Assembly (NCBI GenBank): GCA_003574885.1
Contig: PJFC01000001.1
Coordinates: 310,001 to 374,000 of the forward strand
DNA length: 64,000 nt
Direction: 5' to 3'
Origin: Geobacter sp.
GTDB lineage: Bacteria > Desulfobacterota > Desulfuromonadia > Geobacterales > Geobacteraceae
Below, piece by piece: positions 1-64,000 of the stretch. The notes beneath the pieces are model-generated. The model did no database searches, was not told the DNA's origin, and saw only the letters and a program-made list of their open reading frames with translations. A program made the position numbers and the translations under genes. Each line of letters opens with the position of its first letter. Within the stretch, counting starts at the first letter, position 1.

Positions 1-367
1 CCGCATTCAGGTCCTCACGCTGGATATTCTCGATGAGGGCCATCTCCAGCGCGGTATCGTCCGACACGTCCTGGATGACCACCGGCACGTCCCGCAGGCC
101 TGCCTTCTGGGCAGCGCGCCAGCGCCGCTCACCTGCAATAAGCTCGTAATGGTCGGCCTTCTTGCGCACAACCAGCGGCTGAATAATTCCCTTTTCGCGA
201 ATGGACGCCGCCAGCTCTTCCAGCTTCTCCGGCACGAAGGTCTTGCGCGGCTGGCCTTTGTTCGGACGGATTTCTTCGATGGGGCAGGAGAAATAACTCT
301 TGTTGTCCTCCGCCACTACCGGCAGCAGGGCAGCCATTCCCTTTCCCAGACCTGTCTTCTTAACCAT
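1..367 (-). CDS. parB: Chromosome-partitioning protein ParB (3' end beyond window)
   Basis: The first 122 codons are present; the rest runs off the window start. The fragment has the ParB N-terminal domain: the CTP/phosphate-binding motif GERRWRA at residues 79-85 and the ENIQRED motif at 113-119. ParB binds parS near the origin, spreads as a CTP-dependent clamp and works with ParA in chromosome segregation. The ATG at 367 overlaps the end of parA by 8 bases, so the two are translationally coupled. The DNA-binding helix-turn-helix and dimerisation domain lie outside the window. The family call is secure. Confidence 0.96.
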   Translation of the reverse strand, partial: MVKKTGLGKGMAALLPVVAEDNKSYFSCPIEEIRPNKGQPRKTFVPEKLEELAASIREKGIIQPLVVRKKADHYELIAGERRWRAAQKAGLRDVPVVIQDVSDDTALEMALIENIQREDLNA

Positions 368-1133
368 TGCTTTCCTCTTTCTTGAGGATTTCCTTGGCCA
401 GCTCCAGATAACTGGCGGCTCCCCGGGACGTGATATCATAGAGGATGATCGGCTTGCCGTGGCTGGGCGCCTCGGACAGCCTCACATTGCGCGGGATGAC
501 GGTGGCAAAGATTTCCCGGGGGAAATGGGTTTTGATCTCCTCGCTGACCTGACGGGACAGATTATTCCGGGCATCGTACATGGTGAGGAGTATTCCTTCT
601 ATTTTGAGGGCTGAATTCAGCCCCTTCTGAACAAGACGAATGGTGTTGAGTATCTGGGACAGCCCCTCCATGGCGTAGAATTCGCATTGCAGGGGGATCA
701 GAACCGAATCGGCAGCCGTCAGGGAATTGATGGTCAGGAGGTTGAGTGAGGGGGGGCAGTCAATGATGATGTAGTCGTACCTGTCGCGGAACGCTTCCAG
801 TGCGTGCTTGAGCTTGAGCTCCCGCGCCATCGCCGCCACCAGCTCCAGTTCCGCCCCCGCCAGGTCGGCGGTAGCAGGCAGAAGATCGAGACCGGCAAAT
901 CCGGTCGGAATGATGACACTAGACGGATCGGTTTCATTGATAAGAACATCGTAGACCGTTTCCGCCAGCCCCTCTTTGTCCACACCGACACCACTGCTGG
1001 CGTTCCCCTGTGGGTCCATGTCGATGAGGAGGGTCTTCCTTTCCGCAGCAGCAAGTGAAGCGGAAAGATTGACAGAGGTGGTTGTCTTCCCCACCCCTCC
1101 CTTCTGATTGGCGATACAAATCACTTTTGCCAT
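360..1133 (-). CDS. parA: Chromosome-partitioning ATPase ParA/Soj
   Basis: A 257-aa protein with the deviant Walker A motif KGGVGKTT at residues 11-18, the ParA/MinD signature lysine, and a second conserved block around IIIDCPPSL. This is the normal length for chromosomal ParA (about 250-260 aa) without an N-terminal DNA-binding extension. ParA forms ATP-dependent dimers on the nucleoid and moves ParB-parS complexes. It is first in the parAB pair and overlaps parB. The ATG at 1133 begins directly with MAKVICIANQKGG, so the start is well supported. Confidence 0.97.
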   Translation of the reverse strand: MAKVICIANQKGGVGKTTTSVNLSASLAAAERKTLLIDMDPQGNASSGVGVDKEGLAETVYDVLINETDPSSVIIPTGFAGLDLLPATADLAGAELELVAAMARELKLKHALEAFRDRYDYIIIDCPPSLNLLTINSLTAADSVLIPLQCEFYAMEGLSQILNTIRLVQKGLNSALKIEGILLTMYDARNNLSRQVSEEIKTHFPREIFATVIPRNVRLSEAPSHGKPIILYDITSRGAASYLELAKEILKKEESNG

Positions 1134-1473
1134 AATTTACGCTTTTATTTCCGGTAAGTTACGCAGCAGACGCGGCAGGAGATGACATGCGGATTCGAGA
1201 GCACCGCACGGTACCATAAAATTTCCCTCAAGAAAAGTAATTTTCTCCTTCCCCGGCATCACCTTCCCTGGCAGATATAGGTAAACCACCTCATTTCATG
1301 GAACATTCCACGATGATAACACTGCAAACCACCCAGCTTACATGCCGGCTGCTTCATGGTTCCGGCTTTGCCAGGAAGGTAATAGAACCTGAGTCCGTAC
1401 CTCCACCTTTTTGCTTGCGGTCGCCACCGCACCGGCTATACTTGCTGGGAAATCGCCCCCTTGGAGGCCAGGC
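1134..1473. other. Intergenic region between divergent parA and sensor gene
   Basis: No coding sequence is evident. The region must hold the parA promoter on the minus strand and the sensor promoter on the plus strand. A possible sigma70 promoter for the sensor is TTGCGG (1415-1420), 16-base spacer, TATACT (1437-1442). A short AT-rich imperfect palindrome lies near 1220-1250. Nothing else stands out. Confidence 0.4.
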
Positions 1474-2691
1474 ATGCCCAGGTTCCGCGACCTGCATATA
1501 AGCACAAAATTCAACTTGATCATGTCCGTGTTCCTCATCGTGCTTCTTCTCGCCACCGCATTCATGACGTACCACCGGCAGCAGACACTGATCCTCAGGG
1601 TGGCAGTGGATGACGCTCGCAGCTTCGCCCGCCAGATCATCGAAACCAGAGATTACATGTCCAGCGTCGTGCGGGGGGAACCCGAGAAGAACTACTCTCT
1701 CGTCCCCCAGGTGGTGGCGACCCAGGTGGCGAAACGGATTACCAGCGGCAGCAAGTACTACGTCCGCCAGGTGTCACTGCGCTACCGCAACCCCGAGAAC
1801 CGCCCGGACGACTACGAAACATCTCAGCTGCAGATCTTTGCCAGCAAGGATGGTGGAGAAACCTATCGGGTCATTAAGGTACGCGGCCAGGAAGCATTTC
1901 GTTACATGCTCCCCATGGTGGCGGAAAAGTCCTGTCTCGAATGCCACGGCGACTACGACAGCGCTCCTTCTTTCGTCAAAGAGCGCTTTCCCCGCGGGCA
2001 CTATTCTTACGGGTATAAAGTCGGCGAAGTAATAGGAGCGGTTTCGGTAACTATCCCGATGGCCGATCTTTATCGGCAAATAGGCATCAACGTGGCTCTT
2101 GAGCTTCTGTATCGCGCCGTCATCTTCATTATTATTATCCTGGTCCTGGGGGCGCTCATCCGTCGCACCGTCATCAACCCGGTAGCGCTCGTATCCGCTA
2201 CCCTCAGCCGGGTCACGCGGACCGGCAGGTTCGACGAGCGTATCCCCCAGAAATCCAATGACGAGCTGGGGCAGCTGGTCGGCGCCTTCAACGCCATGAT
2301 GGAAGAGCTGGAGCATAAAAGTCTCCAGCAGCAGGAATCGGAGGAGCGCTACCGGGGGATGATCGAGATGGCCCACTCCGCTATCGTCACCTTCATGGAG
2401 GACGGCAAGATCATCATTGCAAATCAGGAGGCGGAACGGTTATTCGGACTCAGCAGGCAGGAACTGCTCGGGGAAAGAATGTACGGATTCCTGGAGGATG
2501 GAACCGAAATGGAGAAAGGGGTACAGAAATTCCTTCGTGAGGGGCACGGCGGCGGCGTGGGAAAAACGACATTCCACCGTTTCCGGAACCGGAGAGGAAA
2601 CTCGACCTCCGTTGAAATCGCACTCTCAGTATCCCGGGCCGCCAACAAAACCTTGTTCACCGCAATCCTGCGCGAGGTATCCCGGGCGTAA
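1474..2691 (+). CDS. Membrane haem-c sensor: DUF3365-like domain, HAMP, PAS, no output domain
   Basis: A 405-aa protein. The start is the ATG at 1474, 6 bases after GGAGG; an earlier in-frame start lacks a ribosome site. Order: membrane helix about 12-30; a periplasmic DUF3365/Tll0287-like region with a c-type haem motif CLECH at 154-158; second helix about 209-228; HAMP about 229-281; PAS about 288-400. The protein ends right after PAS, without a kinase, cyclase or methyl-accepting domain. The layout suggests periplasmic redox or ligand sensing through haem. The signalling partner is not visible nearby, and the gene converges on msrA. Confidence 0.8.
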   Translation: MPRFRDLHISTKFNLIMSVFLIVLLLATAFMTYHRQQTLILRVAVDDARSFARQIIETRDYMSSVVRGEPEKNYSLVPQVVATQVAKRITSGSKYYVRQVSLRYRNPENRPDDYETSQLQIFASKDGGETYRVIKVRGQEAFRYMLPMVAEKSCLECHGDYDSAPSFVKERFPRGHYSYGYKVGEVIGAVSVTIPMADLYRQIGINVALELLYRAVIFIIIILVLGALIRRTVINPVALVSATLSRVTRTGRFDERIPQKSNDELGQLVGAFNAMMEELEHKSLQQQESEERYRGMIEMAHSAIVTFMEDGKIIIANQEAERLFGLSRQELLGERMYGFLEDGTEMEKGVQKFLREGHGGGVGKTTFHRFRNRRGNSTSVEIALSVSRAANKTLFTAILREVSRA

Positions 2692-2725
2692 CCGTGGAGG
2701 ATTCAAGGCCGGGCGCAGGCACATT

Positions 2726-3190
2726 CTAGATGCCGCAGCGGGAGGTGCCCCGCTTTTCCAGATACCGCTGGTGGTATTCCTCCGCCCGGAAAAACTTCAC
2801 CATCGGAACGATCTCCGTCACGATGGTCCGCCGGTGGCGCCCCTGTTCACGGTCCCGGGAGAGCCGGGCCGCAGTCGCCTGATCCGGGGAGTGGTAGAAG
2901 ATGGCCGAACGGTACTGGGATCCCACGTCGGGCCCCTGGCGATTGAGGGTCGTCGGGTCATGCATTCCCCAGAACACCTCCAGCAGCGCCTCGTAGGAGA
3001 TTTCCGCCGGATCGTACTCAAGCTGCACCGCCTCAGCATGGCCCGTCATCCCGGTACAGACATCTTCGTAGGTCGGGTTAGCCTGGCTCCCGCCGGTATA
3101 GCCGACCATGACGTCGGTCACACCCGGAACCTTGCGGAACGCGGCTTCCACCCCCCAAAAACAGCCGGCCGCGAATGTTGCAGTTGCCAT
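2726..3190 (-). CDS. msrA: Peptide-methionine (S)-S-oxide reductase MsrA
   Basis: A 154-aa MsrA with the catalytic GCFWG motif (Cys10). MsrA reduces the S epimer of methionine sulfoxide in oxidised proteins using thioredoxin. A further Cys in the last four residues could be the resolving cysteine. The ATG at 3190 lies 8 bases after AAGGAG; a GTG six bases upstream sits too close to that site although it overlaps the recQ stop. The gene directly follows recQ, whose last codons carry its ribosome site, so co-transcription is likely. Confidence 0.95.
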
Positions 3191-3192
3191 CG

Positions 3193-5013
3193 TCACCGCT
3201 CCTTTCCCGGGACAGCACCTCCATGACCGCGCAGCACCTCCAGAAACGCCCCGCCGTATCGGCCAAGTTTGTGGTTCCCTACGCCGTTGATCCTGAGCAG
3301 GGCCTCCGGGTCAGTCGGCCGGAAGGCCGCCATCTCTATCAGCGTGGCATCACCGAAGATCACGAAGGGGGGAACCCCGGCCGCGTCCGCAAGCTCCTTG
3401 CGAAGGGAGCGGAGAGACTGGAACAGCCCATCATCGTAAGCGATGTTGCCAGCCGCACGTCGGGGGGGCTTGACGGGTGCGACTGGCTTTTCACGGGGAC
3501 GCGCAAGGTCCAGCCGCTCTTCTCCCCGCAGGAGGGGCCGGGCCGTCGCCGTCAGCTTCAGTACTCCGTAGCTGGCAAGGTCCTGTTCCAGATAGCCCAG
3601 GTGAACCAACTGGCGAAGCACTCCCCCCCAGACCTCGGACGAAAGCTCTCTGCCGATGCCGTAGGTGGAAAGCCGGTCGTGCCCCAGTTGAAGCAGTCGC
3701 TGGCTGCGGGAACCGCGCAGTACATCGATCACATGCCCCATGCCGAAGCGCTGGCCGACCCTATAGACACAGGAAAGGGCCTTTTGCGCCTCTTCCGTGG
3801 CATCGAAGCGCTCAGGCGGGTCGAGGCAGACGTCGCAGTTCCCGCAATCCTCCCCCAGCGACTCGCTAAAATAGCCGAGGAGAACCCGACGCCGGCAGGT
3901 CACCGCCTCGGCGAAGCCGACCATGGCATTGAGCTTCTGGAGTTCGATCCGGTTCTGTTCCGGATTTCCGCCGTTTTCGATGAGGCCGCGGGCCACGGCG
4001 ATATCCCCGTAGCCGAACAGGAGGAGAGCCTCGGCGGGAAGGCCGTCCCGACCTGCCCTGCCGGTTTCCTGGTAATAGCTTTCTATGTTCTTGGGGAGGT
4101 CGTAGTGGACCACAAATCTGACATTGGGCTTGTCGATCCCCATTCCGAAGGCGACCGTGGCCACCACCACCCGCAACTCGTCCCGTTGGAAGGCCTCCTG
4201 GACCCTGCTTCGCTCCCCGTCCCCCAGGCCTGCGTGGTAGGGAGCGGCGGCGATCCCGGCCGCGGCCAGGCGCCCAGCAACCTCCTCAACCCGCTTGCGG
4301 GAAAGGGCATAGACGATCCCCGCGTCTTCGGGAGGACGGCCTGCCAGAAATGTCTGGAGCTGGTTGAACGGCTTCTGTTTGTCCACGACGGTATAACGGA
4401 TGTTGGGGCGGTCGAAACCGGTGACGTGACAGGTGGCCCGGGTCAACCCAAGGCGGCGGATGATATCGGTGCGGGTCTGGGAGTCGGCGGTGGCGGTGAG
4501 GGCGAGGAGAGGCACCCGCGGAAAGAGCTCCCGCAGGCGGCCGAGCTGGACGTAGTCGGGACGGAAATCGTGCCCCCACTGGGAGACACAATGGGCCTCG
4601 TCGATGGCGAAGAGAGAGATGGGGATATCCTTGAGCCGTTCCAGAAAGGACTCCCCCATGAGCCGTTCCGGTGCGACGTAGAGGAGGTCGAGGCCACCCT
4701 GGTGCAGCCTGGCCAATACCCGTTGCGCCTCACGCTCCGCGAGGGAGGAGTTGTAAAACTCCGCCCGGACGCCGTTGGCTTGCAGGGCATCCACCTGGTC
4801 CTTCATGAGGGAGATGAGGGGTGAAACCACCAGTGCTACCCCCGGGCGGTGCAGGGCGGGAATCTGGTAACAGAGGGATTTGCCGCCGCCGGTCGGCATC
4901 AGGACAAAGCTGTCCTCCCCCCGGATCACTCCTGCGATGATCTCCTCCTGATGGGGACGGAAGGCATGGTAGCCAAAGACGGTGCGGAGAGTTTCAAGGG
5001 GTGTTCCCGGCAT
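3193..5013 (-). CDS. recQ: ATP-dependent DNA helicase RecQ
   Basis: 606 aa, close to the E. coli length. Walker A TGGGKS is at residues 41-46 and the DEAH box at 138-141 ([15 protein letters not shown]). The helicase C domain, a four-Cys zinc-binding RQC region (CRRRV...DCGNCDVC) and a C-terminal HRDC domain ([15 protein letters not shown]) follow. RecQ unwinds DNA 3' to 5' in recombination and fork repair. The start is taken at [10 protein letters not shown] (5013), 9 bases after AAGGA; a longer frame to 5067 adds 18 unconserved residues. Only 63 bases separate it from the gene upstream on the same strand. Confidence 0.96.
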
Positions 5014-5076
5014 GATGCAGTTTCCTTCTCGTGGTTGAAAGTCTTGCGGAGCGGCATCAGACCTCATAGCTTCAGG

Positions 5077-5919
5077 CTATAATTCCCGCAGCACCCGCAG
5101 GCCGAGATAGACGTAACGGCCGTCGGGGTTCCCCCGGCCGCGGGCGGAAGAGCGGATATAGCGCGGTTTGCTCCCGAAGGATCCCCCCCGCTGCACGCGC
5201 CGCTTGTCCTCTCCTCCCTCCCAGGCTTTTCCGTCGGAGGGAGCACTTTCGTAGCTCTCGTGCCAGGTATCCTGGCACCACTCCCACACGTTTCCTGCGG
5301 TATCGTACAGGCCAAAGGGGTTGGCGCCGAAGGAGCCGACCGGTGCGGTCTTCTTGTTGTCCCATGTGCTGCCACATCCCTTGCAGTTGGCGCGGTTCTC
5401 CCCTACGCTGAACCCCCACCAGTTGGGTTCCTCTATGCCGCCCCGCGCCGCATATTCCCATTCCGACTCGCTGGGGAGGCGATAGCGCTGCCCGGTCTGC
5501 TCGGAAAGCCACCGGGTATAGGCCACCGCATCATTCCAGGTGACGTTCATCACCGGGCGGCGATCCCGCCCCCAGTTGGAAAAGGGGAACCAGCGCCGGC
5601 CATCCTTCGGTTTTTCCCGGCCGGTTGCCTGGCAAAAGCGGTCGTATTCTGCAAAGGTGATCTCGTAACGCCCCATGGCAAAAGGGCGGGGGATGGTTAC
5701 CTTATGCACCGGCTTTTCGTCCGGATCTCCACCACCGTGGATGGCCCCCATCCTGAAGCTGCCAGCGGGGATTACCACCAGTTCGGGGCCAGGCGTGCCG
5801 TCCCGGAGCCGGTCGCGTACCACCGTCCCCGCCGCCGGTTGCCCCTTCACCCCCCCGGCCGCTACTGCAACACCAGCCAGCCCTAGCAGCACGATTATCC
5901 CAATGAGTACCCTTCCCAT
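5077..5919 (-). CDS. Exported FGE/SUMF1-fold protein (non-canonical)
   Basis: 280 aa with an N-terminal signal peptide (about residues 1-20) and a formylglycine-generating-enzyme fold: VIPAGSFRMG at the start, RLPSESEWEYAARGG in the middle, LYDTAGNVWEWC and RRVQRGGSF near the end. True FGEs use a pair of C-terminal cysteines; after RGGSF there is none here, so sulfatase activation is unlikely. Bacterial members without that pair include structural, EgtB-like and kinase-associated proteins. The ATG at 5919 follows a strong GGGGGAG site; a GTG at 5937 overlaps it. The function is not known. Confidence 0.75.
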   Translation of the reverse strand: MGRVLIGIIVLLGLAGVAVAAGGVKGQPAAGTVVRDRLRDGTPGPELVVIPAGSFRMGAIHGGGDPDEKPVHKVTIPRPFAMGRYEITFAEYDRFCQATGREKPKDGRRWFPFSNWGRDRRPVMNVTWNDAVAYTRWLSEQTGQRYRLPSESEWEYAARGGIEEPNWWGFSVGENRANCKGCGSTWDNKKTAPVGSFGANPFGLYDTAGNVWEWCQDTWHESYESAPSDGKAWEGGEDKRRVQRGGSFGSKPRYIRSSARGRGNPDGRYVYLGLRVLREL

Positions 5920-5952
5920 CCTCTCCCCCTGAAACACATTGAACTGGCAACG

Positions 5953-6054
5953 TCAGATTTGAGCTGACCACAAGGCAACAATGAGGAGGCCCCGGAAGCG
6001 TACAGACTGTACGTCGAGGAGGCCGAAGGCACGTACCGTGATGGGCGCTCAAAT
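5953..6054. repeat. Imperfect palindrome with GCGTAC core (copy A)
   Basis: The left arm TTTGAGCTGACC (about 5958-5969) is complementary to GGGCGCTCAAA on the right (about 6043-6053), and the core near 5997-6015 reads GCGTACAGACTGTACG. This is one of seven copies in the window with such a core. It lies between the FGE-like gene and the small-RNA terminator. Confidence 0.55.
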
Positions 6055-6071
6055 AGGGCATTGCATATACA

Positions 6072-6099
6072 AAAGAGGGCTGGAAATCCAGCCCTCTTT
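6072..6099 (-). terminator. Intrinsic terminator of the 6S-like RNA
   Basis: A perfect 12-bp stem (AAAGAGGGCTGG / CCAGCCCTCTTT) with a 4-base loop. On the minus strand it ends in a short T run. It lies just after the closing stem of the small RNA. Confidence 0.8.
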
Positions 6100-6292
6100 G
6101 TCTACTCTCTCCACCATGCCGTTAGCTTAAGGGCCTCCGAGCGAGTTCCCTAACACGTGGGCGTCTCTGTATCGCTTCAGGCAAATCCCGCAGAGGGGCA
6201 GCACACCACGATCGATCAAGACCCCCGAACAAATGAGTATTCCGCCTGGGCATTGCAGCCTCACGCACATGGCAGAGAGAAACCGGTTATGT
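6072..6292 (-). ncRNA. ssrS: Structured small RNA, probably 6S RNA (SsrS)
   Basis: A non-coding transcription unit on the minus strand. A sigma70-like promoter precedes it, and transcription would start near 6292. The 5' segment at 6268-6280 (TCTCTCTGCCATG) pairs with the 3' segment at 6106-6118 (CATGGTGGAGAGA), giving a long closing stem about 175 bases apart. Shorter nested helices lie inside (for example GTTAG/CTAAC in the 3' half, and a GGGG/CCCC apical helix), so the fold is a long rod. This matches 6S RNA, which mimics an open promoter and binds RNA polymerase-sigma70. A perfect hairpin terminator ends the unit. I did not fold it or compare it with a model; tmRNA, RNase P RNA and SRP RNA signatures are absent. 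Confidence 0.6.
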
Positions 6293-6298
6293 GGGATC

Positions 6299-6327
6299 AT
6301 TGTAGCGCCGACCCACCTTTAATGCAA
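6299..6327 (-). promoter_or_regulatory. Sigma70-type promoter of the 6S-like RNA
   Basis: On the minus strand: -35 TTGCAT (6322-6327), 17-base spacer, -10 TACAAT (6299-6304). Spacing is optimal and it lies directly upstream of the small RNA. Confidence 0.65.
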
Positions 6328-6370
6328 GGGGCTAATTACTCTCCACCCTCCCTTCTCCAAAGGCTTCCGT

Positions 6371-6521
6371 GAGGGGGCGGGGGGCTCTCGTGGAGCAAAG
6401 AGTCCCGCAGAAAAACACCCAACAAGGTACGAAGGGAAAGCGCAGGGAACAGCACTTGAGCAGACGTGAAAGCCAGACGGTGGCGCTTGACTCTTTGCGG
6501 AGGGAGAGCCCCCGCCCCCTC
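6371..6521. repeat. Large inverted repeat of about 150 bp downstream of aroF
   Basis: The left arm 6371-6404 (GAGGGGGCGGGGGGCTCTC, then GCAAAGAGTC) is nearly a perfect reverse complement of the right arm 6489-6521. The arms are about 33 bases and enclose 84 bases with no clear reading frame. The right arm ends 15 bases after the aroF stop. It could be a very stable 3' hairpin or a small non-autonomous mobile element; no flanking target duplication was recognised. Confidence 0.75.
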
Positions 6522-6536
6522 ATACACGAGTCAGGA

Positions 6537-7550
6537 CTACTTGAATCCCAGAAAGGCGTTCAGCCTGGTCACCTCTTCCATAAGCCGGTCGAAGCCGGCA
6601 AAGGTGAGGGACTGGGGTCCGTCGGAGAGCGCTTTTTCCGGTTCCGGGTGCACCTCCACGAGGACACCGTGGGCGCCGGCCACCAGAGCCGCCTTGGACA
6701 TGGGAGCGACAAGGCTCCGTTTGCCGGTGGCATGGGACGGGTCCACCATTATCGGCAGGTGGGACAATTCCTTCACCAGCGGCACCACCGCCAGGTCAAG
6801 GGTATTGCGGGTGGCGGTCTCGAAGGTGCGGATACCCCGTTCACAGAGGATCACCTGATGGTTCCCTTCCGCAAGCACGTACTCAGCCGCCGCCAGAAAC
6901 TCCTCGATGGTGGCGCTCATCCCCCGTTTCAGCAGCACCGGCTTGCGGATTTTCCCCAGTTCCCGCAGCAGGTCGAAATTTTGCATGTTCCGCGCACCGA
7001 CCTGGAGCAGGTCGGCGTATTCCGCCACCAGCCCCACGTTGTCCGGGCTCATCACTTCGGTGACGATGGGGAGCCCTGTCGCCTCCCTGGCCTTGGCCAG
7101 GAGCTTCAGCCCCTCTTCCCGCAGTCCCTGGAAAGTATGGGGTCCGGTGCGCGGCTTGAATGCGCCTCCCCGCAGGAGGTCCGCCCCCGCCTTTTTAACG
7201 GCCCGGGCGGTCTTCAGAATCTGCTCCTCGCTCTCCACCGCACAGGGGCCCGCCACTACCACCGGCCGCTTCCCTTCACCGATTTCCACTCCCCCCACTT
7301 TCACGATGGTAGGACGGGGATGGAAATCACGGGAAACCAGCTTGTACGGTTTGGAAACGTGAATCACCTCCTGGACACCAGGCAGGTCCCGTATATTGGT
7401 GTCGTCCACGTACCCCTTGTTACCCAGAACCCCGATTGCGGTCCGCTCGCTCCCCGGAATGGGTGCCGCCGTGAGCCCCATGGCCTCCACCGCCATGGTC
7501 ACCGCTTCGATCTGTTTCGGCCCCGCCTTGTGGTTCATAACGATGAGCAC
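6537..7550 (-). CDS. aroF: 3-deoxy-7-phosphoheptulonate synthase (DAHP synthase, AroF type I-beta)
   Basis: 337 aa, the length of Thermotoga-type DAHP synthases: an N-terminal ferredoxin-like (ACT-like) regulatory domain (residues 1-about 70) and a TIM barrel with AGPCAVES, KPRTGPHTFQG, GARNMQNFDLL, LLKRGM and DPSHATGKR. It condenses phosphoenolpyruvate and erythrose 4-phosphate, the first step of the shikimate pathway; the N-terminal domain usually gives feedback control by aromatic amino acids. The start is the GTG at 7550, 5 bases after GGAGG; the next ATG (7538) is too far from that site. A promoter lies upstream. It is divergent from the DUF507 genes. Confidence 0.94.
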   Translation of the reverse strand: MLIVMNHKAGPKQIEAVTMAVEAMGLTAAPIPGSERTAIGVLGNKGYVDDTNIRDLPGVQEVIHVSKPYKLVSRDFHPRPTIVKVGGVEIGEGKRPVVVAGPCAVESEEQILKTARAVKKAGADLLRGGAFKPRTGPHTFQGLREEGLKLLAKAREATGLPIVTEVMSPDNVGLVAEYADLLQVGARNMQNFDLLRELGKIRKPVLLKRGMSATIEEFLAAAEYVLAEGNHQVILCERGIRTFETATRNTLDLAVVPLVKELSHLPIMVDPSHATGKRSLVAPMSKAALVAGAHGVLVEVHPEPEKALSDGPQSLTFAGFDRLMEEVTRLNAFLGFK

Positions 7551-7594
7551 ATTCACCTCCGCACAGCAACAGTTGTTAATGCCAGCCTGCCGCA

Positions 7595-7623
7595 AAGATA
7601 GCAAGGCACGGCCGCCAGGTCAA
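7595..7623 (-). promoter_or_regulatory. Sigma70-type promoter of aroF
   Basis: On the minus strand: -35 TTGACC (7618-7623), 17-base spacer, -10 TATCTT (7595-7600), about 45 bases upstream of the aroF GTG. Confidence 0.5.
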
Positions 7624-7660
7624 CAGTATTGAGCCTCCCTTCACCGTCGACTGGAATTGG

Positions 7661-7688
7661 TTGCTTTTTTACGGGAATTCAGTAATAT
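7661..7688 (+). promoter_or_regulatory. Possible promoter of the DUF507-lipoprotein operon
   Basis: TTGCTT (7661-7666), 16-base spacer, TAATAT (7683-7688), about 30 bases upstream of the first GTG. The -35 match is moderate. Confidence 0.35.
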
Positions 7689-7718
7689 ACACCTACTTTT
7701 CTAGTACTCGGGGGAACT

Positions 7719-8006
7719 GTGCGCCTCAAAGATGAGCAGATTGCCAAACTGGCGGACAAAATTCTCGCTGATCTCACCACCGCCGACCTCATTCGCCTCA
7801 AGCAAGAACGGGGTGCGGTCCTGGCTGGAATCAAGGGTGCGATCAGCGCCGACCTCTCTCAGGAAGCGACCCTGGAAAAGGATGCCGAGAACCTTCTGGA
7901 ACAGACACTCCGTTCCATGGGGAGCGCCGCCGGCGACATTGACCGGCACAAGATGCTCAGGATGATCAAGGAAAAGCTCGCCAAGGAACGTAAAATAGTC
8001 ATCTGA
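7719..8006 (+). CDS. DUF507 family protein (first of two)
   Basis: A 95-aa, charged, helical protein starting MRLKDEQIAKLADKIL, with the DUF507 layout: an N-terminal helix for membrane-free dimer packing, a central acidic region and a C-terminal basic helix. The start is a GTG after GGGGGA. The biochemical role of DUF507 is not known. It is followed 44 bases later by a second DUF507 gene, and the two probably form a hetero-oligomer or an old duplication. Confidence 0.8.
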   Translation: MRLKDEQIAKLADKILADLTTADLIRLKQERGAVLAGIKGAISADLSQEATLEKDAENLLEQTLRSMGSAAGDIDRHKMLRMIKEKLAKERKIVI

Positions 8007-8050
8007 CAAACTTTTCACTTTTGACCTTTCACTTTCCACCAGAGGCCACC

Positions 8051-8323
8051 ATGCACGTAAGCGAAGACCGCATTTCCCACCTGGCCCACCGGGTCGCTGA
8101 AAAGATCTGGCAGGACGACCTGGCCGATTTCCCCGACGAAGCCCGGGCGTTGCAATCGGTCAAGGATACCATCGCCACCTTTTTCCACCTGACTGAGGAG
8201 GTGGATGAGGCCGTGCGGAAAAAGCTTGCCTCCTACAGCCAGGCCAAAGTGCCGGGAAGCAGGGATTGGGAAATCCTGTACCAGAAATTCTACCAGGAAG
8301 AGATGGCCAAGAGAAAATGGTAG
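8051..8323 (+). CDS. DUF507 family protein (second of two)
   Basis: A 90-aa paralogue of the preceding gene: the pattern SEDRISHLAHRVAEKIW matches KDEQIAKLADKILAD. The ATG at 8051 was chosen over an earlier frame start because an AGAGG site precedes it. Its last codons overlap the start of the lipoprotein gene (ATG at 8317), so the three genes form one operon. The function is not known. Confidence 0.78.
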   Translation: MHVSEDRISHLAHRVAEKIWQDDLADFPDEARALQSVKDTIATFFHLTEEVDEAVRKKLASYSQAKVPGSRDWEILYQKFYQEEMAKRKW

Positions 8324-8874
8324 GGTCACGCTTTGTTAAATCCGTCTGCTCCTCACTTCTCGCCCTGTACGTAGTGCTGCTCCTGGCCGGCTGCGGTGCC
8401 GCCACGAAGGTCTCAGTCGCCCCTGATTTCAAACCGGGACCGGAACAGGAAGCGGTCTACATCTTTCCCTTCACCACCACCCTGGTGCCGGAGAATTTCA
8501 GCGAATCCGTCTTCAACGCTTATGTGGACGACCTGAACGACAACCATGCCAAGACCAATGCCACCTGGTTTGCTATCATCAAGGAAGACATGAAGAACGT
8601 CGACCAGCAGTGGCTTGCCCGGCAGTTCTACATAACCGGCGAAATCTGGAGCTACATAGAGAACTCCGGCTGCTGTTCCACCGAACTGCGCACAAAGGCC
8701 CGCCTCCAGTTTTACGAAGTAGGGAAGAAGGAGCCGTCGATGGAGGTCTACATCCCCCTTGAAAGCTTCTTCGAACACGACCGCTCTACACTTGCCGTGG
8801 AACGGGACCGCCTGGCAAAGCGCCTGGCCGACGAAATGACTGTGCAGACTCTCAAGGCGCTCCGGAAACAGTAG
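8317..8874 (+). CDS. Predicted outer-membrane or periplasmic lipoprotein, unknown function
   Basis: A 185-aa protein with a lipoprotein signal: basic start MVGSRFVK, a hydrophobic stretch, and the lipobox LLAGC at about residues 23-27. The mature part is soluble and mixed alpha/beta, with an adjacent Cys pair (SGCCST). The ATG overlaps the stop of the second DUF507 gene, which fixes both the start and the operon. I do not recognise the family. Confidence 0.75.
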   Translation: MVGSRFVKSVCSSLLALYVVLLLAGCGAATKVSVAPDFKPGPEQEAVYIFPFTTTLVPENFSESVFNAYVDDLNDNHAKTNATWFAIIKEDMKNVDQQWLARQFYITGEIWSYIENSGCCSTELRTKARLQFYEVGKKEPSMEVYIPLESFFEHDRSTLAVERDRLAKRLADEMTVQTLKALRKQ

Positions 8875-8965
8875 CCCGTCCCACAACATGCGGCCGGCGT
8901 ATCACCACGGCCCCCCGCTCGTCCCCCTCCCGCCCCGGTCCCGGGAATTTTTTTCGATTAATGAC

Positions 8966-8994
8966 TTGATTTTTACCGACACCCTGTTTATATT
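8966..8994 (+). promoter_or_regulatory. groESL promoter
   Basis: TTGATT (8966-8971), 17-base spacer, TATATT (8989-8994). Transcription would start near 9001, just ahead of the CIRCE element, the usual arrangement for HrcA control. Confidence 0.65.
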
Positions 8995-9004
8995 TACCCA
9001 GCGA

Positions 9005-9031
9005 TTAGCACTCAGCGGTTTCGAGTGCTAA
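9005..9031 (+). promoter_or_regulatory. CIRCE operator (HrcA binding site)
   Basis: A perfect match to the CIRCE consensus: TTAGCACTC (9005-9013), 9-base spacer, GAGTGCTAA (9023-9031). HrcA bound here represses groESL until heat shock titrates GroEL. Confidence 0.97.
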
Positions 9032-9085
9032 TATTTTTTCACCAACTCACCATTACAAAACCAACGCAGAAAGGAGATGCAACTG

Positions 9086-9376
9086 ATGAATCTGAGACCA
9101 TTGCAGGACCGTATTATCGTGAAGAGGCTGGAAGAGGAGACGAAAACCGCCGGCGGCATACTCATTCCCGACACCGCCAAAGAAAAACCCCAGCAGGGGG
9201 AAGTGGTTGCGGTTGGGAAAGGGAAGCTCACCGAGGACGGCAAGACCATCCCCATGGACGTAAAAGTCGGTGACAAGGTTCTGTTCGGCAAGTACTCCGG
9301 CACCGAGATCAAACTCAATGGCCAGGACTACCTGATCATGCGGGAAGACGACATCCTCGGCGTCCTGGAGAAGTAG
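9086..9376 (+). CDS. groES: Co-chaperonin GroES
   Basis: 96 aa, typical length. It begins [14 protein letters not shown] and contains the mobile loop ([20 protein letters not shown]) and the C-terminal strand [14 protein letters not shown]. GroES heptamers cap the GroEL ring. The ATG at 9086 lies 9 bases after AAGGAG; an ATG nine bases earlier abuts that site and is rejected. Heat-shock control is expected from the promoter and CIRCE upstream. Confidence 0.97.
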
Positions 9377-9431
9377 GGGCGAAATCCTGTATTCGTCTTT
9401 ACTGGTAAGCGATCTCAAGGATCGCCCCTAC
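9373..9431. repeat. Palindrome starting at the groES stop codon
   Basis: The left arm GTAGGGGCGA (9373-9382) contains the groES TAG stop. The right arm TCGCCCCTAC (9422-9431) is its exact complement, with further pairing inward (ATCCT/AGGAT). The groEL start lies 40 bases downstream. Confidence 0.7.
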
Positions 9432-9464
9432 CTGAAACATACACACTATATATATGGAGGATAG

Positions 9465-11120
<1,656 letters not shown>

Positions 11121-11130
11121 TTTGGGACGA

Positions 11131-11233
11131 CGCTTTTTCGCCCTGCGTTCGTCAGTCATCGAGATGGGTTGTGCGGCGTACTTCCAGTACGCCTCCGCCC
11201 CACCTCTCGACTTCCTGCCCAGGACAAAAAATC
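11131..11233. repeat. Imperfect palindrome with GCGTAC core after groEL (copy B)
   Basis: The left arm (about 11131-11165, CTTTTTCGCCCTG...AGTCATCGAG) pairs with the right arm (about 11205-11233, CTCGACTTCCTGCCCAGGAC...). The centre reads GGCGTACTTCCAGTACGCC (11177-11195). It begins 10 bases after the groEL stop. Confidence 0.65.
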
Positions 11234-11250
11234 CTCATCCCTCACACACA

Positions 11251-11287
11251 AAAAGGGAGCGACCAAACGGTCGCTCCCTTTTTTTTA
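11251..11287 (+). terminator. Terminator of groESL
   Basis: A 12-bp stem (AAGGGAGCGACC / GGTCGCTCCCTT) with an AAAC loop and a long T run on the plus strand. Confidence 0.85.
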
Positions 11288-11329
11288 TTTCTTCGGTCGG
11301 TCTCTGTAAACCAACCGCTTCACCGGTCT

Positions 11330-12049
11330 TCAAAAACTATGGGAACTCTTCATCAGCATGCTGACGCCGAGATAGGTGAAGAGGGTCACCCCGAAGCCCA
11401 CGATTCCTCCCCAGGCCACGGCACGCTCCCAATGGGGACCCTTGAGCCGGATATGGAGATAGAACGCGTAAAAGAGCCAGAGGATGGAGGTCCAGAACTC
11501 CTTGGGAGTCCAGAGCCAATAGGTTCCCCAGGCGTAGTACCCCCAGATTCCCCCCGACACCATGGAGGCGGAGAAAAACGTGTACCCGACCAGGGCCGCC
11601 CGGTACTGAAGATCAAGGAGCGGTCGCTCGTGCCGCACGAGGAACACTGCACCGAGCAGGGCTCCGATGGCGAACAGGGCGTAGGCAAAAAAGGCGAGGG
11701 CCACGTGGAGCTCGAACCAGTATATATCAAGGATCGGCGGCAGCGGCATGTTGATGCTCCTGAACGGAAGAGCCATAAGGGCGAAGAGCGCCGCAGTAAA
11801 GCCAACCAGCCAGGCAAACAGATCTGATTGCCGCAGGGGAGCGGCGAAGAGGAAGGGGAGGGCCATGAGAGCGATGGATGTGGAGAAAAAGACCAAGGTG
11901 TCATGGGGGCCGACCAGCGGCAGCCGCCCCAGGTCATGGCCACGCAGTGCCAGGTAGGTGAGTTCGGTCAGCAGCCCGGCAACCAGGAGCAGCCGCCGGA
12001 GGCCGCACAACAGGTAGAGCACACAGGAGGAGAGGAGAAGCCATATCAT
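11330..12049 (-). CDS. CcsA/ResC-type cytochrome c assembly protein
   Basis: A 239-aa polytopic membrane protein with about seven hydrophobic helices and the haem-handling WWD-type motif WGTYWLWTPKEFW near residues 171-183, plus conserved histidines (LHVALAFFAY and others). CcsA proteins work with CcsB/ResB to export haem and ligate it to CXXCH apocytochromes outside the membrane. The size fits the short CcsA/HemX-like form. It converges on groEL. No ccsB partner is adjacent, so a HemX-type role in haem metabolism is also possible. Confidence 0.75.
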   Translation of the reverse strand: MIWLLLSSCVLYLLCGLRRLLLVAGLLTELTYLALRGHDLGRLPLVGPHDTLVFFSTSIALMALPFLFAAPLRQSDLFAWLVGFTAALFALMALPFRSINMPLPPILDIYWFELHVALAFFAYALFAIGALLGAVFLVRHERPLLDLQYRAALVGYTFFSASMVSGGIWGYYAWGTYWLWTPKEFWTSILWLFYAFYLHIRLKGPHWERAVAWGGIVGFGVTLFTYLGVSMLMKSSHSF

Positions 12050-12120
12050 TCGTTATTCACCAGCCGCGTCAGGGATAGTAAAGCCTGTTCCACTATACCC
12101 GGCGGACTTGGACGGTCAAG

Positions 12121-12151
12121 AAAAAAAGGGCCCGGCACACCTGCCGGACCC
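12121..12151 (-). terminator. Terminator of the hdr-flx operon
   Basis: On the minus strand: a 10-bp stem GGGTCCGGCA / TGCCGGGCCC, 4-base loop and seven Ts, 28 bases after the flxA stop. Confidence 0.85.
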
Positions 12152-12178
12152 TCCATCTTCACTCCCCTCGCTGGAACC

Positions 12179-13024
12179 TCAGAACTCCTGGGGCATCGCC
12201 TTCACCTGCTTCGCCGTGAATACCGGCCCGTCCTTGCAGACGTAGACGTTTCCAACGTTGCAGCGGCCGCACTTCCCCAGTCCGCACTTCATCCGGTTCT
12301 CCAGGGTGGTGTAGATCGCCTCGTCGGTAAAGCCGAGTTTCTCCAGCACAGGAAGGGTGAACTTGATCATGATGGGAGGACCACAGACCAGGGCGATGGT
12401 GTTCGCAGCAGCAGGGGCCGCCTCTTCCAGGATGGTCGGGACAAAGCCGACCCTGCCATCCCAAGTGGGACCGTTGCCGCCGGGATCCACGGTCTTGACC
12501 AGGTTCACGTCGCTCCGCTCTTCCCACTCCTTCAGTTCGTGCTTGTAGACCAGGTCCGCCTCCGAACGAGCGCCATAGACGATGGTGATGTCGCCGAACT
12601 TGTCCCTCAGGTCCAGACAGTTCCAGATCACCGTCCTGAGAGGCGGCAGGGCGATCCCCCCGGCTACGAAGACCAGGTTCTTGCCGTAGAACTCTTCGAT
12701 GGGGAAGGAGTTGCCGTAGGGGCCGCGGACGCCGACGGTGTCCCCCACCTCCAGGGAGCGGAGGGCATCGGTCACCCGACCCACGGAGCGGAAGCAGCAT
12801 TCGATGTACCCCTTCCTCGTGGGAGAGGAGGCGATGCAAAAGGTGGACTCGCCGGCCCCAAAAGCGGAGTACTCGGCAAACTGGCCGGCCCGGAAGGTGA
12901 AGCTGTCCCGCACCTGCTCGTCCTGGAATACCAGCCGGAAGCTCCGGGTATCCAAGGTCTCGTCGCGCATCTCCTCGATGGTGGCAAGATGGGGCATGTA
13001 GATGTTTTTACCGTGATCGCACAT
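12179..13024 (-). CDS. flxA: FAD/NAD(P)-binding oxidoreductase subunit FlxA
   Basis: 281 aa of the ferredoxin-NADP reductase/sulfhydrogenase-gamma family: an FAD-binding barrel, then an NAD-binding domain (LVFVAGGIALPPLRTVI), then a C-terminal [2Fe-2S] motif CGLGKCGRC...C. In Desulfovibrio FlxABCD-HdrABC this subunit oxidises NADH and passes electrons into the complex. It is the last gene of the seven-gene operon and precedes the terminator. The ATG at 13024 lacks a clear ribosome site; an ATG nine codons downstream is also possible. Confidence 0.85.
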   Translation of the reverse strand: MCDHGKNIYMPHLATIEEMRDETLDTRSFRLVFQDEQVRDSFTFRAGQFAEYSAFGAGESTFCIASSPTRKGYIECCFRSVGRVTDALRSLEVGDTVGVRGPYGNSFPIEEFYGKNLVFVAGGIALPPLRTVIWNCLDLRDKFGDITIVYGARSEADLVYKHELKEWEERSDVNLVKTVDPGGNGPTWDGRVGFVPTILEEAAPAAANTIALVCGPPIMIKFTLPVLEKLGFTDEAIYTTLENRMKCGLGKCGRCNVGNVYVCKDGPVFTAKQVKAMPQEF

Positions 13025-13031
13025 GTGAATT

Positions 13032-13103
13032 CAGGGGCTAGTGGCCGGGGACTAGGGGCTAAAGAAGCCGTTACTAGTCCCTAATCCCTAGTCCCCAGTC
13101 CCT
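13032..13103. repeat. Palindrome spanning the flxB stop and flxB/flxA spacer
   Basis: Perfect 11-bp arms GGGGACTAGGG (13047-13057) and CCCTAGTCCCC (13086-13096), with more imperfect copies of the same words on both sides. The right arm contains the flxB TAG stop, and its outer part encodes the last few FlxB residues. Confidence 0.7.
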
Positions 13104-14104
13104 TTCTGGTGTATTTCTTCGATGACCGCGTAGATGTCGATCCCGACCGGGCAGTTACGGATGCAGCGTCCGCAGCCGGTGCAGAGGGTCTGGCCGAACT
13201 TGTCGTCGTAGTACGTGAACTTGTGCATGATCCTGTTGCGGTAGCGCTTGTTCTGGATGTCCCGCGGGTTGTGGCCGGAGGCGTGGTTGGTGAACTTGCC
13301 GAAGCCGCAGGCGTCCCAGTGCTTGCGGCGCTCTCCCTTGTCGGCGGTCCCTTCGTCGTTGATGTCGAAGCAGTGGCAGACCGGGCAGAGGAAGGCGCAG
13401 GCGCCGCAGCCGGCGCAGCGGTCGGCGATGCCGTTCCAGAGGGGGCTTTCGAAGTTGCCGTCGAGCCACGCCTTGATCTTCTTCAGGTCGAGCTTCTCCA
13501 CCACCGGTTCAGCCAGGGGGAGGGGTTTCGCGTTACTGGCATCACCGAAGAGCTGGGAGTGGCAGGCCATGAGGCGCTCTCCCTTCTCCGTCGGCGCCTC
13601 GCAGGCATATCCCCCTCCTTCCAGTGGCGTCAGGAAGAGGTCGGACCCCTTCATCTCGGCAGGGGAGAGCCCCACCGCCGTGCAGAAGCAGGCGTCGTCT
13701 GCCTTCGTGCAGGCAAGGCCGATGATGGTGGTCTTGCGCCGACGCTCCAGGAAGAATTCGTCCTTATAGTCCCAGGAAAAGACCGCATCCAGAATTCCCG
13801 GAGCCGCCGCATCGCAGGGACGGGCACCGATAAGCACCGTCTCCGGAATGGCGCAGACATCCACATCCTGCACCGTCGTCTTCCCCTCCTTTTTTTCGAA
13901 GGAGAGGATGGTCTCGCAGACCGGGAAGAACGTCTCCTTGACAGAACGGCGCGGCAGCTGATCCAGGACCAGATCATCCCCCGTCGTCAGCGGTTCGTAG
14001 AGAGTCATGGCTCCGGCCTGTTTGGGGCCCACCACCCGTGCACCCTCTTTGACGAGGGTGTCGATGAGGATGCGGAGGTTCTGTTCGGTTATCATTTTCG
14101 GCAT
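13088..14104 (-). CDS. flxB: 4Fe-4S subunit FlxB (sulfhydrogenase beta/HydB-like)
   Basis: 338 aa. The N-terminal half resembles the sulfhydrogenase beta-subunit domain (SFEKKEGKTTV, GARPCDAAA, FFLERRRKTTIIGLAC). Two ferredoxin-type clusters follow in the C-terminal part: CAGCGACAFLCPVC and CTGCGRCIRNCPVG. It would relay electrons between FlxA and the Hdr part. The start is the ATG at 14104 after a weak GAGAA site; ATG 14095 is an alternative. The last residues (KGTGD) are encoded within a palindrome arm, so the C-terminus may vary between strains. Confidence 0.82.
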   Translation of the reverse strand: MPKMITEQNLRILIDTLVKEGARVVGPKQAGAMTLYEPLTTGDDLVLDQLPRRSVKETFFPVCETILSFEKKEGKTTVQDVDVCAIPETVLIGARPCDAAAPGILDAVFSWDYKDEFFLERRRKTTIIGLACTKADDACFCTAVGLSPAEMKGSDLFLTPLEGGGYACEAPTEKGERLMACHSQLFGDASNAKPLPLAEPVVEKLDLKKIKAWLDGNFESPLWNGIADRCAGCGACAFLCPVCHCFDINDEGTADKGERRKHWDACGFGKFTNHASGHNPRDIQNKRYRNRIMHKFTYYDDKFGQTLCTGCGRCIRNCPVGIDIYAVIEEIHQKGTGD

Positions 14105-14125
14105 AGAGTTTCTCGATGTCTTTTT

Positions 14126-14244
14126 GAAGCGAGCAATTTTTCGCTCAATCAAGGCTGTCGAGGGATGGCGCGAAGGCGTAGCAGCGCTACGCCGCACAAG
14201 CTATCCCGAAGACTTACGCAGAGTGAGCGGAAAAGGGCCGCTTC
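14126..14244. repeat. Palindrome in flxC/flxB spacer, CTACGCC core (copy C)
   Basis: The left arm starts at 14126 (GAAGCGAGCAATTTTTCGCTCA). Its partner, read on the minus strand from 14244, is GAAGCGGCCCTTTTCCGCTCA. The core GGCGTAGCAGCGCTACGCC is near 14176-14194. It ends one base before the flxC stop codon. Confidence 0.75.
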
Positions 14245-14245
14245 C

Positions 14246-15193
14246 CTATTTTATGAAGCTCTGGTCGTCGTTGTCCTTATACTCCGTCAGCGGCCCTTTT
14301 TCCTGGGGGGCCAGTCCCGCTTCGAAGGCGTACAGTTCCTTCATCTCCATTGCCATCTTCCGGTTGAGGAGGTTCAAGGGGATGTCCATGGGACAGACCC
14401 GCTCGCACTCGGCACAGCCGGCGCAGCGCCCCGCCAGGTGCATGGCGCGGACGATGTGCCAGGCCATGTTCCCCGCCGGCCGGGGAGTGCTCTCCACCGC
14501 CTGGGGGCGGTTCTTGTCGCAGAGGCACTGCTCGCAATAGCAGAAGGGGCACACCTGGCGGCAGGCCATGCAGCGGACGCAGCGTGAAAAATGCTCCTTC
14601 CAGAATGCCCAGCGCTCGGCCGGGGTCATGGCCCCCAGCCGGGCCATCTCCTCGGCCTCCACCGGCGTCAGCTGAGGCGGAGAGGGAAGGGTTCCGGCGA
14701 TCAGGCCGGCCCCCTCCGGCGTATGGACGGTACACTCCCGGCATTTGCGGGCGATGTTCCCGGTGGTAAGCGGCTCGCCGTTACCGGCCCCGCTCCCCTT
14801 CACCCCGGCGCAGACCACGCCGATGATGAAGACATCCTCCCGTTTGATCTGGGATTCCCCCATGAGGCCGGCCAGTGCGCGCATGTCGCACCCCTTGGCG
14901 ACGATGGCGACCCGCCCCTTTTTGACCACGTCCTTCTTCGCCTTGGTGAGGTAGAGGGCGAGGTTGTTGACGCAGGCAGGGGAGAAGATCAGCTCAGTAG
15001 CCTTGGCCGGGTCGGTGACGATGGCCGGCATGGCGGTGCCGGCACGACGACCGGCCTTGTACCCCACCACCGCAGTTACCGTCCCGTCGGAGAGAATCCT
15101 GACCGCTTCCTTCCCGATAGCCTCGGTGACGTCGGCATAGCAGGAGGTGTCGATGGGGGTGGCTGTTTCTAATTTTTGTGCCGTACTGTTCAT
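14246..15193 (-). CDS. flxC: Iron-sulfur subunit FlxC (FrhB/FdhB-like)
   Basis: 315 aa. The N-terminal part resembles the FrhB/FdhB family (GYKAGRRAGTAMPAIV, KGCDMRALAGLM, VFIIGVVCAGV). Two cluster motifs follow: CVRCMACRQVCPFCYCEQC and CAGCAECERVCPMDI. It is expected to carry electrons between FlxB and FlxD. The start is the ATG at 15193; a TTG three codons upstream is possible but less likely. A palindrome abuts the stop codon and another precedes the start. Confidence 0.82.
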   Translation of the reverse strand: MNSTAQKLETATPIDTSCYADVTEAIGKEAVRILSDGTVTAVVGYKAGRRAGTAMPAIVTDPAKATELIFSPACVNNLALYLTKAKKDVVKKGRVAIVAKGCDMRALAGLMGESQIKREDVFIIGVVCAGVKGSGAGNGEPLTTGNIARKCRECTVHTPEGAGLIAGTLPSPPQLTPVEAEEMARLGAMTPAERWAFWKEHFSRCVRCMACRQVCPFCYCEQCLCDKNRPQAVESTPRPAGNMAWHIVRAMHLAGRCAGCAECERVCPMDIPLNLLNRKMAMEMKELYAFEAGLAPQEKGPLTEYKDNDDQSFIK

Positions 15194-15213
15194 GGGAACC
15201 AAAACCTTTTAAT

Positions 15214-15303
15214 GGGACGCGGAAAAAGCGAAAAAATCGGATAACTGCGGATCGAACCATTCTTTCGTTTTAAAATCCGCCTTTTTCGCCTCAATCCGCG
15301 TCC
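15214..15303. repeat. Palindrome in flxD/flxC spacer
   Basis: The left arm GGGACGCGGAAAAAGCGAAA (from 15214) is complementary to the right arm TTTTTCGCCTCAATCCGCGTCC (15282-15303), allowing small bulges. It ends four bases before the flxD stop. Confidence 0.65.
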
Positions 15304-15307
15304 TATT

Positions 15308-15808
15308 CTAGATGTTGTTGTATGCCTCTTGCAGTTCCGGGGTAGCCAGCACACCCGACCAGCACTCCTCCGTCTCCAGCGCCTTGAACTCATCCATCGG
15401 CCCCATGACGCGGATCCGTTCTGTCAACTCTGTCACCACCTCCACCCACTTCCCCCCCTCGGCGGCCGAGACCCAGGAAAACTGGAGGCGGGCGAGATCC
15501 ACTCCGACGAAGTCCAGGAGCCCCCGAAATGCGGCAAATCGGCGCCGGGCATGGAGATTCCCCGCCATGTAGTGACAGTCACCGGGATGGCAGCCGGAGA
15601 CCAGCACCCCGTCGGCGCCGCGCTGGAAGGCGCGGAGGATGAAGACCGGGTCGATCCGCCCGGTGCAGGGGAACTTGAGAACCCGGACGTTGGCAGGATA
15701 CTGCATCCGGCTCGTCCCGGCCAGGTCCGCCCCTGCATAGGTGCACCAGGTGCAGACGAAGGCAACTATCTTCGGTTCGAAGTCATGTTTTTCTTTGGTT
15801 TCGTGCAT
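15308..15808 (-). CDS. flxD: MvhD-like electron-transfer subunit FlxD
   Basis: 166 aa of the methyl-viologen-reducing hydrogenase delta (MvhD/FrhD) family, with conserved cysteines in FVCTWCTYAGADLAG, LKFPCTGRID and SGCHPGDCHY, which hold a [2Fe-2S] cluster. In methanogens and Desulfovibrio this subunit docks on HdrA and hands it electrons. The second of two adjacent ATGs was chosen as start because it is 5 bases from GAGG. It lies between hdrA and flxC. Confidence 0.9.
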   Translation of the reverse strand: MHETKEKHDFEPKIVAFVCTWCTYAGADLAGTSRMQYPANVRVLKFPCTGRIDPVFILRAFQRGADGVLVSGCHPGDCHYMAGNLHARRRFAAFRGLLDFVGVDLARLQFSWVSAAEGGKWVEVVTELTERIRVMGPMDEFKALETEECWSGVLATPELQEAYNNI

Positions 15809-15827
15809 CATTTCCTCACATCATTCA

Positions 15828-15945
15828 GAACGAGCAAGTTTTCGTCAGATCAAGGAAGGCAAGATCCGACGCGGAGACGTAGCAACGCTACGTCGCACAA
15901 GAAGGAGCGAAGCCTGACGCCGAGCTGGCGGGAAATCGCTCGTTC
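15828..15945. repeat. Palindrome overlapping the hdrA stop, CTACG core (copy D)
   Basis: The left arm GAACGAGCAAGTTTTCGTCAG (from 15828) matches the minus-strand right arm GAACGAGCGATTTCCCGCCAG (from 15945). The core GACGTAGCAACGCTACGTC is near 15875-15893. The right end overlaps the hdrA TGA. Confidence 0.8.
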
Positions 15946-17941
15946 ATAACGCTTCGATCATTGCCATGACCTGCTCGTCCGTATACCCGTCGAGCTCGAC
16001 GCTCTTGGAGGGGCAGGTGGCCTGGCAGGTACCACAGCCACCGCAGACGCCGGGGTTGACGTAGGCCACCACCCGGATCAGGTTCCCCTGCCGGTCGCGG
16101 ATCTCTTTCTCCTCCACTGCGCCGTAGGGGCAGACCTTCTTGCAGGAGAAGCAGGCGACGCAGTTCCTCTCGTTGACCCGTGCCACAATCGGCTCCCGCT
16201 CCAGCTGGTCCCGGGAGAAAAGGGTCATCACCTTGGCCGCGGCGGCAGAGGCTTGGGAGACGGTGTCAGGGATATCCTTCGGCCCCTGGCAGGTGCCTGC
16301 CAGATAGATCCCGGCAGTGGCGCACTCCACGGGTTTCAGTTTGGCATGGGCCTCGGAATAGAAATTGTACGTATCGTAGGAAATACCGAGCTTCTGGGCC
16401 AGGGAATCGGCTCCCTGCCGGGGCTGAACCGCCGTGGCGAGGACCACCAGGTCCGCCTCGATCTCCACCTGGACGCCGACCAGCACATCGCTCCCCATGA
16501 CCACGATCTTGTCCCCCTTCTGGTAGAGGCGGGAGACCATGCCGCGGATGTAGACCGCTTCCTCTTCCTCAACCGCCCGGCGCCAGAACTCATCGTAGCT
16601 CTTCCCCGGCGTACGGGCGTCCATGAAGAAGACGTAGGCCTGTCCGTCGTGGACCTTGTGCTTGTAGAGCATGGTGTGCTTGGCGGTGTACATGCAGCAG
16701 ACCTTGGAGCAGTAGGATATCCCCTTCTCCCTTGCCCGGGAGCCGACACACTGGACGAAGACCACCTGCTTCGGCTCTTTGCCGTCGGAAGGACGGAGAA
16801 TCTTGCCGCCAGTGGGGCCGCTGGCCGAGGCGAGCCGCTCGAAGGTCATCCCGTCGATGACATCGGGGATGGTGCCGTGGCCGAATTCCCCATACCCCTT
16901 GATGGAAGAACCCTTCGGTTTTTCGTTAATGGTATAGAGCTCAAACCCGGTGGCGACAACGATGGCCCCCACCGGTTCGGTGATCAGCTCGTCCTGCTGG
17001 TCGTAGTCAATGGCGCCGGGACCGCAGACCTTGGCGCAGACCCCGCACTTGCCGGACTTGAAGTACGTGCAGTTCTCCCGGTCGATAACCGGGGTGTTGG
17101 GGACCGCCTGGGGAAACGGGACGTAGATGGCCGGCCGGGTGCCGAGGCCGCAGTCGAATTTGCTCCTGATTTTCTTCTGGGGGCACTTGGCCATACAGAC
17201 GCCGCAGCCGGTGCACTTGTCCATATCGACGGAGCGGGCCTTCCTGCGGATGGTGACCTGGAAGTTGCCGATATAGCCGTCGACGTTCTCTATTTCCGCG
17301 TAGGTGTGGAGCTTGATGTTGGGGTGGTTGGCCACGTCCACCATTTTGGGGGTCATGATGCACTGGGAGCAGTCCAGGGTGGGAAAGGTCTCGGAAAGCT
17401 GGGCCATGTGGCCGCCGATGGAGGGCTCCCGCTCAACCAGGAGCACCTGGTGGCCGCAGTCGGCAATGTCGAGGGCTGCCTGGATGCCGGCGATGCCGCC
17501 ACCGATGACGAGCGCCCGCTTGGTGATGGGAACGGTAATCGGCTGGAGCGCCTTGTCCTTCTTCACCCGTTCCACCATGAGTCGTACGATGTCGATCGCC
17601 TTGGTGGTCGCTTCCTCCCGGTCCTCGTGGACCCAGGAGCAGTGCTCCCGGATGTTGGCCATCTCGCAGAGAAACGGATTCAGGCCGGCGGCACGGGCGG
17701 CGTTCCGGAACGTCTTCTCATGCATGCGGGGGGAGCAGGCGGCGACGACGATCCCGTCGAGCCGGTGCTCGGCAATAGCCTTCTTCAGAAGCCCCTGGCC
17801 CGGGTCGGAGCACATGTACTTGTAGTCGGTGGCCAGCGCCACCCCGGGGAGCTTTCCTATCTCCGCCGCAACCCGCTCCACATCCACGGTACGGGAAATG
17901 TTTTCACCACAATGACAGACAAATACGCCGATTCTTGACAT
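15944..17941 (-). CDS. hdrA: Heterodisulfide reductase subunit HdrA (FAD, iron-sulfur)
   Basis: 665 aa, standard HdrA length. Order: N-terminal VFVCHCGENIS; FAD-binding fold VIGGGIAGIQAALDIADCG near residue 145; [4Fe-4S] motifs CTGCGVCMAKCP and CGVCAKVCGPG; then two C-terminal ferredoxin clusters CVACFSCKKVCP and CGGCGTCQATCP. The HdrA flavin is the bifurcation site that splits electron pairs between a disulfide and ferredoxin. The ATG at 17941 follows GAGGGAG. Methanogens are not indicated, so the physiological disulfide is probably not CoM-S-S-CoB; in sulfate reducers a DsrC-like partner is used. Confidence 0.94.
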   Translation of the reverse strand: MSRIGVFVCHCGENISRTVDVERVAAEIGKLPGVALATDYKYMCSDPGQGLLKKAIAEHRLDGIVVAACSPRMHEKTFRNAARAAGLNPFLCEMANIREHCSWVHEDREEATTKAIDIVRLMVERVKKDKALQPITVPITKRALVIGGGIAGIQAALDIADCGHQVLLVEREPSIGGHMAQLSETFPTLDCSQCIMTPKMVDVANHPNIKLHTYAEIENVDGYIGNFQVTIRRKARSVDMDKCTGCGVCMAKCPQKKIRSKFDCGLGTRPAIYVPFPQAVPNTPVIDRENCTYFKSGKCGVCAKVCGPGAIDYDQQDELITEPVGAIVVATGFELYTINEKPKGSSIKGYGEFGHGTIPDVIDGMTFERLASASGPTGGKILRPSDGKEPKQVVFVQCVGSRAREKGISYCSKVCCMYTAKHTMLYKHKVHDGQAYVFFMDARTPGKSYDEFWRRAVEEEEAVYIRGMVSRLYQKGDKIVVMGSDVLVGVQVEIEADLVVLATAVQPRQGADSLAQKLGISYDTYNFYSEAHAKLKPVECATAGIYLAGTCQGPKDIPDTVSQASAAAAKVMTLFSRDQLEREPIVARVNERNCVACFSCKKVCPYGAVEEKEIRDRQGNLIRVVAYVNPGVCGGCGTCQATCPSKSVELDGYTDEQVMAMIEAL

Positions 17942-17958
17942 GAACTCCCTCGAAAAAT

Positions 17959-18170
17959 CCACCACAGAGACACAGAGAAAAAATCCTTTAGACTCTTTAA
18001 ACCGCGAAGGCGCGAAGATTGCGAAAAAAACAAAGAAGGACGTCCGGTTTGGTTATTGCCACAAAATAAGATTGTGGGTTGTCTCTTGTCTTTCCTGGTG
18101 TCCTTTGCGACTTTACGGTTCAAAGTTTTATACTCTTGCCGTTCTCAGTGCCTCCGTGTCTCTGTGGTGG
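17959..18170. repeat. Nested 212-bp palindrome filling the hdrB/hdrA spacer
   Basis: Perfect 15-bp outer arms CCACCACAGAGACAC (17959-17973) and GTGTCTCTGTGGTGG (18156-18170). Inside, CTTTAAACCGCGAAGGCGCG pairs imperfectly with the segment near 18098-18125, and CCACAA/TTGTGG closes the centre. Nearly the whole spacer can fold on itself. Confidence 0.8.
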
Positions 18171-18185
18171 GTTCTAACAGTTGGG

Positions 18186-19073
18186 TTACAAAAGGTTCTT
18201 TTCTTTCAGCAAAGGCAGCGGGTTGACGATCATGCTTTCGAGCCCCAGTTTCGTCGCCGGCACCCCTACCGCCAGACCGAGGAGCTGGGTCATGTAGAAC
18301 ACCGGCATCCCGTAGCGGGTGCCGTTGGCCTCTTCGATCTCCTTCTGGCGGATGTCCAGGTTGCCGTGGCAGAGGGGGCAGGCGACCATGATGCAGTCGG
18401 CGCCGGCTCTCTTGGCCGAGGCGAGGATCGCGTTGGAGAGATTGAGAACCACCCCGGGACGCGACAGGGTGAAGTTGGCCCCGCAGCACTCCAGCCGGTG
18501 GCTCCAGGCAACCGGCTCCGCGCCGGTTGCGGCAATGACGTTCTCCATGATGGTCGGTGCCTCGCAGCAGTCCAGTTCCGGCACATCGGGCGGACGGGTG
18601 AGGAGGCAGCCGTAGTAGGTGGCGACCTTCAGGCCGTTCAGGGGCTTTTTGACCGCGTCGGCGAGACGGTCCAGGCCGTAGTCCTTTGCCAGGATCTCCA
18701 GCAGATGCTTGACTGGCTTTTCCAGGGGGACGGCGCCGTCAATGGCAACCTCCACCTGTTTCCGCTTGACGTCGTTATCCGCCAACCGGTGCTGGGCAGT
18801 CTTGAGACGGGAGAAACATGCAGCACAGGCAACGGCCAGGTCCCCCTCTTCATTGTCGGCCAGGGAGAGATTTTTGGCACAGAGGGAGAGGGACAACAGC
18901 TCGTCCACGTTGTGGGCCGGGGTGGCACCGCAGCAAAACCAGTTGGGCACCTCTTTCAAGCCAATCCGCAGGGTCTTGAACAACCCTTTCGTGGACTCGT
19001 CATACTCCTTGGCCGAGGCGTGGAGGGAGCAGCCGGGGTAGTAGGAGTAGTTGAGGATATTTTTTGTCGGCAC
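18186..19073 (-). CDS. hdrB: Heterodisulfide reductase subunit HdrB (CCG domains)
   Basis: 295 aa with two cysteine-rich CCG domains: YPGCSLHAS...FCCGATPAHN...CAACF and YYGCLLT...LECCGANF...CPLCHGNLD. These hold the non-cubane iron-sulfur clusters that cleave the substrate disulfide. The GTG at 19073 follows GGAG at about 9 bases. HdrB with HdrC forms the disulfide-reducing module fed by HdrA. Palindromes flank it on both sides. Confidence 0.92.
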   Translation of the reverse strand: MPTKNILNYSYYPGCSLHASAKEYDESTKGLFKTLRIGLKEVPNWFCCGATPAHNVDELLSLSLCAKNLSLADNEEGDLAVACAACFSRLKTAQHRLADNDVKRKQVEVAIDGAVPLEKPVKHLLEILAKDYGLDRLADAVKKPLNGLKVATYYGCLLTRPPDVPELDCCEAPTIMENVIAATGAEPVAWSHRLECCGANFTLSRPGVVLNLSNAILASAKRAGADCIMVACPLCHGNLDIRQKEIEEANGTRYGMPVFYMTQLLGLAVGVPATKLGLESMIVNPLPLLKEKNLL

Positions 19074-19092
19074 TATGGTTCTCCGTGGTTTT

Positions 19093-19171
19093 TAAAATTA
19101 TGAAGGATGGATTATGAATTATGAAACTTCTGGTTTTGTGTTTTCTTCGTAATTCATATTTCATAATTTAT
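19093..19171. repeat. AT-rich palindrome in hdrC/hdrB spacer
   Basis: The left half AATTATGAAGGATGGATTATG continues into AATTATGAA. Read on the minus strand, the right half gives AATTATGAAATATGAATTA, so the halves pair imperfectly. It ends nine bases before the hdrC stop. Confidence 0.6.
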
Positions 19172-19179
19172 ACTTGCTG

Positions 19180-19764
19180 TTACGGTGCTTCACCTTTTTT
19201 TCGCATCTCCTCGATGCGGGAGAATATCTGCTCGATCTCACCGATGTTCCGGTTCTTCTGGTGGAACACCTTCAACTTCCCCTTGGTAAGGAGTTTGGGA
19301 CCAAGGAGGAAATCCTTCATGAACTGGCCGCTCTTTATGTTGAAGACAGCGGCAAGCCGCATCTCGTACTGGCGGCCGTAGGTCTTGATGTTCTCGATGA
19401 ACAGGCGATTGGCAAGCTGAACATAGCTCTCCTTGGAGGGGCCGTTGGCGTCCCAGGAAAGTTTGCGCAACGCATCCATGATGGCAGCCAGATCGACCTT
19501 GTTGGGGCAGCGGGAGGAACAGGTCTCGCAGGAGGCGCAGTACCAGATGGAGCGACCGGCAAGCACCCGTTCCCACTGGCCGAGCTGGAGCAGACGAACG
19601 ATCCGGTTGGGGGGGTGCTCCATGAAGGTGCGCATGGGGCAGCCGGCTGAGCATTTGCCACACTGGAAACAGCGGCGCACCGAGCTGCCGGAAAGGGCCT
19701 CCACCTTCCGCACGAACCCAAGGTTCATGGTTTCGGTGGAAAGATACATTTTAGAATTCTTCAC
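19180..19764 (-). CDS. hdrC: Heterodisulfide reductase subunit HdrC
   Basis: 194 aa with two [4Fe-4S] ferredoxin motifs, CFQCGKCSAGCP and CASCETCSSRCP, then a helical C-terminal part. HdrC passes electrons from HdrA to HdrB. The GTG at 19764 is 5 bases after AAGGAG and fits family length; the open frame runs further upstream without conservation. It is the first gene of hdrCBA-flxDCBA, and palindromic AT-rich sequences upstream could be operators. Confidence 0.92.
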   Translation of the reverse strand: MKNSKMYLSTETMNLGFVRKVEALSGSSVRRCFQCGKCSAGCPMRTFMEHPPNRIVRLLQLGQWERVLAGRSIWYCASCETCSSRCPNKVDLAAIMDALRKLSWDANGPSKESYVQLANRLFIENIKTYGRQYEMRLAAVFNIKSGQFMKDFLLGPKLLTKGKLKVFHQKNRNIGEIEQIFSRIEEMRKKGEAP

Positions 19765-19910
19765 TGAATCTCCTTTCCTGCCCTTCTGCAGGGTGGAGCC
19801 GTGGATGATGCGGCGACAGACGGCAATGAACGGGGGAGCGTGGCGCAAGGTCGGATGTGGGTGGAAGGCGCCTGGGGCGGAAAGATGACGCACTCGGCCC
19901 CGGACAGCTC

Positions 19911-19952
19911 TTTTAGTTTTACTAAAATTTAAAAAATAATAACCTGGTTATT
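19911..19952. promoter_or_regulatory. Two perfect palindromes upstream of hdrC, candidate operators
   Basis: TTTTAGT-TTT-ACTAAAA (19911-19927) and AATAACC-T-GGTTATT (19938-19952) lie 147-188 bases upstream of the hdrC start in an unusually AT-rich stretch. A possible minus-strand promoter, TTGACA (20017-20022), 18-base spacer, TATTGA (19993-19998), lies just upstream of them, so a bound regulator would sit downstream of the transcription start. Confidence 0.4.
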
Positions 19953-20299
19953 TTATTGTGGATTGCAACTGCATATTTAATTATAGTAAAATTCAATAGC
20001 ATACCTGAAAATCATTTGTCAACACCTATTTAGGAGGTCGGCGGTCCCGGTAAAACAGTGGATACAACAAAGAGAAGGTCTGAACCGAGCCCTCCATTCT
20101 AATGAGTAAGTATATCCCCACTGGTAACAAAATGGCAACAGAAGAATGAGGTGCCGGGCAAAGGCTTTGACAGGGTAGGTGAAATGGATTAAAACTGAGC
20201 CTGCCAACGTGAAATCCTGCGGATGCCTCCAGTCACCACCGATATCCCCTGGCATCAACGGAGCCGACCATCAGCGAACTTGCCAGACTCTACCACCAT
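19953..20299. other. Intergenic region between hdrC and the ABC exporter
   Basis: AT-rich up to about 20,030, then of average composition. It holds the possible hdr promoter. The exporter frame stays open upstream of the chosen ATG (reading ISELARLYHH), so its true start could lie in this stretch at a non-ATG codon. Nothing else was recognised. Confidence 0.35.
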
Positions 20300-22015
20300 A
20301 TGCGGTCACGACGGGGGACCTACCTCCTGGGAGGTCTCTGCCTCCTCGGCACAAACAGTTGCGCCCTCTTCATCCCCTGGCTCATGAAACTGGCGGTGGA
20401 GGGACTGCAGTTTCCCCATAAGGCACAGCACCAACCCTCCCACTACGCACTCCTCATAATTGCCGCAGCCCTCCTCCAGGGGATTATCCGCATCTTCTCC
20501 CGCACAACCCTGCTCCATGCCGCCCGCCGTATCGAATTCCAACTCCGGGAGGAGCTCTACGCTAAGCTTCTTGACCTCGACCTCCCCTTTTTCAGCCGGG
20601 AGCGTACCGGCGACATTCTCTCCCGATTTTCAAACGACCTGACAAACGTGCGGATGCTCATGGGGTTCGGGGTTCTTAACGTCATCAACACGGCGATCAT
20701 CTACCTGGCCGCCATTTTCCTCATGGTACGCATCAGTCCGAGCCTGACCGCCTGCGCCATCATCCCCTTCCCCCTCATGATCCTGGGAGTGAAACGCCTC
20801 AGTGCCTCCATGTTCCGCCGTTCCAAAAGGGCACAGGAAGAACTGGCGCGGCTTTCCAGCCACGTGGAGGAAAACGTCTCCGCCGCCGCGGTGGTCCGTG
20901 CCTACTGCCGGGAGACAGCCCAGATCGAAGCATTCCGCGAGTTCAACAGCCGCTACCTGGAGAGCAATATGGGGATGGCGCGGCTTCGGGGATGGATGAT
21001 CCCGGTCATAGCCGCCACCGGGGCGATCGGCACGCTCATCGTGCTCATTCTCGGCGGAAGCAGAGTCATCGCCGGCTCCCTCACCCTGGGCGATTTCGTC
21101 GCCTTCAACGGCTATCTCGCCATGCTCATCTGGCCGACCGTCGTTCTGGGATGGATACTCAACCTCATGCAGCGCGGTGCCGCCTCCATGTCCCGGTTGA
21201 ACCACGTTTTGGAAGCCGTCGCGACGGTCACGGAGCCGGCCGAACCGGCATCGGTGGACCGGCTGCAAGGAGAGATCGAATTCCGGAACCTGACCTTCTC
21301 CTATGACCAGCAGACCACTCCACTTCTTACTGACATCTCCCTCACCATCAAACCGGGGAAGAAGGTCGGCATCGCAGGGCCGGTGGGAAGCGGCAAGTCC
21401 TCCCTCGTCAGGCTCATTCCCCGTCTCTACCCGGTAGCCGACGGCCAGATCTTCATCGACGGCATAGATGTCAACCGTATCCCACTTGCCCGACTGCGAG
21501 GCGCCATCGGCTTCGTTCCCCAGGAGAGCTTCCTTTTCTCCCGCAGCATTGGCGACAACATAGGGTATGGCAAGGAGGAGGCCGATCCCGGAGAGATCGC
21601 AGCGGCGGCCCGTCTCGCGAGTTTTGAAGAAGATGTGCTCCGCTTCCCCGACGGCTACGGCACCCTGGTGGGGGAACGGGGGGTGACCCTCTCCGGCGGA
21701 CAGAAGCAGCGTGCCGCCATCGCCCGTGCGCTCCTGAAAAATCCGTCCATCCTCATCCTGGACGACCCGCTCTCCGCCGTCGATGCCCGTACCGAGGAGG
21801 AAATCCTGGAGAGCATGTCCGGCTACTACGGCGACCGGACCGTCCTCATCGTCTCCCATCGTCTCTCCGCCCTGCGGGAGTGTGACCTGATCCTGGTACT
21901 GGAAGAGGGGAGGGTGGTTGAGCAGGGGGACCATGAGGGCCTGCTGGCCATGGGCGGTCGTTACGCGGCCACCTGGCATGAACAGCAGCTGCGGGCGGAG
22001 ATCGAAAGGCTGTAA
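20300..22015 (+). CDS. ABC exporter half-transporter (MdlA/MsbA type), first of pair
   Basis: 571 aa: a six-helix ABC transmembrane domain (to about residue 310) and an ATPase domain with Walker A GPVGSGKS, Q-loop VPQESFLF, signature LSGGQKQR and Walker B ILILDDPLS. It is followed 26 bases later by a second half-transporter, so a heterodimeric exporter is likely. The substrate cannot be told from sequence. The ATG at 20300 has no clear ribosome site and conserved-looking residues continue upstream, so the start is uncertain. Confidence 0.88.
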   Translation: MRSRRGTYLLGGLCLLGTNSCALFIPWLMKLAVEGLQFPHKAQHQPSHYALLIIAAALLQGIIRIFSRTTLLHAARRIEFQLREELYAKLLDLDLPFFSRERTGDILSRFSNDLTNVRMLMGFGVLNVINTAIIYLAAIFLMVRISPSLTACAIIPFPLMILGVKRLSASMFRRSKRAQEELARLSSHVEENVSAAAVVRAYCRETAQIEAFREFNSRYLESNMGMARLRGWMIPVIAATGAIGTLIVLILGGSRVIAGSLTLGDFVAFNGYLAMLIWPTVVLGWILNLMQRGAASMSRLNHVLEAVATVTEPAEPASVDRLQGEIEFRNLTFSYDQQTTPLLTDISLTIKPGKKVGIAGPVGSGKSSLVRLIPRLYPVADGQIFIDGIDVNRIPLARLRGAIGFVPQESFLFSRSIGDNIGYGKEEADPGEIAAAARLASFEEDVLRFPDGYGTLVGERGVTLSGGQKQRAAIARALLKNPSILILDDPLSAVDARTEEEILESMSGYYGDRTVLIVSHRLSALRECDLILVLEEGRVVEQGDHEGLLAMGGRYAATWHEQQLRAEIERL

Positions 22016-22041
22016 AAGTAAGCAACGGTGAAAGGGTTTTC

Positions 22042-23853
22042 ATGCACTACGGCGGCATCTACGAAGATGAAATAGTCGGCAAGGCTTACGACCGGCGCCT
22101 CATGGGGAGGTTCCTCGGCTACCTGCGCCCTTACCGGCTGCTGGTGGTCGTGACACTGCTCCTGCTCCCCCCCATGGCAGCGGCGCGGCTTGCCCAGCCC
22201 TACCTCCTTAAACTCGCCATCGACAACCACATCGTGAAAGCCCAGATGGAAGGGCTGCCGCTCCTGGCCGGCTGGTTCCTCCTCCTCATCCTCGCCGAAT
22301 CCATCTTCACCTACGCCGAGGTCTGGCTCCTCCAGTACGTGGGGCAAAAGGTGATGTTCGACCTGCGCCTGGCGCTCTTTAGCCACGTCCAACGGATGCC
22401 GGCAGCCTTTTTCGACCGGACCCCCACCGGCAGCCTGGTCACCCGGCTTACCAGCGACGTGGAGGTACTCGGGGAGATGTTCGCCGCCGGCATCATCACC
22501 ATCGTCGGCGATATCATGGTGCTGGTCGGGATCATCGGCATCATGCTCTGGATGAACCTGAAACTCTCCCTGGTCACGTTCTCCGTGCTCCCGCTCCTCG
22601 TCTGGGTCGCCTTCACCTTCCGCCGCCGGATGCGCGAGGCATTCCGCCAGGTACGGGCGCGGCTTGCCAACCTTAACGCCTTCCTGGCCGAAAGCATCGG
22701 CGGAATGGCAGTAGTACAGCTCTTCAATCGTCAGGCCAGGGAGCAGGAAGAGTTCACCAGGCTGAATGCCTCCTACAGGGACGCCAATCTGCCGGTCATC
22801 AGCTGGGATGCCGCTCTCTACGCCCTTGTGGAAACACTCTCTTCCGTGGCGGTCGGAATCATCGTCTGGTACGGCGGAGGGGAAATTCTCCAGGGTGCCC
22901 TTACCTTCGGTGCCCTGGTCGCCTTCATCCAGTACATCGAGAAGTTCTTCTCCCCCATCCGTGACCTGTCGGCCAAGTACTCGATCATGCAGGGTGCGAT
23001 GGCGGCCCTGGAGAGGATATTCAATCTGCTGGACCGGGAACACGGGGAATCCCTCGGGTCCACGAGGGGAGAAGGAGCATCTCTTCTTCCCCCTCCCTTG
23101 ATGGGAGGGGGGGAGGGTGGCCGACCGGTGGAACGTATCGAATTTCGCGACGTCTGGTTCGCCTACAGCGGCGACGACTACGTACTGAAGGGGTTCGACC
23201 TGACCATCCGTCGGGGAGAGACGGTGGCACTCGTGGGTGAGACAGGCGGGGGAAAGACCACCGTCACACGACTTCTGTCCCGCCTCTACGAGGTGGAACG
23301 GGGAAGCATCGCCTTTGACGGAACCGATATCCGGGAACTCCCCCTGACGGCACTGCGCAGCCGGATCGGCGTGGTCCTCCAGGACCCCTATCTCTTCACC
23401 GGAAGCATCGAATTCAACATCTCCCTGGGGGACGATCAGGCCCGCAGCCGGGCGGAGGAAGCTGCCCACATCGTCGGAGCCGACCGGTTCATCCGTCACC
23501 TTCCCAATGGCTACGGGGAAGAGGTGCGGGAGCGGGGGGTTAACCTCTCCGCAGGAGAACGTCAGCTCATCTCCTTCGCCCGGGCGGTCGCCTTCGACCC
23601 GGAGATTCTCGTCCTTGACGAGGCGACCGCCAGCGTTGACACGGCAAGCGAACGGCTTATCCAGGAGGGGCTCAGGGGGCTCATGGAGGGACGCACCTCC
23701 CTCGTCGTCGCCCACCGCCTCTCCACCATCCAGGATGCCGACCGCATCGTGGTCATCCATAGGGGAGAAAAGATGGAGGAGGGGACCCACCAGGAACTGC
23801 TGGCCAAACGGGGGCTCTATTACCGGCTGTACCAGCTGCAGTTTAAAGACTGA
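22042..23853 (+). CDS. ABC exporter half-transporter, second of pair
   Basis: 603 aa: a transmembrane domain (about 1-330) and an ATPase domain with Walker A GETGGGKTT, signature LSAGERQLISFARA and Walker B ILVLDEATAS. The first partner has the degenerate ILDDPLS Walker B, a common asymmetry in heterodimeric exporters. A GC-rich low-complexity linker (SLLPPPLMGGGEGG, encoded at about 23077-23121) separates the domains and looks like a small palindromic insertion. The ATG at 22042 follows AAAGGG. Confidence 0.9.
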   Translation: MHYGGIYEDEIVGKAYDRRLMGRFLGYLRPYRLLVVVTLLLLPPMAAARLAQPYLLKLAIDNHIVKAQMEGLPLLAGWFLLLILAESIFTYAEVWLLQYVGQKVMFDLRLALFSHVQRMPAAFFDRTPTGSLVTRLTSDVEVLGEMFAAGIITIVGDIMVLVGIIGIMLWMNLKLSLVTFSVLPLLVWVAFTFRRRMREAFRQVRARLANLNAFLAESIGGMAVVQLFNRQAREQEEFTRLNASYRDANLPVISWDAALYALVETLSSVAVGIIVWYGGGEILQGALTFGALVAFIQYIEKFFSPIRDLSAKYSIMQGAMAALERIFNLLDREHGESLGSTRGEGASLLPPPLMGGGEGGRPVERIEFRDVWFAYSGDDYVLKGFDLTIRRGETVALVGETGGGKTTVTRLLSRLYEVERGSIAFDGTDIRELPLTALRSRIGVVLQDPYLFTGSIEFNISLGDDQARSRAEEAAHIVGADRFIRHLPNGYGEEVRERGVNLSAGERQLISFARAVAFDPEILVLDEATASVDTASERLIQEGLRGLMEGRTSLVVAHRLSTIQDADRIVVIHRGEKMEEGTHQELLAKRGLYYRLYQLQFKD

Positions 23854-23859
23854 AACGGA

Positions 23860-23973
23860 ATTCAACGCGGAAGGACTCCAATTTCGGCCCCAAAATTGAC
23901 ATCCGTCGCAGAGTATGCTCTAACCAGAAATAAAAACACTCTCCGCATTTTTCAGCGTCCTTCTGCGTTGAAT
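23860..23973. repeat. Palindrome between ABC exporter and selB
   Basis: The left arm ATTCAACGCGGAAGGAC (23860-23876) and right arm GTCCTTCTGCGTTGAAT (23957-23973) pair with one mismatch. It starts 6 bases after the exporter stop and ends shortly before selB. Confidence 0.75.
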
Positions 23974-23990
23974 GCTTTATGAGGTCTGGC

Positions 23991-25901
23991 ATGAAACATT
24001 TGATCCTCGGTACCGCCGGTCACATCGACCACGGCAAGACCTCGCTGGTAAAGGCCCTGACCGGTACCGACACCGATCGTCTCCCCGAAGAGAAGGCCCG
24101 TGGCATCACCATCGAGCTCGGCTTCGCCCAGCTTGAGCTGCCGGGTGGCATCCACTTTGGCATCGTCGACGTACCAGGGCACGAGCGGTTTGTCCGGACC
24201 ATGGTGGCAGGGGTAGGGGGGATGGACCTGGTGATGCTCGTTATCGCCGCCGACGAGGGGATCATGCCCCAGACCCGGGAGCATCTCGATATCTGCCATC
24301 TGCTCGGCGTGAAGAAGGGGGTCGTGGCCCTTACCAAGAGCGACCTGGTGGACCCGGAATGGCTCGGGCTGGTTGTTGAGGAGGTACGGGAGTACCTGGC
24401 AGGAAGCTTCCTTGAGGAAGCGACCATCGTGCCGGTATCGTCCCGCACCGGGGCCGGTCTTACCGAACTGAAAACGGAGCTTGCCCGGCTGGCCACAGAC
24501 GCCGAGGAAAAGAAAAGCGCCGGGCCGTTCAGGCTCCCCGTGGACCGGGTCTTTACGGTCACCGGCTTCGGCACCGTTGTGACCGGAACCCTGCTGACGG
24601 GGTCAATTGCGGTGGGGAACGACGTGGAAATCCTCCCCTCTGGCCTTCAAGGGAGGGTCCGGGGGGTGCAGAGCCATGGAAGCAAAGGAGACAAGGGGAG
24701 TGCCGGCCAGCGGGTAGCGGTAAATTTACAGGGGGTGGAACATACAGAGGTCCGGCGGGGTGACGTGATCGTCCCACCAGGAGTATTCCGCACCACCCGC
24801 ACGATGGACGCCATTATTGATCACCTCCCCTCGGCCCCCCGCGACCTGAAGCACCGGGCCACTCTGAGGCTTCATTCCGCCACCTACGAAGTTCCGGCAC
24901 AGGTGATCCTCCTGGACAGGAACACGCTCAAACCGGGAGAATCGGCCTTCGCCCAGCTTCGCCTGGAGCATCCCGTCCTGCTCCTCCCCGGCGATCCGTT
25001 CGTCCTTCGTTCCTTTTCGCCCCCGGCGACCATCGGTGGCGGGCGGGTACTCGATCCGGCACCGATGCGCCGCCGGCGCCGTTCGACAGAGGCGCTGCAC
25101 CTTCTCAAGGCGCTTTCCGGAGACAATGACCGGCTCAAGGTTGCCCTGCTGGTGGACCAAAGCCTCTACTCCGGGATATCCATCCAGGAGATCGTCATCC
25201 GGAGCGGACTCCCTCTCAAACGGGCGGAGGCTGCACTGACACCGCTCCTGTCCGACGGCTCCCTGCTCCAGGTGGTGAGAGAGCCGCGCATCTTCCTCGG
25301 CAAGAACGCCTTTGCCGACCTGCAGCGCCTCCTGCTTGGCGAGGTTACGCGTTTTCTGCAGGAAAATCCGCTACGGGAAGGGATCGGCAAGGAGGAGTTG
25401 AAGGGACAACTGCCGAAACGGAGCGATTCCCGTTTTTTCGGTCCGCTCTTGGCAATGCTTGAAAAGAATGGTAAGGTAGTGACTGTTCGCGACCTGGTAA
25501 AGCTGCCCGGCCGCACGGGTGCTCCAACGATCGCCCAGACAGGGGTCCAGGAGCGGATCGCCACCTTTCTCCAGAGGGGGGGGATGGAGCCGCCGACCAT
25601 AAAGGAACTGGGGGATGCAACCGGTTGCGGTGAGAAGGAGCTTCTCGGCCATCTCAACTTCCTGGTCCGTGAGGGTCGCGCCGTCAAGGTAAAGAGCGAT
25701 GTGTTTTACGCCCCGGACCCCCTCGGCGCCATCAGGGAAAAACTTGTTTCGTACCTGAAGGATCATAAGGAGATCACCCCCACCGACTTCCGTGAACTGA
25801 CCGGCCTCTCCCGCAAGTTCATGATTCCCCTGCTGGAATATTTCGATGGAGAAAAGCTGACCATACGGGTTGGCGACAAGCGGATATTGCGGAAAGGGTA
25901 G
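23991..25901 (+). CDS. selB: Selenocysteine-specific elongation factor SelB
   Basis: 636 aa. The EF-Tu-like GTPase has G1 [18 protein letters not shown] and TKSD; beta-barrel domains follow, then four winged-helix repeats in the C-terminal half that bind the SECIS hairpin. SelB delivers Sec-tRNA to in-frame UGA codons. The ATG at 23991 lies after GAGG; an ATG 12 bases earlier overlaps that site. selA and the Sec tRNA are not in the window; the tRNA that follows is for Arg. Confidence 0.95.
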
Positions 25902-25929
25902 GGGTACAGCAGCACTGCGACATCATTAC

Positions 25930-26006
25930 GCGCCCGTAGCTCAGCTGGATAGAGCACCAGGCTTCGAACCTGGGTGTCGGGAGTTCGAATCTCTCCGGGC
26001 GCGCCA
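25930..26006 (+). tRNA. tRNA-Arg (anticodon TCG)
   Basis: A 77-base cloverleaf. Acceptor stem GCGCCCG/CGGGCGC, D arm around AGCTGGATA, anticodon stem CCAGG/CCTGG with loop CTTCGAA (anticodon TCG at 25964-25966), T loop TTCGAAT, discriminator G and encoded CCA. It reads CGA-family codons. It sits 28 bases after selB and at the edge of the accessory block. Confidence 0.96.
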
Positions 26007-26260
26007 ATTATTAACAGCAGGCCATAGAGTTTTCTGTGACCTGCTGTCTTGTTTTAAAGCAATGAAGTGACTTCAAAAGTGACTTAATTTTTTTGAACCA
26101 ATTGCCGGGTCTGAGACCACTCAGGAGGTAATTCGTTGGCAAACTGGTATTCGCATCGATCCCCGGTGGCTTACTCCCACCGGGGATTTTTCCATCGATT
26201 GCAGGTTTGTCGTCCGGTGATTGCAGATCGTTACAGCTATTGTGCATACGAGAACTCAGA
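26007..26260. other. Spacer between tRNA-Arg and the accessory block
   Basis: It holds an imperfect hairpin with arms ACAGCAGG (26014-26021) and CCTGCTGT (26040-26047), possibly the tRNA terminator, and a direct repeat of GTGACTT near 26065-26085. A perfect-stem terminator follows at 26159-26190. No integrase, and no copy of the tRNA 3' end, was found in the window. Confidence 0.4.
26159..26190 (+). terminator. Intrinsic terminator downstream of tRNA-Arg
   Basis: Stem ATCCCCGGTGG / CCACCGGGGAT followed by a T run on the plus strand. Confidence 0.7.
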
Positions 26261-27004
26261 TCATCGCGGCGGCAATGGATCAGATTTCAACGGGGCACAT
26301 GCACCCCGTACGTATTCGTAGCCAGGCATGGGAAACGGGTATGTGTTGTTTTCAAAATCCCATGCTGATACCGGCATGCTTGACATTATCCCGCCATTGT
26401 AGCCGGTGCAGCTTCCCTTCATTCCCACAAACGCTTCATCCTTCACCACCTGGCACCGACAGATCAAGGGCCTGTCCGGATCGGATGGATTCTGGTTTTC
26501 CGTGCAGGGAGCGCCGTCGCAGACAGCCCACTCTCTATCCCCGGTGTAGCCTGATGCATCGGGATAACAAGCTATGAGATCCCACTGCAGAAGAGCGCAC
26601 CAGCCGCGATAGGAATAGGTCGACACCCAGTCATACTTTACATTGTCCACCTCATACTGGCCAGACCTGATGGCCTCGCAGACAGGAGCTTTATCTACAT
26701 CGCAAGGATGAGCATCGGTGCATTTGACCTGCGTCATCCGTTTGACCGCACTGTCCTTGATTTCAGATGTTACCATGATATGTGCTTCATTAACCCTCAT
26801 ACAGTCACAGTCTCCATTCCTTCTGCAATCGGGGGATGAAGTACACAGTGCGTGCCATCCAGTGCACACGACAGATTCCTGAGGTGCATTAGGAAAGTTA
26901 TGGGTGCTCTTCTCTGCTTTTTTGCCGATGTCTGCCCCACATATCGGCGCATAACTCAATGCTATCCAGGTCATGCTGGTGATCGTCAATATCGGTAATC
27001 TCAT
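26261..27004 (-). CDS. Exported Cys-rich protein, unknown family
   Basis: 247 aa with a signal peptide (about 1-24, MRLPILTITSMTWIALSYAP) and 16 cysteines in the mature part, clustered as in CTSSPDCRRNGDCDC and CRCQ. That spacing suggests a disulfide-stabilised extracellular protein. The ATG at 27004 follows GGGGGA. It is the last gene of the minus-strand accessory block, 52 bases after its neighbour. I do not recognise the family, and composition is less GC-rich than in neighbouring core genes. Confidence 0.7.
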   Translation of the reverse strand: MRLPILTITSMTWIALSYAPICGADIGKKAEKSTHNFPNAPQESVVCTGWHALCTSSPDCRRNGDCDCMRVNEAHIMVTSEIKDSAVKRMTQVKCTDAHPCDVDKAPVCEAIRSGQYEVDNVKYDWVSTYSYRGWCALLQWDLIACYPDASGYTGDREWAVCDGAPCTENQNPSDPDRPLICRCQVVKDEAFVGMKGSCTGYNGGIMSSMPVSAWDFENNTYPFPMPGYEYVRGACAPLKSDPLPPR

Positions 27005-27056
27005 CTGCTTTCCCCCTGTTCTCTCCCCGAGAGGATTGATCTGACTCTCATCGATT

Positions 27057-28421
27057 TCAATGACGTTGTTTCTCTATACATGCTTGCCAACCGCCGTGGA
27101 TGAAGGTCGACTTATCGCACCAGACGGCGTCCGGGTAATAATCTCCCATCAATTCCTTGGCGCATGGCCCCTTCGCGTCCAGATCCTCTCGTTTTGGAAG
27201 GTTCGGGAACGATAAGTTGAACGTGCAGTAATGGTCGGGGGGGGCAGCCCAGACATTTTGAATAGCATAGGGAAAATCTGGCGCGGGCAGCATGTTGCGG
27301 ATAACCACGAACTTGGGATACTGCTCATCCCCATAGGGCAGCCAGTTGACATTGGGCCTCAACCAGTCCGGGCGCTGCCGATCGTCCGATATGACGATCG
27401 TGTAATAGCCCCCTTCAAGACGGGTTGTCAGATCGGTTGCGCAGGCGACCAGCGAAAGCGGCGGCACAAAGTCCTGTTCGCACATGGCCCAATACCGCAT
27501 GTCGACGCTCCGGAAGCCCCGCGACGGCGACCAGACCGGCGAACCCTCGAATGTGCCGGGAAAACCCGGAGCTTTGCCATGTATGACCATGATCCGCCCG
27601 GGTTGGTATTCGTCCCCCGGCCACATCATCAGATATTTACCATCCGGATTGGGCCATAGAATCGACGGCGGGTTTTTCGGTGACGCAAACCAGAGCCGAT
27701 CGGTGGACGGCGTCCCTTCATCGATGCTGAGATCGACCACCGGTGGAAAGAGGAGTTGGGCAAGCTTATTTATATCCGACCATTTGTTGATCGGCGAGCA
27801 GGCCTCCAACTGCTTGCCGGCGCCGGTTTTCTCCGTCACTGTTATGGCGGGGAGCGGTACCCCCCCCATCAGACTTTTGCCGCTCAGGGAGGGATCGTCG
27901 TTCGCTACGTACATCCGCATGACTACCCAGACAAGGCGGTCTTTGGAAACCTCGATCGTATTCCCCGAACTCGGGCCGCTGCGCGAGACTGCGACAGTGT
28001 AGGTACCGCTGCGGCTGCCCGGTGGGACGAACGGGTTGCTGCTCCCCGGATCAGGGGCGATCTGGGCATCGTAAAGATGATCCTCTGCGAGGTTGAAACC
28101 GTTCTGACACATCGAGCCAGGAGGGTTGCACGCTATGGTCTCGTAAGCGGTGAAAGAAAAAAACCGGATATTGGGATAGGTTCCCTTGATGGTCATTGTG
28201 TCGTACTGCGTATCAAAGGGCATGATCCAATACCGGGCAGCACCGTCAGGGCCCTGCACGTTACCGGATCCTTCGGGCGAGAATTCGAGCGGCCACGCAC
28301 AGCCGCGAGAATTAAAATCCTGGGCGCGAACGATACCAGGACTGATCAGGAGCGCGAGAGCCGTCAGAACGATGAGAATGCCGATCCGGGCGATTACGGG
28401 TTGCGCGATTGTTGCTTTCAT
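27057..28421 (-). CDS. Exported 454-aa protein, unknown family
   Basis: A signal peptide (about 1-33, ending PGIVRAQ) is followed by a beta-rich mature region. Landmarks are YPNIRFFSFTAYE near residue 86, GTYTVAVSRSG near 140 and RMYVANDDPS near 169. The C-terminal third has paired cysteines and many aromatic residues. Some phrases recall the DUF1254/DUF1214 type of export domain, but I would not assign it. The ATG at 28421 lies 8 bases after AAGGAG. It precedes the Cys-rich gene, so one transcript is likely. Confidence 0.7.
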   Translation of the reverse strand: MKATIAQPVIARIGILIVLTALALLISPGIVRAQDFNSRGCAWPLEFSPEGSGNVQGPDGAARYWIMPFDTQYDTMTIKGTYPNIRFFSFTAYETIACNPPGSMCQNGFNLAEDHLYDAQIAPDPGSSNPFVPPGSRSGTYTVAVSRSGPSSGNTIEVSKDRLVWVVMRMYVANDDPSLSGKSLMGGVPLPAITVTEKTGAGKQLEACSPINKWSDINKLAQLLFPPVVDLSIDEGTPSTDRLWFASPKNPPSILWPNPDGKYLMMWPGDEYQPGRIMVIHGKAPGFPGTFEGSPVWSPSRGFRSVDMRYWAMCEQDFVPPLSLVACATDLTTRLEGGYYTIVISDDRQRPDWLRPNVNWLPYGDEQYPKFVVIRNMLPAPDFPYAIQNVWAAPPDHYCTFNLSFPNLPKREDLDAKGPCAKELMGDYYPDAVWCDKSTFIHGGWQACIEKQRH

Positions 28422-28485
28422 GGCGGGTTCTCCTTTCCTCGCTTGTTTCCGTTAAAGTCCCATTTTCTGCCGCCGCTCTTGGGAT

Positions 28486-28550
28486 CATAGGCAATTCCGT
28501 GATCTTTCAGGCCTCTTGCCCACGAACTCTACGACGGCGTCTATCTCTGG
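28486..28550 (-). pseudogene. Remnant of a phospholipase C-like gene (last about 20 codons)
   Basis: Reading on the minus strand gives EIDAVVEFVGKRPERSRNCL then a stop. This matches the C-terminal region of the intact gene at 30038-31012, EIDAAVEFVGERLEHE, at about 10 of 13 positions; the DNA match is visible too. The remnant begins four bases after the stop of the 471-aa paralogue, just where the intact copy lies relative to the 480-aa paralogue. It is too short to encode anything functional. Confidence 0.7.
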
Positions 28551-28554
28551 ACGC

Positions 28555-29970
28555 TCAAGGCTGCGGCGGCCGCGGCGAAAACTTGAGGACGCGGTCATAG
28601 AGCATCTCCGGCATAGCCGGACCGATCTTTGTCGCGGGCTCAAGGTAGATGCGGGTGAAGACGCCCAGGAGAGTGCTGGAGTCGAGGCTCAGGCGCTGGC
28701 AGTCTATGGGCGGAGACAGTTTCAGACAGTTGGGTTCGTGGGTCCCACACTCCCGCGAAACCTTATACGCGTACATCAGATCCGCATCAGAATCACCCAG
28801 AAGAAACGGCGTGGCCGTGCCCTTGCCGGTAAAGTCGCGGTCATCGATGGCACCAAGTGACAGCTTGGCCGTCTCGCTGGCATAGATATTGGTGTTCATA
28901 TAGGTCGCCTTGCCGGTGGCAACATGGTTGACGCCGTAAATCATGAGAAACTCGCCATCAGCCAGCCTGATCTGGTTGACAAAATCGTACTCGGGCAGAC
29001 CCGCGCCGACGTAAAACGCATCCCGGCTGTCTCCGCACCACACGAGACCCCGCTGGATCAAGTCATAACCTTCGTAACACATCGGCATAGTCTGGATATC
29101 GGCAGCTTCCATCCCGGTATTGGCTTCGATGATGTTCTTCCGGAGTTGATCCATCTTGTTCATCAGGTCCATCTCGGTCTTTCCCGTTCCGCGGACGCGC
29201 AGAGGCGGCGCGAGGAACGGAATCTTAGTTGGCAAGGTGCGCGGCGTCACGCGGAAAACCCTGAACGGAGGATTATTGACGTAGTCGCTGCCGGCGGCCG
29301 GAACCTCCCAGATCGCATTGCGCATTGCGATCATAAGCAGATCAGCGTTTTCGCCGTAGCCGAGGTTCAACATCTTTGCGGGGAAGACGACCGTGCTGAT
29401 GATATCTGCAGGGTAGCCGGCACGGCGCAGCGCCGCACGAACGAGGGCATCCGTTGTCTGGTCGGGGGTGAAGATCAACGCAACGGGGGCATTGAAAGGC
29501 GTTGGGCCGATGGTTTTGACCGTAGCGACATTCACAGAGTCTCCCAGGGTGGCAGGAACCGGCTTTCTGCCCCCGTCGGGATACACCCTTGACCAGAGAT
29601 AGGGAGTAATGCTGAAGTATTTTGCGGGCGGCGGCGTCAGCCCGATCAAAACGACGGCTTCTTGTGGATCCAGATGGAACTGCCCGCTCAGTTGATCCGG
29701 CACCTGGGCCGACGCGGGGACCTTCACCTGAATATACGTTTCAATGTTGAAATAGAGTGCGCTATCGACGCCCGGGGTGTTGGCGCACCACTCTGCCGCC
29801 GGATTCCAGGGGACAACAGCGCCCTCCGTGACGTCCAATCCCTCCTGTTCAAGCGCATTTCGAAATTTCCCGACTTGTGTGTCAGGAGCCTGCCCCGCCC
29901 GAGCGAACGCGCACGGCGCGATCAGTAAGACAACAGTTATGACTACGGAAAGTAGTAATTTTGCCTTCAT
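28555..29970 (-). CDS. Exported paralogue 1 (471 aa), unknown family
   Basis: One of three full-length paralogues. Signal peptide MKAKLLLSVVITVVLLIAPC ending at AFA. Shared blocks: PPPAKYFSI; DSVNVATVKTIGP; LIFTPDQTTDALVRAALRRA; FRVTPR; LRVRGTGKTEMDLM; EFLMIYGVNHVATGKATYMN; and the tail YDRVLKFSPRP. Conserved Cys residues in the late part suggest disulfides. The start follows AAAGGAGAAACGGT, a leader shared with its relatives. It is likely secreted or periplasmic; the function is unknown. Confidence 0.75.
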   Translation of the reverse strand: MKAKLLLSVVITVVLLIAPCAFARAGQAPDTQVGKFRNALEQEGLDVTEGAVVPWNPAAEWCANTPGVDSALYFNIETYIQVKVPASAQVPDQLSGQFHLDPQEAVVLIGLTPPPAKYFSITPYLWSRVYPDGGRKPVPATLGDSVNVATVKTIGPTPFNAPVALIFTPDQTTDALVRAALRRAGYPADIISTVVFPAKMLNLGYGENADLLMIAMRNAIWEVPAAGSDYVNNPPFRVFRVTPRTLPTKIPFLAPPLRVRGTGKTEMDLMNKMDQLRKNIIEANTGMEAADIQTMPMCYEGYDLIQRGLVWCGDSRDAFYVGAGLPEYDFVNQIRLADGEFLMIYGVNHVATGKATYMNTNIYASETAKLSLGAIDDRDFTGKGTATPFLLGDSDADLMYAYKVSRECGTHEPNCLKLSPPIDCQRLSLDSSTLLGVFTRIYLEPATKIGPAMPEMLYDRVLKFSPRPPQP

Positions 29971-30037
29971 ACCGTTTCTCCTTTGCGTTTATTGTGCATA
30001 CGCGAATTGATTTCATAGCTCGTCAGAGACTCGTTTC

Positions 30038-31012
30038 TTATTTGCCGTGATATTCATAGATAATCTCATGTTCCAGGCGCTCGCCCACGAACTCGACGGC
30101 AGCATCTATCTCTTCCTTGTAATCGTCGCAGATGCCAATGGCGCTGAACAGGGCCGCTTTTAAGATCTCGACGGGAACAGATAATTCCAGCTCGAAGAGC
30201 ACCCCTGCCAGCTGATCGGCGAGCATCTGCACGGCAACCGGTTCGGGCTGGGAAATGGCCTGTCCCAGAAAAATCATGTCCTTCCGGTGCCCCTTCTCGA
30301 CAGCAGTCAATACGTTGGCTGCGGCCTGGTCGTCGTCGTCAAAGCCAGAGCAGTTGGCCGCGTAATCCGCTGCATAGGCCTTCACGAGCAGGGGCTGAAA
30401 CCTTTTCGTCTCATTTCGGGCCGCCGTGGCCAGCCGCCGTCCGAGCAGAGGAGCCACTTCGTTCCCGAGCCTGATGTCTACCGCCTCTTCCGTGATCAGA
30501 TGGGCGACCAGGAGCGCCATGTCCGGGTCCATGCGGAGATCGGCGAAAGCAGCGCCGAACGTCCGCTCAGGGTTGGCAGGGTCTACCGGAGTAGTCAGCA
30601 GTTGCCTGGCCTTGATGATGATGTAACCGTCGTTTTCGTATCCGGGCCTCAGACCGAAGTGATGCGCGACGGAATCGGCCCCCCAGGTATCGTTGTGGCT
30701 GACGAAGCCATACGCGAGGGCTTTTTCTGAGTTTGTCTCCGCGGCATTCCAGACCTTCAGGGAAGTCTCGGCATACGTTCCCTGGAGCTGATCCCCTATC
30801 CAGCCGGGACAAAGGGCTTCGTCGAAGACGAAGTTGTACATGTCCGGCGCGGTGCTCCCCCACATTTCGCTCAAGTTGTCGATGCCCACAGACGCACCCA
30901 GCCGGTCGGCAATGTAGGCATGGGTGGCCTGGTTCCATGAAAATGCCGCTGCAGGCATCATGACGAACAAGAAGCAAATCAACCCCAGTGTCATACGGAC
31001 TTTTCTTCCCAT
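30038..31012 (-). CDS. Exported zinc-dependent phospholipase C-like protein
   Basis: 324 aa. The signal peptide ends at AFS, leaving Trp26 as the probable first mature residue, followed by SWNQATHAYIADRLG with His31. In zinc-dependent phospholipase C and S1/P1 nucleases an N-terminal Trp and nearby His bind zinc. Further likely ligands are in SHNDTWGAD (105-113) and His117-His118. Phosphodiester cleavage of phospholipids or nucleic acids is plausible but unproven. It lies between two paralogue genes, and a decayed second copy lies at 28,486. Confidence 0.7.
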   Translation of the reverse strand: MGRKVRMTLGLICFLFVMMPAAAFSWNQATHAYIADRLGASVGIDNLSEMWGSTAPDMYNFVFDEALCPGWIGDQLQGTYAETSLKVWNAAETNSEKALAYGFVSHNDTWGADSVAHHFGLRPGYENDGYIIIKARQLLTTPVDPANPERTFGAAFADLRMDPDMALLVAHLITEEAVDIRLGNEVAPLLGRRLATAARNETKRFQPLLVKAYAADYAANCSGFDDDDQAAANVLTAVEKGHRKDMIFLGQAISQPEPVAVQMLADQLAGVLFELELSVPVEILKAALFSAIGICDDYKEEIDAAVEFVGERLEHEIIYEYHGK

Positions 31013-31050
31013 CTCAGTCCTCCTCTGTTACCTGCCCCGTTCACAGCGGA

Positions 31051-32493
31051 TCAGGGCCGCGGCGAAAACTTGATGACGCGGTCGTAGAGAATCTCTTGCA
31101 TGGCGGCTCCGACCTTGGTCGCAGGCTCGAGATACATGCGGAAAAATAAACCCAAGACAGTGCTGGAATCGAGTATCACTCGCTTGCAGGGGGCAGACAA
31201 TGGCAGACAGTTGGGTTCGTCCTTCCCACAGTTCCGCGACACCTTGTATGCGTACATCAGATTCGCATCAAGATCCCCAGGGAGATAGCCCGTTGCCGTG
31301 CCAGGAAAAAGGTCATCGGAGACCCCGCCAACGAATGCATCCCATTTCGGAACGGGGGGTCCGCCATCTTCTTTCCTCCCGGTGGCGTAGAAATTGATGT
31401 TCATGTACGTTGTTTTGCGGGTAGCGACGTGATTGACGCCGTAAACCATGAGAAACTCATCATCGCCCAGCGTGATAATGTCATTCAAATAAGGTTGGGG
31501 CATCTGCCATCCGGCGGATAAGTTAAATGCATCCCTGGTGCCTCCATCTGCCCATATTTCGCGTTGCAGGTTGTCATAGTCCTCATAGTTGGCTATGGCC
31601 GAGCGAAAATCCGTTGCATGGTAGTTCCCCGCATTGGCTGCGATGATGGCCGCGCGCAGTTCTCCCAGCTTGTTCATCAGGCGCATTTCGCTCTCTCCCG
31701 TTCCACGGACGCGCAGAGGGGGCATGAGAAAGGGATTGGGGATTGCCGGAGTGCGTGGCGTCACCCGGAAGATATGGAGCGTTTGCGGTGCACCCTGTAT
31801 GTAACGTTGGCCGGCGATCGGATCTTCAAACAGCGCAGTGCGCAAACTGATCTGAAAATCGTCAGCTGTCTCCTCATCCCCAAGTTTCAGCATCGATGCG
31901 GGGAGTACATTGGTATTGATGATCGCCTCCGGGTAACCGGCGCGCCGCAGCGCCGCGCGGATGCCGGCGTCCGTACCCTGGTCCGGGGTATAAATCAGCG
32001 CAAAGGGGGTGTTAAACGGCGCAGAGCCAGTGGTTTTGATAGTGGCGTTATTGACAGCATCTCCCACGGTACCGAAAATCTCTGTTCGTCCCTTATCGGG
32101 GTAAAACCGGGTGCCGATCCAGGCGTAGAAGCCGAAGTATTTTGCGGGTGGAGGCGTCTGTCCGATCAGTACGACGGCTTCGTCATGCCGAATTTTGAAC
32201 CTCGTTGTCAGATCTGGGATCTCTCCCTGTTTCGGGACCTTTTTCGGGACGTTGAGGATGAGATAGAGACCTGAGTTGGCCAACCGGGCGGACGGGATTG
32301 TGCCGGCGCATAAATCCCCCAGCGGGTCCCAAACCATCGCAGCGCCGGGTGTCACGTCAAATCCGTCTTCATTGAGTGCACTTTGGAACCTGGCCAGGGC
32401 GCGAGGGTCCTGCCCCGCTTGTTGAGCGAACACACACGGAGCCAGCAGCAACACGATAGACATGATTACAGAGAGCAGTATTTTTGCGTTCAT
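31051..32493 (-). CDS. Exported paralogue 2 (480 aa), unknown family
   Basis: Signal peptide MNAKILLSVIMSIVLLLAPC with cleavage near VFAQQ. It shares the blocks of paralogue 1: TPPPAKYFGFY, DAVNNATIKTTG, LIYTPDQGTDAGIRAALRRA, FRVTPRTP, LRVRGTGESEMRLM, EFLMVYGVNHVATRKTTYMN and the tail YDRVIKFSPRP. The ATG at 32493 follows GGAGGAG. It lies 38 bases upstream of the phospholipase-like gene, so they are probably co-transcribed. No known domain is recognised. Confidence 0.75.
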   Translation of the reverse strand: MNAKILLSVIMSIVLLLAPCVFAQQAGQDPRALARFQSALNEDGFDVTPGAAMVWDPLGDLCAGTIPSARLANSGLYLILNVPKKVPKQGEIPDLTTRFKIRHDEAVVLIGQTPPPAKYFGFYAWIGTRFYPDKGRTEIFGTVGDAVNNATIKTTGSAPFNTPFALIYTPDQGTDAGIRAALRRAGYPEAIINTNVLPASMLKLGDEETADDFQISLRTALFEDPIAGQRYIQGAPQTLHIFRVTPRTPAIPNPFLMPPLRVRGTGESEMRLMNKLGELRAAIIAANAGNYHATDFRSAIANYEDYDNLQREIWADGGTRDAFNLSAGWQMPQPYLNDIITLGDDEFLMVYGVNHVATRKTTYMNINFYATGRKEDGGPPVPKWDAFVGGVSDDLFPGTATGYLPGDLDANLMYAYKVSRNCGKDEPNCLPLSAPCKRVILDSSTVLGLFFRMYLEPATKVGAAMQEILYDRVIKFSPRP

Positions 32494-32553
32494 ACCCCTT
32501 ACTCCTCCTTTGGTTCACCGGTTGTGAATTTTCCCCTTCCCTTTCTTCACAGC

Positions 32554-34089
32554 TCAATGCCGCGGCGAAAACTTGATCATCCGGTGATACACGACTTCAG
32601 TAAATGCCGGACCAACGCTCGTTGCCGGCTCGAGATAGGAGCGCGTTGCGAAGGCCAACTTCGTATTTGCCCGAATGGCCGCGTGCACGTCATCGTCACC
32701 GTCGAGCTGCAATTCGGCGCAATCCCCGCTTGACATTTTCAAACAGAAAGGCTCGCCACCGCACTGCCACGAAATCTTGTACACAAACATCTGAGAAGCT
32801 TTGGGATCGCCGCTGGGAAGATAGAAATCAGCGCTGTTCACAAAATCGGTATCGAAGACACTCCCTATGGCCAACTGTGACTGCTTGGCATAGGCATTCA
32901 GGTTCATATATGCGGCTTTCCCCGTGGCGGTGTGGTTAACGCCATACATGACCAGGAATTCGTTGTCGGCCAAGGTGATATCGTAATTTACGTTGTTGGG
33001 AAAAGCGTCAGCGCCGGCACCGACATAGATCGTGTCGCGGCAATCGAGATACGCCCGCTTCATCTGCTGCATGAAATCGTAACCGTCGTAACTCCCCGGC
33101 GCCGACGTATATTCGCCGGCCACGACGTACCCCCTTTCGGCATACTTGCTGATGACGCGGTCGCGGATCTCGTCAAGTTTCCCCATGAGGCCCATCTCGG
33201 TCTTTCCGGTTCCGCGGACGCGCAACTCCGGAGCCGGGAAGGGTTTCAGATTTGCCGCAGAGAATACCTTCGGCGTCACCCGGAAAACCGATACCGGCGA
33301 CGGTACCGACGAGTCGGGAGTGTTGTCCAAGCTGTTCATGTAGGCCAGACCCGCGGCTTCGCCTGCCGCGCCGTTGAGCCACTTCGCATTTCGTCCGAGG
33401 ATCATGAATATGTCGTAGCCTTGGCCGATACCCAGGTTGAGCAGCGAGGCGGGGAAGACGATTGTATTGACAATTGACGGGGGATAGCCGGCCTTCTGCA
33501 GGGCGGAGCGAACGCTCGCATCGGTGCCCTGATCGGGGGTAAAAATCAGCACCATCGGGGCGCTGTACGGATCGGGGCCGATGGTCTTGATGGTCGCAAC
33601 GTTCACCGTATCCCCCAGGGTGGTACCCACGTCCAGACAATGCGGGTCTCCATCGCATCCTTGAATGGGCGGAGTAAGCAGACCTGCGGGAACGGGCTGC
33701 GCGTAATGTTTATTGAGCAGGAAGGGCTGGTAGGAGAAATAGGTCACGGGCGGCGGTGTCACGCCAATAAACACGATGGCCTCATCGGCACGGAGTTGAA
33801 AAGTATACGGTATCTGTGTGGGATCGCCTTCTAGATGCGGAACCACGGCGGTCAAATACGGAGCGCCCTTGTTGTTGTATTTGGCACTGAAAACCTTTCC
33901 GCTACAGTACTGTTGCCACATGTCAAGCGACTTGCTTTGGCCTGGTTGGACGATGAATCCATCTTGCTCGAGCGCATTTTTAAACCTGTCCAGGGCGCGA
34001 GGGTCCTGTCCCGCTTGTTGAGCGAACGCGCACGGTACCAGCGACAACAGAGCAGCCATGATTACGGACAGCAGTATTTTTGCCTTCAT
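32554..34089 (-). CDS. Exported paralogue 3 (511 aa), unknown family
   Basis: Signal peptide MKAKILLSVIMAALLSLVPC with cleavage near AFAQQ. Same architecture as paralogues 1 and 2 (TPPPVTYFSYQPF, DTVNVATIKTIGPDP, LIFTPDQGTDASVRSALQKA, FRVTPKVF, LRVRGTGKTEMGLM, YGVNHTATGKAAYMN, tail RMIKFSPRH) with about 30 extra residues, including QGCDGDPHCLDVG. The leader AAGGAGGAAACGGT-ATG matches those of its relatives. Only 60 bases separate it from paralogue 2. Confidence 0.75.
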   Translation of the reverse strand: MKAKILLSVIMAALLSLVPCAFAQQAGQDPRALDRFKNALEQDGFIVQPGQSKSLDMWQQYCSGKVFSAKYNNKGAPYLTAVVPHLEGDPTQIPYTFQLRADEAIVFIGVTPPPVTYFSYQPFLLNKHYAQPVPAGLLTPPIQGCDGDPHCLDVGTTLGDTVNVATIKTIGPDPYSAPMVLIFTPDQGTDASVRSALQKAGYPPSIVNTIVFPASLLNLGIGQGYDIFMILGRNAKWLNGAAGEAAGLAYMNSLDNTPDSSVPSPVSVFRVTPKVFSAANLKPFPAPELRVRGTGKTEMGLMGKLDEIRDRVISKYAERGYVVAGEYTSAPGSYDGYDFMQQMKRAYLDCRDTIYVGAGADAFPNNVNYDITLADNEFLVMYGVNHTATGKAAYMNLNAYAKQSQLAIGSVFDTDFVNSADFYLPSGDPKASQMFVYKISWQCGGEPFCLKMSSGDCAELQLDGDDDVHAAIRANTKLAFATRSYLEPATSVGPAFTEVVYHRMIKFSPRH

Positions 34090-34175
34090 ACCGTTTCCTC
34101 CTTCCTTGGTTTTTTGGCTCGCATGCCCTACCTCACTCGTTGCCGCGATGGCAACTCTAATGTCCTTAAAAGAGC

Positions 34176-34817
34176 CTACTGCGGCGTGAACGTGAGTATC
34201 CTCGGGGTTAGCAGTTTGGTCGTGTCTGGCCCGCGTGCGCTACCCGGGGCGGTGTAGTCGCGAATCCCGGGCCAGAACATACCGAACAGGGCTGGATCTC
34301 CTGGCGCATCAGTGTCACCCTTCTTCGGCACCATATCCTCGCCGATCTCGGTGCAGTCCTGGCGGAACCTGGCGGGCGGCAGCAGGTCCGTGAGCTGGTC
34401 GCAACTGCGGGTGAAGAAGTGCACGAAGAACTTGTCGGTATTGTTCACGGAGTCAGCGTAGCCGTCCGCGGAGCCCTTGAGGAAGGTGTCCACAGTGCCC
34501 GTAGGTGCGAGATATGTCGAGGCATCGTTGACGGACAGGCCGACGTAGGTCGCGTTACCGGTCTCGGTGGCCAGGGTGCTCACCACCGCGTAGACCTGCC
34601 TGGAATCGAGCGGGAGGGGTCCAGTGAAGAAGAGGCCAGCGTCCGTCTGGTCGCCACACCACATGTTGACCTTGCGGCAGTACGGCCCGGCCACCCCGAA
34701 GTCCCGCAGCGGTTCCGCCATAAAGGATGAGGCAGGCGGCGGCTGCGTGCAATCGACACTGTGAAGGCCCGCGATACTGCTGACACGGTCGCACACCGCA
34801 TTGACAAGGTCCTGCAT
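34176..34817 (-). CDS. N-terminally shortened relative of the paralogues (213 aa)
   Basis: It corresponds to the C-terminal half of the paralogues: WCGDQTDAG aligns with WCGDSRDAF, NATYVGLSVNDAS with the ATGKATYMN region, and the tail LTPRILTFTPQ with RVIKFSPRP. No signal peptide is present. The leader AAAGGAGGAAACGGT directly before the ATG is the family leader, so an internal deletion probably joined the old start to the middle of the gene. It could be expressed as a cytoplasmic fragment or be decaying. Confidence 0.6.
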   Translation of the reverse strand: MQDLVNAVCDRVSSIAGLHSVDCTQPPPASSFMAEPLRDFGVAGPYCRKVNMWCGDQTDAGLFFTGPLPLDSRQVYAVVSTLATETGNATYVGLSVNDASTYLAPTGTVDTFLKGSADGYADSVNNTDKFFVHFFTRSCDQLTDLLPPARFRQDCTEIGEDMVPKKGDTDAPGDPALFGMFWPGIRDYTAPGSARGPDTTKLLTPRILTFTPQ

Positions 34818-34939
34818 ACCGTTTCCTCCTTTTGCGGTTATTTAGCTTCGTACACTTACTCAAGCTCACCTTAAATGCAGAGGAAACAGTGTGAAAACAC
34901 CGTCCAGCCTGACGGGCACGTCACGCAGGGGCTGCCAGT

Positions 34940-34977
34940 TCCACAACGATTCACTCAAGAGGGCAACGGCGGCGAAA
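34940..34977 (-). pseudogene. Possible remnant of another paralogue tail
   Basis: The minus strand reads EFSPPLPS then a stop. The DNA word CGGCGAAAACT matches the tail of every intact paralogue (KFSPRP-stop). Only about a dozen codons are open, so this could be chance. Confidence 0.25.
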
Positions 34978-35025
34978 ACTCAGAGGGAAGAGCGGCTCAT
35001 CGGCTCTCCCCTCCGGATCAGGCGC

Positions 35026-38000
35026 CTAGCGGCGGACGAGCGTCAGGTTCGCGGAATAGTCCAAGACTGCATCTTCCGATTTGACCCAGGATGCACCCCC
35101 CACCGATATGTTCGCGCGAAACTTACCCATTTGCGGCACGACCAGCTCCTGGAATGCTTCACCGTTGAAGGTCGCAGACCACGTCTTCTTGCCGAAGTCC
35201 ACGGCCACTAGGACTCCCTTCTTTGCGTACTTGATGGTGCCACCATTCTCGAACGCCTCCTGGAAGCCATCGATGTTGATTAGTCGCGCAAGGTACGGAT
35301 GCCCGTTAATATTCACGCTAAGGTCGCCGAAAGCGGGCAGGATTGTCGGCAGCGTGCCCGCGATGGTCACCTTGCCCGATTTCTTAGCCGTGTCGTAGCG
35401 GCCCTGGAACGACGTTAGATGGGCCTTGTCAACGCCCGGGGCTGGCTGGTTCCAACGCCAGGCGATATCAACGTCGTGATTTAGATGAGTAAAGAACGCA
35501 TACTGCTGGTTGATGGTTAGGATGAGGTTGACAATTCTCGATCCGGCTGGCACGCGTCCGTTGAGATCTACTTTCTGGATGTGAAGGTCATAGGTCGCTG
35601 CGTCGAAGTCGAGTTTCAGCGTCACGCGGTTTTCCTGGACGTTCCCATTTGGTTGGTAGTGCCAGATGTTCCCGCTGCGGCTCCAGGCGCCGTTCCCGCT
35701 GGAGGAGGACCACGAAAAATTATGAATCTCGAGCAAGACCCCTTTCGAGGGATCGAAGTTGTCTGCCGTCATCGGGATCCGTTCCTCCGTTCCCGTCTCC
35801 ACCCAGGTCAAGCGGCCACCCTCGATGATGTAGTGGCTGTACTGGTCGCCCGGCTCACCTCCGCCGGTTCCGCTGACGATCCGCCCGAACGCATTTGCAG
35901 GAGGAGGAGCCGTTCCGGCGCGACTGTCGTCAGCCGAGCTGGCGCCCACAAGGCCACTGCCGGCAAGCATGCTGCTGACAAGGGTGCTGCTTGTGCTAGT
36001 GCCGCAAATGAAAGGACTAGTTGGCAGCGGGGTTGCGCCGGAGGCTTTCCAGACGATGGCCCATGGCCTGTCGTTCTGATATGCAGTGGGGATCCAGGGT
36101 GCGCCGGCACCGGCATCTCCAGCTTTCGGCATAAGCCAATAGGGTTGAACGCTTAGGGAGCCCACGCAACCGGCTCCAGGGACATTGCATGACTTCATAT
36201 CGAGGGCGAAAGAGAGTTGGGTTCCAAAGCCGGTCGTGGTCTTGGTGGACCAGCCAAAGCTTCCCGCATATCCGGCTTTCAAATAGGCTGACATCCCGTT
36301 GACCGCAGTGCCTAAACTCATGCTGGCTCCGACGGTAACATTGACGTCGTTAGTCTGTCCCTCAGTGTCGTAATGCTGGGTTGTCTGCGCAAAAGAGGGC
36401 TCCGAACCGGAACCAGGCACAAACTGTAAAGGTTGAAGCTTTAGCTCCAAATACTGTCCTTTTGTGGACCACGACTCCTCGTTAGGGTTCACGACATTTT
36501 TTTCGCCAAGCCTGGCATCCCACCGCGAGTCTGTCTCCCAGGAGACAATCCCCTGAGGGAACCTGTACCAGTCATACAGGCTGCGAGAGCAGCCAAAAGG
36601 GGCTATCCCTTTCAGGAGTCCCGGGTAAAGGTCGTTGGGTCCGCCTGGATCCTCAAGTTCAAAATTGGCCTTTTGAAAGGTTGCACCGTCTTGCTGGAAT
36701 GTTGTGAGGGTCTGATCCAGGTCGTGCCCCACCCCGGTTGAAGGGTCGTAGTCATAGGCGTAAGCTTGCCAGTTTTGCAGGACCAGCGTCGGGGCGTTGA
36801 ATATGGCCCAACCCCACTTCCCGAGCTCACTGTAGGACGAGCGACTCGTCCCAAAGCTGTCATTTTTTTTCACCGTCTGAGTGGAAGTGTCCCCGAAGTT
36901 GTGCGTCCACGTGTGTTTGTAGCCCCAGTCGATGCTGGCCGACAACTTGAACACACCTTTTATGCCGCCGTGTATCTCGCCGCCGCCGCTGGCCAGGACT
37001 GAATTACTCATTGTCGTTCCCGACTCTACCTGGTGGGTCTCGTCCGTCCCGTAGTTGACGTTGGAAAAGGGACCAAAGTCGGAGTAAGCTGTATACCCAT
37101 TCACCGAAAACGGCGGCGTCCCCAGGATCACCCCAACCAGCGTCCAGTAATGCTGCCTGGTTTTGAGCACATCTGCATTACTTGGATCTTCGGCTGCCGT
37201 GTCAGTAGCCGTCCCTCCATATTCACCGCACTTGGTCATGGGTATGTCCTTGTTCTTGGGAACCAGGGCATCGGACTTGAAACTTATTTGTTTCGGAACT
37301 CCCAGATCTTGCCAGGTGACCTGTATCCACTGACGAAGGTCCTGGTAAGGAGCTTTTGAGTCGTCAATACATTCCGCGAGATATTGGGGAAAGACAAACA
37401 GATGGTCCGTTGTCGATCCGTAAGCAGGGTACGCAAGGGTGTCGGCGTGCCAACTTGGCCCCGTGGCCAGTGTTCCCCAGAAGTAGTAGTAGAAGTTCTC
37501 CCAGTGCTTAATCGTCCCCGCGGCGTGGAGGGGGTATATTGGCTTGGCGTTCGCAAAGAGCTGCACCACCGGTACCTTCTGACCCCAGCCATTTAGATCG
37601 GGTGTGTCCACAGTACCCGATGTGAGGGACGCGCGCCCATAGCTTGGCACGTCGGAGATGCTCTGGACAAGAGAGAGACCGCTTCCGGCATTTCCATCCC
37701 AGAGTCCGCTCAGGAGTTGGCTATAGGTATTACCCGCGGCTGTCTGCCGCCCGTAAACGATCAGGACTTTTGGATCGCCTTCACCAGGGGTTCCGGCTTC
37801 TCCCCATATTGGTGGGTAGATGGTGATAGCGTCCAATGGCTCGTAGCTGATGTCGTTGTAAACCGGAGGGTCGGTGGCATTCCAGCCATAACCGTCGGTA
37901 CTTGTATAGGTCTGCTTGTCGGTAAAGACATACAGTTCGGAGTTGAACACGACGATGGCCGCGCCGGCGCCCGTGCCACGACCAGGGTTGTCGGTGTGAA

Positions 38001-38508
38001 CCGGGCCGAGGTGCCGGTTATACAGCCACTTTTTATCTTTCTCGTGAAAAACCGCGACCCAGGCGGACAGCCCCGGGTTGGAACCGTGTGTGCAGGAATC
38101 GGCATAATTCCCCTGGGCATCTTGGAGCGGGGTATCGGCGACGTAAACGTAGTAGATTTTGGCATCGAACTCGGCCAGCCCCTCACCCGGACCCGGCACC
38201 TGAATGGCTTCGCGGCACATCCGATAGGGGCTGGAATACGTCTTAAAGGAGCTCGGGGTCCCTGAGTTGGGGAAGAACCCGTCCACTGGTTGTCCGACGT
38301 CAATGCTAATGTAGCCGCTGCTGTTGATCGAAACCCGATGCGTGTTTCCGTCATCACCTGAAAGGCCGCGCCCCGGATCCCCCCAGGCCGGCACGACCGC
38401 CAGCAGGAGGAGGAAATTCCAGCAGATCAGGATGCAGCCGAGAGTTAGAAACGACTGGCGGATATCCATCCGTCTCAACAGAAGAATTCGGAATAGTTTT
38501 CGCGTCAT
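35026..38508 (-). CDS. Very large exported beta-rich protein (1160 aa), unknown family
   Basis: A long signal peptide (about 1-43, ending at PAWG) precedes a protein rich in Gly, Ser, Thr, Trp and Tyr. The first about 350 residues look like beta-propeller repeats (WVAVFHEKDKKWLYN, AIVVFNSELYVFTDK). Two later segments alternate polar and apolar residues like amphipathic hairpins: IKGVFKLSASIDWGYKHTW and SAYLKAGYAGSFGWSTKTT. That pattern occurs in pore-forming proteins but also in ordinary beta-sandwiches. The ATG at 38508 lies 8 bases after GGAGG. It would be the first intact gene of the minus-strand block. Confidence 0.7.
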   Translation of the reverse strand: MTRKLFRILLLRRMDIRQSFLTLGCILICWNFLLLLAVVPAWGDPGRGLSGDDGNTHRVSINSSGYISIDVGQPVDGFFPNSGTPSSFKTYSSPYRMCREAIQVPGPGEGLAEFDAKIYYVYVADTPLQDAQGNYADSCTHGSNPGLSAWVAVFHEKDKKWLYNRHLGPVHTDNPGRGTGAGAAIVVFNSELYVFTDKQTYTSTDGYGWNATDPPVYNDISYEPLDAITIYPPIWGEAGTPGEGDPKVLIVYGRQTAAGNTYSQLLSGLWDGNAGSGLSLVQSISDVPSYGRASLTSGTVDTPDLNGWGQKVPVVQLFANAKPIYPLHAAGTIKHWENFYYYFWGTLATGPSWHADTLAYPAYGSTTDHLFVFPQYLAECIDDSKAPYQDLRQWIQVTWQDLGVPKQISFKSDALVPKNKDIPMTKCGEYGGTATDTAAEDPSNADVLKTRQHYWTLVGVILGTPPFSVNGYTAYSDFGPFSNVNYGTDETHQVESGTTMSNSVLASGGGEIHGGIKGVFKLSASIDWGYKHTWTHNFGDTSTQTVKKNDSFGTSRSSYSELGKWGWAIFNAPTLVLQNWQAYAYDYDPSTGVGHDLDQTLTTFQQDGATFQKANFELEDPGGPNDLYPGLLKGIAPFGCSRSLYDWYRFPQGIVSWETDSRWDARLGEKNVVNPNEESWSTKGQYLELKLQPLQFVPGSGSEPSFAQTTQHYDTEGQTNDVNVTVGASMSLGTAVNGMSAYLKAGYAGSFGWSTKTTTGFGTQLSFALDMKSCNVPGAGCVGSLSVQPYWLMPKAGDAGAGAPWIPTAYQNDRPWAIVWKASGATPLPTSPFICGTSTSSTLVSSMLAGSGLVGASSADDSRAGTAPPPANAFGRIVSGTGGGEPGDQYSHYIIEGGRLTWVETGTEERIPMTADNFDPSKGVLLEIHNFSWSSSSGNGAWSRSGNIWHYQPNGNVQENRVTLKLDFDAATYDLHIQKVDLNGRVPAGSRIVNLILTINQQYAFFTHLNHDVDIAWRWNQPAPGVDKAHLTSFQGRYDTAKKSGKVTIAGTLPTILPAFGDLSVNINGHPYLARLINIDGFQEAFENGGTIKYAKKGVLVAVDFGKKTWSATFNGEAFQELVVPQMGKFRANISVGGASWVKSEDAVLDYSANLTLVRR

Positions 38509-38664
38509 GAGAATTTCCTCCATTCGACCTATGCCATGTGAGTGAACTCCTGAAGTCCTGTCTTTGGTTTTGATTTGTTAATTTCCTCCCGTTCGATACG
38601 GTAGTTTCATATTATCCTCCTTTCGTGCTACTCCTCCCTCGTTCTCTCTCCCCATCACCAGAGG

Positions 38665-38917
38665 TCAAGGCGACGGCGGCGAAAACTTGATTACGCGGTC
38701 ATAAAGCTTTTGCATAGAACTGAGTTGCATACACCATCTCTCCTGCTACTGCTGGATCTGGACCGGTGGCGGCACCCACTTTTCCTGCAGGGCGGTCTTG
38801 GTCCGGCAAGTACATGCGCAGCATCAGGCTGAAATTGGCTTCCTCCGGGTGTTGCAGGTCCAGCGCCGGGCTCGGGATGGTGAGCCAGTATCCTGCCGTG
38901 CTCGTATTCCTCGGCAC
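38665..38917 (-). pseudogene. Frameshifted C-terminal remnant of a paralogue
   Basis: One minus-strand frame reads NFSLMLRMYLPDQDRP and on to VAGEMVYATQFYAKAL-stop. A second, shifted frame then continues with MQKLYDRVIKFSPPSP-stop, which matches the paralogue tail (EMLYDRVIKFSPRP). Together they look like the C-terminal part of another family member with a frameshift. The 5' part is missing: a terminator lies immediately upstream. Confidence 0.65.
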
Positions 38918-38962
38918 AAAAAAAGGCCGGGCTACCTGGAAATAATCCGTGGTAGCTCGGCC
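38918..38962 (-). terminator. Minus-strand terminator directly upstream of the paralogue remnant
   Basis: Stem GGCCGAGCTACC / GGTAGCCCGGCC (one G-T pair) with a 14-base loop, followed on the minus strand by seven Ts. No gene upstream on this strand uses it now. Confidence 0.6.
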
Positions 38963-39423
38963 ATCTTCGAACGGAAGACCCGCCGCTTTCCGCCCCCTTC
39001 TCGCGGAGGGGTTGGCTTTGTCACGCAGTATATTATCTTATTTTAATCCTATATTATTTTACAGAGCCCTCTCCACATGTCAAGGTTCCTGCAAGACTTG
39101 CCCTTCTGCCCTTTCGGGGGATAATCGGGTCAGGCTTTGCATCTGGTGATTTTAGCTACCAGCTCGTCCTTTCCTTGAAGAAGATCCAGCTCACAAGCGG
39201 CTCGTGCATGCAGGCACGCTGCCATTGCGCGCCCTAACGGCAGGTGCATGCAGGTTTGCGTGCCATTGATGCCTCTCCACGCGGATTTTCAGAGATGGTG
39301 GTGGAACAGTAACCTTTGCTGCACCCCCATGCCAATGCCCAGATCTGTCATCATCGGAGGCCAAAAGATAGTTCCGCTATCCCATCAGGAATGTACGGAT
39401 CGCGGAGGAGAGGCCATCGCTTT
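38963..39423. other. Non-coding region at the edge of the accessory block
   Basis: No convincing gene. It is AT-rich near 39,030-39,065 and holds one direct repeat (listed separately). It probably marks the boundary between the accessory block and the esterase gene. Confidence 0.35.
39204..39268. repeat. Direct repeat of about 24 bp
   Basis: GTGCATGCAGG...TGCCATTG occurs at 39204-39227 and again at 39244-39268, with 3 to 4 differences in the middle. Each copy contains the palindrome TGCATGCA or a close form. Confidence 0.6.
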
Positions 39424-39452
39424 CTGACAGGCTGGCCAATCTCTGCTATACT
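39424..39452 (+). promoter_or_regulatory. Promoter of the lipoprotein esterase gene
   Basis: CTGACA (39424-39429), 17-base spacer, TATACT (39447-39452) with an extended TG upstream of the -10. The start codon is 40 bases downstream. Confidence 0.6.
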
Positions 39453-39491
39453 TGGTCGCAATCCATTATGCGGAACAGAACTGAGGACACC

Positions 39492-40844
39492 ATGAACCGA
39501 TTCAGAGGAATGATCCGTCGTATCTCGACAGGGATAGTTGTTGTCTCTCTCTTGCTTTCTGGTTGCGGCTCGAATTCCGGCACATCATCGAACCAGCAGG
39601 GTTCCGTGGTGAACCTGGACCCTGTTGCATTGCTCGCCAGCATCAACAGCAGCCTGCTGAATCCCCTTCCGCGATCCATTGGCGGATGGGAATGGCAGCG
39701 TTTCGCTACCGCTTTCGGGACGATCCTGACCACCAGTACCTACAGCATTTCCCTGCAAAAGGTCAGCTACCAGTCCACCGGGGCCGACGGTACACCCCGC
39801 ACCCTGAGCGGGCTGCTGATTCTTCCCCGGTCAGGGAGTACCAGGCCTGCCGTGCCCATCCTGATGTTCCAGCATGGTACCGAACCCTATAGGCAGTTTT
39901 CACCCTCCCGCTATCTTGAGAACCAGCTGCGGCCGACCGATTACCCCGAGGTCATGGTAGCGGCTGCCATTGCCTCGACGGGGTATGCGGTTGCCCTGAC
40001 CGACTACGAAGGGCTCGGCGACAGCACCGGCCCCCAGCCTTACGTTCATGGGGCATCGCTTGCCCGCCAGGTCGTGGACATGCTCCGGGCAAGCCGATCG
40101 ATCATCGCCGGCAGCACCTCACCCTGTACCTGGAACAACCAGCTCTTCCTGATGGGATACTCCGAAGGAGGCTATGTGACCATGGCAGCAACACGTGAGC
40201 TTCAGCTCAACCACGCCGCCGAGTTCACCGTGACCGCCTCGGCACCTCTCTCCGGCCCTCATGACCTGTCGGGCGTGATGCGCGGGGTGATGCTGGCAGA
40301 CACGACTTCCAAGGCACCCTACTTTCTCCCCTTCGTGCTCAACTCCTACAATTACGTTTACAGTGGCCAAACGACCCTCTTCGCTCCTCCCTCAACCATG
40401 CTGCCGGCATTTGCCAGCACCGTCCCCCCGTTGTTCGACGGAAATTCCCCCTCGGACAAAATCAGCGAGGCAATGGGGATGTCCTTCAGTCCGACGGTGT
40501 TGATCGTGCCCAAAAGCACACTGACCAGCCAGTTTCTGGGACAGCTCGCCGACGGCACAAGCCAGGCTGTCACCTTTCTGCGGGAGAACGATTCCTATCG
40601 TGGCTGGACCCCGTCAGTGCCGATACGCATGGTGCATCACGTCAATGATGAGCTTGTCCCCTTTGCCAATTCCCAGGTCGCATTCGACAGTTTCAGCACT
40701 GCCGGCGCCAAGAGGTATGTCTCACTGGTACGGGAGACTATCACCATCCCCGTCTCAACCGATCCGGTCATGACTACCCATCTATCCGCAGCCTTTCCGA
40801 TTCTCTTCAACGGTTGGCAGTGGCTGGAGACGTTCAGGAAGTAG
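39492..40844 (+). CDS. Lipoprotein alpha/beta-hydrolase (esterase/lipase)
   Basis: 450 aa with a lipoprotein signal (lipobox LLSGC near residues 21-25) and a Ser-rich linker. The alpha/beta-hydrolase domain shows the oxyanion-side motif PILMFQHGTEP, the nucleophile elbow GYSEGG and a late His (MVHHVNDELVP). It resembles secretory lipases that cleave acylglycerols or other esters. The ATG at 39492 follows GAGGA; an earlier in-frame ATG lacks a ribosome site. It has its own promoter and terminator, so it is monocistronic. Confidence 0.82.
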   Translation: MNRFRGMIRRISTGIVVVSLLLSGCGSNSGTSSNQQGSVVNLDPVALLASINSSLLNPLPRSIGGWEWQRFATAFGTILTTSTYSISLQKVSYQSTGADGTPRTLSGLLILPRSGSTRPAVPILMFQHGTEPYRQFSPSRYLENQLRPTDYPEVMVAAAIASTGYAVALTDYEGLGDSTGPQPYVHGASLARQVVDMLRASRSIIAGSTSPCTWNNQLFLMGYSEGGYVTMAATRELQLNHAAEFTVTASAPLSGPHDLSGVMRGVMLADTTSKAPYFLPFVLNSYNYVYSGQTTLFAPPSTMLPAFASTVPPLFDGNSPSDKISEAMGMSFSPTVLIVPKSTLTSQFLGQLADGTSQAVTFLRENDSYRGWTPSVPIRMVHHVNDELVPFANSQVAFDSFSTAGAKRYVSLVRETITIPVSTDPVMTTHLSAAFPILFNGWQWLETFRK

Positions 40845-40903
40845 TGCAGATGGTGAATTATGGTACGTGGATTTGGAACCGACGGTGACCAGTGTAACAA
40901 AAA

Positions 40904-40931
40904 GGCCGGGCTTTTGTGAGCCCGGCCTTTT
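40904..40931. terminator. Bidirectional terminator
   Basis: Stem GGCCGGGCT / AGCCCGGCC with a 6-base loop, flanked by five As and four Ts. It serves both the esterase gene and the minus-strand TraB-like gene that converge here. Confidence 0.8.
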
Positions 40932-40939
40932 CACAGCCT

Positions 40940-42931
40940 TTACCAGACATAATCTCTTGCAATCCCCCGCTTGTCGTGGCCGGCCAGCACATGGAACACC
41001 CGCAGATGTTTGAGCCTCACCGGCGATAGCGACCCCAGAGGAATGTAGACGATCTTCCTGCCGAACCGGGACGCCAGCTGCTTGAAATAGCTCCGTGGGG
41101 GCCGGGCGGCCACGTAGACCACATGCTTTTCCAGAGAGTAGTCCAGGGCCGCCAGAAGCATCACCTCGGACTTGCTCCGGGCGAAGGAGTAGTCGCCCGT
41201 ATGCCAGACATCGAGCATCCTGCGCGGCGGGTAGGCGAGGACAAAGCCGCCGTACTCGCAGCGGGAGATGCCGGGGCCGACGATGTTGTCCTCGGGGGGG
41301 GTGGCGTAAAAAGCCATGTCCGACTCCTGGGCATGCTCCCCCAGCCAGGTCATCAGGTAGGGATACCGTTCGCCGCCCCGGTCCTCGTCGAAGATAACCA
41401 CCACACTCCCCACCCCCCCCTTCACCCGTTCCTGCTGCCGCACGTAGATGCGCCCCTCGTGGATGTTGCGCAGGGTTTCCCGCATGTCGATACCGTCAAG
41501 CATGGAGACGGTAAACGGCTCCACCCGGCACTGCTCTTCCGAAAGCTGCTTCGCACCCTTCTTCTTCAGGAACCGCCCGTAATCTTCGATAATCAGGTCC
41601 TCGGGAGGATAGGAACAGATGGAGGGATCGTCGAACCCCTCCAGCCATTCGCCGGGACGCTTCTCCCGTTTCCGGTTGAGGAAGGCGAGGGGAGAAAGCC
41701 CCCTGCCGTGTCGCCGCTCCTTCGGCCGGAAACGGATACGACGGCTCTGCCGCCAGAGGTCGGCAAGGTCCAGACTGATAGTAGGAAGATCGCTCGTCAC
41801 CTTCTGCCAGGGGTAGAACGTGGCGAGACGGCAGAAGGCATGGGCGAAGTTGTCGTCCACGCAGCCGCGTGCCGCGGAGAGAAGGTGGAAGAGGTCGGGG
41901 AGAAGCAGGCCGTCGAGGAGGGCGCAATTGCGGGCAAATCGGAAAAAAGCGCGCTTCTGCCAGACATGCACCGGCTCGCCGGTCTCCTGCCGGTAGTGGC
42001 GTGCCGCCTCCAGGAAGAGGCGGAGGATGATCCGCTGCCGGTCGGGCATTTCCCCCTGACACCCCACCAGCCTGACGCTCCGGGCGATGGAGAGGGTGAG
42101 CGCTTCCGCCTCGGGAATATCCAGCTTCCCCCCCGCGATCAGCTCCAGGGCGTGGAAACGCTTGCGCAGGGAAGGGCCGTCACCTGGCTGCTCGGGAGGA
42201 AACACTCCCCGGCGCTGCTCATACACCGCATTGACAAAGGGGAATTCACCGAGAATCTCCCGGCAGGAATCGGGGTGGAGATTGAACAGGCGGACGTTGT
42301 CCCGCTTCACTCTCGCCAGTGGCTCACCCTGGGGGTCCGGGAAGAACTCCCTGATGCGGGCAAGGTGGTACATGCCGCAGACCAGCAGCACCCGCTGGTA
42401 CTTGGCGGAAAGCTGCTGCAGCCTGAAGGTCATCCCCCTTTCCCGCCGCAGGTCCTCACTTTCAGGAGGCACAGCGGCAAAAGCGGCGGCGAATTCCCGG
42501 TAGTAGGAAGCCAAGCCGATCCGCTGCACGGCATAGGAATCGGGAACCGGCTCTTCGTGGAGGGGGTAGTCGTCCAGGTCGATGTCGATGAGATGGAGGG
42601 GGATAATACGTTCGAGCGCCTGCCGCGCAGCCTCCACCATTGGGTCGGCCGGCTCGATGAGGAGGTAGACGCTCTGTGAGCCCCCTTCGGTCACCTTTCC
42701 CTTGAGGACGCTAGAGGTGTTCACATCGTAGGTAAGGACCGAGATTTCCGGCAGACGCCGGACACCCCGCAGGAAGGGGGCTTCCAGGGTGGGGGGCAAC
42801 TCGATGGCGATGCAGTCCGGCTGCACCAGCTCCACCGCCTGCCGCACCAAGTGGGCGAACTCCATCCTGTAATGGAGGACGGGGAGGGCATGGACATTGC
42901 CGAATTGTTCAAGATAGAGCCGATGGGGCAT
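40940..42931 (-). CDS. TraB/DUF5682-like protein
   Basis: 663 aa. The first about 250 residues fit the TraB/ChaN-like superfamily: FGNVHALPVLHYR, then QPDCIAIELPPTLEAPFLRG, later VLLVCGMYHLARIREFF. This fold includes DUF5682 proteins, which are often encoded with MoxR ATPases. The C-terminal part is mixed alpha/beta and ends with a domain around VVYVAARPPRSYFKQLA. It lies downstream of a MoxR-type ATPase on the same strand. The start at 42931 has a weak ribosome site. The activity is unknown; some family members are thought to act as peptidases or esterases. Confidence 0.55.
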   Translation of the reverse strand: MPHRLYLEQFGNVHALPVLHYRMEFAHLVRQAVELVQPDCIAIELPPTLEAPFLRGVRRLPEISVLTYDVNTSSVLKGKVTEGGSQSVYLLIEPADPMVEAARQALERIIPLHLIDIDLDDYPLHEEPVPDSYAVQRIGLASYYREFAAAFAAVPPESEDLRRERGMTFRLQQLSAKYQRVLLVCGMYHLARIREFFPDPQGEPLARVKRDNVRLFNLHPDSCREILGEFPFVNAVYEQRRGVFPPEQPGDGPSLRKRFHALELIAGGKLDIPEAEALTLSIARSVRLVGCQGEMPDRQRIILRLFLEAARHYRQETGEPVHVWQKRAFFRFARNCALLDGLLLPDLFHLLSAARGCVDDNFAHAFCRLATFYPWQKVTSDLPTISLDLADLWRQSRRIRFRPKERRHGRGLSPLAFLNRKREKRPGEWLEGFDDPSICSYPPEDLIIEDYGRFLKKKGAKQLSEEQCRVEPFTVSMLDGIDMRETLRNIHEGRIYVRQQERVKGGVGSVVVIFDEDRGGERYPYLMTWLGEHAQESDMAFYATPPEDNIVGPGISRCEYGGFVLAYPPRRMLDVWHTGDYSFARSKSEVMLLAALDYSLEKHVVYVAARPPRSYFKQLASRFGRKIVYIPLGSLSPVRLKHLRVFHVLAGHDKRGIARDYVW

Positions 42932-43000
42932 GGTTGATCATTCGCCTGTAGGGGGAGACCCTGCAGCCGCCCAATTGAGAAAACGGTTGCCTTTTTTCGG

Positions 43001-43199
43001 AAATGTCGATTTTTCGTCAGATCAAGGCTGTCGAGGGATGACGCGGAGGCGTAGTACCCACACATCGGGCATAAACAGCGCTACGCCGCACAATTTCGCT
43101 TGTTAAATTGGACCGCGAAGGCGTCCCGAAGGGAGCGGCCGCAGGCCGAGTCACAAGGAATGCCGAAGACTTACGCAGAGCTGGCGAAAAAGCGGCATT
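43001..43199. repeat. Long palindrome between moxR and the TraB-like gene (copy E)
   Basis: The left arm AATGTCGATTTTTCGTCAG pairs with the minus-strand right arm AATGCCGCTTTTTCGCCAG. Inside is GAGGCGTAGTACCC...GCTACGCCGC with a 28-base insert also found in copy G. It ends one base before the MoxR stop codon. Confidence 0.8.
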
Positions 43200-44018
43200 T
43201 CATTTCAGGTACCGCAGCGCCTCTTCGCCCAAAATCCTCTCCACCGCCAGCGGCAGGAGTTCCTCGGGCACCTGCCCCACCCCCTCCATCATCTTGAGGG
43301 CGTAACGGGCGATGTTGATCCCGTCCCGCACCGAATAGAGCTCGTCGGCAGCATGGGCCCGCTGGAGGAAATCCACCACGTACCGGAGCACCCGGTTTCC
43401 GGCAAAGGGGAGGTTCTCCTTGAGAATCTGCAGCTCCTCGTCCGCCTCGGGGAAGTCGATATAGATCTGGGGCTGGAGACGGGAGTGGATGTATTCCGGT
43501 ACCTCGAAGGTTGAGGAGTCCTCGTTCATGGTGACCACGATGCGGAAATCTGCATTGGCCTGCACCCTCAGGCCAGTGATGATCGACTCCACGTAGCGAC
43601 GGTCGTCGAGAAGCGGCGCCAGGGACGCCCACGCCTTCTCACTCATCCGGTTCCCCTCGTCGAGAATCAGTACCCCTCCCTTGAGCATGGCGGAGACGAG
43701 GGACGAGGCGGCATACTGAATCTTGCCATCCGGCCCGATGACCGGCGTGATGATGAGGTCCTCCGGGCGGGTATCCATGGTAGCCTGGAAGAGGTAGACC
43801 GGCCGCCCCAACCGCTTGGCCGCGGCATAGGCGAGGGTGGTTTTCCCCACTCCCGGCTTGCCGATGAGGCGGGGGTTGAAGGGGATATCCCGCTCGTCGA
43901 TAATCATCCAGGCAGCAAGCAGCTGCTTCAGCAGCTCCTCCTGCCCCACCCACCTGAGCGGCAACTCCACCGGCCGCGCCAGGGAAAGGGCAATACCGTC
44001 TATAACCGTCGTTTCCAT
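43200..44018 (-). CDS. MoxR-type AAA+ ATPase
   Basis: 272 aa. Walker A GKPGVGKTT is at about 53-61 and Walker B VLILDEGNRM near residue 116. MoxR features include the PEDLIITPVIGPDG insertion loop and an IVVTMNEDSS sensor segment. MoxR ATPases are chaperone-like and usually act with a vWA protein, which is absent here. The ATG at 44018 follows GGAG; the frame is open further upstream into a repeat. It is the third gene after hemH. Confidence 0.85.
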   Translation of the reverse strand: METTVIDGIALSLARPVELPLRWVGQEELLKQLLAAWMIIDERDIPFNPRLIGKPGVGKTTLAYAAAKRLGRPVYLFQATMDTRPEDLIITPVIGPDGKIQYAASSLVSAMLKGGVLILDEGNRMSEKAWASLAPLLDDRRYVESIITGLRVQANADFRIVVTMNEDSSTFEVPEYIHSRLQPQIYIDFPEADEELQILKENLPFAGNRVLRYVVDFLQRAHAADELYSVRDGINIARYALKMMEGVGQVPEELLPLAVERILGEEALRYLK

Positions 44019-44070
44019 GTTATCTCCGACATGATGTGGTTCCTGGTTTTGGACGACAACCACCTTTTCG

Positions 44071-44191
44071 TTCACGCTCAAAAATGCCCAGATGCAAGGC
44101 GCGCGAGGCCGAGGAGTGAGGCGTACACCGGTACGCCGCAGCGACGCAGGCCGAAGCGGAACGCTGCAGATGGGCGTTTTTCAGCGTGAAC
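44071..44191. repeat. Palindrome between the zinc-ribbon gene and moxR (copy F)
   Basis: The left arm TTCACGCTCAAAAATGCCCA (44071-44090) pairs with the minus-strand right arm TTCACGCTGAAAAACGCCCA. The core GGCGTACACCGGTACGCC is near 44123-44140. It ends 3 bases before the zinc-ribbon stop codon. Confidence 0.85.
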
Positions 44192-44194
44192 TTC

Positions 44195-44389
44195 TTAAGT
44201 ATTGTGTTCGTGTAAGTACATCATGGCCAGCCGTGCCCTGTTCTCCAGACATTGGGGACAGAGCTGCCCGGCATCCTTCCAGACCTCCTCCGCCAGCCAT
44301 TCACCCGCCTCCAGAAAAACCGAGTTCTGCTGCTGCGGCTGGAACTCCTTGCGGCAGATCACGCAGACGTTCTTCACCTCTCCCTTCAC
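44195..44389 (-). CDS. Small zinc-ribbon protein (64 aa) overlapping hemH
   Basis: 64 aa with two CXXC pairs (CVIC near residue 9 and CPQC near 46), the pattern of a zinc ribbon, joined by a helical stretch. The start is the GTG at 44389, which overlaps the hemH stop as GTGA; the ribosome site AAGGGGGAG is the end of hemH. This coupling and the clean Cys spacing argue that it is real although short. The function is unknown; regulation of, or metal handling for, hemH is only a guess. Confidence 0.7.
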
Positions 44390-45351
44390 GGCTCCCCCTT
44401 CGCGGCCTCTTTTCGCACCAAGTCCGCAAGGCAGTCGATGAATGCCGGCGAGGTATTGAGGGAGGGGCTGCGCCAGAACTTGGCGTAGCCGAGCTTGAAC
44501 GCCTCCATGGCATACTGGATATCTATCTCGTAGAGCGTCTCGATGTGGTCCGAAACGAAGGAGAGAGGGACGACCAGCAGGTTTTTGCTGCCATGGGCAG
44601 CCAGATGCTCCAGCATCGCCTCGGTGGAGGGCTCCAGCCACTTGACCGGCCCTGCCCGGGACTGGAAGGCCAGGTGATGGGCGACGTTCTCAAACCGTTC
44701 CATGACGAGCCGGACTGTTTCCTCGATATGGGCAAGGTAGGGGTCACCATCGTCGATAAAAGACTGGGGAAGCGAATGGGCGGAAAACAGGATCTCCACG
44801 TCGGCAAGGGGATGGAACTGGTCGATCCCCTCCCGTATCTTTTCCTCCAGGGCATCGATGTAGCGGGGATGGTCGTAGAACCGGTCGATGGTGGAAACCT
44901 GGAACTGTACCCCAGCTTCACCCAGCACGCGCTTCAGCTCATTGAAACTCGAACCGGTAGTGGCCCGGGAGTAGTGTGGGTAGAGGGAGAGGGCGATGAT
45001 CCGGCCGATCCCCTCTTTTTTGATGGCTGCAAGCGCCTCGATGGTGGAGGGGCGCCAATAACGCATGGCCACGAAACAGCGGTACTCCTCTCCCAGCTGC
45101 TCTTCCAGCGCCCGCGCCTGGGCCTCGGTAAGCTCCCGGATGGGAGATTTGCCGCCGATCTGCTCGTAGTAACCTTCTACTTTCGGGGCGCGCCGCCGGG
45201 CGATGATCCGGGCGATGAGCGGCTGGAGAAAAGCCGGGCCAATCTTTATGATGTCCCGGTCGCAGAAGAGATTGGTGAGGAACGGCTTAACGGCATCGAG
45301 GGAATCGGGTCCCCCCATCTGGAGGAGAAGAACTGCGGTTTTCGCGGACAT
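44386..45351 (-). CDS. hemH: Ferrochelatase HemH
   Basis: 321 aa. Ferrochelatase features: [18 protein letters not shown] at the N-terminus, LFSAHSLP with the catalytic His, and [17 protein letters not shown] with the conserved Glu near the C-terminus. It inserts iron into protoporphyrin (or coproporphyrin). The ATG at 45351 follows GAGGTGTCC; an ATG 18 bases upstream is less well placed. It is first in a run hemH, zinc ribbon, moxR, TraB-like gene on the minus strand. Confidence 0.95.
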
Positions 45352-45570
45352 GGACACCTCGTCTGACATCTATGCTGAATCTGGATTTCGAACTTATTTC
45401 ACCGGGAACCTTTTCTTTGCTTTTACCTGCACAGCATACGGAAAGCCCGTAACAGCTTTACTATGCCCTCACTTCACGTCCCGCGCAACCGGAATTTTAT
45501 GTCTGTCGAGCGATGTAAAAAGTAAAGGCAGGGTTTCCCCTGCCATTCCCGGTTATAAATCAGGTAAAAA
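45352..45570. other. Upstream region of hemH
   Basis: No gene seen. It should contain the hemH promoter, but no -35/-10 pair is convincing. A short hairpin GGCAGGG/CCCTGCC lies at about 45530-45545. Confidence 0.3.
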
Positions 45571-45598
45571 AAAGCCGCGAGCAGATCGCAGCTTTTTG
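45571..45598. terminator. Bidirectional hairpin terminator upstream of hemH
   Basis: Stem AAAGCCGCGA / TCGCAGCTTT (one mismatch) with a 5-base loop, flanked by As on the left and Ts on the right. Confidence 0.55.
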
Positions 45599-45675
45599 CT
45601 AAACGTTGTAATTATACCATGATAAAAAATTTTATACAGTACTGGTAATACCTATTCTCGTTGTTATAGTTTAGT

Positions 45676-45689
45676 CAGGTAGCTACCTG
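45676..45689. promoter_or_regulatory. Perfect 14-bp palindrome, candidate operator
   Basis: CAGGTAGCTACCTG lies 27 bases upstream of the start of the small ORF at 45717, in a stretch with TTATAG just upstream. It has the size of a repressor site. Confidence 0.4.
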
Positions 45690-45716
45690 TAACAGACCGT
45701 CAAAAAAAGGAGGGCG

Positions 45717-45782
45717 ATGCAAATCGAAGATACTCCACCGGGCTGTGACAAGAAAATAAGAGAAGCATCGATCCGGCAGTAA
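45717..45782 (+). CDS. Possible 21-aa peptide or leader ORF
   Basis: ATG at 45717 follows AAGGAGG at good distance; the peptide is MQIEDTPPGCDKKIREASIR plus a final Gln. A perfect palindrome lies upstream and a strong terminator downstream at 45832, so this could be a complete transcription unit. The product could equally be a small RNA. No family is recognised. Confidence 0.3.
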   Translation: MQIEDTPPGCDKKIREASIRQ

Positions 45783-45831
45783 CTGAATGCCGGTAATGAC
45801 CCTGAAAAAAGGGAAGCGAAGAAGTAAAAAT

Positions 45832-45858
45832 AAGGCCCGCCGAAAATTGGCGGGCCTT
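45832..45858. terminator. Bidirectional terminator at the hemE 3' end
   Basis: Perfect 10-bp stem AAGGCCCGCC / GGCGGGCCTT. T-rich sequence follows on both strands. It lies 49 bases after the hemE stop. Confidence 0.8.
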
Positions 45859-45906
45859 TTCTTTGTGCAAGCAACAGAATGGGAGATTAGCCCCTCTCGT
45901 TATAAG

Positions 45907-46929
45907 CTATTTCTGCGACAACCGGTGCACACAATCGACCATGAACTTCGCATTCTCCGGCGGGACGGTGGGAAGGATGCCGTGACCCAGATTGAAGATG
46001 TGACCGGGTCGGCCGGCGTTCTCGTCCAGGACCCGCTTCACCTCCCGTTCGATGACATCATTCGGCGCATAGAGGACGGTCGGATCCAGGTTCCCCTGCA
46101 CCCCAATCTTCGGCCCGAGGATATCGCGAGCCTTCCCAAGGTCGACGTGCCAGTCGAGCCCCATGACGTCGCCGCCCGCCTTCTGCACGGTGTCCAGCAT
46201 GGTGGCTGCTCCCTTGACAAAGTGGATGACCGGTACATGAGTACGGTTCAGGCCGTTGATCAGCTTGGTGGTATAGGGGAGGACGTAGCGCTCGTAGTCG
46301 GCGGGGGAGAGGACCCCTCCCCAGGTATCGAAAATCTGGATCGCCTGTGCTCCCGCCTTGATCTGTGCGTTCAGGTATTCCATGTCCATCATGGTCACTT
46401 TCTCCATGAGGGCGGCATAGACATCGGGTGCAGCGTACATCATCCGCTTCATGGTCGCCCAGTCTTTGGAGCCCTTCCCCTCCACCATGTAGCAGGCAAG
46501 GGTAAAGGGGGCGCCGCCGAAGCCTATGAGGGGCACCTTGGTGGCAAGTTCGCGACGGAGGATCTTGATGGTGTCCAGGACATAGGGAACATCCTGCTCC
46601 ATCTGGGGAATACGGAGCGCCTCCACGTCAGCCATGGTCCGGATCGGATGCTCGAAAACCGGCCCGGGGACGAAATCAAGCTTCATCCCCATCGGCTCCA
46701 CCGGGGTAAGAATGTCGGAAAAGAGGATGGCTGCATCCACACCCAGGATGTCCACCGGCTGGATGCTCACCTCGGCGGCCAGTTCAGGGGTCTTGCAAAG
46801 CTCCAGAAAGGTGCACTTGGAGCGGACCCGCATGTAGTCAGGGAGATATCGCCCCGCCTGGCGCATGAGCCAGACCGGAGTCCGGTCAACCGGCTTCCCC
46901 CAGCAGGCATCGAGAAAACGTGTATTCAT
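45907..46929 (-). CDS. hemE: Uroporphyrinogen decarboxylase HemE
   Basis: 340 aa. It has the N-terminal signature PVWLMRQAGRYLPDYM and later GFGGAPFTLACYMVEG, both typical of HemE. It decarboxylates the four acetate side chains of uroporphyrinogen III to give coproporphyrinogen III. The ATG at 46929 follows GAGGAGG. A palindromic spacer separates it from the radical SAM gene upstream, and a terminator follows, so these two form one unit. Confidence 0.96.
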   Translation of the reverse strand: MNTRFLDACWGKPVDRTPVWLMRQAGRYLPDYMRVRSKCTFLELCKTPELAAEVSIQPVDILGVDAAILFSDILTPVEPMGMKLDFVPGPVFEHPIRTMADVEALRIPQMEQDVPYVLDTIKILRRELATKVPLIGFGGAPFTLACYMVEGKGSKDWATMKRMMYAAPDVYAALMEKVTMMDMEYLNAQIKAGAQAIQIFDTWGGVLSPADYERYVLPYTTKLINGLNRTHVPVIHFVKGAATMLDTVQKAGGDVMGLDWHVDLGKARDILGPKIGVQGNLDPTVLYAPNDVIEREVKRVLDENAGRPGHIFNLGHGILPTVPPENAKFMVDCVHRLSQK

Positions 46930-46975
46930 ATAAAATCCTCCTCAGGAAATATTGTTGTTATTTTGATCTGAACCG

Positions 46976-47116
46976 GGAACGCGAGATTTTGCCCAGATTG
47001 TCGCACCCGCAGGAGCGACCGCGGAGGCGTGGTACCCAAACAGCGGGCATAAACAGCGCCACGTCGCACGAGGAAGCGACGAGGACGGCGGCAAGATGGG
47101 CGGAAGATCGCGTTCC
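46976..47116. repeat. Palindrome between the radical SAM gene and hemE (copy G)
   Basis: The left arm GGAACGCGAGATTTTGCCCA (from 46976) pairs with the minus-strand right arm GGAACGCGATCTTCCGCCCA (from 47116). Inside is GAGGCGTGGTACCC...GCCACGTCGC with the same type of 28-base insert as copy E. It ends at the base before the radical SAM stop. Confidence 0.85.
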
Positions 47117-48187
47117 TTACTCCTTCTTCTGAAGGCGTATGGGAACGTAATTGCAGAAAGGTTCTTCTTCCATATAGTCCCCCGTCACCGCATCAGCCCT
47201 CGCCCGGCAGCCGCCGCAGACGTTCAGGTATTCGCACTGGCCGCACTTCCCCTTGTACGATTTGAAATCCCGCAGGTCCCGGAATATCTCCGAGTTCTCC
47301 CAGATCTCCCGGAAGGGGGTCTGCTTCACGTTCCCTGCAGTGCGGTGGAAGTAAGAGCAGGGCTTGACGTTGCCGAAGCAGTCGATGAGGCAGATGGTTT
47401 GGGCGGCGATGCACCCCTTGCCCCCGCCGGTAGAGAAGGTGAGGGAGCGGCGCTCAAATTTCGTCCCTTCGGCCTTGGCCTTCTGGGGAACGATCCGATA
47501 GTAGTGGGGGGCACAGGTGGGGCGCATGAGGATATCGTCCTCCAGCTTCTCCTGCTCGTAGTGCCAGTCCAGTATCTCCTCGTAGTCCTCCTTGGAGATG
47601 AGCTCGTTCATGATCTCCTCGCCACGGCCGGTGGGGACGATCATGAACATGTACCAGGCAGTGGCCCCCAGGGACTTGGCCACTTTGAAGGTATTGGCGA
47701 TGTCGTGCTGGTTCCTTTTGGTAAAGGAGGAGTTTATGAGGAACTTCTGGCCATGCTTGCGGAACAGTTCGGCGGCCCGGACAACCCCGTCGAAGGAGCC
47801 GGGGCACTGGCGGAAGTTGTCGTGTACCTCGGCGGTAGAGCCGTCCAGGGAGAGGGAGACCATCTTGATATCCGCCTTCTTCATCTGTTCGCAGATCTCA
47901 TCGGTAACCAGCGCCCCGTTGGTGGCCATGCACATGCGCAGCCCCAGGGAGGTGCCGTAGCCTGCCAGTTCGAAGATATCCTTGCGCATGAGCGGTTCGC
48001 CGCCGGAGAGGACCACCACCGGCTTGGAAAAATCGGCGATCTCCTTCAGGAGCTTCTTCCCCTCGTCGGTGGTGAAATCCCCCTCGGAGGAGGTCAACTC
48101 CGACGAGCAGCGGCAGTGGACACACTTCAGGTTGCATTTCTGGGTGGTTTCCCAGGCGATCCATTTGGGTATGAATTCTTCAGCCAT
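47117..48187 (-). CDS. Radical SAM/SPASM protein, AhbD/NirJ-like (probable haem biosynthesis)
   Basis: 356 aa. Radical SAM cluster motif CNLKCVHC near residues 18-25, then [11 protein letters not shown] and the SPASM-type C-terminal cysteines [18 protein letters not shown], ending [10 protein letters not shown]. That layout matches the AhbC/AhbD/NirJ group, which modify porphyrins (AhbD decarboxylates Fe-coproporphyrin III to haem). Adjacency to hemE supports a haem role. The second of two ATGs is chosen, 6 bases after GGAG. A siroheme-type or peptide-modifying role cannot be excluded. Confidence 0.72.
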
Positions 48188-48269
48188 CATTTTCTCCAGA
48201 ACTCTTAGCGGCCCGGATGATTTTTCACCGGCGGTATTCTCACATTAACCTTTTAATCGTACTATGAAC

Positions 48270-48298
48270 GGGGCGAAAAACTCAAGAAGATTCGCCCC
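48270..48298. repeat. Hairpin upstream of the radical SAM gene
   Basis: Perfect 8-bp arms GGGGCGAA (48270-48277) and TTCGCCCC (48291-48298). There is no T run, so it is not a standard terminator. Confidence 0.5.
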
Positions 48299-48341
48299 CG
48301 GCAAGGTGAACGACTGAAACAGGAGAAGGAAGGGATTCCGG

Positions 48342-49097
48342 TTACTCTGACATCTTCCGGTTGAAGGTGAGTGCCGAGGCGGCAAAAGCGATGACCGCCG
48401 TCGCCAGCAGAATGCCGACGGACAGTTGTGCAACCCTGCCGTTAAGCAATGCCTGGCGTGCCCCCTCGAAGATGGCAGTGGTTGGAAACAGGCTGATGAC
48501 GGCAAAGGCCTCCTTCGGATAGGAGGAGAGGGGGAAAAAGATGCCGGACATGAAGATGAGCGGGACAATGACCACCGCCTCCACACGGCCGATGTTCTCC
48601 GGCTTGTCGATCATGGTGCCGCAGATGGTACCGACACAGGAAAAGATCATGGAGCCGAGGAAAATGAAGGGAAGATAGGCAAGGAGGTGAGCAGGGGGGA
48701 AGCGAAAGGGGGTGAGAATAAAAATCACGAGCGCCACCGCGAACCCCTTGATGGTCCCCTGGGCAAAGCCGGAGAAGATCTTGCCGATGACGATATCGTA
48801 GACCGTGATGGGGGTGACCCGGTACTCCTCGATGGTCCGCTGCACCCGGCGATGAAACCAGACGCTCCAGGCGCTGTCGTTGAACGCCGCCGAGACGGCG
48901 GTCATGGAAATGAGCCCCGGTGCGATGAAGAGGGCGTAGGGGACCCCATCCACGTCGGCAATGTACCCCCTGAGGCCGATGCCGAAGGCGAGATACAGGG
49001 TAAGGGGGTAGGCGATCACCGCCAGCAGCTCGGATAAAAGGCTGCGGCGGAGTACCAGCAGGTCCCGCCAGAATATGGCTATAGCGCCTCTAAACAT
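48342..49097 (-). CDS. ABC-2 type transporter permease
   Basis: 251 aa with six hydrophobic helices and the ABC-2 permease layout: an N-terminal cytoplasmic stretch (AIFWRDLLVLRRS), then AALNDSAWS-like and FIFLGSMIFSCVGTICG segments. It pairs with the ATPase gene directly upstream. Together they would export a drug, lipid or polysaccharide; the substrate is not evident. The ATG at 49097 follows GAGGG. Confidence 0.85.
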   Translation of the reverse strand: MFRGAIAIFWRDLLVLRRSLLSELLAVIAYPLTLYLAFGIGLRGYIADVDGVPYALFIAPGLISMTAVSAAFNDSAWSVWFHRRVQRTIEEYRVTPITVYDIVIGKIFSGFAQGTIKGFAVALVIFILTPFRFPPAHLLAYLPFIFLGSMIFSCVGTICGTMIDKPENIGRVEAVVIVPLIFMSGIFFPLSSYPKEAFAVISLFPTTAIFEGARQALLNGRVAQLSVGILLATAVIAFAASALTFNRKMSE

Positions 49098-49181
49098 GGT
49101 TTGCCCTCGTACGATTCGAAACGACCCGTTCTATGTTTGCAGGGACGTGGATTTTCCCCAAGGTCAAGGCGTGTCCCTCTC

Positions 49182-50108
49182 TCATTCCCGCACTTCTTTC
49201 CCCGTCAGCTCGATAAACACATCCTCCAGGGACGGCTCCTTCAGGCAGATTTTCCGGATGTCGTCACCTCCGATCCGGTCCATGAGCGGCTTCAGGAATT
49301 CCTCACCCGTCAGGGCGAGACGGAAGCTGTTTCCCGTCCGCTGAAGGTTCCTAACGAAAGGGAGTTCCCGAAGAAGCTTCTCGTACCGCTCCCCGTCACT
49401 GCTAAACTCCAGCTCGTACATGTGGGCATGAGCGAGACGCTCCTTCAACTCTGCGGCGGTGCCGTCCACCAGCGCCCGGCCGTGGTCCATTATCACGATC
49501 CGGTCACAGAGGGTGTCCGCCTCGTCCATGTAATGGGTTGTGAGAAATATGGTCATCTGGGGAGTGAGGGACTGGACGTAGTTCCAGACCGCCCGTCGCG
49601 ACTGGGGGTCGAGGCCGGTGGTCGGCTCATCGAGGAACAGAATCCGCGGTTGGTGGACCAGTGCCCGGGCTACGACGAGACGGCGCTGCATGCCACCGGA
49701 AAAGGTATCGGGAAAATCGTGCTGGCGGTTGGTCAGGCCGATCAGCTCCAGCAGTTCGTCGATGCGCCGGTTGTACTCCGCCGAGGCCATGGCGTACATG
49801 CGAGCGTGAAGGACAAGGTTCTCCCGGCAGGTAAGGTAGCGGTCCAGGTTATTGTCCTGGGGAACTACCCCTATCATGCTCCGGACGGTCCGGGCTGAAG
49901 AAAGGATGTCGTGCCCCTCGATGCGGGCGCTCCCCGCCGACGGGCGGAGCAGGGTAGTGAGCATCCGGATGAGGGTGGTCTTGCCGGCGCCGTTGGGACC
50001 CAGGAGGCCGAAGATAGTCCCCCGCTGCACGCGCAGGGAGAATGTGTCCACCGCCCGCATGGTGCCGTATACCTTGGAAAGGCCGTCTATTTCGAGTGCA
50101 TAAGTCAT
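49182..50108 (-). CDS. ABC-2 transporter ATPase (DrrA/NodI type)
   Basis: 308 aa. Walker A GPNGAGKTT near residue 37, Q-loop VPQDNNLD, signature FSGGMQRRL, Walker B ILFLDEPTTGLD and H-loop FLTTHYMDEAD. A C-terminal extension of about 80 residues is typical of DrrA-type ATPases. It energises the ABC-2 permease encoded 84 bases downstream. The start MTYALEIDGLSKVYG follows a GGAG/AGG site. Confidence 0.92.
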   Translation of the reverse strand: MTYALEIDGLSKVYGTMRAVDTFSLRVQRGTIFGLLGPNGAGKTTLIRMLTTLLRPSAGSARIEGHDILSSARTVRSMIGVVPQDNNLDRYLTCRENLVLHARMYAMASAEYNRRIDELLELIGLTNRQHDFPDTFSGGMQRRLVVARALVHQPRILFLDEPTTGLDPQSRRAVWNYVQSLTPQMTIFLTTHYMDEADTLCDRIVIMDHGRALVDGTAAELKERLAHAHMYELEFSSDGERYEKLLRELPFVRNLQRTGNSFRLALTGEEFLKPLMDRIGGDDIRKICLKEPSLEDVFIELTGKEVRE

Positions 50109-50253
50109 ATCAACCTAACTCCGTGGTCGGAGAGTGCCCCGTGGAGCGAATGTGCCCGAGTGCCAGCCGGTGTGCGCGAAATGAGCCTTACAGCGGCGGC
50201 ACGAGGGAACTCTGAGCAGAATGGGGCGCTTCACGATTTCACGTTTGCGAGTA

Positions 50254-51783
50254 TCAGGCATCTTCAAGTGGAAAGAGAAGGAAAAAGGTGCTCCCTTCCC
50301 CTTCCCGGCTCTCCGCCCAGATGAAACCGCCGTGGGCATCCATCACCTTGCGGCAAAAGGCAAGCCCCAGACCCGTACCCCGTGTCTTGCCAAGGCGACG
50401 GTTTTTTGCCTGGACAAACCGGTCGAAGATGGTGCCGAGGGCCTCCGCCGGCATCCCTTCACCGGTATCCCTCACCGTCACCTGGAGGAAACGGCCGCTG
50501 GCGGGGATGGCTGTCGGCGGATAGGTCTGGGGGGGGATGCGGTCACGGCAGACGGCGATGTCCGTCATCTCTTCCATTCCTACCTCGATCTCACCCCCGT
50601 CGGGGGTGAACTTGAAGGCATTGGAAAGCAGGTTGTTGATCAGACGGGAAAACTTGTGCCTGTCCACCCGGAAACCGGGGACCGGCCCGTTGCAGGTGGT
50701 ATGGAGGTTGATCCGGGTACGATGGGCCAGCGACCGGAACCTGGCAAGGATCTTCTGTATAAGCAGCGGAGGGTCCTCCTCCCGGAAGACCAGCACCATT
50801 TTGCCCGCCTCGAACTTGTGTACATCCAGAAGCGTGTCAATCATATCCGTCATCTCGCTACAGCTCTCCACCGCCGACTCCAGGTATTCCCGCTGCTCCT
50901 CGTTGACCGGTCCGAGCCGCGCTTCCCGCACAAGATCGAGGGAGCCGAGTATTGCCGTGATGGGGGTCTTCAGGTCGTGGGAAAGCATGCTGACGAAATC
51001 CTCCCGCTCCTGTTCCAGGGCCTTCAGGGTGGATATGTCGCGCAGAATCTCAACGCTACCCACCAGCTCGCCGGCGCCGTTGACAAGGGGGGTGGCGCTG
51101 GAGAGGACGGGAATACGCGTCGTGCCGATTACGAGCTGGTAGGTGATATCGAGGCACGGCTCATGACTGGCAAGAACCACTCTGCATGGGAGAAGATCGG
51201 CGCCGATGTCCGCCAGGATAACTTCTTCAACCGGCCGCCCCATAACTTCCTCCTGGCTTTTTCCCAGGATATCCTCCGCCCTGCGGTTGACCGTCATGAT
51301 CCGCCCCTCGGTGTCGATTGCCACGAGGAGGTCCGCCATTCCCTGGAGCACGACCTCCATCTTCTGCCGCTCCACATCCAGCTGCTTCTGGAGACGGAGA
51401 TTCTCCAGGCGGGTCCGGTTGAACTGGATGGACCGCTCAACCCTTTTCAACATGTCATCAGTGGAAAAGGGCTTGGCGATATAGTCGGTGGCCCCCTGCT
51501 GCAGGGCCTGCACGACAATATCCTCACTGCCATGGGCAGTCATCATCACCACCGCCAGGTCAGGATACTCCCGGGTTACTTTCGTCAGCACCGCCATGCC
51601 GTCCATTCGCGGCATCTTGATATCGAGAAGCATCAGGGTATATTCCCCCCTCGACAGCTGATCCAGGGCATCCAGGCCATCCCTGGCCCGTTCCGTCCGG
51701 TAGCCGGCATCCTCAAGCTGCAGTTTCAGGATAAGGGCGATATCGGCCTCGTCATCGACAATGAGTATCCTGTCACCTTTCAT
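50254..51783 (-). CDS. Response regulator-PAS-histidine kinase hybrid
   Basis: 509 aa. Receiver domain with Asp10-Asp11, phosphoacceptor Asp54 and Lys104; coiled linker; PAS domain (about 143-250); HisKA domain with His269 in MLSHDLKTP; HATPase with N-box INNLLSNAFKF and G-boxes DTGEGM and GTGLGL. A receiver in front of a kinase lets an upstream kinase control its output. Its start overlaps the end of the membrane kinase gene by 11 bases, so the pair probably forms one phosphorelay. The output regulator is not in the window. Confidence 0.9.
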   Translation of the reverse strand: MKGDRILIVDDEADIALILKLQLEDAGYRTERARDGLDALDQLSRGEYTLMLLDIKMPRMDGMAVLTKVTREYPDLAVVMMTAHGSEDIVVQALQQGATDYIAKPFSTDDMLKRVERSIQFNRTRLENLRLQKQLDVERQKMEVVLQGMADLLVAIDTEGRIMTVNRRAEDILGKSQEEVMGRPVEEVILADIGADLLPCRVVLASHEPCLDITYQLVIGTTRIPVLSSATPLVNGAGELVGSVEILRDISTLKALEQEREDFVSMLSHDLKTPITAILGSLDLVREARLGPVNEEQREYLESAVESCSEMTDMIDTLLDVHKFEAGKMVLVFREEDPPLLIQKILARFRSLAHRTRINLHTTCNGPVPGFRVDRHKFSRLINNLLSNAFKFTPDGGEIEVGMEEMTDIAVCRDRIPPQTYPPTAIPASGRFLQVTVRDTGEGMPAEALGTIFDRFVQAKNRRLGKTRGTGLGLAFCRKVMDAHGGFIWAESREGEGSTFFLLFPLEDA

Positions 51784-54046
51784 TCAGCGTCTCCTCGTAC
51801 ACCGGAATCGTAAAGGTAAATACGTTTCCTCCCGCTGCGCCGCTCTCATAAAAAATCCTGCCGTGGTGCTGTTCGACAATTTCCTTGCATATGGCGAGGC
51901 CGAGACCGGTCCCGCTCCGCTCCCGTGGATCGGAACTCCCCAGCTGCTGGAATTTTTTGAACAGCTTCTCCCGGTCCGACCACTGGATTGCCTTACCCAT
52001 ATCAGCAACGGAAACGGTCACGTAATTCCCCGTCCTGATGGCCGATACGAGTACCGTCTTCCCCGATGGCGAAAACTTCACCGCATTGGACAGGAGATTG
52101 GTAAAAACCTGTATGAGCCGGTCATGGTCAGCGCAAACCGGCGGCAGGTCAGTCGCCACGTCGCTGACGATGGAGATGTTGCGCCCCTGGGCAAACCCCT
52201 TGATCTCCTCGCAGGCATAGACCACCAGTTCGCCGATGGATACCTGGCCGAAGGCGAACTGCATCCTACCCGATTCGATGGTAGATATGTCAAGAATATC
52301 GTTGATGAGCCTGATGAGCCGGTCCGTATTACGCTGGCAGACGGAAAGAAGCTCCCGTTCCGTCTGCGTGAGCCACTTCCCCTTGGCGAGGATGAACTGC
52401 AACGACCCCTTCATGGAGGTGAGAGGAGTCTTCAACTCGTGGGAGACCGTGGAAATGAATTCGGTCTTCATCCGGTCCACCTCTTCCTCGACCGTCACAT
52501 CCCGTATGGACATCACCACCCCGGCAAAGCCGCCCGCCTCGTCCATGAGAGGGGAGAGGCTCACCTTGATCTTCCGCCCCGCTACCCTCAGCACCTCTTC
52601 CCGTGGGGTCGGTCCTTCCCCGGCACGAACGGCATCAATGTGCTCGAGGAGCATGCAGAAGCCGCCCATGTCGCAGGCCTGCTCGATCGGCTGGTGCATG
52701 ACCCGGTTCGGCGTGAGGCCGAAGATCTTCTGGGCTGAGGGATTGAAGAGGGTAACCCTGTTCTCCCGGTCCGTAACCACGATCCCCTCCGCCATGCTGG
52801 TAAGGATCGCCTCCAGCATCCCCATCTCGATCCGGAGAGCCATCGTCCGCTCCCCGACCCGCTGCTCCAGGTCCTCGTTGAGACGCTGCAGATCACGGGT
52901 CTTTCCGGTGATAGTCCGTTCCCGTTCGTAAAGGGTGCTGGCCATCCGGTTGAAGGAGTCGGCGAGCATGCCGAATTCGTCCCTCGATGTCACGACGACC
53001 CGTTGGCCAAGCTCTCCCGCTTCAATCTGCTCAACACCCCGGGTAAGGTCAGTGAGCGGTTTGCTCACCCGTCGCGCCAGCAGGTAGGCAAGACCGAAGG
53101 AGAGCAGCACACCGATGGCCCCGGACGCCATGATGTTGCGCATGTTGTCCCGCTTGATCCGGGTGAAATAGTCGCTGGAAAGGGCCACGGAGAGGGAACC
53201 GATCACCTCTCCCCCCTGGTTGGCAATGGGAGCGATGACTGTCTCGTAGTATTTGTTCCCGATCTTCGCTTCCCCCCGGTAGGTGAGGCGCCGCTCCAGG
53301 CGTTTCATGATCTCCGTATCGATGGAAACGGGAGAGGCGATCTCTTCCGCAATGCTGCTGGCAATGCGGTGCCCACGCTGGGTTATGGTGACCTCAACCT
53401 CTTTGCCGAAAACCTCCTGTACCTGGAACGGCAGGTTGGGGTCGTTGTTGATGATGTCGCCGGCAAGAACTCCGCCGATCAGGGTGCCATCAGCTGCGAA
53501 GACCGGCATGGCAACCACCATGACCATCGCTTCGTTCTCCATGAGCATGTTCGGGGTAATGGCGATTCCCCCTTCCTGCTCCAGGAACTCGCGGGAGACC
53601 AGCTCCGTGCTGACCACCGTTTTCCGGGTCCGGAATGCCTGCTCCATCATATACCCAAGCCCCGCAAGCCGGTCTGATTTCCCCGACCCGACCCTGGCCA
53701 GCACCCGTTTCTGCGGGTCAACGAGGGTAAGGACTTCCACAAAGGGAATAACCTTACGCCAGCGCTGAAGGGCACCTGCGAGCCACGGGAGGTTATGCAT
53801 TCGGATGTTTTCAAGCACAGGCGGGGCTGAGGTCGGCTGGGACAGGGAGTAGGTAATCAGGTCTGCCCGGGCAAACAGCTGGCTTTGGGCATAGTGGAGG
53901 TTTTCCTCGAGATTCCGGGATACCTGTGCTTCCAGGGCGTAATTAACACTTTTGAACGTGGTTATGGCGAGAATGGCGTACGAGACGAGGAGGACGAGCA
54001 GGATGGAGAAGAGCAGTTTGTTGCGTATGTTCAGGCGTAACCGCAT
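51773..54046 (-). CDS. Membrane sensor histidine kinase (Cache-HAMP-PAS)
   Basis: 757 aa. Helix about 9-29, a periplasmic Cache-type sensor domain (about 30-310), a second helix, HAMP, coiled coil, PAS, HisKA with STVSHELKTPLTS and HATPase (LLSNAVKFSP, GTGLGLAIC). The HATPase first G-box is altered (VADMGKAIQWSD in place of DTGxGI), which could weaken autophosphorylation. The start is the ATG at 54046 after AAGGGG. The coding end overlaps the response regulator-kinase gene. Confidence 0.88.
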   Translation of the reverse strand: MRLRLNIRNKLLFSILLVLLVSYAILAITTFKSVNYALEAQVSRNLEENLHYAQSQLFARADLITYSLSQPTSAPPVLENIRMHNLPWLAGALQRWRKVIPFVEVLTLVDPQKRVLARVGSGKSDRLAGLGYMMEQAFRTRKTVVSTELVSREFLEQEGGIAITPNMLMENEAMVMVVAMPVFAADGTLIGGVLAGDIINNDPNLPFQVQEVFGKEVEVTITQRGHRIASSIAEEIASPVSIDTEIMKRLERRLTYRGEAKIGNKYYETVIAPIANQGGEVIGSLSVALSSDYFTRIKRDNMRNIMASGAIGVLLSFGLAYLLARRVSKPLTDLTRGVEQIEAGELGQRVVVTSRDEFGMLADSFNRMASTLYERERTITGKTRDLQRLNEDLEQRVGERTMALRIEMGMLEAILTSMAEGIVVTDRENRVTLFNPSAQKIFGLTPNRVMHQPIEQACDMGGFCMLLEHIDAVRAGEGPTPREEVLRVAGRKIKVSLSPLMDEAGGFAGVVMSIRDVTVEEEVDRMKTEFISTVSHELKTPLTSMKGSLQFILAKGKWLTQTERELLSVCQRNTDRLIRLINDILDISTIESGRMQFAFGQVSIGELVVYACEEIKGFAQGRNISIVSDVATDLPPVCADHDRLIQVFTNLLSNAVKFSPSGKTVLVSAIRTGNYVTVSVADMGKAIQWSDREKLFKKFQQLGSSDPRERSGTGLGLAICKEIVEQHHGRIFYESGAAGGNVFTFTIPVYEETLNER

Positions 54047-54112
54047 GATCTGCCCCTTGCAGCGGATTGATGCATAACCCGGTGAGCGGTATGACACAAA
54101 GGTTCCCGCAGG

Positions 54113-55120
54113 TCAGGAACTCTCGGACTTCAGATCCCTGCTCATGAGCTCTATCACCGCGGAACGGGCCGGCTTGTCGTCATGGAGGACTTCATACACC
54201 TTCCCGGTGATCGGCATGTCGATTCCAAGCCGGCGGGAGAGGGCATATGCCGATTCGGTGGTCTTCACCCCTTCGGCGACCATCCTCATCTCCCCGAGAA
54301 TTTCCGCCAGACGCCTTCCCTTGCCGAGCTGTATGCCTACCGTCCGGTTGCGGGACAGGTCACCGGTGCAGGTGAGCACCAGGTCCCCCATGCCGGCCAG
54401 GCCGGCAAAGGTTGCGGTCTCGGCTCCCATGGCCCGTCCCAGCCGGCTCATCTCCGCCAGGCCTCGGGTGATGAGGGCTGCCCGGGTGTTGCATCCGAAG
54501 CCGAGTCCGTCGGAAATGCCGGCGGCAATGGCAATAACGTTCTTGATCGCCCCCCCCAACTCGACCCCGACCACGTCCTGATTCGTATAGAGCCGGAAAT
54601 AGGGGGTGCTGAACGCCTGTTGTACCCGTCGGGCCACCTGTTCGTCGGCAGCGGCAGCTACAACAGCTGTGGGCATCTCCATGGCCACCTCCCGGGCAAA
54701 GCTCGGCCCCGAGATGACGGCAAAATTCCGGTAGAGTGCGGGTGGGAGGAGCTCTTCGTATATCTGGGAGACGGTCATGAGGGTATCAAGCTCGATCCCC
54801 TTTGAGGCACTGACAATGACGGCATCCGCTGCCAGGGAAGGGAGAAGCTGGGCGATCACCTTGCGCACCACCTGGGAAGGGGCCACACAGAGTACCATAC
54901 CCTTGTCTCTGACCGCATCCCCCAGGTCGTTGGTGTAATGAAGACCCGGATCGAGGGTAATGCCGGAGAGGAAAAGAGAGTTGACCCCTGTGCGTCCCAT
55001 CTCCTCCACCAGTTCCGCTTCATAGGCCCAGAGGGTGACGTCGTGACCCTTCTTCGCCAACAGGTTCGCCAGTGTCGTACCCCAGCTCCCCGCCCCGATT
55101 ACCCCGATCTTTTCCCGCAT
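54113..55120 (-). CDS. gpsA: Glycerol-3-phosphate dehydrogenase [NAD(P)+] GpsA
   Basis: 335 aa, typical GpsA length. The nucleotide-binding motif GVIGAGSWGTTLA is at the N-terminus; VELGGAIKNVIAIAAGISDG and AGMGDLVLTCTG are conserved catalytic-domain segments. It reduces dihydroxyacetone phosphate to glycerol 3-phosphate for phospholipid synthesis. The start is the ATG at 55120 after GGGGGTGACC; the open frame extends 30 codons upstream without conservation. It lies between the HEAT-like gene and the sensor kinase. Confidence 0.96.
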   Translation of the reverse strand: MREKIGVIGAGSWGTTLANLLAKKGHDVTLWAYEAELVEEMGRTGVNSLFLSGITLDPGLHYTNDLGDAVRDKGMVLCVAPSQVVRKVIAQLLPSLAADAVIVSASKGIELDTLMTVSQIYEELLPPALYRNFAVISGPSFAREVAMEMPTAVVAAAADEQVARRVQQAFSTPYFRLYTNQDVVGVELGGAIKNVIAIAAGISDGLGFGCNTRAALITRGLAEMSRLGRAMGAETATFAGLAGMGDLVLTCTGDLSRNRTVGIQLGKGRRLAEILGEMRMVAEGVKTTESAYALSRRLGIDMPITGKVYEVLHDDKPARSAVIELMSRDLKSESS

Positions 55121-55193
55121 GGTCACCCCCGCAGCGCCTCGTGAACTCTTCACTCCGGCTGTCAACTCAAAACCCTCAATCCAGAATTTCCGT

Positions 55194-56759
55194 CTACAAC
55201 TCCCCATCATCGGGGAACTGGCGCAGATCGTACCCTTCTCCCAGCGACTCGCGGGCCGCCTGAATGCTTTCCAGCGCCAGGCGCCGGAGAAACGGGTTGC
55301 AGTGGCAGGGGAAGCCGCTCTCTGCCAGCGTTGCGGAGACGGCTATCACCCGCTCCAGAAGGGCGCTGTCTCCGCCGCTTTCCCTGATGAGGTCTGCCGA
55401 CAGGAGAAGAAGTCGCCTGATCTGTCCGAGCTGGGAGGGGAAGACCTCTTTGCAGCACCGCTCCAGAAGGTTATCCTGTGCCCGTCCCTTGAGCTTTCCT
55501 TCCGCCCCCCCTTCCAGCAGGTCCCACTCTTCGGCAAAGTCGTACATCTGGTGGCTGGCAATGAACCATCCGGCAAATAAATCCTCATCGAAAAGAGAGG
55601 CGCTGTCACGCAGGCTGGCGGAGGAGAGAGCCGGCCTCCGCAGGTCGATATCCCCGAAGTCCGGTTCGTAGGGTGCCGGCACGATCCCCCTTGGCCCGAA
55701 CATCCCCTGCCGGAGGTAGAAGTCCACCGGCAGGAATATGCCGATCTCCCTGCTTCGGTAGACGGCATCCCCCAGGAGCCTCAGCAGGTAAGCGGGCGAA
55801 ACCGCCGTCACACCTTCATCATACTCAAGATCGGCCAGGACGCGACTCACCTCATCGGTATCCATGCCGCTTTCGCCGCTGGCACTCAGCATCCCCTTGT
55901 CGATGTGGGTCTGCATATAGAGGAGGGTAGATCGCCCGTTTTCCTCTCTCCCAACCACACAGAGGGTCCGGTTGCCGTTTCCGTCCAGAGGGCCGGCATA
56001 GGCGGCATGGATCGGAAGGGTGGGGGAAGGTGAGGCGGTTTCGTCCGGCACGATACGGAGAAAAGCCAGCCGGCGCAGATTTCGTTCCGCCAGGTCGGCC
56101 AGGGACGGATCCTCATGCCGGCAGAGCCTTCGCAGCAGGGCAGCCGCCCCACCGCTACGGATTCTGCCGAGAGCAGCGACGGCTCCCCGGATTATCTCAT
56201 CGTCGTCAATGCCGACCAGCACTTCCAGCACAGTGAGTACCCGCGGATCGGGAACGGATGCAAGCTCGCCGATGACCGCCAGCCGCCCTTCGGGGGAATA
56301 GCAGAGAAGGTTGTCGATAAAAGCCGCCAGCCCCTCTTCACCCCGGTCGAGTAGACAGGGGAGAGACACCTGAAGAGGCCTGCCGACCTCCGTCAGAAGG
56401 CGATTGAAAGGGGGAGCGGCCACATCGATGCCGTACCCTTCCAGAGCGGCAAGGAGCGCCGCCTTTCCCTCGTCCTCCAGGTCCTTTCTCCTGAGGACCA
56501 TCTGGATGAGCTGCTCCAGCCAGGTCCCGTCCTCGAAAAAGTCAAGAAGGTAGGCATACTTGGAGATTAGTTCTCCGTTCTGTTCGCGCCAGAGACGTCT
56601 CACGAGCGGCGACAGGGCACGCCGGCCCTCCTTACGCAGGGTCGTCCCTATCTCCTCCAGCTCCTCGACGGTGATATTCTTCTGCTCCAGCCGTGCCAGA
56701 AGGTGGATGATCCCCCGGCGGTCGGCCAGGCTCTTGTCTATTTTCCGGCAATGTTCCAT
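55194..56759 (-). CDS. HEAT-repeat-like protein, unknown function
   Basis: 521 aa with no signal peptide. The first about 230 residues are helical repeats of HEAT type (for example PDPRVLTVLEVLVGIDDDEI then RGAVAALGRIRSGGAAALL). The second half has a mixed fold with a probable beta region (GNRTLCVVGREENG). It lies between gyrA and gpsA, a position typical of this group of bacteria near the origin. The ATG at 56759 has only a weak ribosome site. I do not know its function. Confidence 0.7.
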   Translation of the reverse strand: MEHCRKIDKSLADRRGIIHLLARLEQKNITVEELEEIGTTLRKEGRRALSPLVRRLWREQNGELISKYAYLLDFFEDGTWLEQLIQMVLRRKDLEDEGKAALLAALEGYGIDVAAPPFNRLLTEVGRPLQVSLPCLLDRGEEGLAAFIDNLLCYSPEGRLAVIGELASVPDPRVLTVLEVLVGIDDDEIIRGAVAALGRIRSGGAAALLRRLCRHEDPSLADLAERNLRRLAFLRIVPDETASPSPTLPIHAAYAGPLDGNGNRTLCVVGREENGRSTLLYMQTHIDKGMLSASGESGMDTDEVSRVLADLEYDEGVTAVSPAYLLRLLGDAVYRSREIGIFLPVDFYLRQGMFGPRGIVPAPYEPDFGDIDLRRPALSSASLRDSASLFDEDLFAGWFIASHQMYDFAEEWDLLEGGAEGKLKGRAQDNLLERCCKEVFPSQLGQIRRLLLLSADLIRESGGDSALLERVIAVSATLAESGFPCHCNPFLRRLALESIQAARESLGEGYDLRQFPDDGEL

Positions 56760-56835
56760 AGAATTGGGGATTGGTTACCGGGGACCGTGGACTGGTAAAA
56801 TGCGTAACCCAGTCGCTGATCACCCGTCACTGATC

Positions 56836-59394
56836 TTACTCCTCTACAATCTCCGCATCGACGACATCATCGCCAGCGTCGGCGGAATCGTCGCTCTCTT
56901 CCTTCTCCGCCAGGCGGGCAACCGCCACGATCCGCTCGTCCGCCTCGGTCACCATGAGCCGCACCCCCTGGGTGTTGCGGCCGATCACCGAGAAGCCAGC
57001 CACCGGCATCCGGAGGATCTTTCCCTGGTCGGTGATGAGCATCAGGTCATTTTCATCGGTAACCTGCTTGATGTCGACCACGCAGCCGTTCCGCTCGGTG
57101 GTCTTGATGGTGATGACCCCCTTGCCGCCACGGGACTGGAGCCGGTATTCGGAAAGCTCAGTCCGCTTGCCGAAGCCGTTTTCCGTGACCGTGAAGAGGG
57201 TGGAGCCGGTCATGTCGTTGATGATCTCCATGCCGATCACCACGTCGTCTCCTTCAAGGGACATCCCCCGCACACCACGGGTGACACGCCCCATGGGACG
57301 GGCATCCTCCTCCCGGAAGCGGATCGACTTGCCGTTCCGGGAGGCAAGCAATGCGTCCTGCTTGCCGTCGGTCAGTGCCACGCTGATCAGCTTGTCCCCC
57401 TCGTCCAGGTTGACGGCAATGATCCCGCCGACACGGATGTTGGAGTATTCGATGAGCGGGGTTTTCTTCACCACGCCATGCCGGGTCGCCATCATGATGA
57501 ACCGGTCCTCGGCAAACTCCTTCACCGGCAGGATGGCGGTAATCTTTTCGTTGGCAGCAAGGTTGAGAAGGTTGACGATCGCCTTGCCCCGCGCGGTGCG
57601 TCCCGCCTCGGGAATTTCGTAGACCTTGAGCCAGTAAACCCGGCCGGTATCCGTGAAGAACATCAGGTAGTCTTTGGTGGAGGCAATGAAGAGCTGTTCC
57701 ACGAAATCCTCTTCCTTGGTCTTCATCCCGGTCTTACCCTTGCCGCCACGGCGCTGGGCACGGTAGAGGGTGGCGGCGTTCCGCTTGATATAGCCGGTGT
57801 GGGATATGGTGACCACCATGTCTTCCTCGACAATGGTATCCTCCAGAGATATCTCGGCGCTCCGGTCGACGATCTCCGTACGGCGCTCGTCGCCGAACCT
57901 ATCCCTCAGTTCCGTCAGTTCGCCGACGATGATCTTGAGGATCTCCGTCTCGGAGGCCAGGATATCCTTAAGCCGCTGGATGTACGCGAGGATATCGGTG
58001 TACTCCTGAACGATCTTTTCCCGCTCCAGGCCGGTGAGGCGCTGCAGCCGCATCTCCAGGATCGCCTGGGCCTGCTTTTCCGACAGATGAACGCTCGGCA
58101 CAAAGACGGCGTCGGCAATCCCCAGTTTGTTCAGGAAGTCAACGTCGGAGAAATTGCCCGCCATCAGTCCTGCCTTGGCCTCTTCCGGATTCTTCGAGGC
58201 ACGGATCAGCTCGATCACCGCATCGAGCCAGTCGAGGGCGATCTTGAGACCTTCCAGGATATGGGCCCGGGCCTCCGCCTTCTTCAGATCGAAGATGGTG
58301 CGCCGGGTGACAATCTCCCGCCGGTGGTCGACAAAGTGGACGATGGCGTCCCTCAGGGTCAACAGCTTCGGCCGGCCGTTGACGATGGCCAGCATGTTGA
58401 TGCCGAAGGAACACTGCATCTGGGTCTGCTTGTAGAGGTGATTGAGAATGATCTGGGGCTCTTCGTCCCGCTTCAGCTCGATGACGATCCGCATGCCGTC
58501 GCGGTCCGACTCGTCCCGGATGTCGCTGATTCCCTCCAGCTTCTTCTCCCGCACCAGTTCAGCGATCTTGATAATCAGGTTTGCCTTGTTCACCTGGTAG
58601 GGAATTTCGGTGATGATGATCGACTGACGCTCGGACTTCTTCTGGGTCTCGATGAAGGCCCGGGCCCGCATCTGGACGATGCCGCGGCCGGTCCGGTACC
58701 CCTGGATGATCCCTTCGCGGCCGTAGATGAACCCGCCGGTCGGAAAGTCGGGGCCGGGGATGTAGGCCATGAGGTCATCCACCGTCATGCCGGGATCGCT
58801 GATGTAGGCAATGATGCCGTTGATCACCTCGGTCAGGTTGTGGGGCGGGATGTTGGTCGCCATGCCGACAGCAATGCCGGAGGAGCCGTTGACTAGGAGG
58901 TTGGGAAACTTGGCGGGGAGCACCAGCGGTTCTTCAAGTGAACCGTCGTAGTTCGGCCCCATCTCCACCGTTTCTTTTTCAAGGTCGTTCAGCAGTTCAT
59001 GGGTCAGCTGCTCCATGCGGATTTCGGTATAGCGCATGGCCGCCGGCGAGTCGCCGTCCACCGAGCCGAAGTTGCCTTGGCCGTCCACCAGCGGATACCG
59101 GAGGGAGAAGTCCTGGGCCATGCGGACAATGGTGTCGTAAGCCGCCGTATCGCCATGGGGGTGGTACTTACCGATCACGTCACCGACCACGCGGGCCGAT
59201 TTCTTGTACGGCTTGTTGTAGTCATTTCCCATCTCGTGCATGGCGAACAGGCAGCGCCGGTGGACCGGCTTGAGGCCATCGCGGACATCGGGGAGTGCCC
59301 GCCCGATGATGACGCTCATGGCATAGTCCATGTAGGACCGCTTCATCTCGTCTTCGATGTTGACCGAAGTTTTGTTTATGGTTGTTTCGAGCAT
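56836..59394 (-). CDS. gyrA: DNA gyrase subunit A
   Basis: 852 aa. Active-site Tyr in SPAAMRYTE; quinolone-resistance region [12 protein letters not shown], with Thr where E. coli has Ser83; GyrA box QRRGGKG in the C-terminal beta-pinwheel, which wraps DNA and identifies gyrase rather than Topo IV. It introduces negative supercoils with GyrB. It follows gyrB after a palindromic spacer. The acidic tail ([18 protein letters not shown]) is common. Confidence 0.98.
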
Positions 59395-59415
59395 GAAAAC
59401 CTCAGTTAAAAGTTA

Positions 59416-59459
59416 AAAGTAAAATGTAAAAAAGCCTTTCCCTTTTCACTTTTTACTTT
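59416..59459. repeat. AT-rich palindrome between gyrB and gyrA
   Basis: AAAGTAAAATGTAAAAAAG on the left pairs with CTTTTTACTTTA-type sequence on the right (minus strand TAAAGTAAAAAGTGAAAA). It lies just after the gyrB stop in the direction of transcription. Confidence 0.6.
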
Positions 59460-59472
59460 ATTCATATTGGAT

Positions 59473-61869
<2,397 letters not shown>

Positions 61870-62964
61870 TTACGTAATGACCTTTCCCTGTTCCACGCGA
61901 AAGGTCGTGTGATGATCCATGCCGTCGAACATGATGTTCGACAGGCTCGTGGTCGTGATGAAAACCTGCATCTCTTTCTGCTGCAAAAACCCGAGCAGGT
62001 TTCGGTTCCGTTCCCCATCAAGTTCCGACGACATATCATCGAGAAGCAGGATGGGGGGAGCGCCGAAAGTCCGCTGCAGGTAGTCTATTTCTGCCATCTT
62101 GAGGGCCAGGATGAAGCTGCGCTGCTGTCCCTGGGAGGCATGGAGCTTCAGGAGCCGGCCATCGAGGATAAAGTCCAGGTCGTCCCGGTGGGGTCCGACC
62201 GCGGTTGTCCCGTGGCGCCGCTCTTCATGGGCAAACCGTTCCAGGGCGGCCAGGATGGCGTTTCTGCCATCGGTTATCAACACCTCACGTTCAACTCCGT
62301 GGGGATGGTAACCGATGCCGACCGTTTCCCCTTTTCCGGCAATGGTCCGGTAGTAATTTTGCAGAAGCGGTTCTATTGCCGCCAGGTAGGCAATCCGTTC
62401 ACTGACGAGCCGTGCTCCCGCATCCGCCAGTTGCTCGCTCCATACGTCGAGTCCGGCCGTATCCCCCGTTTTCAGGAGGGCATTCCGGTTCTTAAGTAGC
62501 CGGTAATAGGTATGGTAGAGCAGGATATAGGTCGGACTCCCGCTGAAGACGGCCCGATCCAAGTACCGCCGCCGCCCTTCCGGCGAACCCTTTACCATTT
62601 CAAGCTCTTCCGGCGCAAACACCACGACGTTGAGACTTCCGAAGAAGTCCGTCAAGCGAGTAACCAGCTTCTGGTCTATGCGCGCTTTCTTCCCGTCCCG
62701 TTCCAGCAGAAGGGCTATTTCCCGCGTTACCCCATCCCGCTCCACCCACCCCCTTATAATGCCGTGAGGGGCCTGCCAGGCTATCAGGTCCCGGTTCCGG
62801 GTATGGCGGAATGACTTCATGGTACCGAGCAGATAGATCGATTCAAGCAGATTGGTTTTTCCCTGGGCGTTATTGCCATGGATAATATTGAATCGCGTTC
62901 CGGGGTTGAACTCCACCTGCTGCAGATTGCGGAAAGCGCTGATGGACAGTCTGTTGAGCTTCAT
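61870..62964 (-). CDS. recF: DNA repair and replication protein RecF
   Basis: 364 aa. SMC-like ATPase with Walker A GNNAQGKTN near residues 30-38, signature region HASQGQQRSFIL, and Walker B LLLDDMSSELD. RecF binds gaps with RecO/RecR and loads RecA. Order dnaN-recF-gyrB is the common bacterial arrangement. A terminator-like hairpin separates it from dnaN. The start MKLNRLSISAFRNL is typical. Confidence 0.97.
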   Translation of the reverse strand: MKLNRLSISAFRNLQQVEFNPGTRFNIIHGNNAQGKTNLLESIYLLGTMKSFRHTRNRDLIAWQAPHGIIRGWVERDGVTREIALLLERDGKKARIDQKLVTRLTDFFGSLNVVVFAPEELEMVKGSPEGRRRYLDRAVFSGSPTYILLYHTYYRLLKNRNALLKTGDTAGLDVWSEQLADAGARLVSERIAYLAAIEPLLQNYYRTIAGKGETVGIGYHPHGVEREVLITDGRNAILAALERFAHEERRHGTTAVGPHRDDLDFILDGRLLKLHASQGQQRSFILALKMAEIDYLQRTFGAPPILLLDDMSSELDGERNRNLLGFLQQKEMQVFITTTSLSNIMFDGMDHHTTFRVEQGKVIT

Positions 62965-62982
62965 CGCGCTCCATCATCCGTG

Positions 62983-63013
62983 AAAAAGGCCGCTCCCGTC
63001 AAGAGTGGCCTTT
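62983..63013 (-). terminator. Terminator-like hairpin between dnaN and recF
   Basis: Stem AAAGGCCACTC / GAGCGGCCTTT (one mismatch) with a 7-base loop and five Ts on the minus strand. It may attenuate readthrough from dnaN into recF. Confidence 0.6.
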
Positions 63014-63049
63014 GTTGTGCCTGCCGCCAGGCAGCGGCAAACCGGCCGA

Positions 63050-64000
63050 TCAGAGGCGCATCGGCATGATCACCGCCAGGAACCCTTCCGTTGCACCCGG
63101 CCGGACGATGGCCGGTGACATCTCATCCCTCAGGAGCAGCTCTACCTGGGAGGTGGTCAGAACGGTCAGAACATCGATCAGGTAGCGGGCGTTAAAGCGG
63201 ATGGTGAGCTCGACGCCGCTGTAGAGTGCTTCCAGTTCTTCGTTTGCATCGCCAAGTTCGGGATTGCTGGAGGAAATTTCCACTTTTCCCTCTTTGACAT
63301 CGAACTTTATTCCTTTGAACTTCTCGCTGGAGAGGATGGCCATGCGCCGCAGTGAGTGGAGCAGATCCTCCCGGTTGAGGGTAACGAGCCTGTCGTTGCT
63401 GACCGGGATGACTTTGGTGTAGTCGGGAAATTCACCGTCCACAAGGCGCATCACAACGACCGTATTCCCTTTTTTGCAGACCGCGCTGTTGTCCATGAAA
63501 CCGAGGAGTACCTGGTCCCCTTCCTCTTCGGCCATTCGTTTCAGTTCGTATATTCCCTTTTTGGGGAATATCACGCCGCTCCCCAGTTCGCTCGATGAGG
63601 TCCCGCTCAGGTCCCTTTCGCTTACCGACAGGCGATGACCGTCGGTGGCCACCATCCGGAGAATCGTGCGTTCTCCCTCTGTGGCAGTGCGAACAAGAAT
63701 GCCGTTGAGGTTGTATTTGGTCTCGTCATGGCAGATGGCGTAGGAGGTCTGTTCGATCATCTCCCTGAGCATGGTGGTGCTTACGGTAATAAAGCTATCG
63801 TCGCTGATTTTGGGAAAATAGGGGAATTCCTCTGGTGAAAGCCCAACGATGTTGAACCGTGCCTTGCCGCTCCGAATCTCGACCCAGTCGTTCTCTTTGG
63901 TGGAAAAGGTTATTTCCTGGTCTGAAAGTTCCTTGATGATTTCGTAGATTTTCTTTGCAGAGACGGTGATCTTTCCGTCTTTGATGACCGTTGTCGGGTA
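63050..64000 (-). CDS. dnaN: DNA polymerase III beta clamp DnaN (5' end beyond window)
   Basis: About 316 C-terminal residues of the sliding clamp are present; the start lies beyond the window. The frame is open to the edge, and the second and third clamp domains are visible: SPEEFPYFPKISDD, FMDNSAVCKKG and the ending FLAVIMPMRL, the usual DnaN C-terminus. The clamp tethers polymerase III to DNA. This gene and its neighbours place the window near the replication origin. Confidence 0.97.
   Translation of the reverse strand, partial: YPTTVIKDGKITVSAKKIYEIIKELSDQEITFSTKENDWVEIRSGKARFNIVGLSPEEFPYFPKISDDSFITVSTTMLREMIEQTSYAICHDETKYNLNGILVRTATEGERTILRMVATDGHRLSVSERDLSGTSSSELGSGVIFPKKGIYELKRMAEEEGDQVLLGFMDNSAVCKKGNTVVVMRLVDGEFPDYTKVIPVSNDRLVTLNREDLLHSLRRMAILSSEKFKGIKFDVKEGKVEISSSNPELGDANEELEALYSGVELTIRFNARYLIDVLTVLTTSQVELLLRDEMSPAIVRPGATEGFLAVIMPMRL

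Follow-up and report, generated by a model that had tools for sequence, protein, structure and literature searches.

The question raised by this locus is how a MoxR ATPase is put to work where no vWA gene lies beside it. For the most part, MoxR ATPases are believed to act through vWA adaptors. In a 64,000-nucleotide stretch of Geobacter sp. DNA (referred to here as the window), a moxR gene is the upstream neighbor of an ORF on the same strand (−) encoding a 663-residue protein, termed protein A. The features of the locus are listed in Table 1.

Table 1. Coordinates of the MoxR-A locus and its context in the window
Feature	Position	Strand	Basis
Protein A ORF, 663 aa (TIKI/TraB-like N-domain, helical middle, basic linker, C-terminal domain)	40940-42931	-	ORF calling
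A residues 437-663, C-terminal domain	40943-41623	-	conserved motifs, predicted model
A residues 274-372, predicted helical middle domain	41816-42112	-	secondary structure of predicted model
A residues 1-202, predicted TIKI/TraB/ChaN-type domain; likely site H20, E44, H189	42326-42931	-	predicted model, fold comparison
MoxR-type AAA+ ATPase ORF, 272 aa, ATG at 44018	43200-44018	-	ORF calling, Pfam
Zinc-ribbon-like ORF, 64 aa, GTG at 44389	44195-44389	-	by eye; context
hemH (presumed), context only	44386-45369	-	ORF calling

The initial annotation had recognized a MoxR ATPase, and this was borne out by a match to Pfam AAA_5 (E 5.7e-21) and by Walker A (GKPGVGKT at residue 53) and Walker B (LILDE at residue 117) motifs, which identify an AAA_5-type AAA+ ATPase. 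Among 159 distinct homologues, the Walker A pattern was present in 153 and Walker B in all 159. These motifs are shared with MoxR subfamilies such as MRP, RavA, GvpN, CbbQ/NorQ, YehL and CoxD. Matches to named subfamilies were all weak: the nearest relatives of solved structure were Midasin (2e-26) and NorQ (4e-9), the best NCBIfam model was GvpN, far below its cut-off, and the best PHROG was a "porphyrin biosynthesis" family (E 2e-27). Unlike the other subfamilies, this MoxR has as its constant partner a TIKI-type two-domain protein rather than a vWA protein. Both genes look genuine, with A detected (E ≤ 1e-3) in 47 of the 48 family genomes, two of them partial (a 28-residue fragment in G002 and residues 379 to 663 in G043). 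The dN/dS ratios against three sister loci were 0.072 to 0.081 for A, slightly higher than the 0.034 to 0.072 of hemH and hemE, and 0.035 to 0.040 for moxR; both A and moxR are under strong purifying selection. The 64-residue ORF upstream of moxR, whose start codon overlaps the hemH stop, carries CxxC pairs and is termed a zinc ribbon by eye, since every Pfam model stayed under its cut-off. It was present in 20 of 60 loci and is probably outside the MoxR-A module.

Pairing of the two genes was examined in several sets of loci. MoxR was encoded directly upstream of A, on the same strand and within 700 bp, at 66 of the 80 titled loci, 53 of which leave no more than 60 bp between the two genes, and it adjoined A in 23 of 30 loci from the sample of the window's phylum and in all 20 chlamydial loci. 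Nine titled loci had no detected MoxR in the locus: in four the sequence ends within 1 kb upstream, and one of these (L041) contains a truncated MoxR; L016 likewise holds a cut fragment; the genomes of L027, L073 and L086 encode MoxR at another site; and the ninth is L031. Of the six phylum loci with no MoxR in the stretch, five stop less than 1 kb upstream and the sixth (L102) belongs to G173, one of four genomes tested for an off-locus gene; MoxR was present in all four (7 kb upstream in G173, and in G294, G295 and G296). Among 23 hand-picked loci, MoxR was direct in 15, farther away in 4 and lacking in 1, while 3 had no strong A.

In the window's phylum, 42 of 247 genomes had A, and the same 42 had the MoxR subfamily (counted at E ≤ 1e-30); this count of A left out weak N-terminal-only matches in G142, G242, G256 and G287 (E 1.6e-5 to 8.1e-4) and took in a partial one in G178 (E 1.6e-17), whose frame shows further similarity to the A profile in its middle part and, weakly, at the C terminus. 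In the acidobacterial sample, strong forms of A and MoxR (E ≤ 1e-20) were found in the same 12 of 247 genomes, together with one divergent pair; weak matches in G311, G354, G367, G475, G525 and G548 lie outside the strong count. Across the 494 genomes sampled from the two phyla, the strong form of this MoxR subfamily was never seen without A. Genome G367 carries a divergent pair (contig C149) and, on C25, another divergent MoxR with no A detected beside it, which counts against a two-gene system. The distance matrices of A and MoxR correlated with an r of 0.93 over 100 loci, species history being uncontrolled. Protein A was present in all 37 good Geobacteraceae genomes, counting the G002 fragment; outside this family presence was patchy (42/247, 12/247 and 30/116 genomes), which argues against a universal housekeeping task. 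The two genes keep together in several phyla of bacteria, with the usual vWA partner lacking, and so look like a self-contained machine.

The absence of a vWA partner, claimed in the initial annotation, also stood: none was found in the operon or nearby. VWA_2 and VWA_CoxE had no matches over the whole genome, and the single PF00092 match was a 438-residue ORF on another contig, unlinked to moxR-A, with a lipoprotein-signal-like N terminus and, by eye, surface-polysaccharide-type neighbors. No vWA family was present among the 25 listed of 166 Pfam families in neighboring ORFs (120 ORFs of 29 loci, taken from 188 ORFs of 31 loci). Three vWA proteins used as phmmer queries, at single-sequence sensitivity, on 8,249 frames from 263 loci returned only themselves and the yehP/G225 vWA pair. 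No plausible vWA partner was found. Against a vWA-independent pair, MoxR ATPases elsewhere usually have vWA partners, so that a vWA protein encoded at a distance may yet do the job; this genome has the one lipoprotein-like PF00092 protein. MoxR proteins are described as generally co-occurring with cofactors, typically vWA proteins (PMC3893208), while KCR_1472 and GvpN are likewise reported as having no vWA association (PMC11432383).

The arrangement resembles that of the YehL-YehM-YehP-YehQ genes of Escherichia coli and other DUF5682 sets, in which the gene after moxR encodes a protein whose N-terminal domain is related. Compared with the four Yeh proteins, the A profile matched yehM (E 9.9e-6 at this set size), and residues 8 to 246 of YehM aligned with residues 17 to 228 of A (hhalign Prob 43, E 2.4e-4, one side being a single sequence). 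In contrast to these sets, the MoxR-A pair has no vWA or SWIM gene, and the window MoxR profile did not match YehL, which is the MoxR found in DUF5682 sets; as its operon lacks a vWA gene, the locus falls outside the YehLMPQ type. A reduced three-gene operon, as had been proposed, was rejected because the pair by itself is the unit conserved across phyla. Literature searches returned nothing joining MoxR with TraB and von Willebrand, nothing for DUF5682, only strain or genome papers for yehM/yehL/yehP and, for the TIKI/TraB family, no mention of MoxR among the matches listed.

The TraB/DUF5682-like character assigned to the N-terminal half of A was upheld by fold ranking and by DUF5682 matches in homologues. 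Protein A itself scored 16.5 bits against DUF5682 (PF18934), below the Pfam cut-off of 26, with Mor a still weaker, subthreshold match. DUF5682 was matched by 14 of 36 A homologues at E ≤ 0.01 (best, 3e-7), and its cut-off was exceeded in five phylum-sample relatives at the same gene as A, these matches spanning only the N-terminal ∼80 to 90 profile positions. No full-length match was found for A or its relatives, whereas a genuine DUF5682 protein in G225 matches positions 5 to 695, and the C-terminal ∼400 residues of A did not match any part of DUF5682. The model of residues 1 to 202 had pLDDT values mostly of 77 to 97 per ten-residue block, lower at 71 to 90 and 121 to 130. Its top fold match was a Tetrahymena complex IV subunit (Z 10.4, 5.0 Å, 177 aligned), the only one above the tool's caution level of Z 8, followed by ChaN as the second distinct protein (Z 7.6, 5.1 Å, 157 aligned), HopBA1 (Z 7.2, 3.9 Å, 148 aligned) and PMT (Z 6.3, 4.1 Å, 141 aligned); unrelated proteins start at Z 5.5. 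Plain Foldseek with the full-length model gave no match at E ≤ 0.001. Tetrahymena complex IV is reported to have a TraB-family subunit (PMC10060162), which is probably the chain matched here. As several TIKI members rank together, the predicted fold is taken to be that of the TIKI/TraB/ChaN/Ere superfamily, and the N-terminal ∼200 residues of A are, on sequence and model, a TIKI/TraB/ChaN-type domain related to the N terminus of DUF5682/YehM. A differs from members of that superfamily in that this domain is joined to a helical middle and to a C-terminal domain, and in its tie to MoxR.

Residues H20, E44 and H189 were all present in 139 of 150 A sequences, and this His...Glu...His pattern resembles, as far as its two His and one Glu go, the 2His/2Glu site described for RRSP (PMC6254334). 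Both histidines were replaced in nine sequences, two of which had also lost E44, and two further rows were gapped; H20 and H189 were never lost singly. The most conserved part of A is the C-terminal domain, whose ∼230 residues carry an almost invariant acidic/His signature (CSYPPED, DGIDxRETxR, FDED, TWxGEHxQESDM, GPGxxR and YGG). E485, E532, E536 and D538 were invariant in 150 of 150 sequences and E589 in 148 of 148. The counts refer to 150 distinct sequences out of 186 that cleared cut-offs of 450 for score and 500 for length and, because of this filter, divergent forms are absent from them. The C-terminal ∼230 residues had no match in any family searched, PHROGs and PADLOC had none for A, and the best solved-structure sequence match of A was at chance level (E 0.64).

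With moderate confidence, we read MoxR-A as a two-gene, vWA-independent system of a MoxR ring and an enzyme, McrBC-like in its logic and under housekeeping-type selection. Adjacency, shared genomes and the distance correlation argue for such a pair, as do the strong purifying selection, the invariant C-terminal residues and the joint loss of H20 and H189. The MoxR protein would form an ATP-driven hexameric ring with A as its direct partner. The C-terminal domain of A would be the working end, its acidic/His cluster resembling a metal-dependent catalytic site, and the ring may remodel, load or license this domain, much as McrC and its nuclease act at the McrB ring. The TIKI-type, hydrolase-like N-domain may provide substrate recognition or a second activity that was lost in some lineages. 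Selection on the pair looks housekeeping rather than arms-race in type, and the system may serve maturation, quality control or stress repair. A NorQ/NorD paper (PMC9976466) likens binding of the vWA "finger" to that of McrC in the McrB pore; the parallel with McrB-McrC, where an enzyme other than a vWA protein partners an AAA+ ring, is one of concept and an analogy only.

It is also conceivable, though rather unlikely, that A is a client matured by MoxR, for instance by metal insertion into its active site, and then acts as a lone enzyme. MoxR proteins have been described as acting in the maturation of specific complexes (PMC3893208), the acidic/His cluster could, from its sequence, bind metal, and A and MoxR stay in the same genome even when nonadjacent. 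Nothing specific speaks against this alternative, which overlaps the vWA-independent pair and differs from it in whether MoxR and A stay together while working.

A further alternative is that the C-terminal half of A is a cryptic, diverged vWA domain plugging the MoxR ring; the two genes would then encode an ordinary MoxR/vWA couple, as would suit the typical MoxR cofactors (PMC3893208). As the full-length model was poor in the C-terminal half and had no Foldseek match at E ≤ 0.001, the C-domain was modeled alone. No Foldseek match was found at E ≤ 0.001 in the PDB (best E, 0.52) or viral (best E, 0.22) sets, and the top VIA-align Z was 3.9. RNase H-like proteins made up 34 of the 50 listed matches, at Z values of only 2.0 to 2.9; this class (RNase H, RT-RNase H, integrase, Argonaute/PIWI, Cas12f and Prp8-RNase H) was assigned by title and is presumed. 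No vWA protein was present by title among the 50, but three occurred among the chance-level viral Foldseek matches (E about 1), which counts against a vWA-independent pair, and the last ∼80 residues of the model form strand-helix-strand units; by fold, vWA-likeness is still conceivable. In the usual vWA order a helix would intervene where the model has two strands directly after the FDED strand, so that the predicted strand order appears unlike vWA; it resembles RNase H-like folds only weakly. The DxSxS MIDAS motif is absent from the window A (it occurs somewhere in 2 of 36 homologues, at unchecked positions), and the invariant GEHxQESDM and DGIDxRET differ from a MIDAS set. The earlier proposal that the C-terminal half takes the vWA role was, therefore, not sustained, and a cryptic vWA domain is improbable, although this half could do a vWA-like job in contacting the MoxR ring.

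A defense or conflict system is very improbable. Such a role has been described for MoxR-vWA ternary systems (PMC7159879), one divergent pair (G178, locus L202) lies amid TIR, NB-ARC/TIR, RyR-AAA and weakly SLATT-like genes, and A occurs on two contigs of a viral collection and on 1 of 72,556 plasmids. However, A had no match in 50,697 phage records, PADLOC returned only weak AAA matches for MoxR (best E, 7.9e-5), and the presence of A throughout the good Geobacteraceae genomes and the strong purifying selection point the other way.

Least probable of all is a role in heme or metal handling, in which a ChaN-like N-domain (ChaN being heme binding by title) would act beside hemH and the zinc ribbon with a MoxR akin to chelatase-type AAA+ proteins. 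In its favor are the rank of ChaN in the fold comparison, the porphyrin-biosynthesis PHROG and hemH itself (named in the initial annotation, and so presumed), which lies upstream of the pair in 21 of the 60 loci that had sufficient sequence. Against it, the titles of these 21 all name Geobacterales, apart from L013 (titled only Deltaproteobacteria; 93% identical to the window), no heme family was among the 25 listed of 166 neighborhood families, and the ligands of TIKI folds are many and varied. A heme module was rejected on this restricted linkage, and with it the suggested tie to heme or metal metabolism; of the initial annotation as a whole, the MoxR ATPase, the TraB/DUF5682-like N-terminal half and the lack of a vWA partner held, while the reduced set, the vWA role and the heme tie were rejected or left unsupported.

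Tentatively, and with considerable doubt, the pair may represent a new class of AAA+-licensed enzyme, in which a vWA-free MoxR ring directly drives a bifunctional partner, made up of a TIKI-type hydrolase and, fused to it, a metal-dependent catalytic domain not described before and possibly RNase H-like, as a two-gene unit in Desulfobacterota, Acidobacteriota, Chlamydiota and Myxococcota (one metagenome-assembled genome). The two genes could be deleted in culturable Geobacterales, and the joint loss of the two TIKI-domain histidines with the C-terminal signature kept is a natural separation-of-function experiment. A MoxR subfamily whose strong form, in the genomes sampled here, always comes with a non-vWA partner would demonstrate that these rings can be harnessed in a second way.

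The window (G000:C1:310001-374000), from a chromosome assigned to Geobacteraceae by the titles of close relatives, contains a gene encoding protein A, which has a TIKI/TraB-like N-terminal domain, a helical middle and a C-terminal domain of its own, directly downstream of a gene for a MoxR-type AAA+ ATPase. The two follow genes that we take, partly from the initial annotation, to be hemE and hemH, the latter overlapping a small zinc-ribbon-like ORF by 4 bases.

Genes of the locus in order, all on the minus strand of the window
Feature	Position	Strand
hemE		-
hemH		-
Zinc-ribbon-like ORF, 64 aa	between hemH and moxR	-
MoxR-type ATPase, 272 aa	43200-44018	-
Protein A, 663 aa	40940-42931	-

The moxR-A spacing was 268 bp. 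Within this gap, the sequence at 42995-43194 was conserved in sister loci L014 and L015, with a short spacer instead in L013; a 29-base core recurred at 14150-14178 with 2 mismatches, where none was expected by chance, and the sequence may be a mobile or dispersed repeat. Two facing 19-base inverted arms (44071-44190; 2 mismatches), lying in the spacer that separates moxR from the zinc-ribbon-like ORF, looked like a small palindromic element.

The pair of MoxR and A is itself the conserved unit. Relatives of A were examined in 80 titled loci (according to their titles, Geobacterales and other deltaproteobacteria, Acidobacteria, Chlamydiae and one Myxococcales MAG). MoxR was directly upstream, on the same strand and within 700 bp, in 66 of these, with a gap of no more than 60 bp in 53 of the 66; it was more distant upstream but within the locus in 5 and undetected inside the locus in 9. 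All 20 chlamydial loci fetched had MoxR directly upstream, and the pair was also borne by the 231-kb plasmid pS13 of Neochlamydia sp. S13 (L224), where its two genes carry the annotations 'AAA family ATPase' and 'hypothetical protein'. Clustering of 1,289 neighbour ORFs gave A (71) and MoxR (53) as the largest clusters, followed by a 33-member family at varying distances in 21 loci and then hemH in 20 loci, and detected no third gene recurring over the whole locus set. hemH was upstream in 21 of the 60 loci having enough sequence, and SurE and PP-loop matches numbered 4 and 3, respectively, among 120 neighbour ORFs. On pS13, a TtcA-family gene preceded the pair and one hypothetical gene separated it from a downstream surE.

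Among 247 genomes of Desulfobacterota, the phylum of the window, A was detected at E <= 1e-3 in 46, or 42 once four weak N-terminal matches were dropped; the MoxR subfamily was detected at E <= 1e-30 in the identical 42 of 247. Strong A matches were present in 12 of 247 genomes of Acidobacteriota (the phylum of L085, titled Terriglobia), and the same 12 had MoxR; MoxR occurred beyond these in G367, whose pair is divergent and which holds a further divergent MoxR. No A was detected beside this further gene (contig C25:10077-10802). The acidobacterial genome G300 had two A and two MoxR genes on contigs C40 and C68 (L179, L196, L142 and L140), each with its partner adjacent. As A and MoxR co-occurred even in genomes where they were on separate contigs or kilobases apart (e.g., G366 and G173), mere hitch-hiking is an unlikely explanation. 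A was found in 47 of 48 genomes of the family (37 of 37 good ones), with only a 28-residue fragment in G002, a good genome, and in 30 of 116 genomes from the phylum to which L092, titled Parachlamydiales, belongs. Relative to three sister loci, dN/dS was 0.072-0.081 for A, 0.035-0.040 for moxR, 0.034-0.072 for hemH and 0.034-0.056 for hemE; selection on the pair is housekeeping-like, A being the least constrained of the four.

The initial annotation had remarked on the missing vWA partner, and the searches bore this out. VWA_2 and VWA_CoxE had 0 matches across the whole genome of the window, while in 14 control genomes these models were positive in 12 and 8, respectively. PF00092 matched a single protein of this genome, a 438-aa ORF with a lipoprotein-like start on a different contig. 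In phmmer searches of 8,249 frames (263 loci), YehP (the vWA protein of the E. coli Yeh set), the G225 vWA protein and this PF00092 protein retrieved only themselves and the YehP/G225 pair. The other MoxR-like match of the genome (L247:6766-7803, contig C10; also L144) lies in what is presumably a MoxR-DUF58-transglutaminase operon.

Residues 1 to 202 of A were modelled with high confidence over most residues. In VIA-align against solved structures, where unrelated rows appeared from Z 5.5, the best match was a Tetrahymena complex IV subunit (Z 10.4, 5.0 A, 177 aligned), followed by ChaN (Z 7.6, 5.1 A, 157 aligned), HopBA1 (Z 7.2, 3.9 A, 148 aligned) and PMT (Z 6.3, 4.1 A, 141 aligned). A TraB-family protein is reported inside that Tetrahymena complex IV (PMC10060162); PMC6254334 groups HopBA1, PMT and ChaN as TIKI-superfamily structures and describes a 2His/2Glu site, which PMT lacks. 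Of 150 distinct homologues, 139 carried the H20-E44-H189 pattern; both histidines were replaced in 9, a single replacement was never observed, and 2 rows were gapped at the first positions. These nine comprised an acidobacterial group of six (five so titled and a sixth belonging to the acidobacterial sample) and the homologues of L211, L218 and L222, and all retained an eight-residue C-terminal set, with one D-to-E change. Because the histidines were lost together while the C-terminal set was kept, the N-domain site seems, from sequence, to function as one unit that can be dispensed with, unlike the C-domain.

The description of the 663-aa protein as TraB/DUF5682-like held for this N-domain. 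The DUF5682 model matched 14 of 36 A homologues at E <= 0.01, and in five genomes its cut-off was exceeded at the A gene itself, at N-terminal positions; the A profile, in its first ~210 residues, matched YehM, the E. coli DUF5682 protein (hhalign Prob 43). The MoxR of the pair gave no match to YehL, the MoxR of the E. coli Yeh set, and aligned poorly with that of the DUF5682 set in G225, a genome of the same order in which a true DUF5682 gene is followed by a VWA_CoxE gene; neither A nor a pair-type MoxR was found in G225. The alignments therefore indicate related N-domains in distinct systems. The pair of G178 (L202, G178:C12:52000-68000) was divergent: its MoxR was distant, and its A relative of 788 aa (hhalign Prob 99.7) by eye kept a GIDxxxTxR...YVR element and was missing GEHxQESDM; the G367 form had only a loose version of the former. 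The L202 neighbourhood, with TIR, NB-ARC/TIR, RyR-AAA and weakly SLATT-like genes, has the look of a defence island.

Searches of Pfam, NCBIfam, PHROG and PADLOC gave no family match for the C-domain (~437-663) at the thresholds applied. E485, W529, G531, E532, E536, S537 and D538 were invariant in 150 of 150 homologues, as was E589 in the 148 with a residue at that position. Modelled alone (62 rows; mean pLDDT 83.5), its core ran strand-strand-strand, long strand, helix, strand, helix, strand, helix, short strand, helix. In a vWA fold, the first strand is followed by a helix; set against the strand orders of both folds, the modelled order weakly suggests an RNase H-like rather than a vWA arrangement, with weak backing from fold searches. 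By title, 34 of the 50 VIA-align rows listed were RNase H-like, at Z 2.0-2.9 against 3.9 for the top row; such proteins are over-represented in the PDB. Foldseek (PDB, viral) returned nothing at E <= 0.001, with three vWA proteins among the viral rows at E about 1. The modelled strand order tends to speak against the proposal that the C-terminal half takes the vWA role.

No description of the MoxR-A pair was found in the largely open-access literature searched. MoxR proteins are described as resembling chaperones and as mostly accompanied by a vWA cofactor (PMC3893208), although an association with vWA proteins is reported to be absent from the KCR_1472 and GvpN groups (PMC11432383). For NorQ/NorD, a finger of the vWA protein is proposed to sit inside the pore of the ring and is compared to McrC in McrB (PMC9976466). 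The simplest reading of the pair is that MoxR would form a ring, that A itself would be the partner of this ring through contact with MoxR, and that A would carry the putative enzyme, with its presumed chemistry and client.
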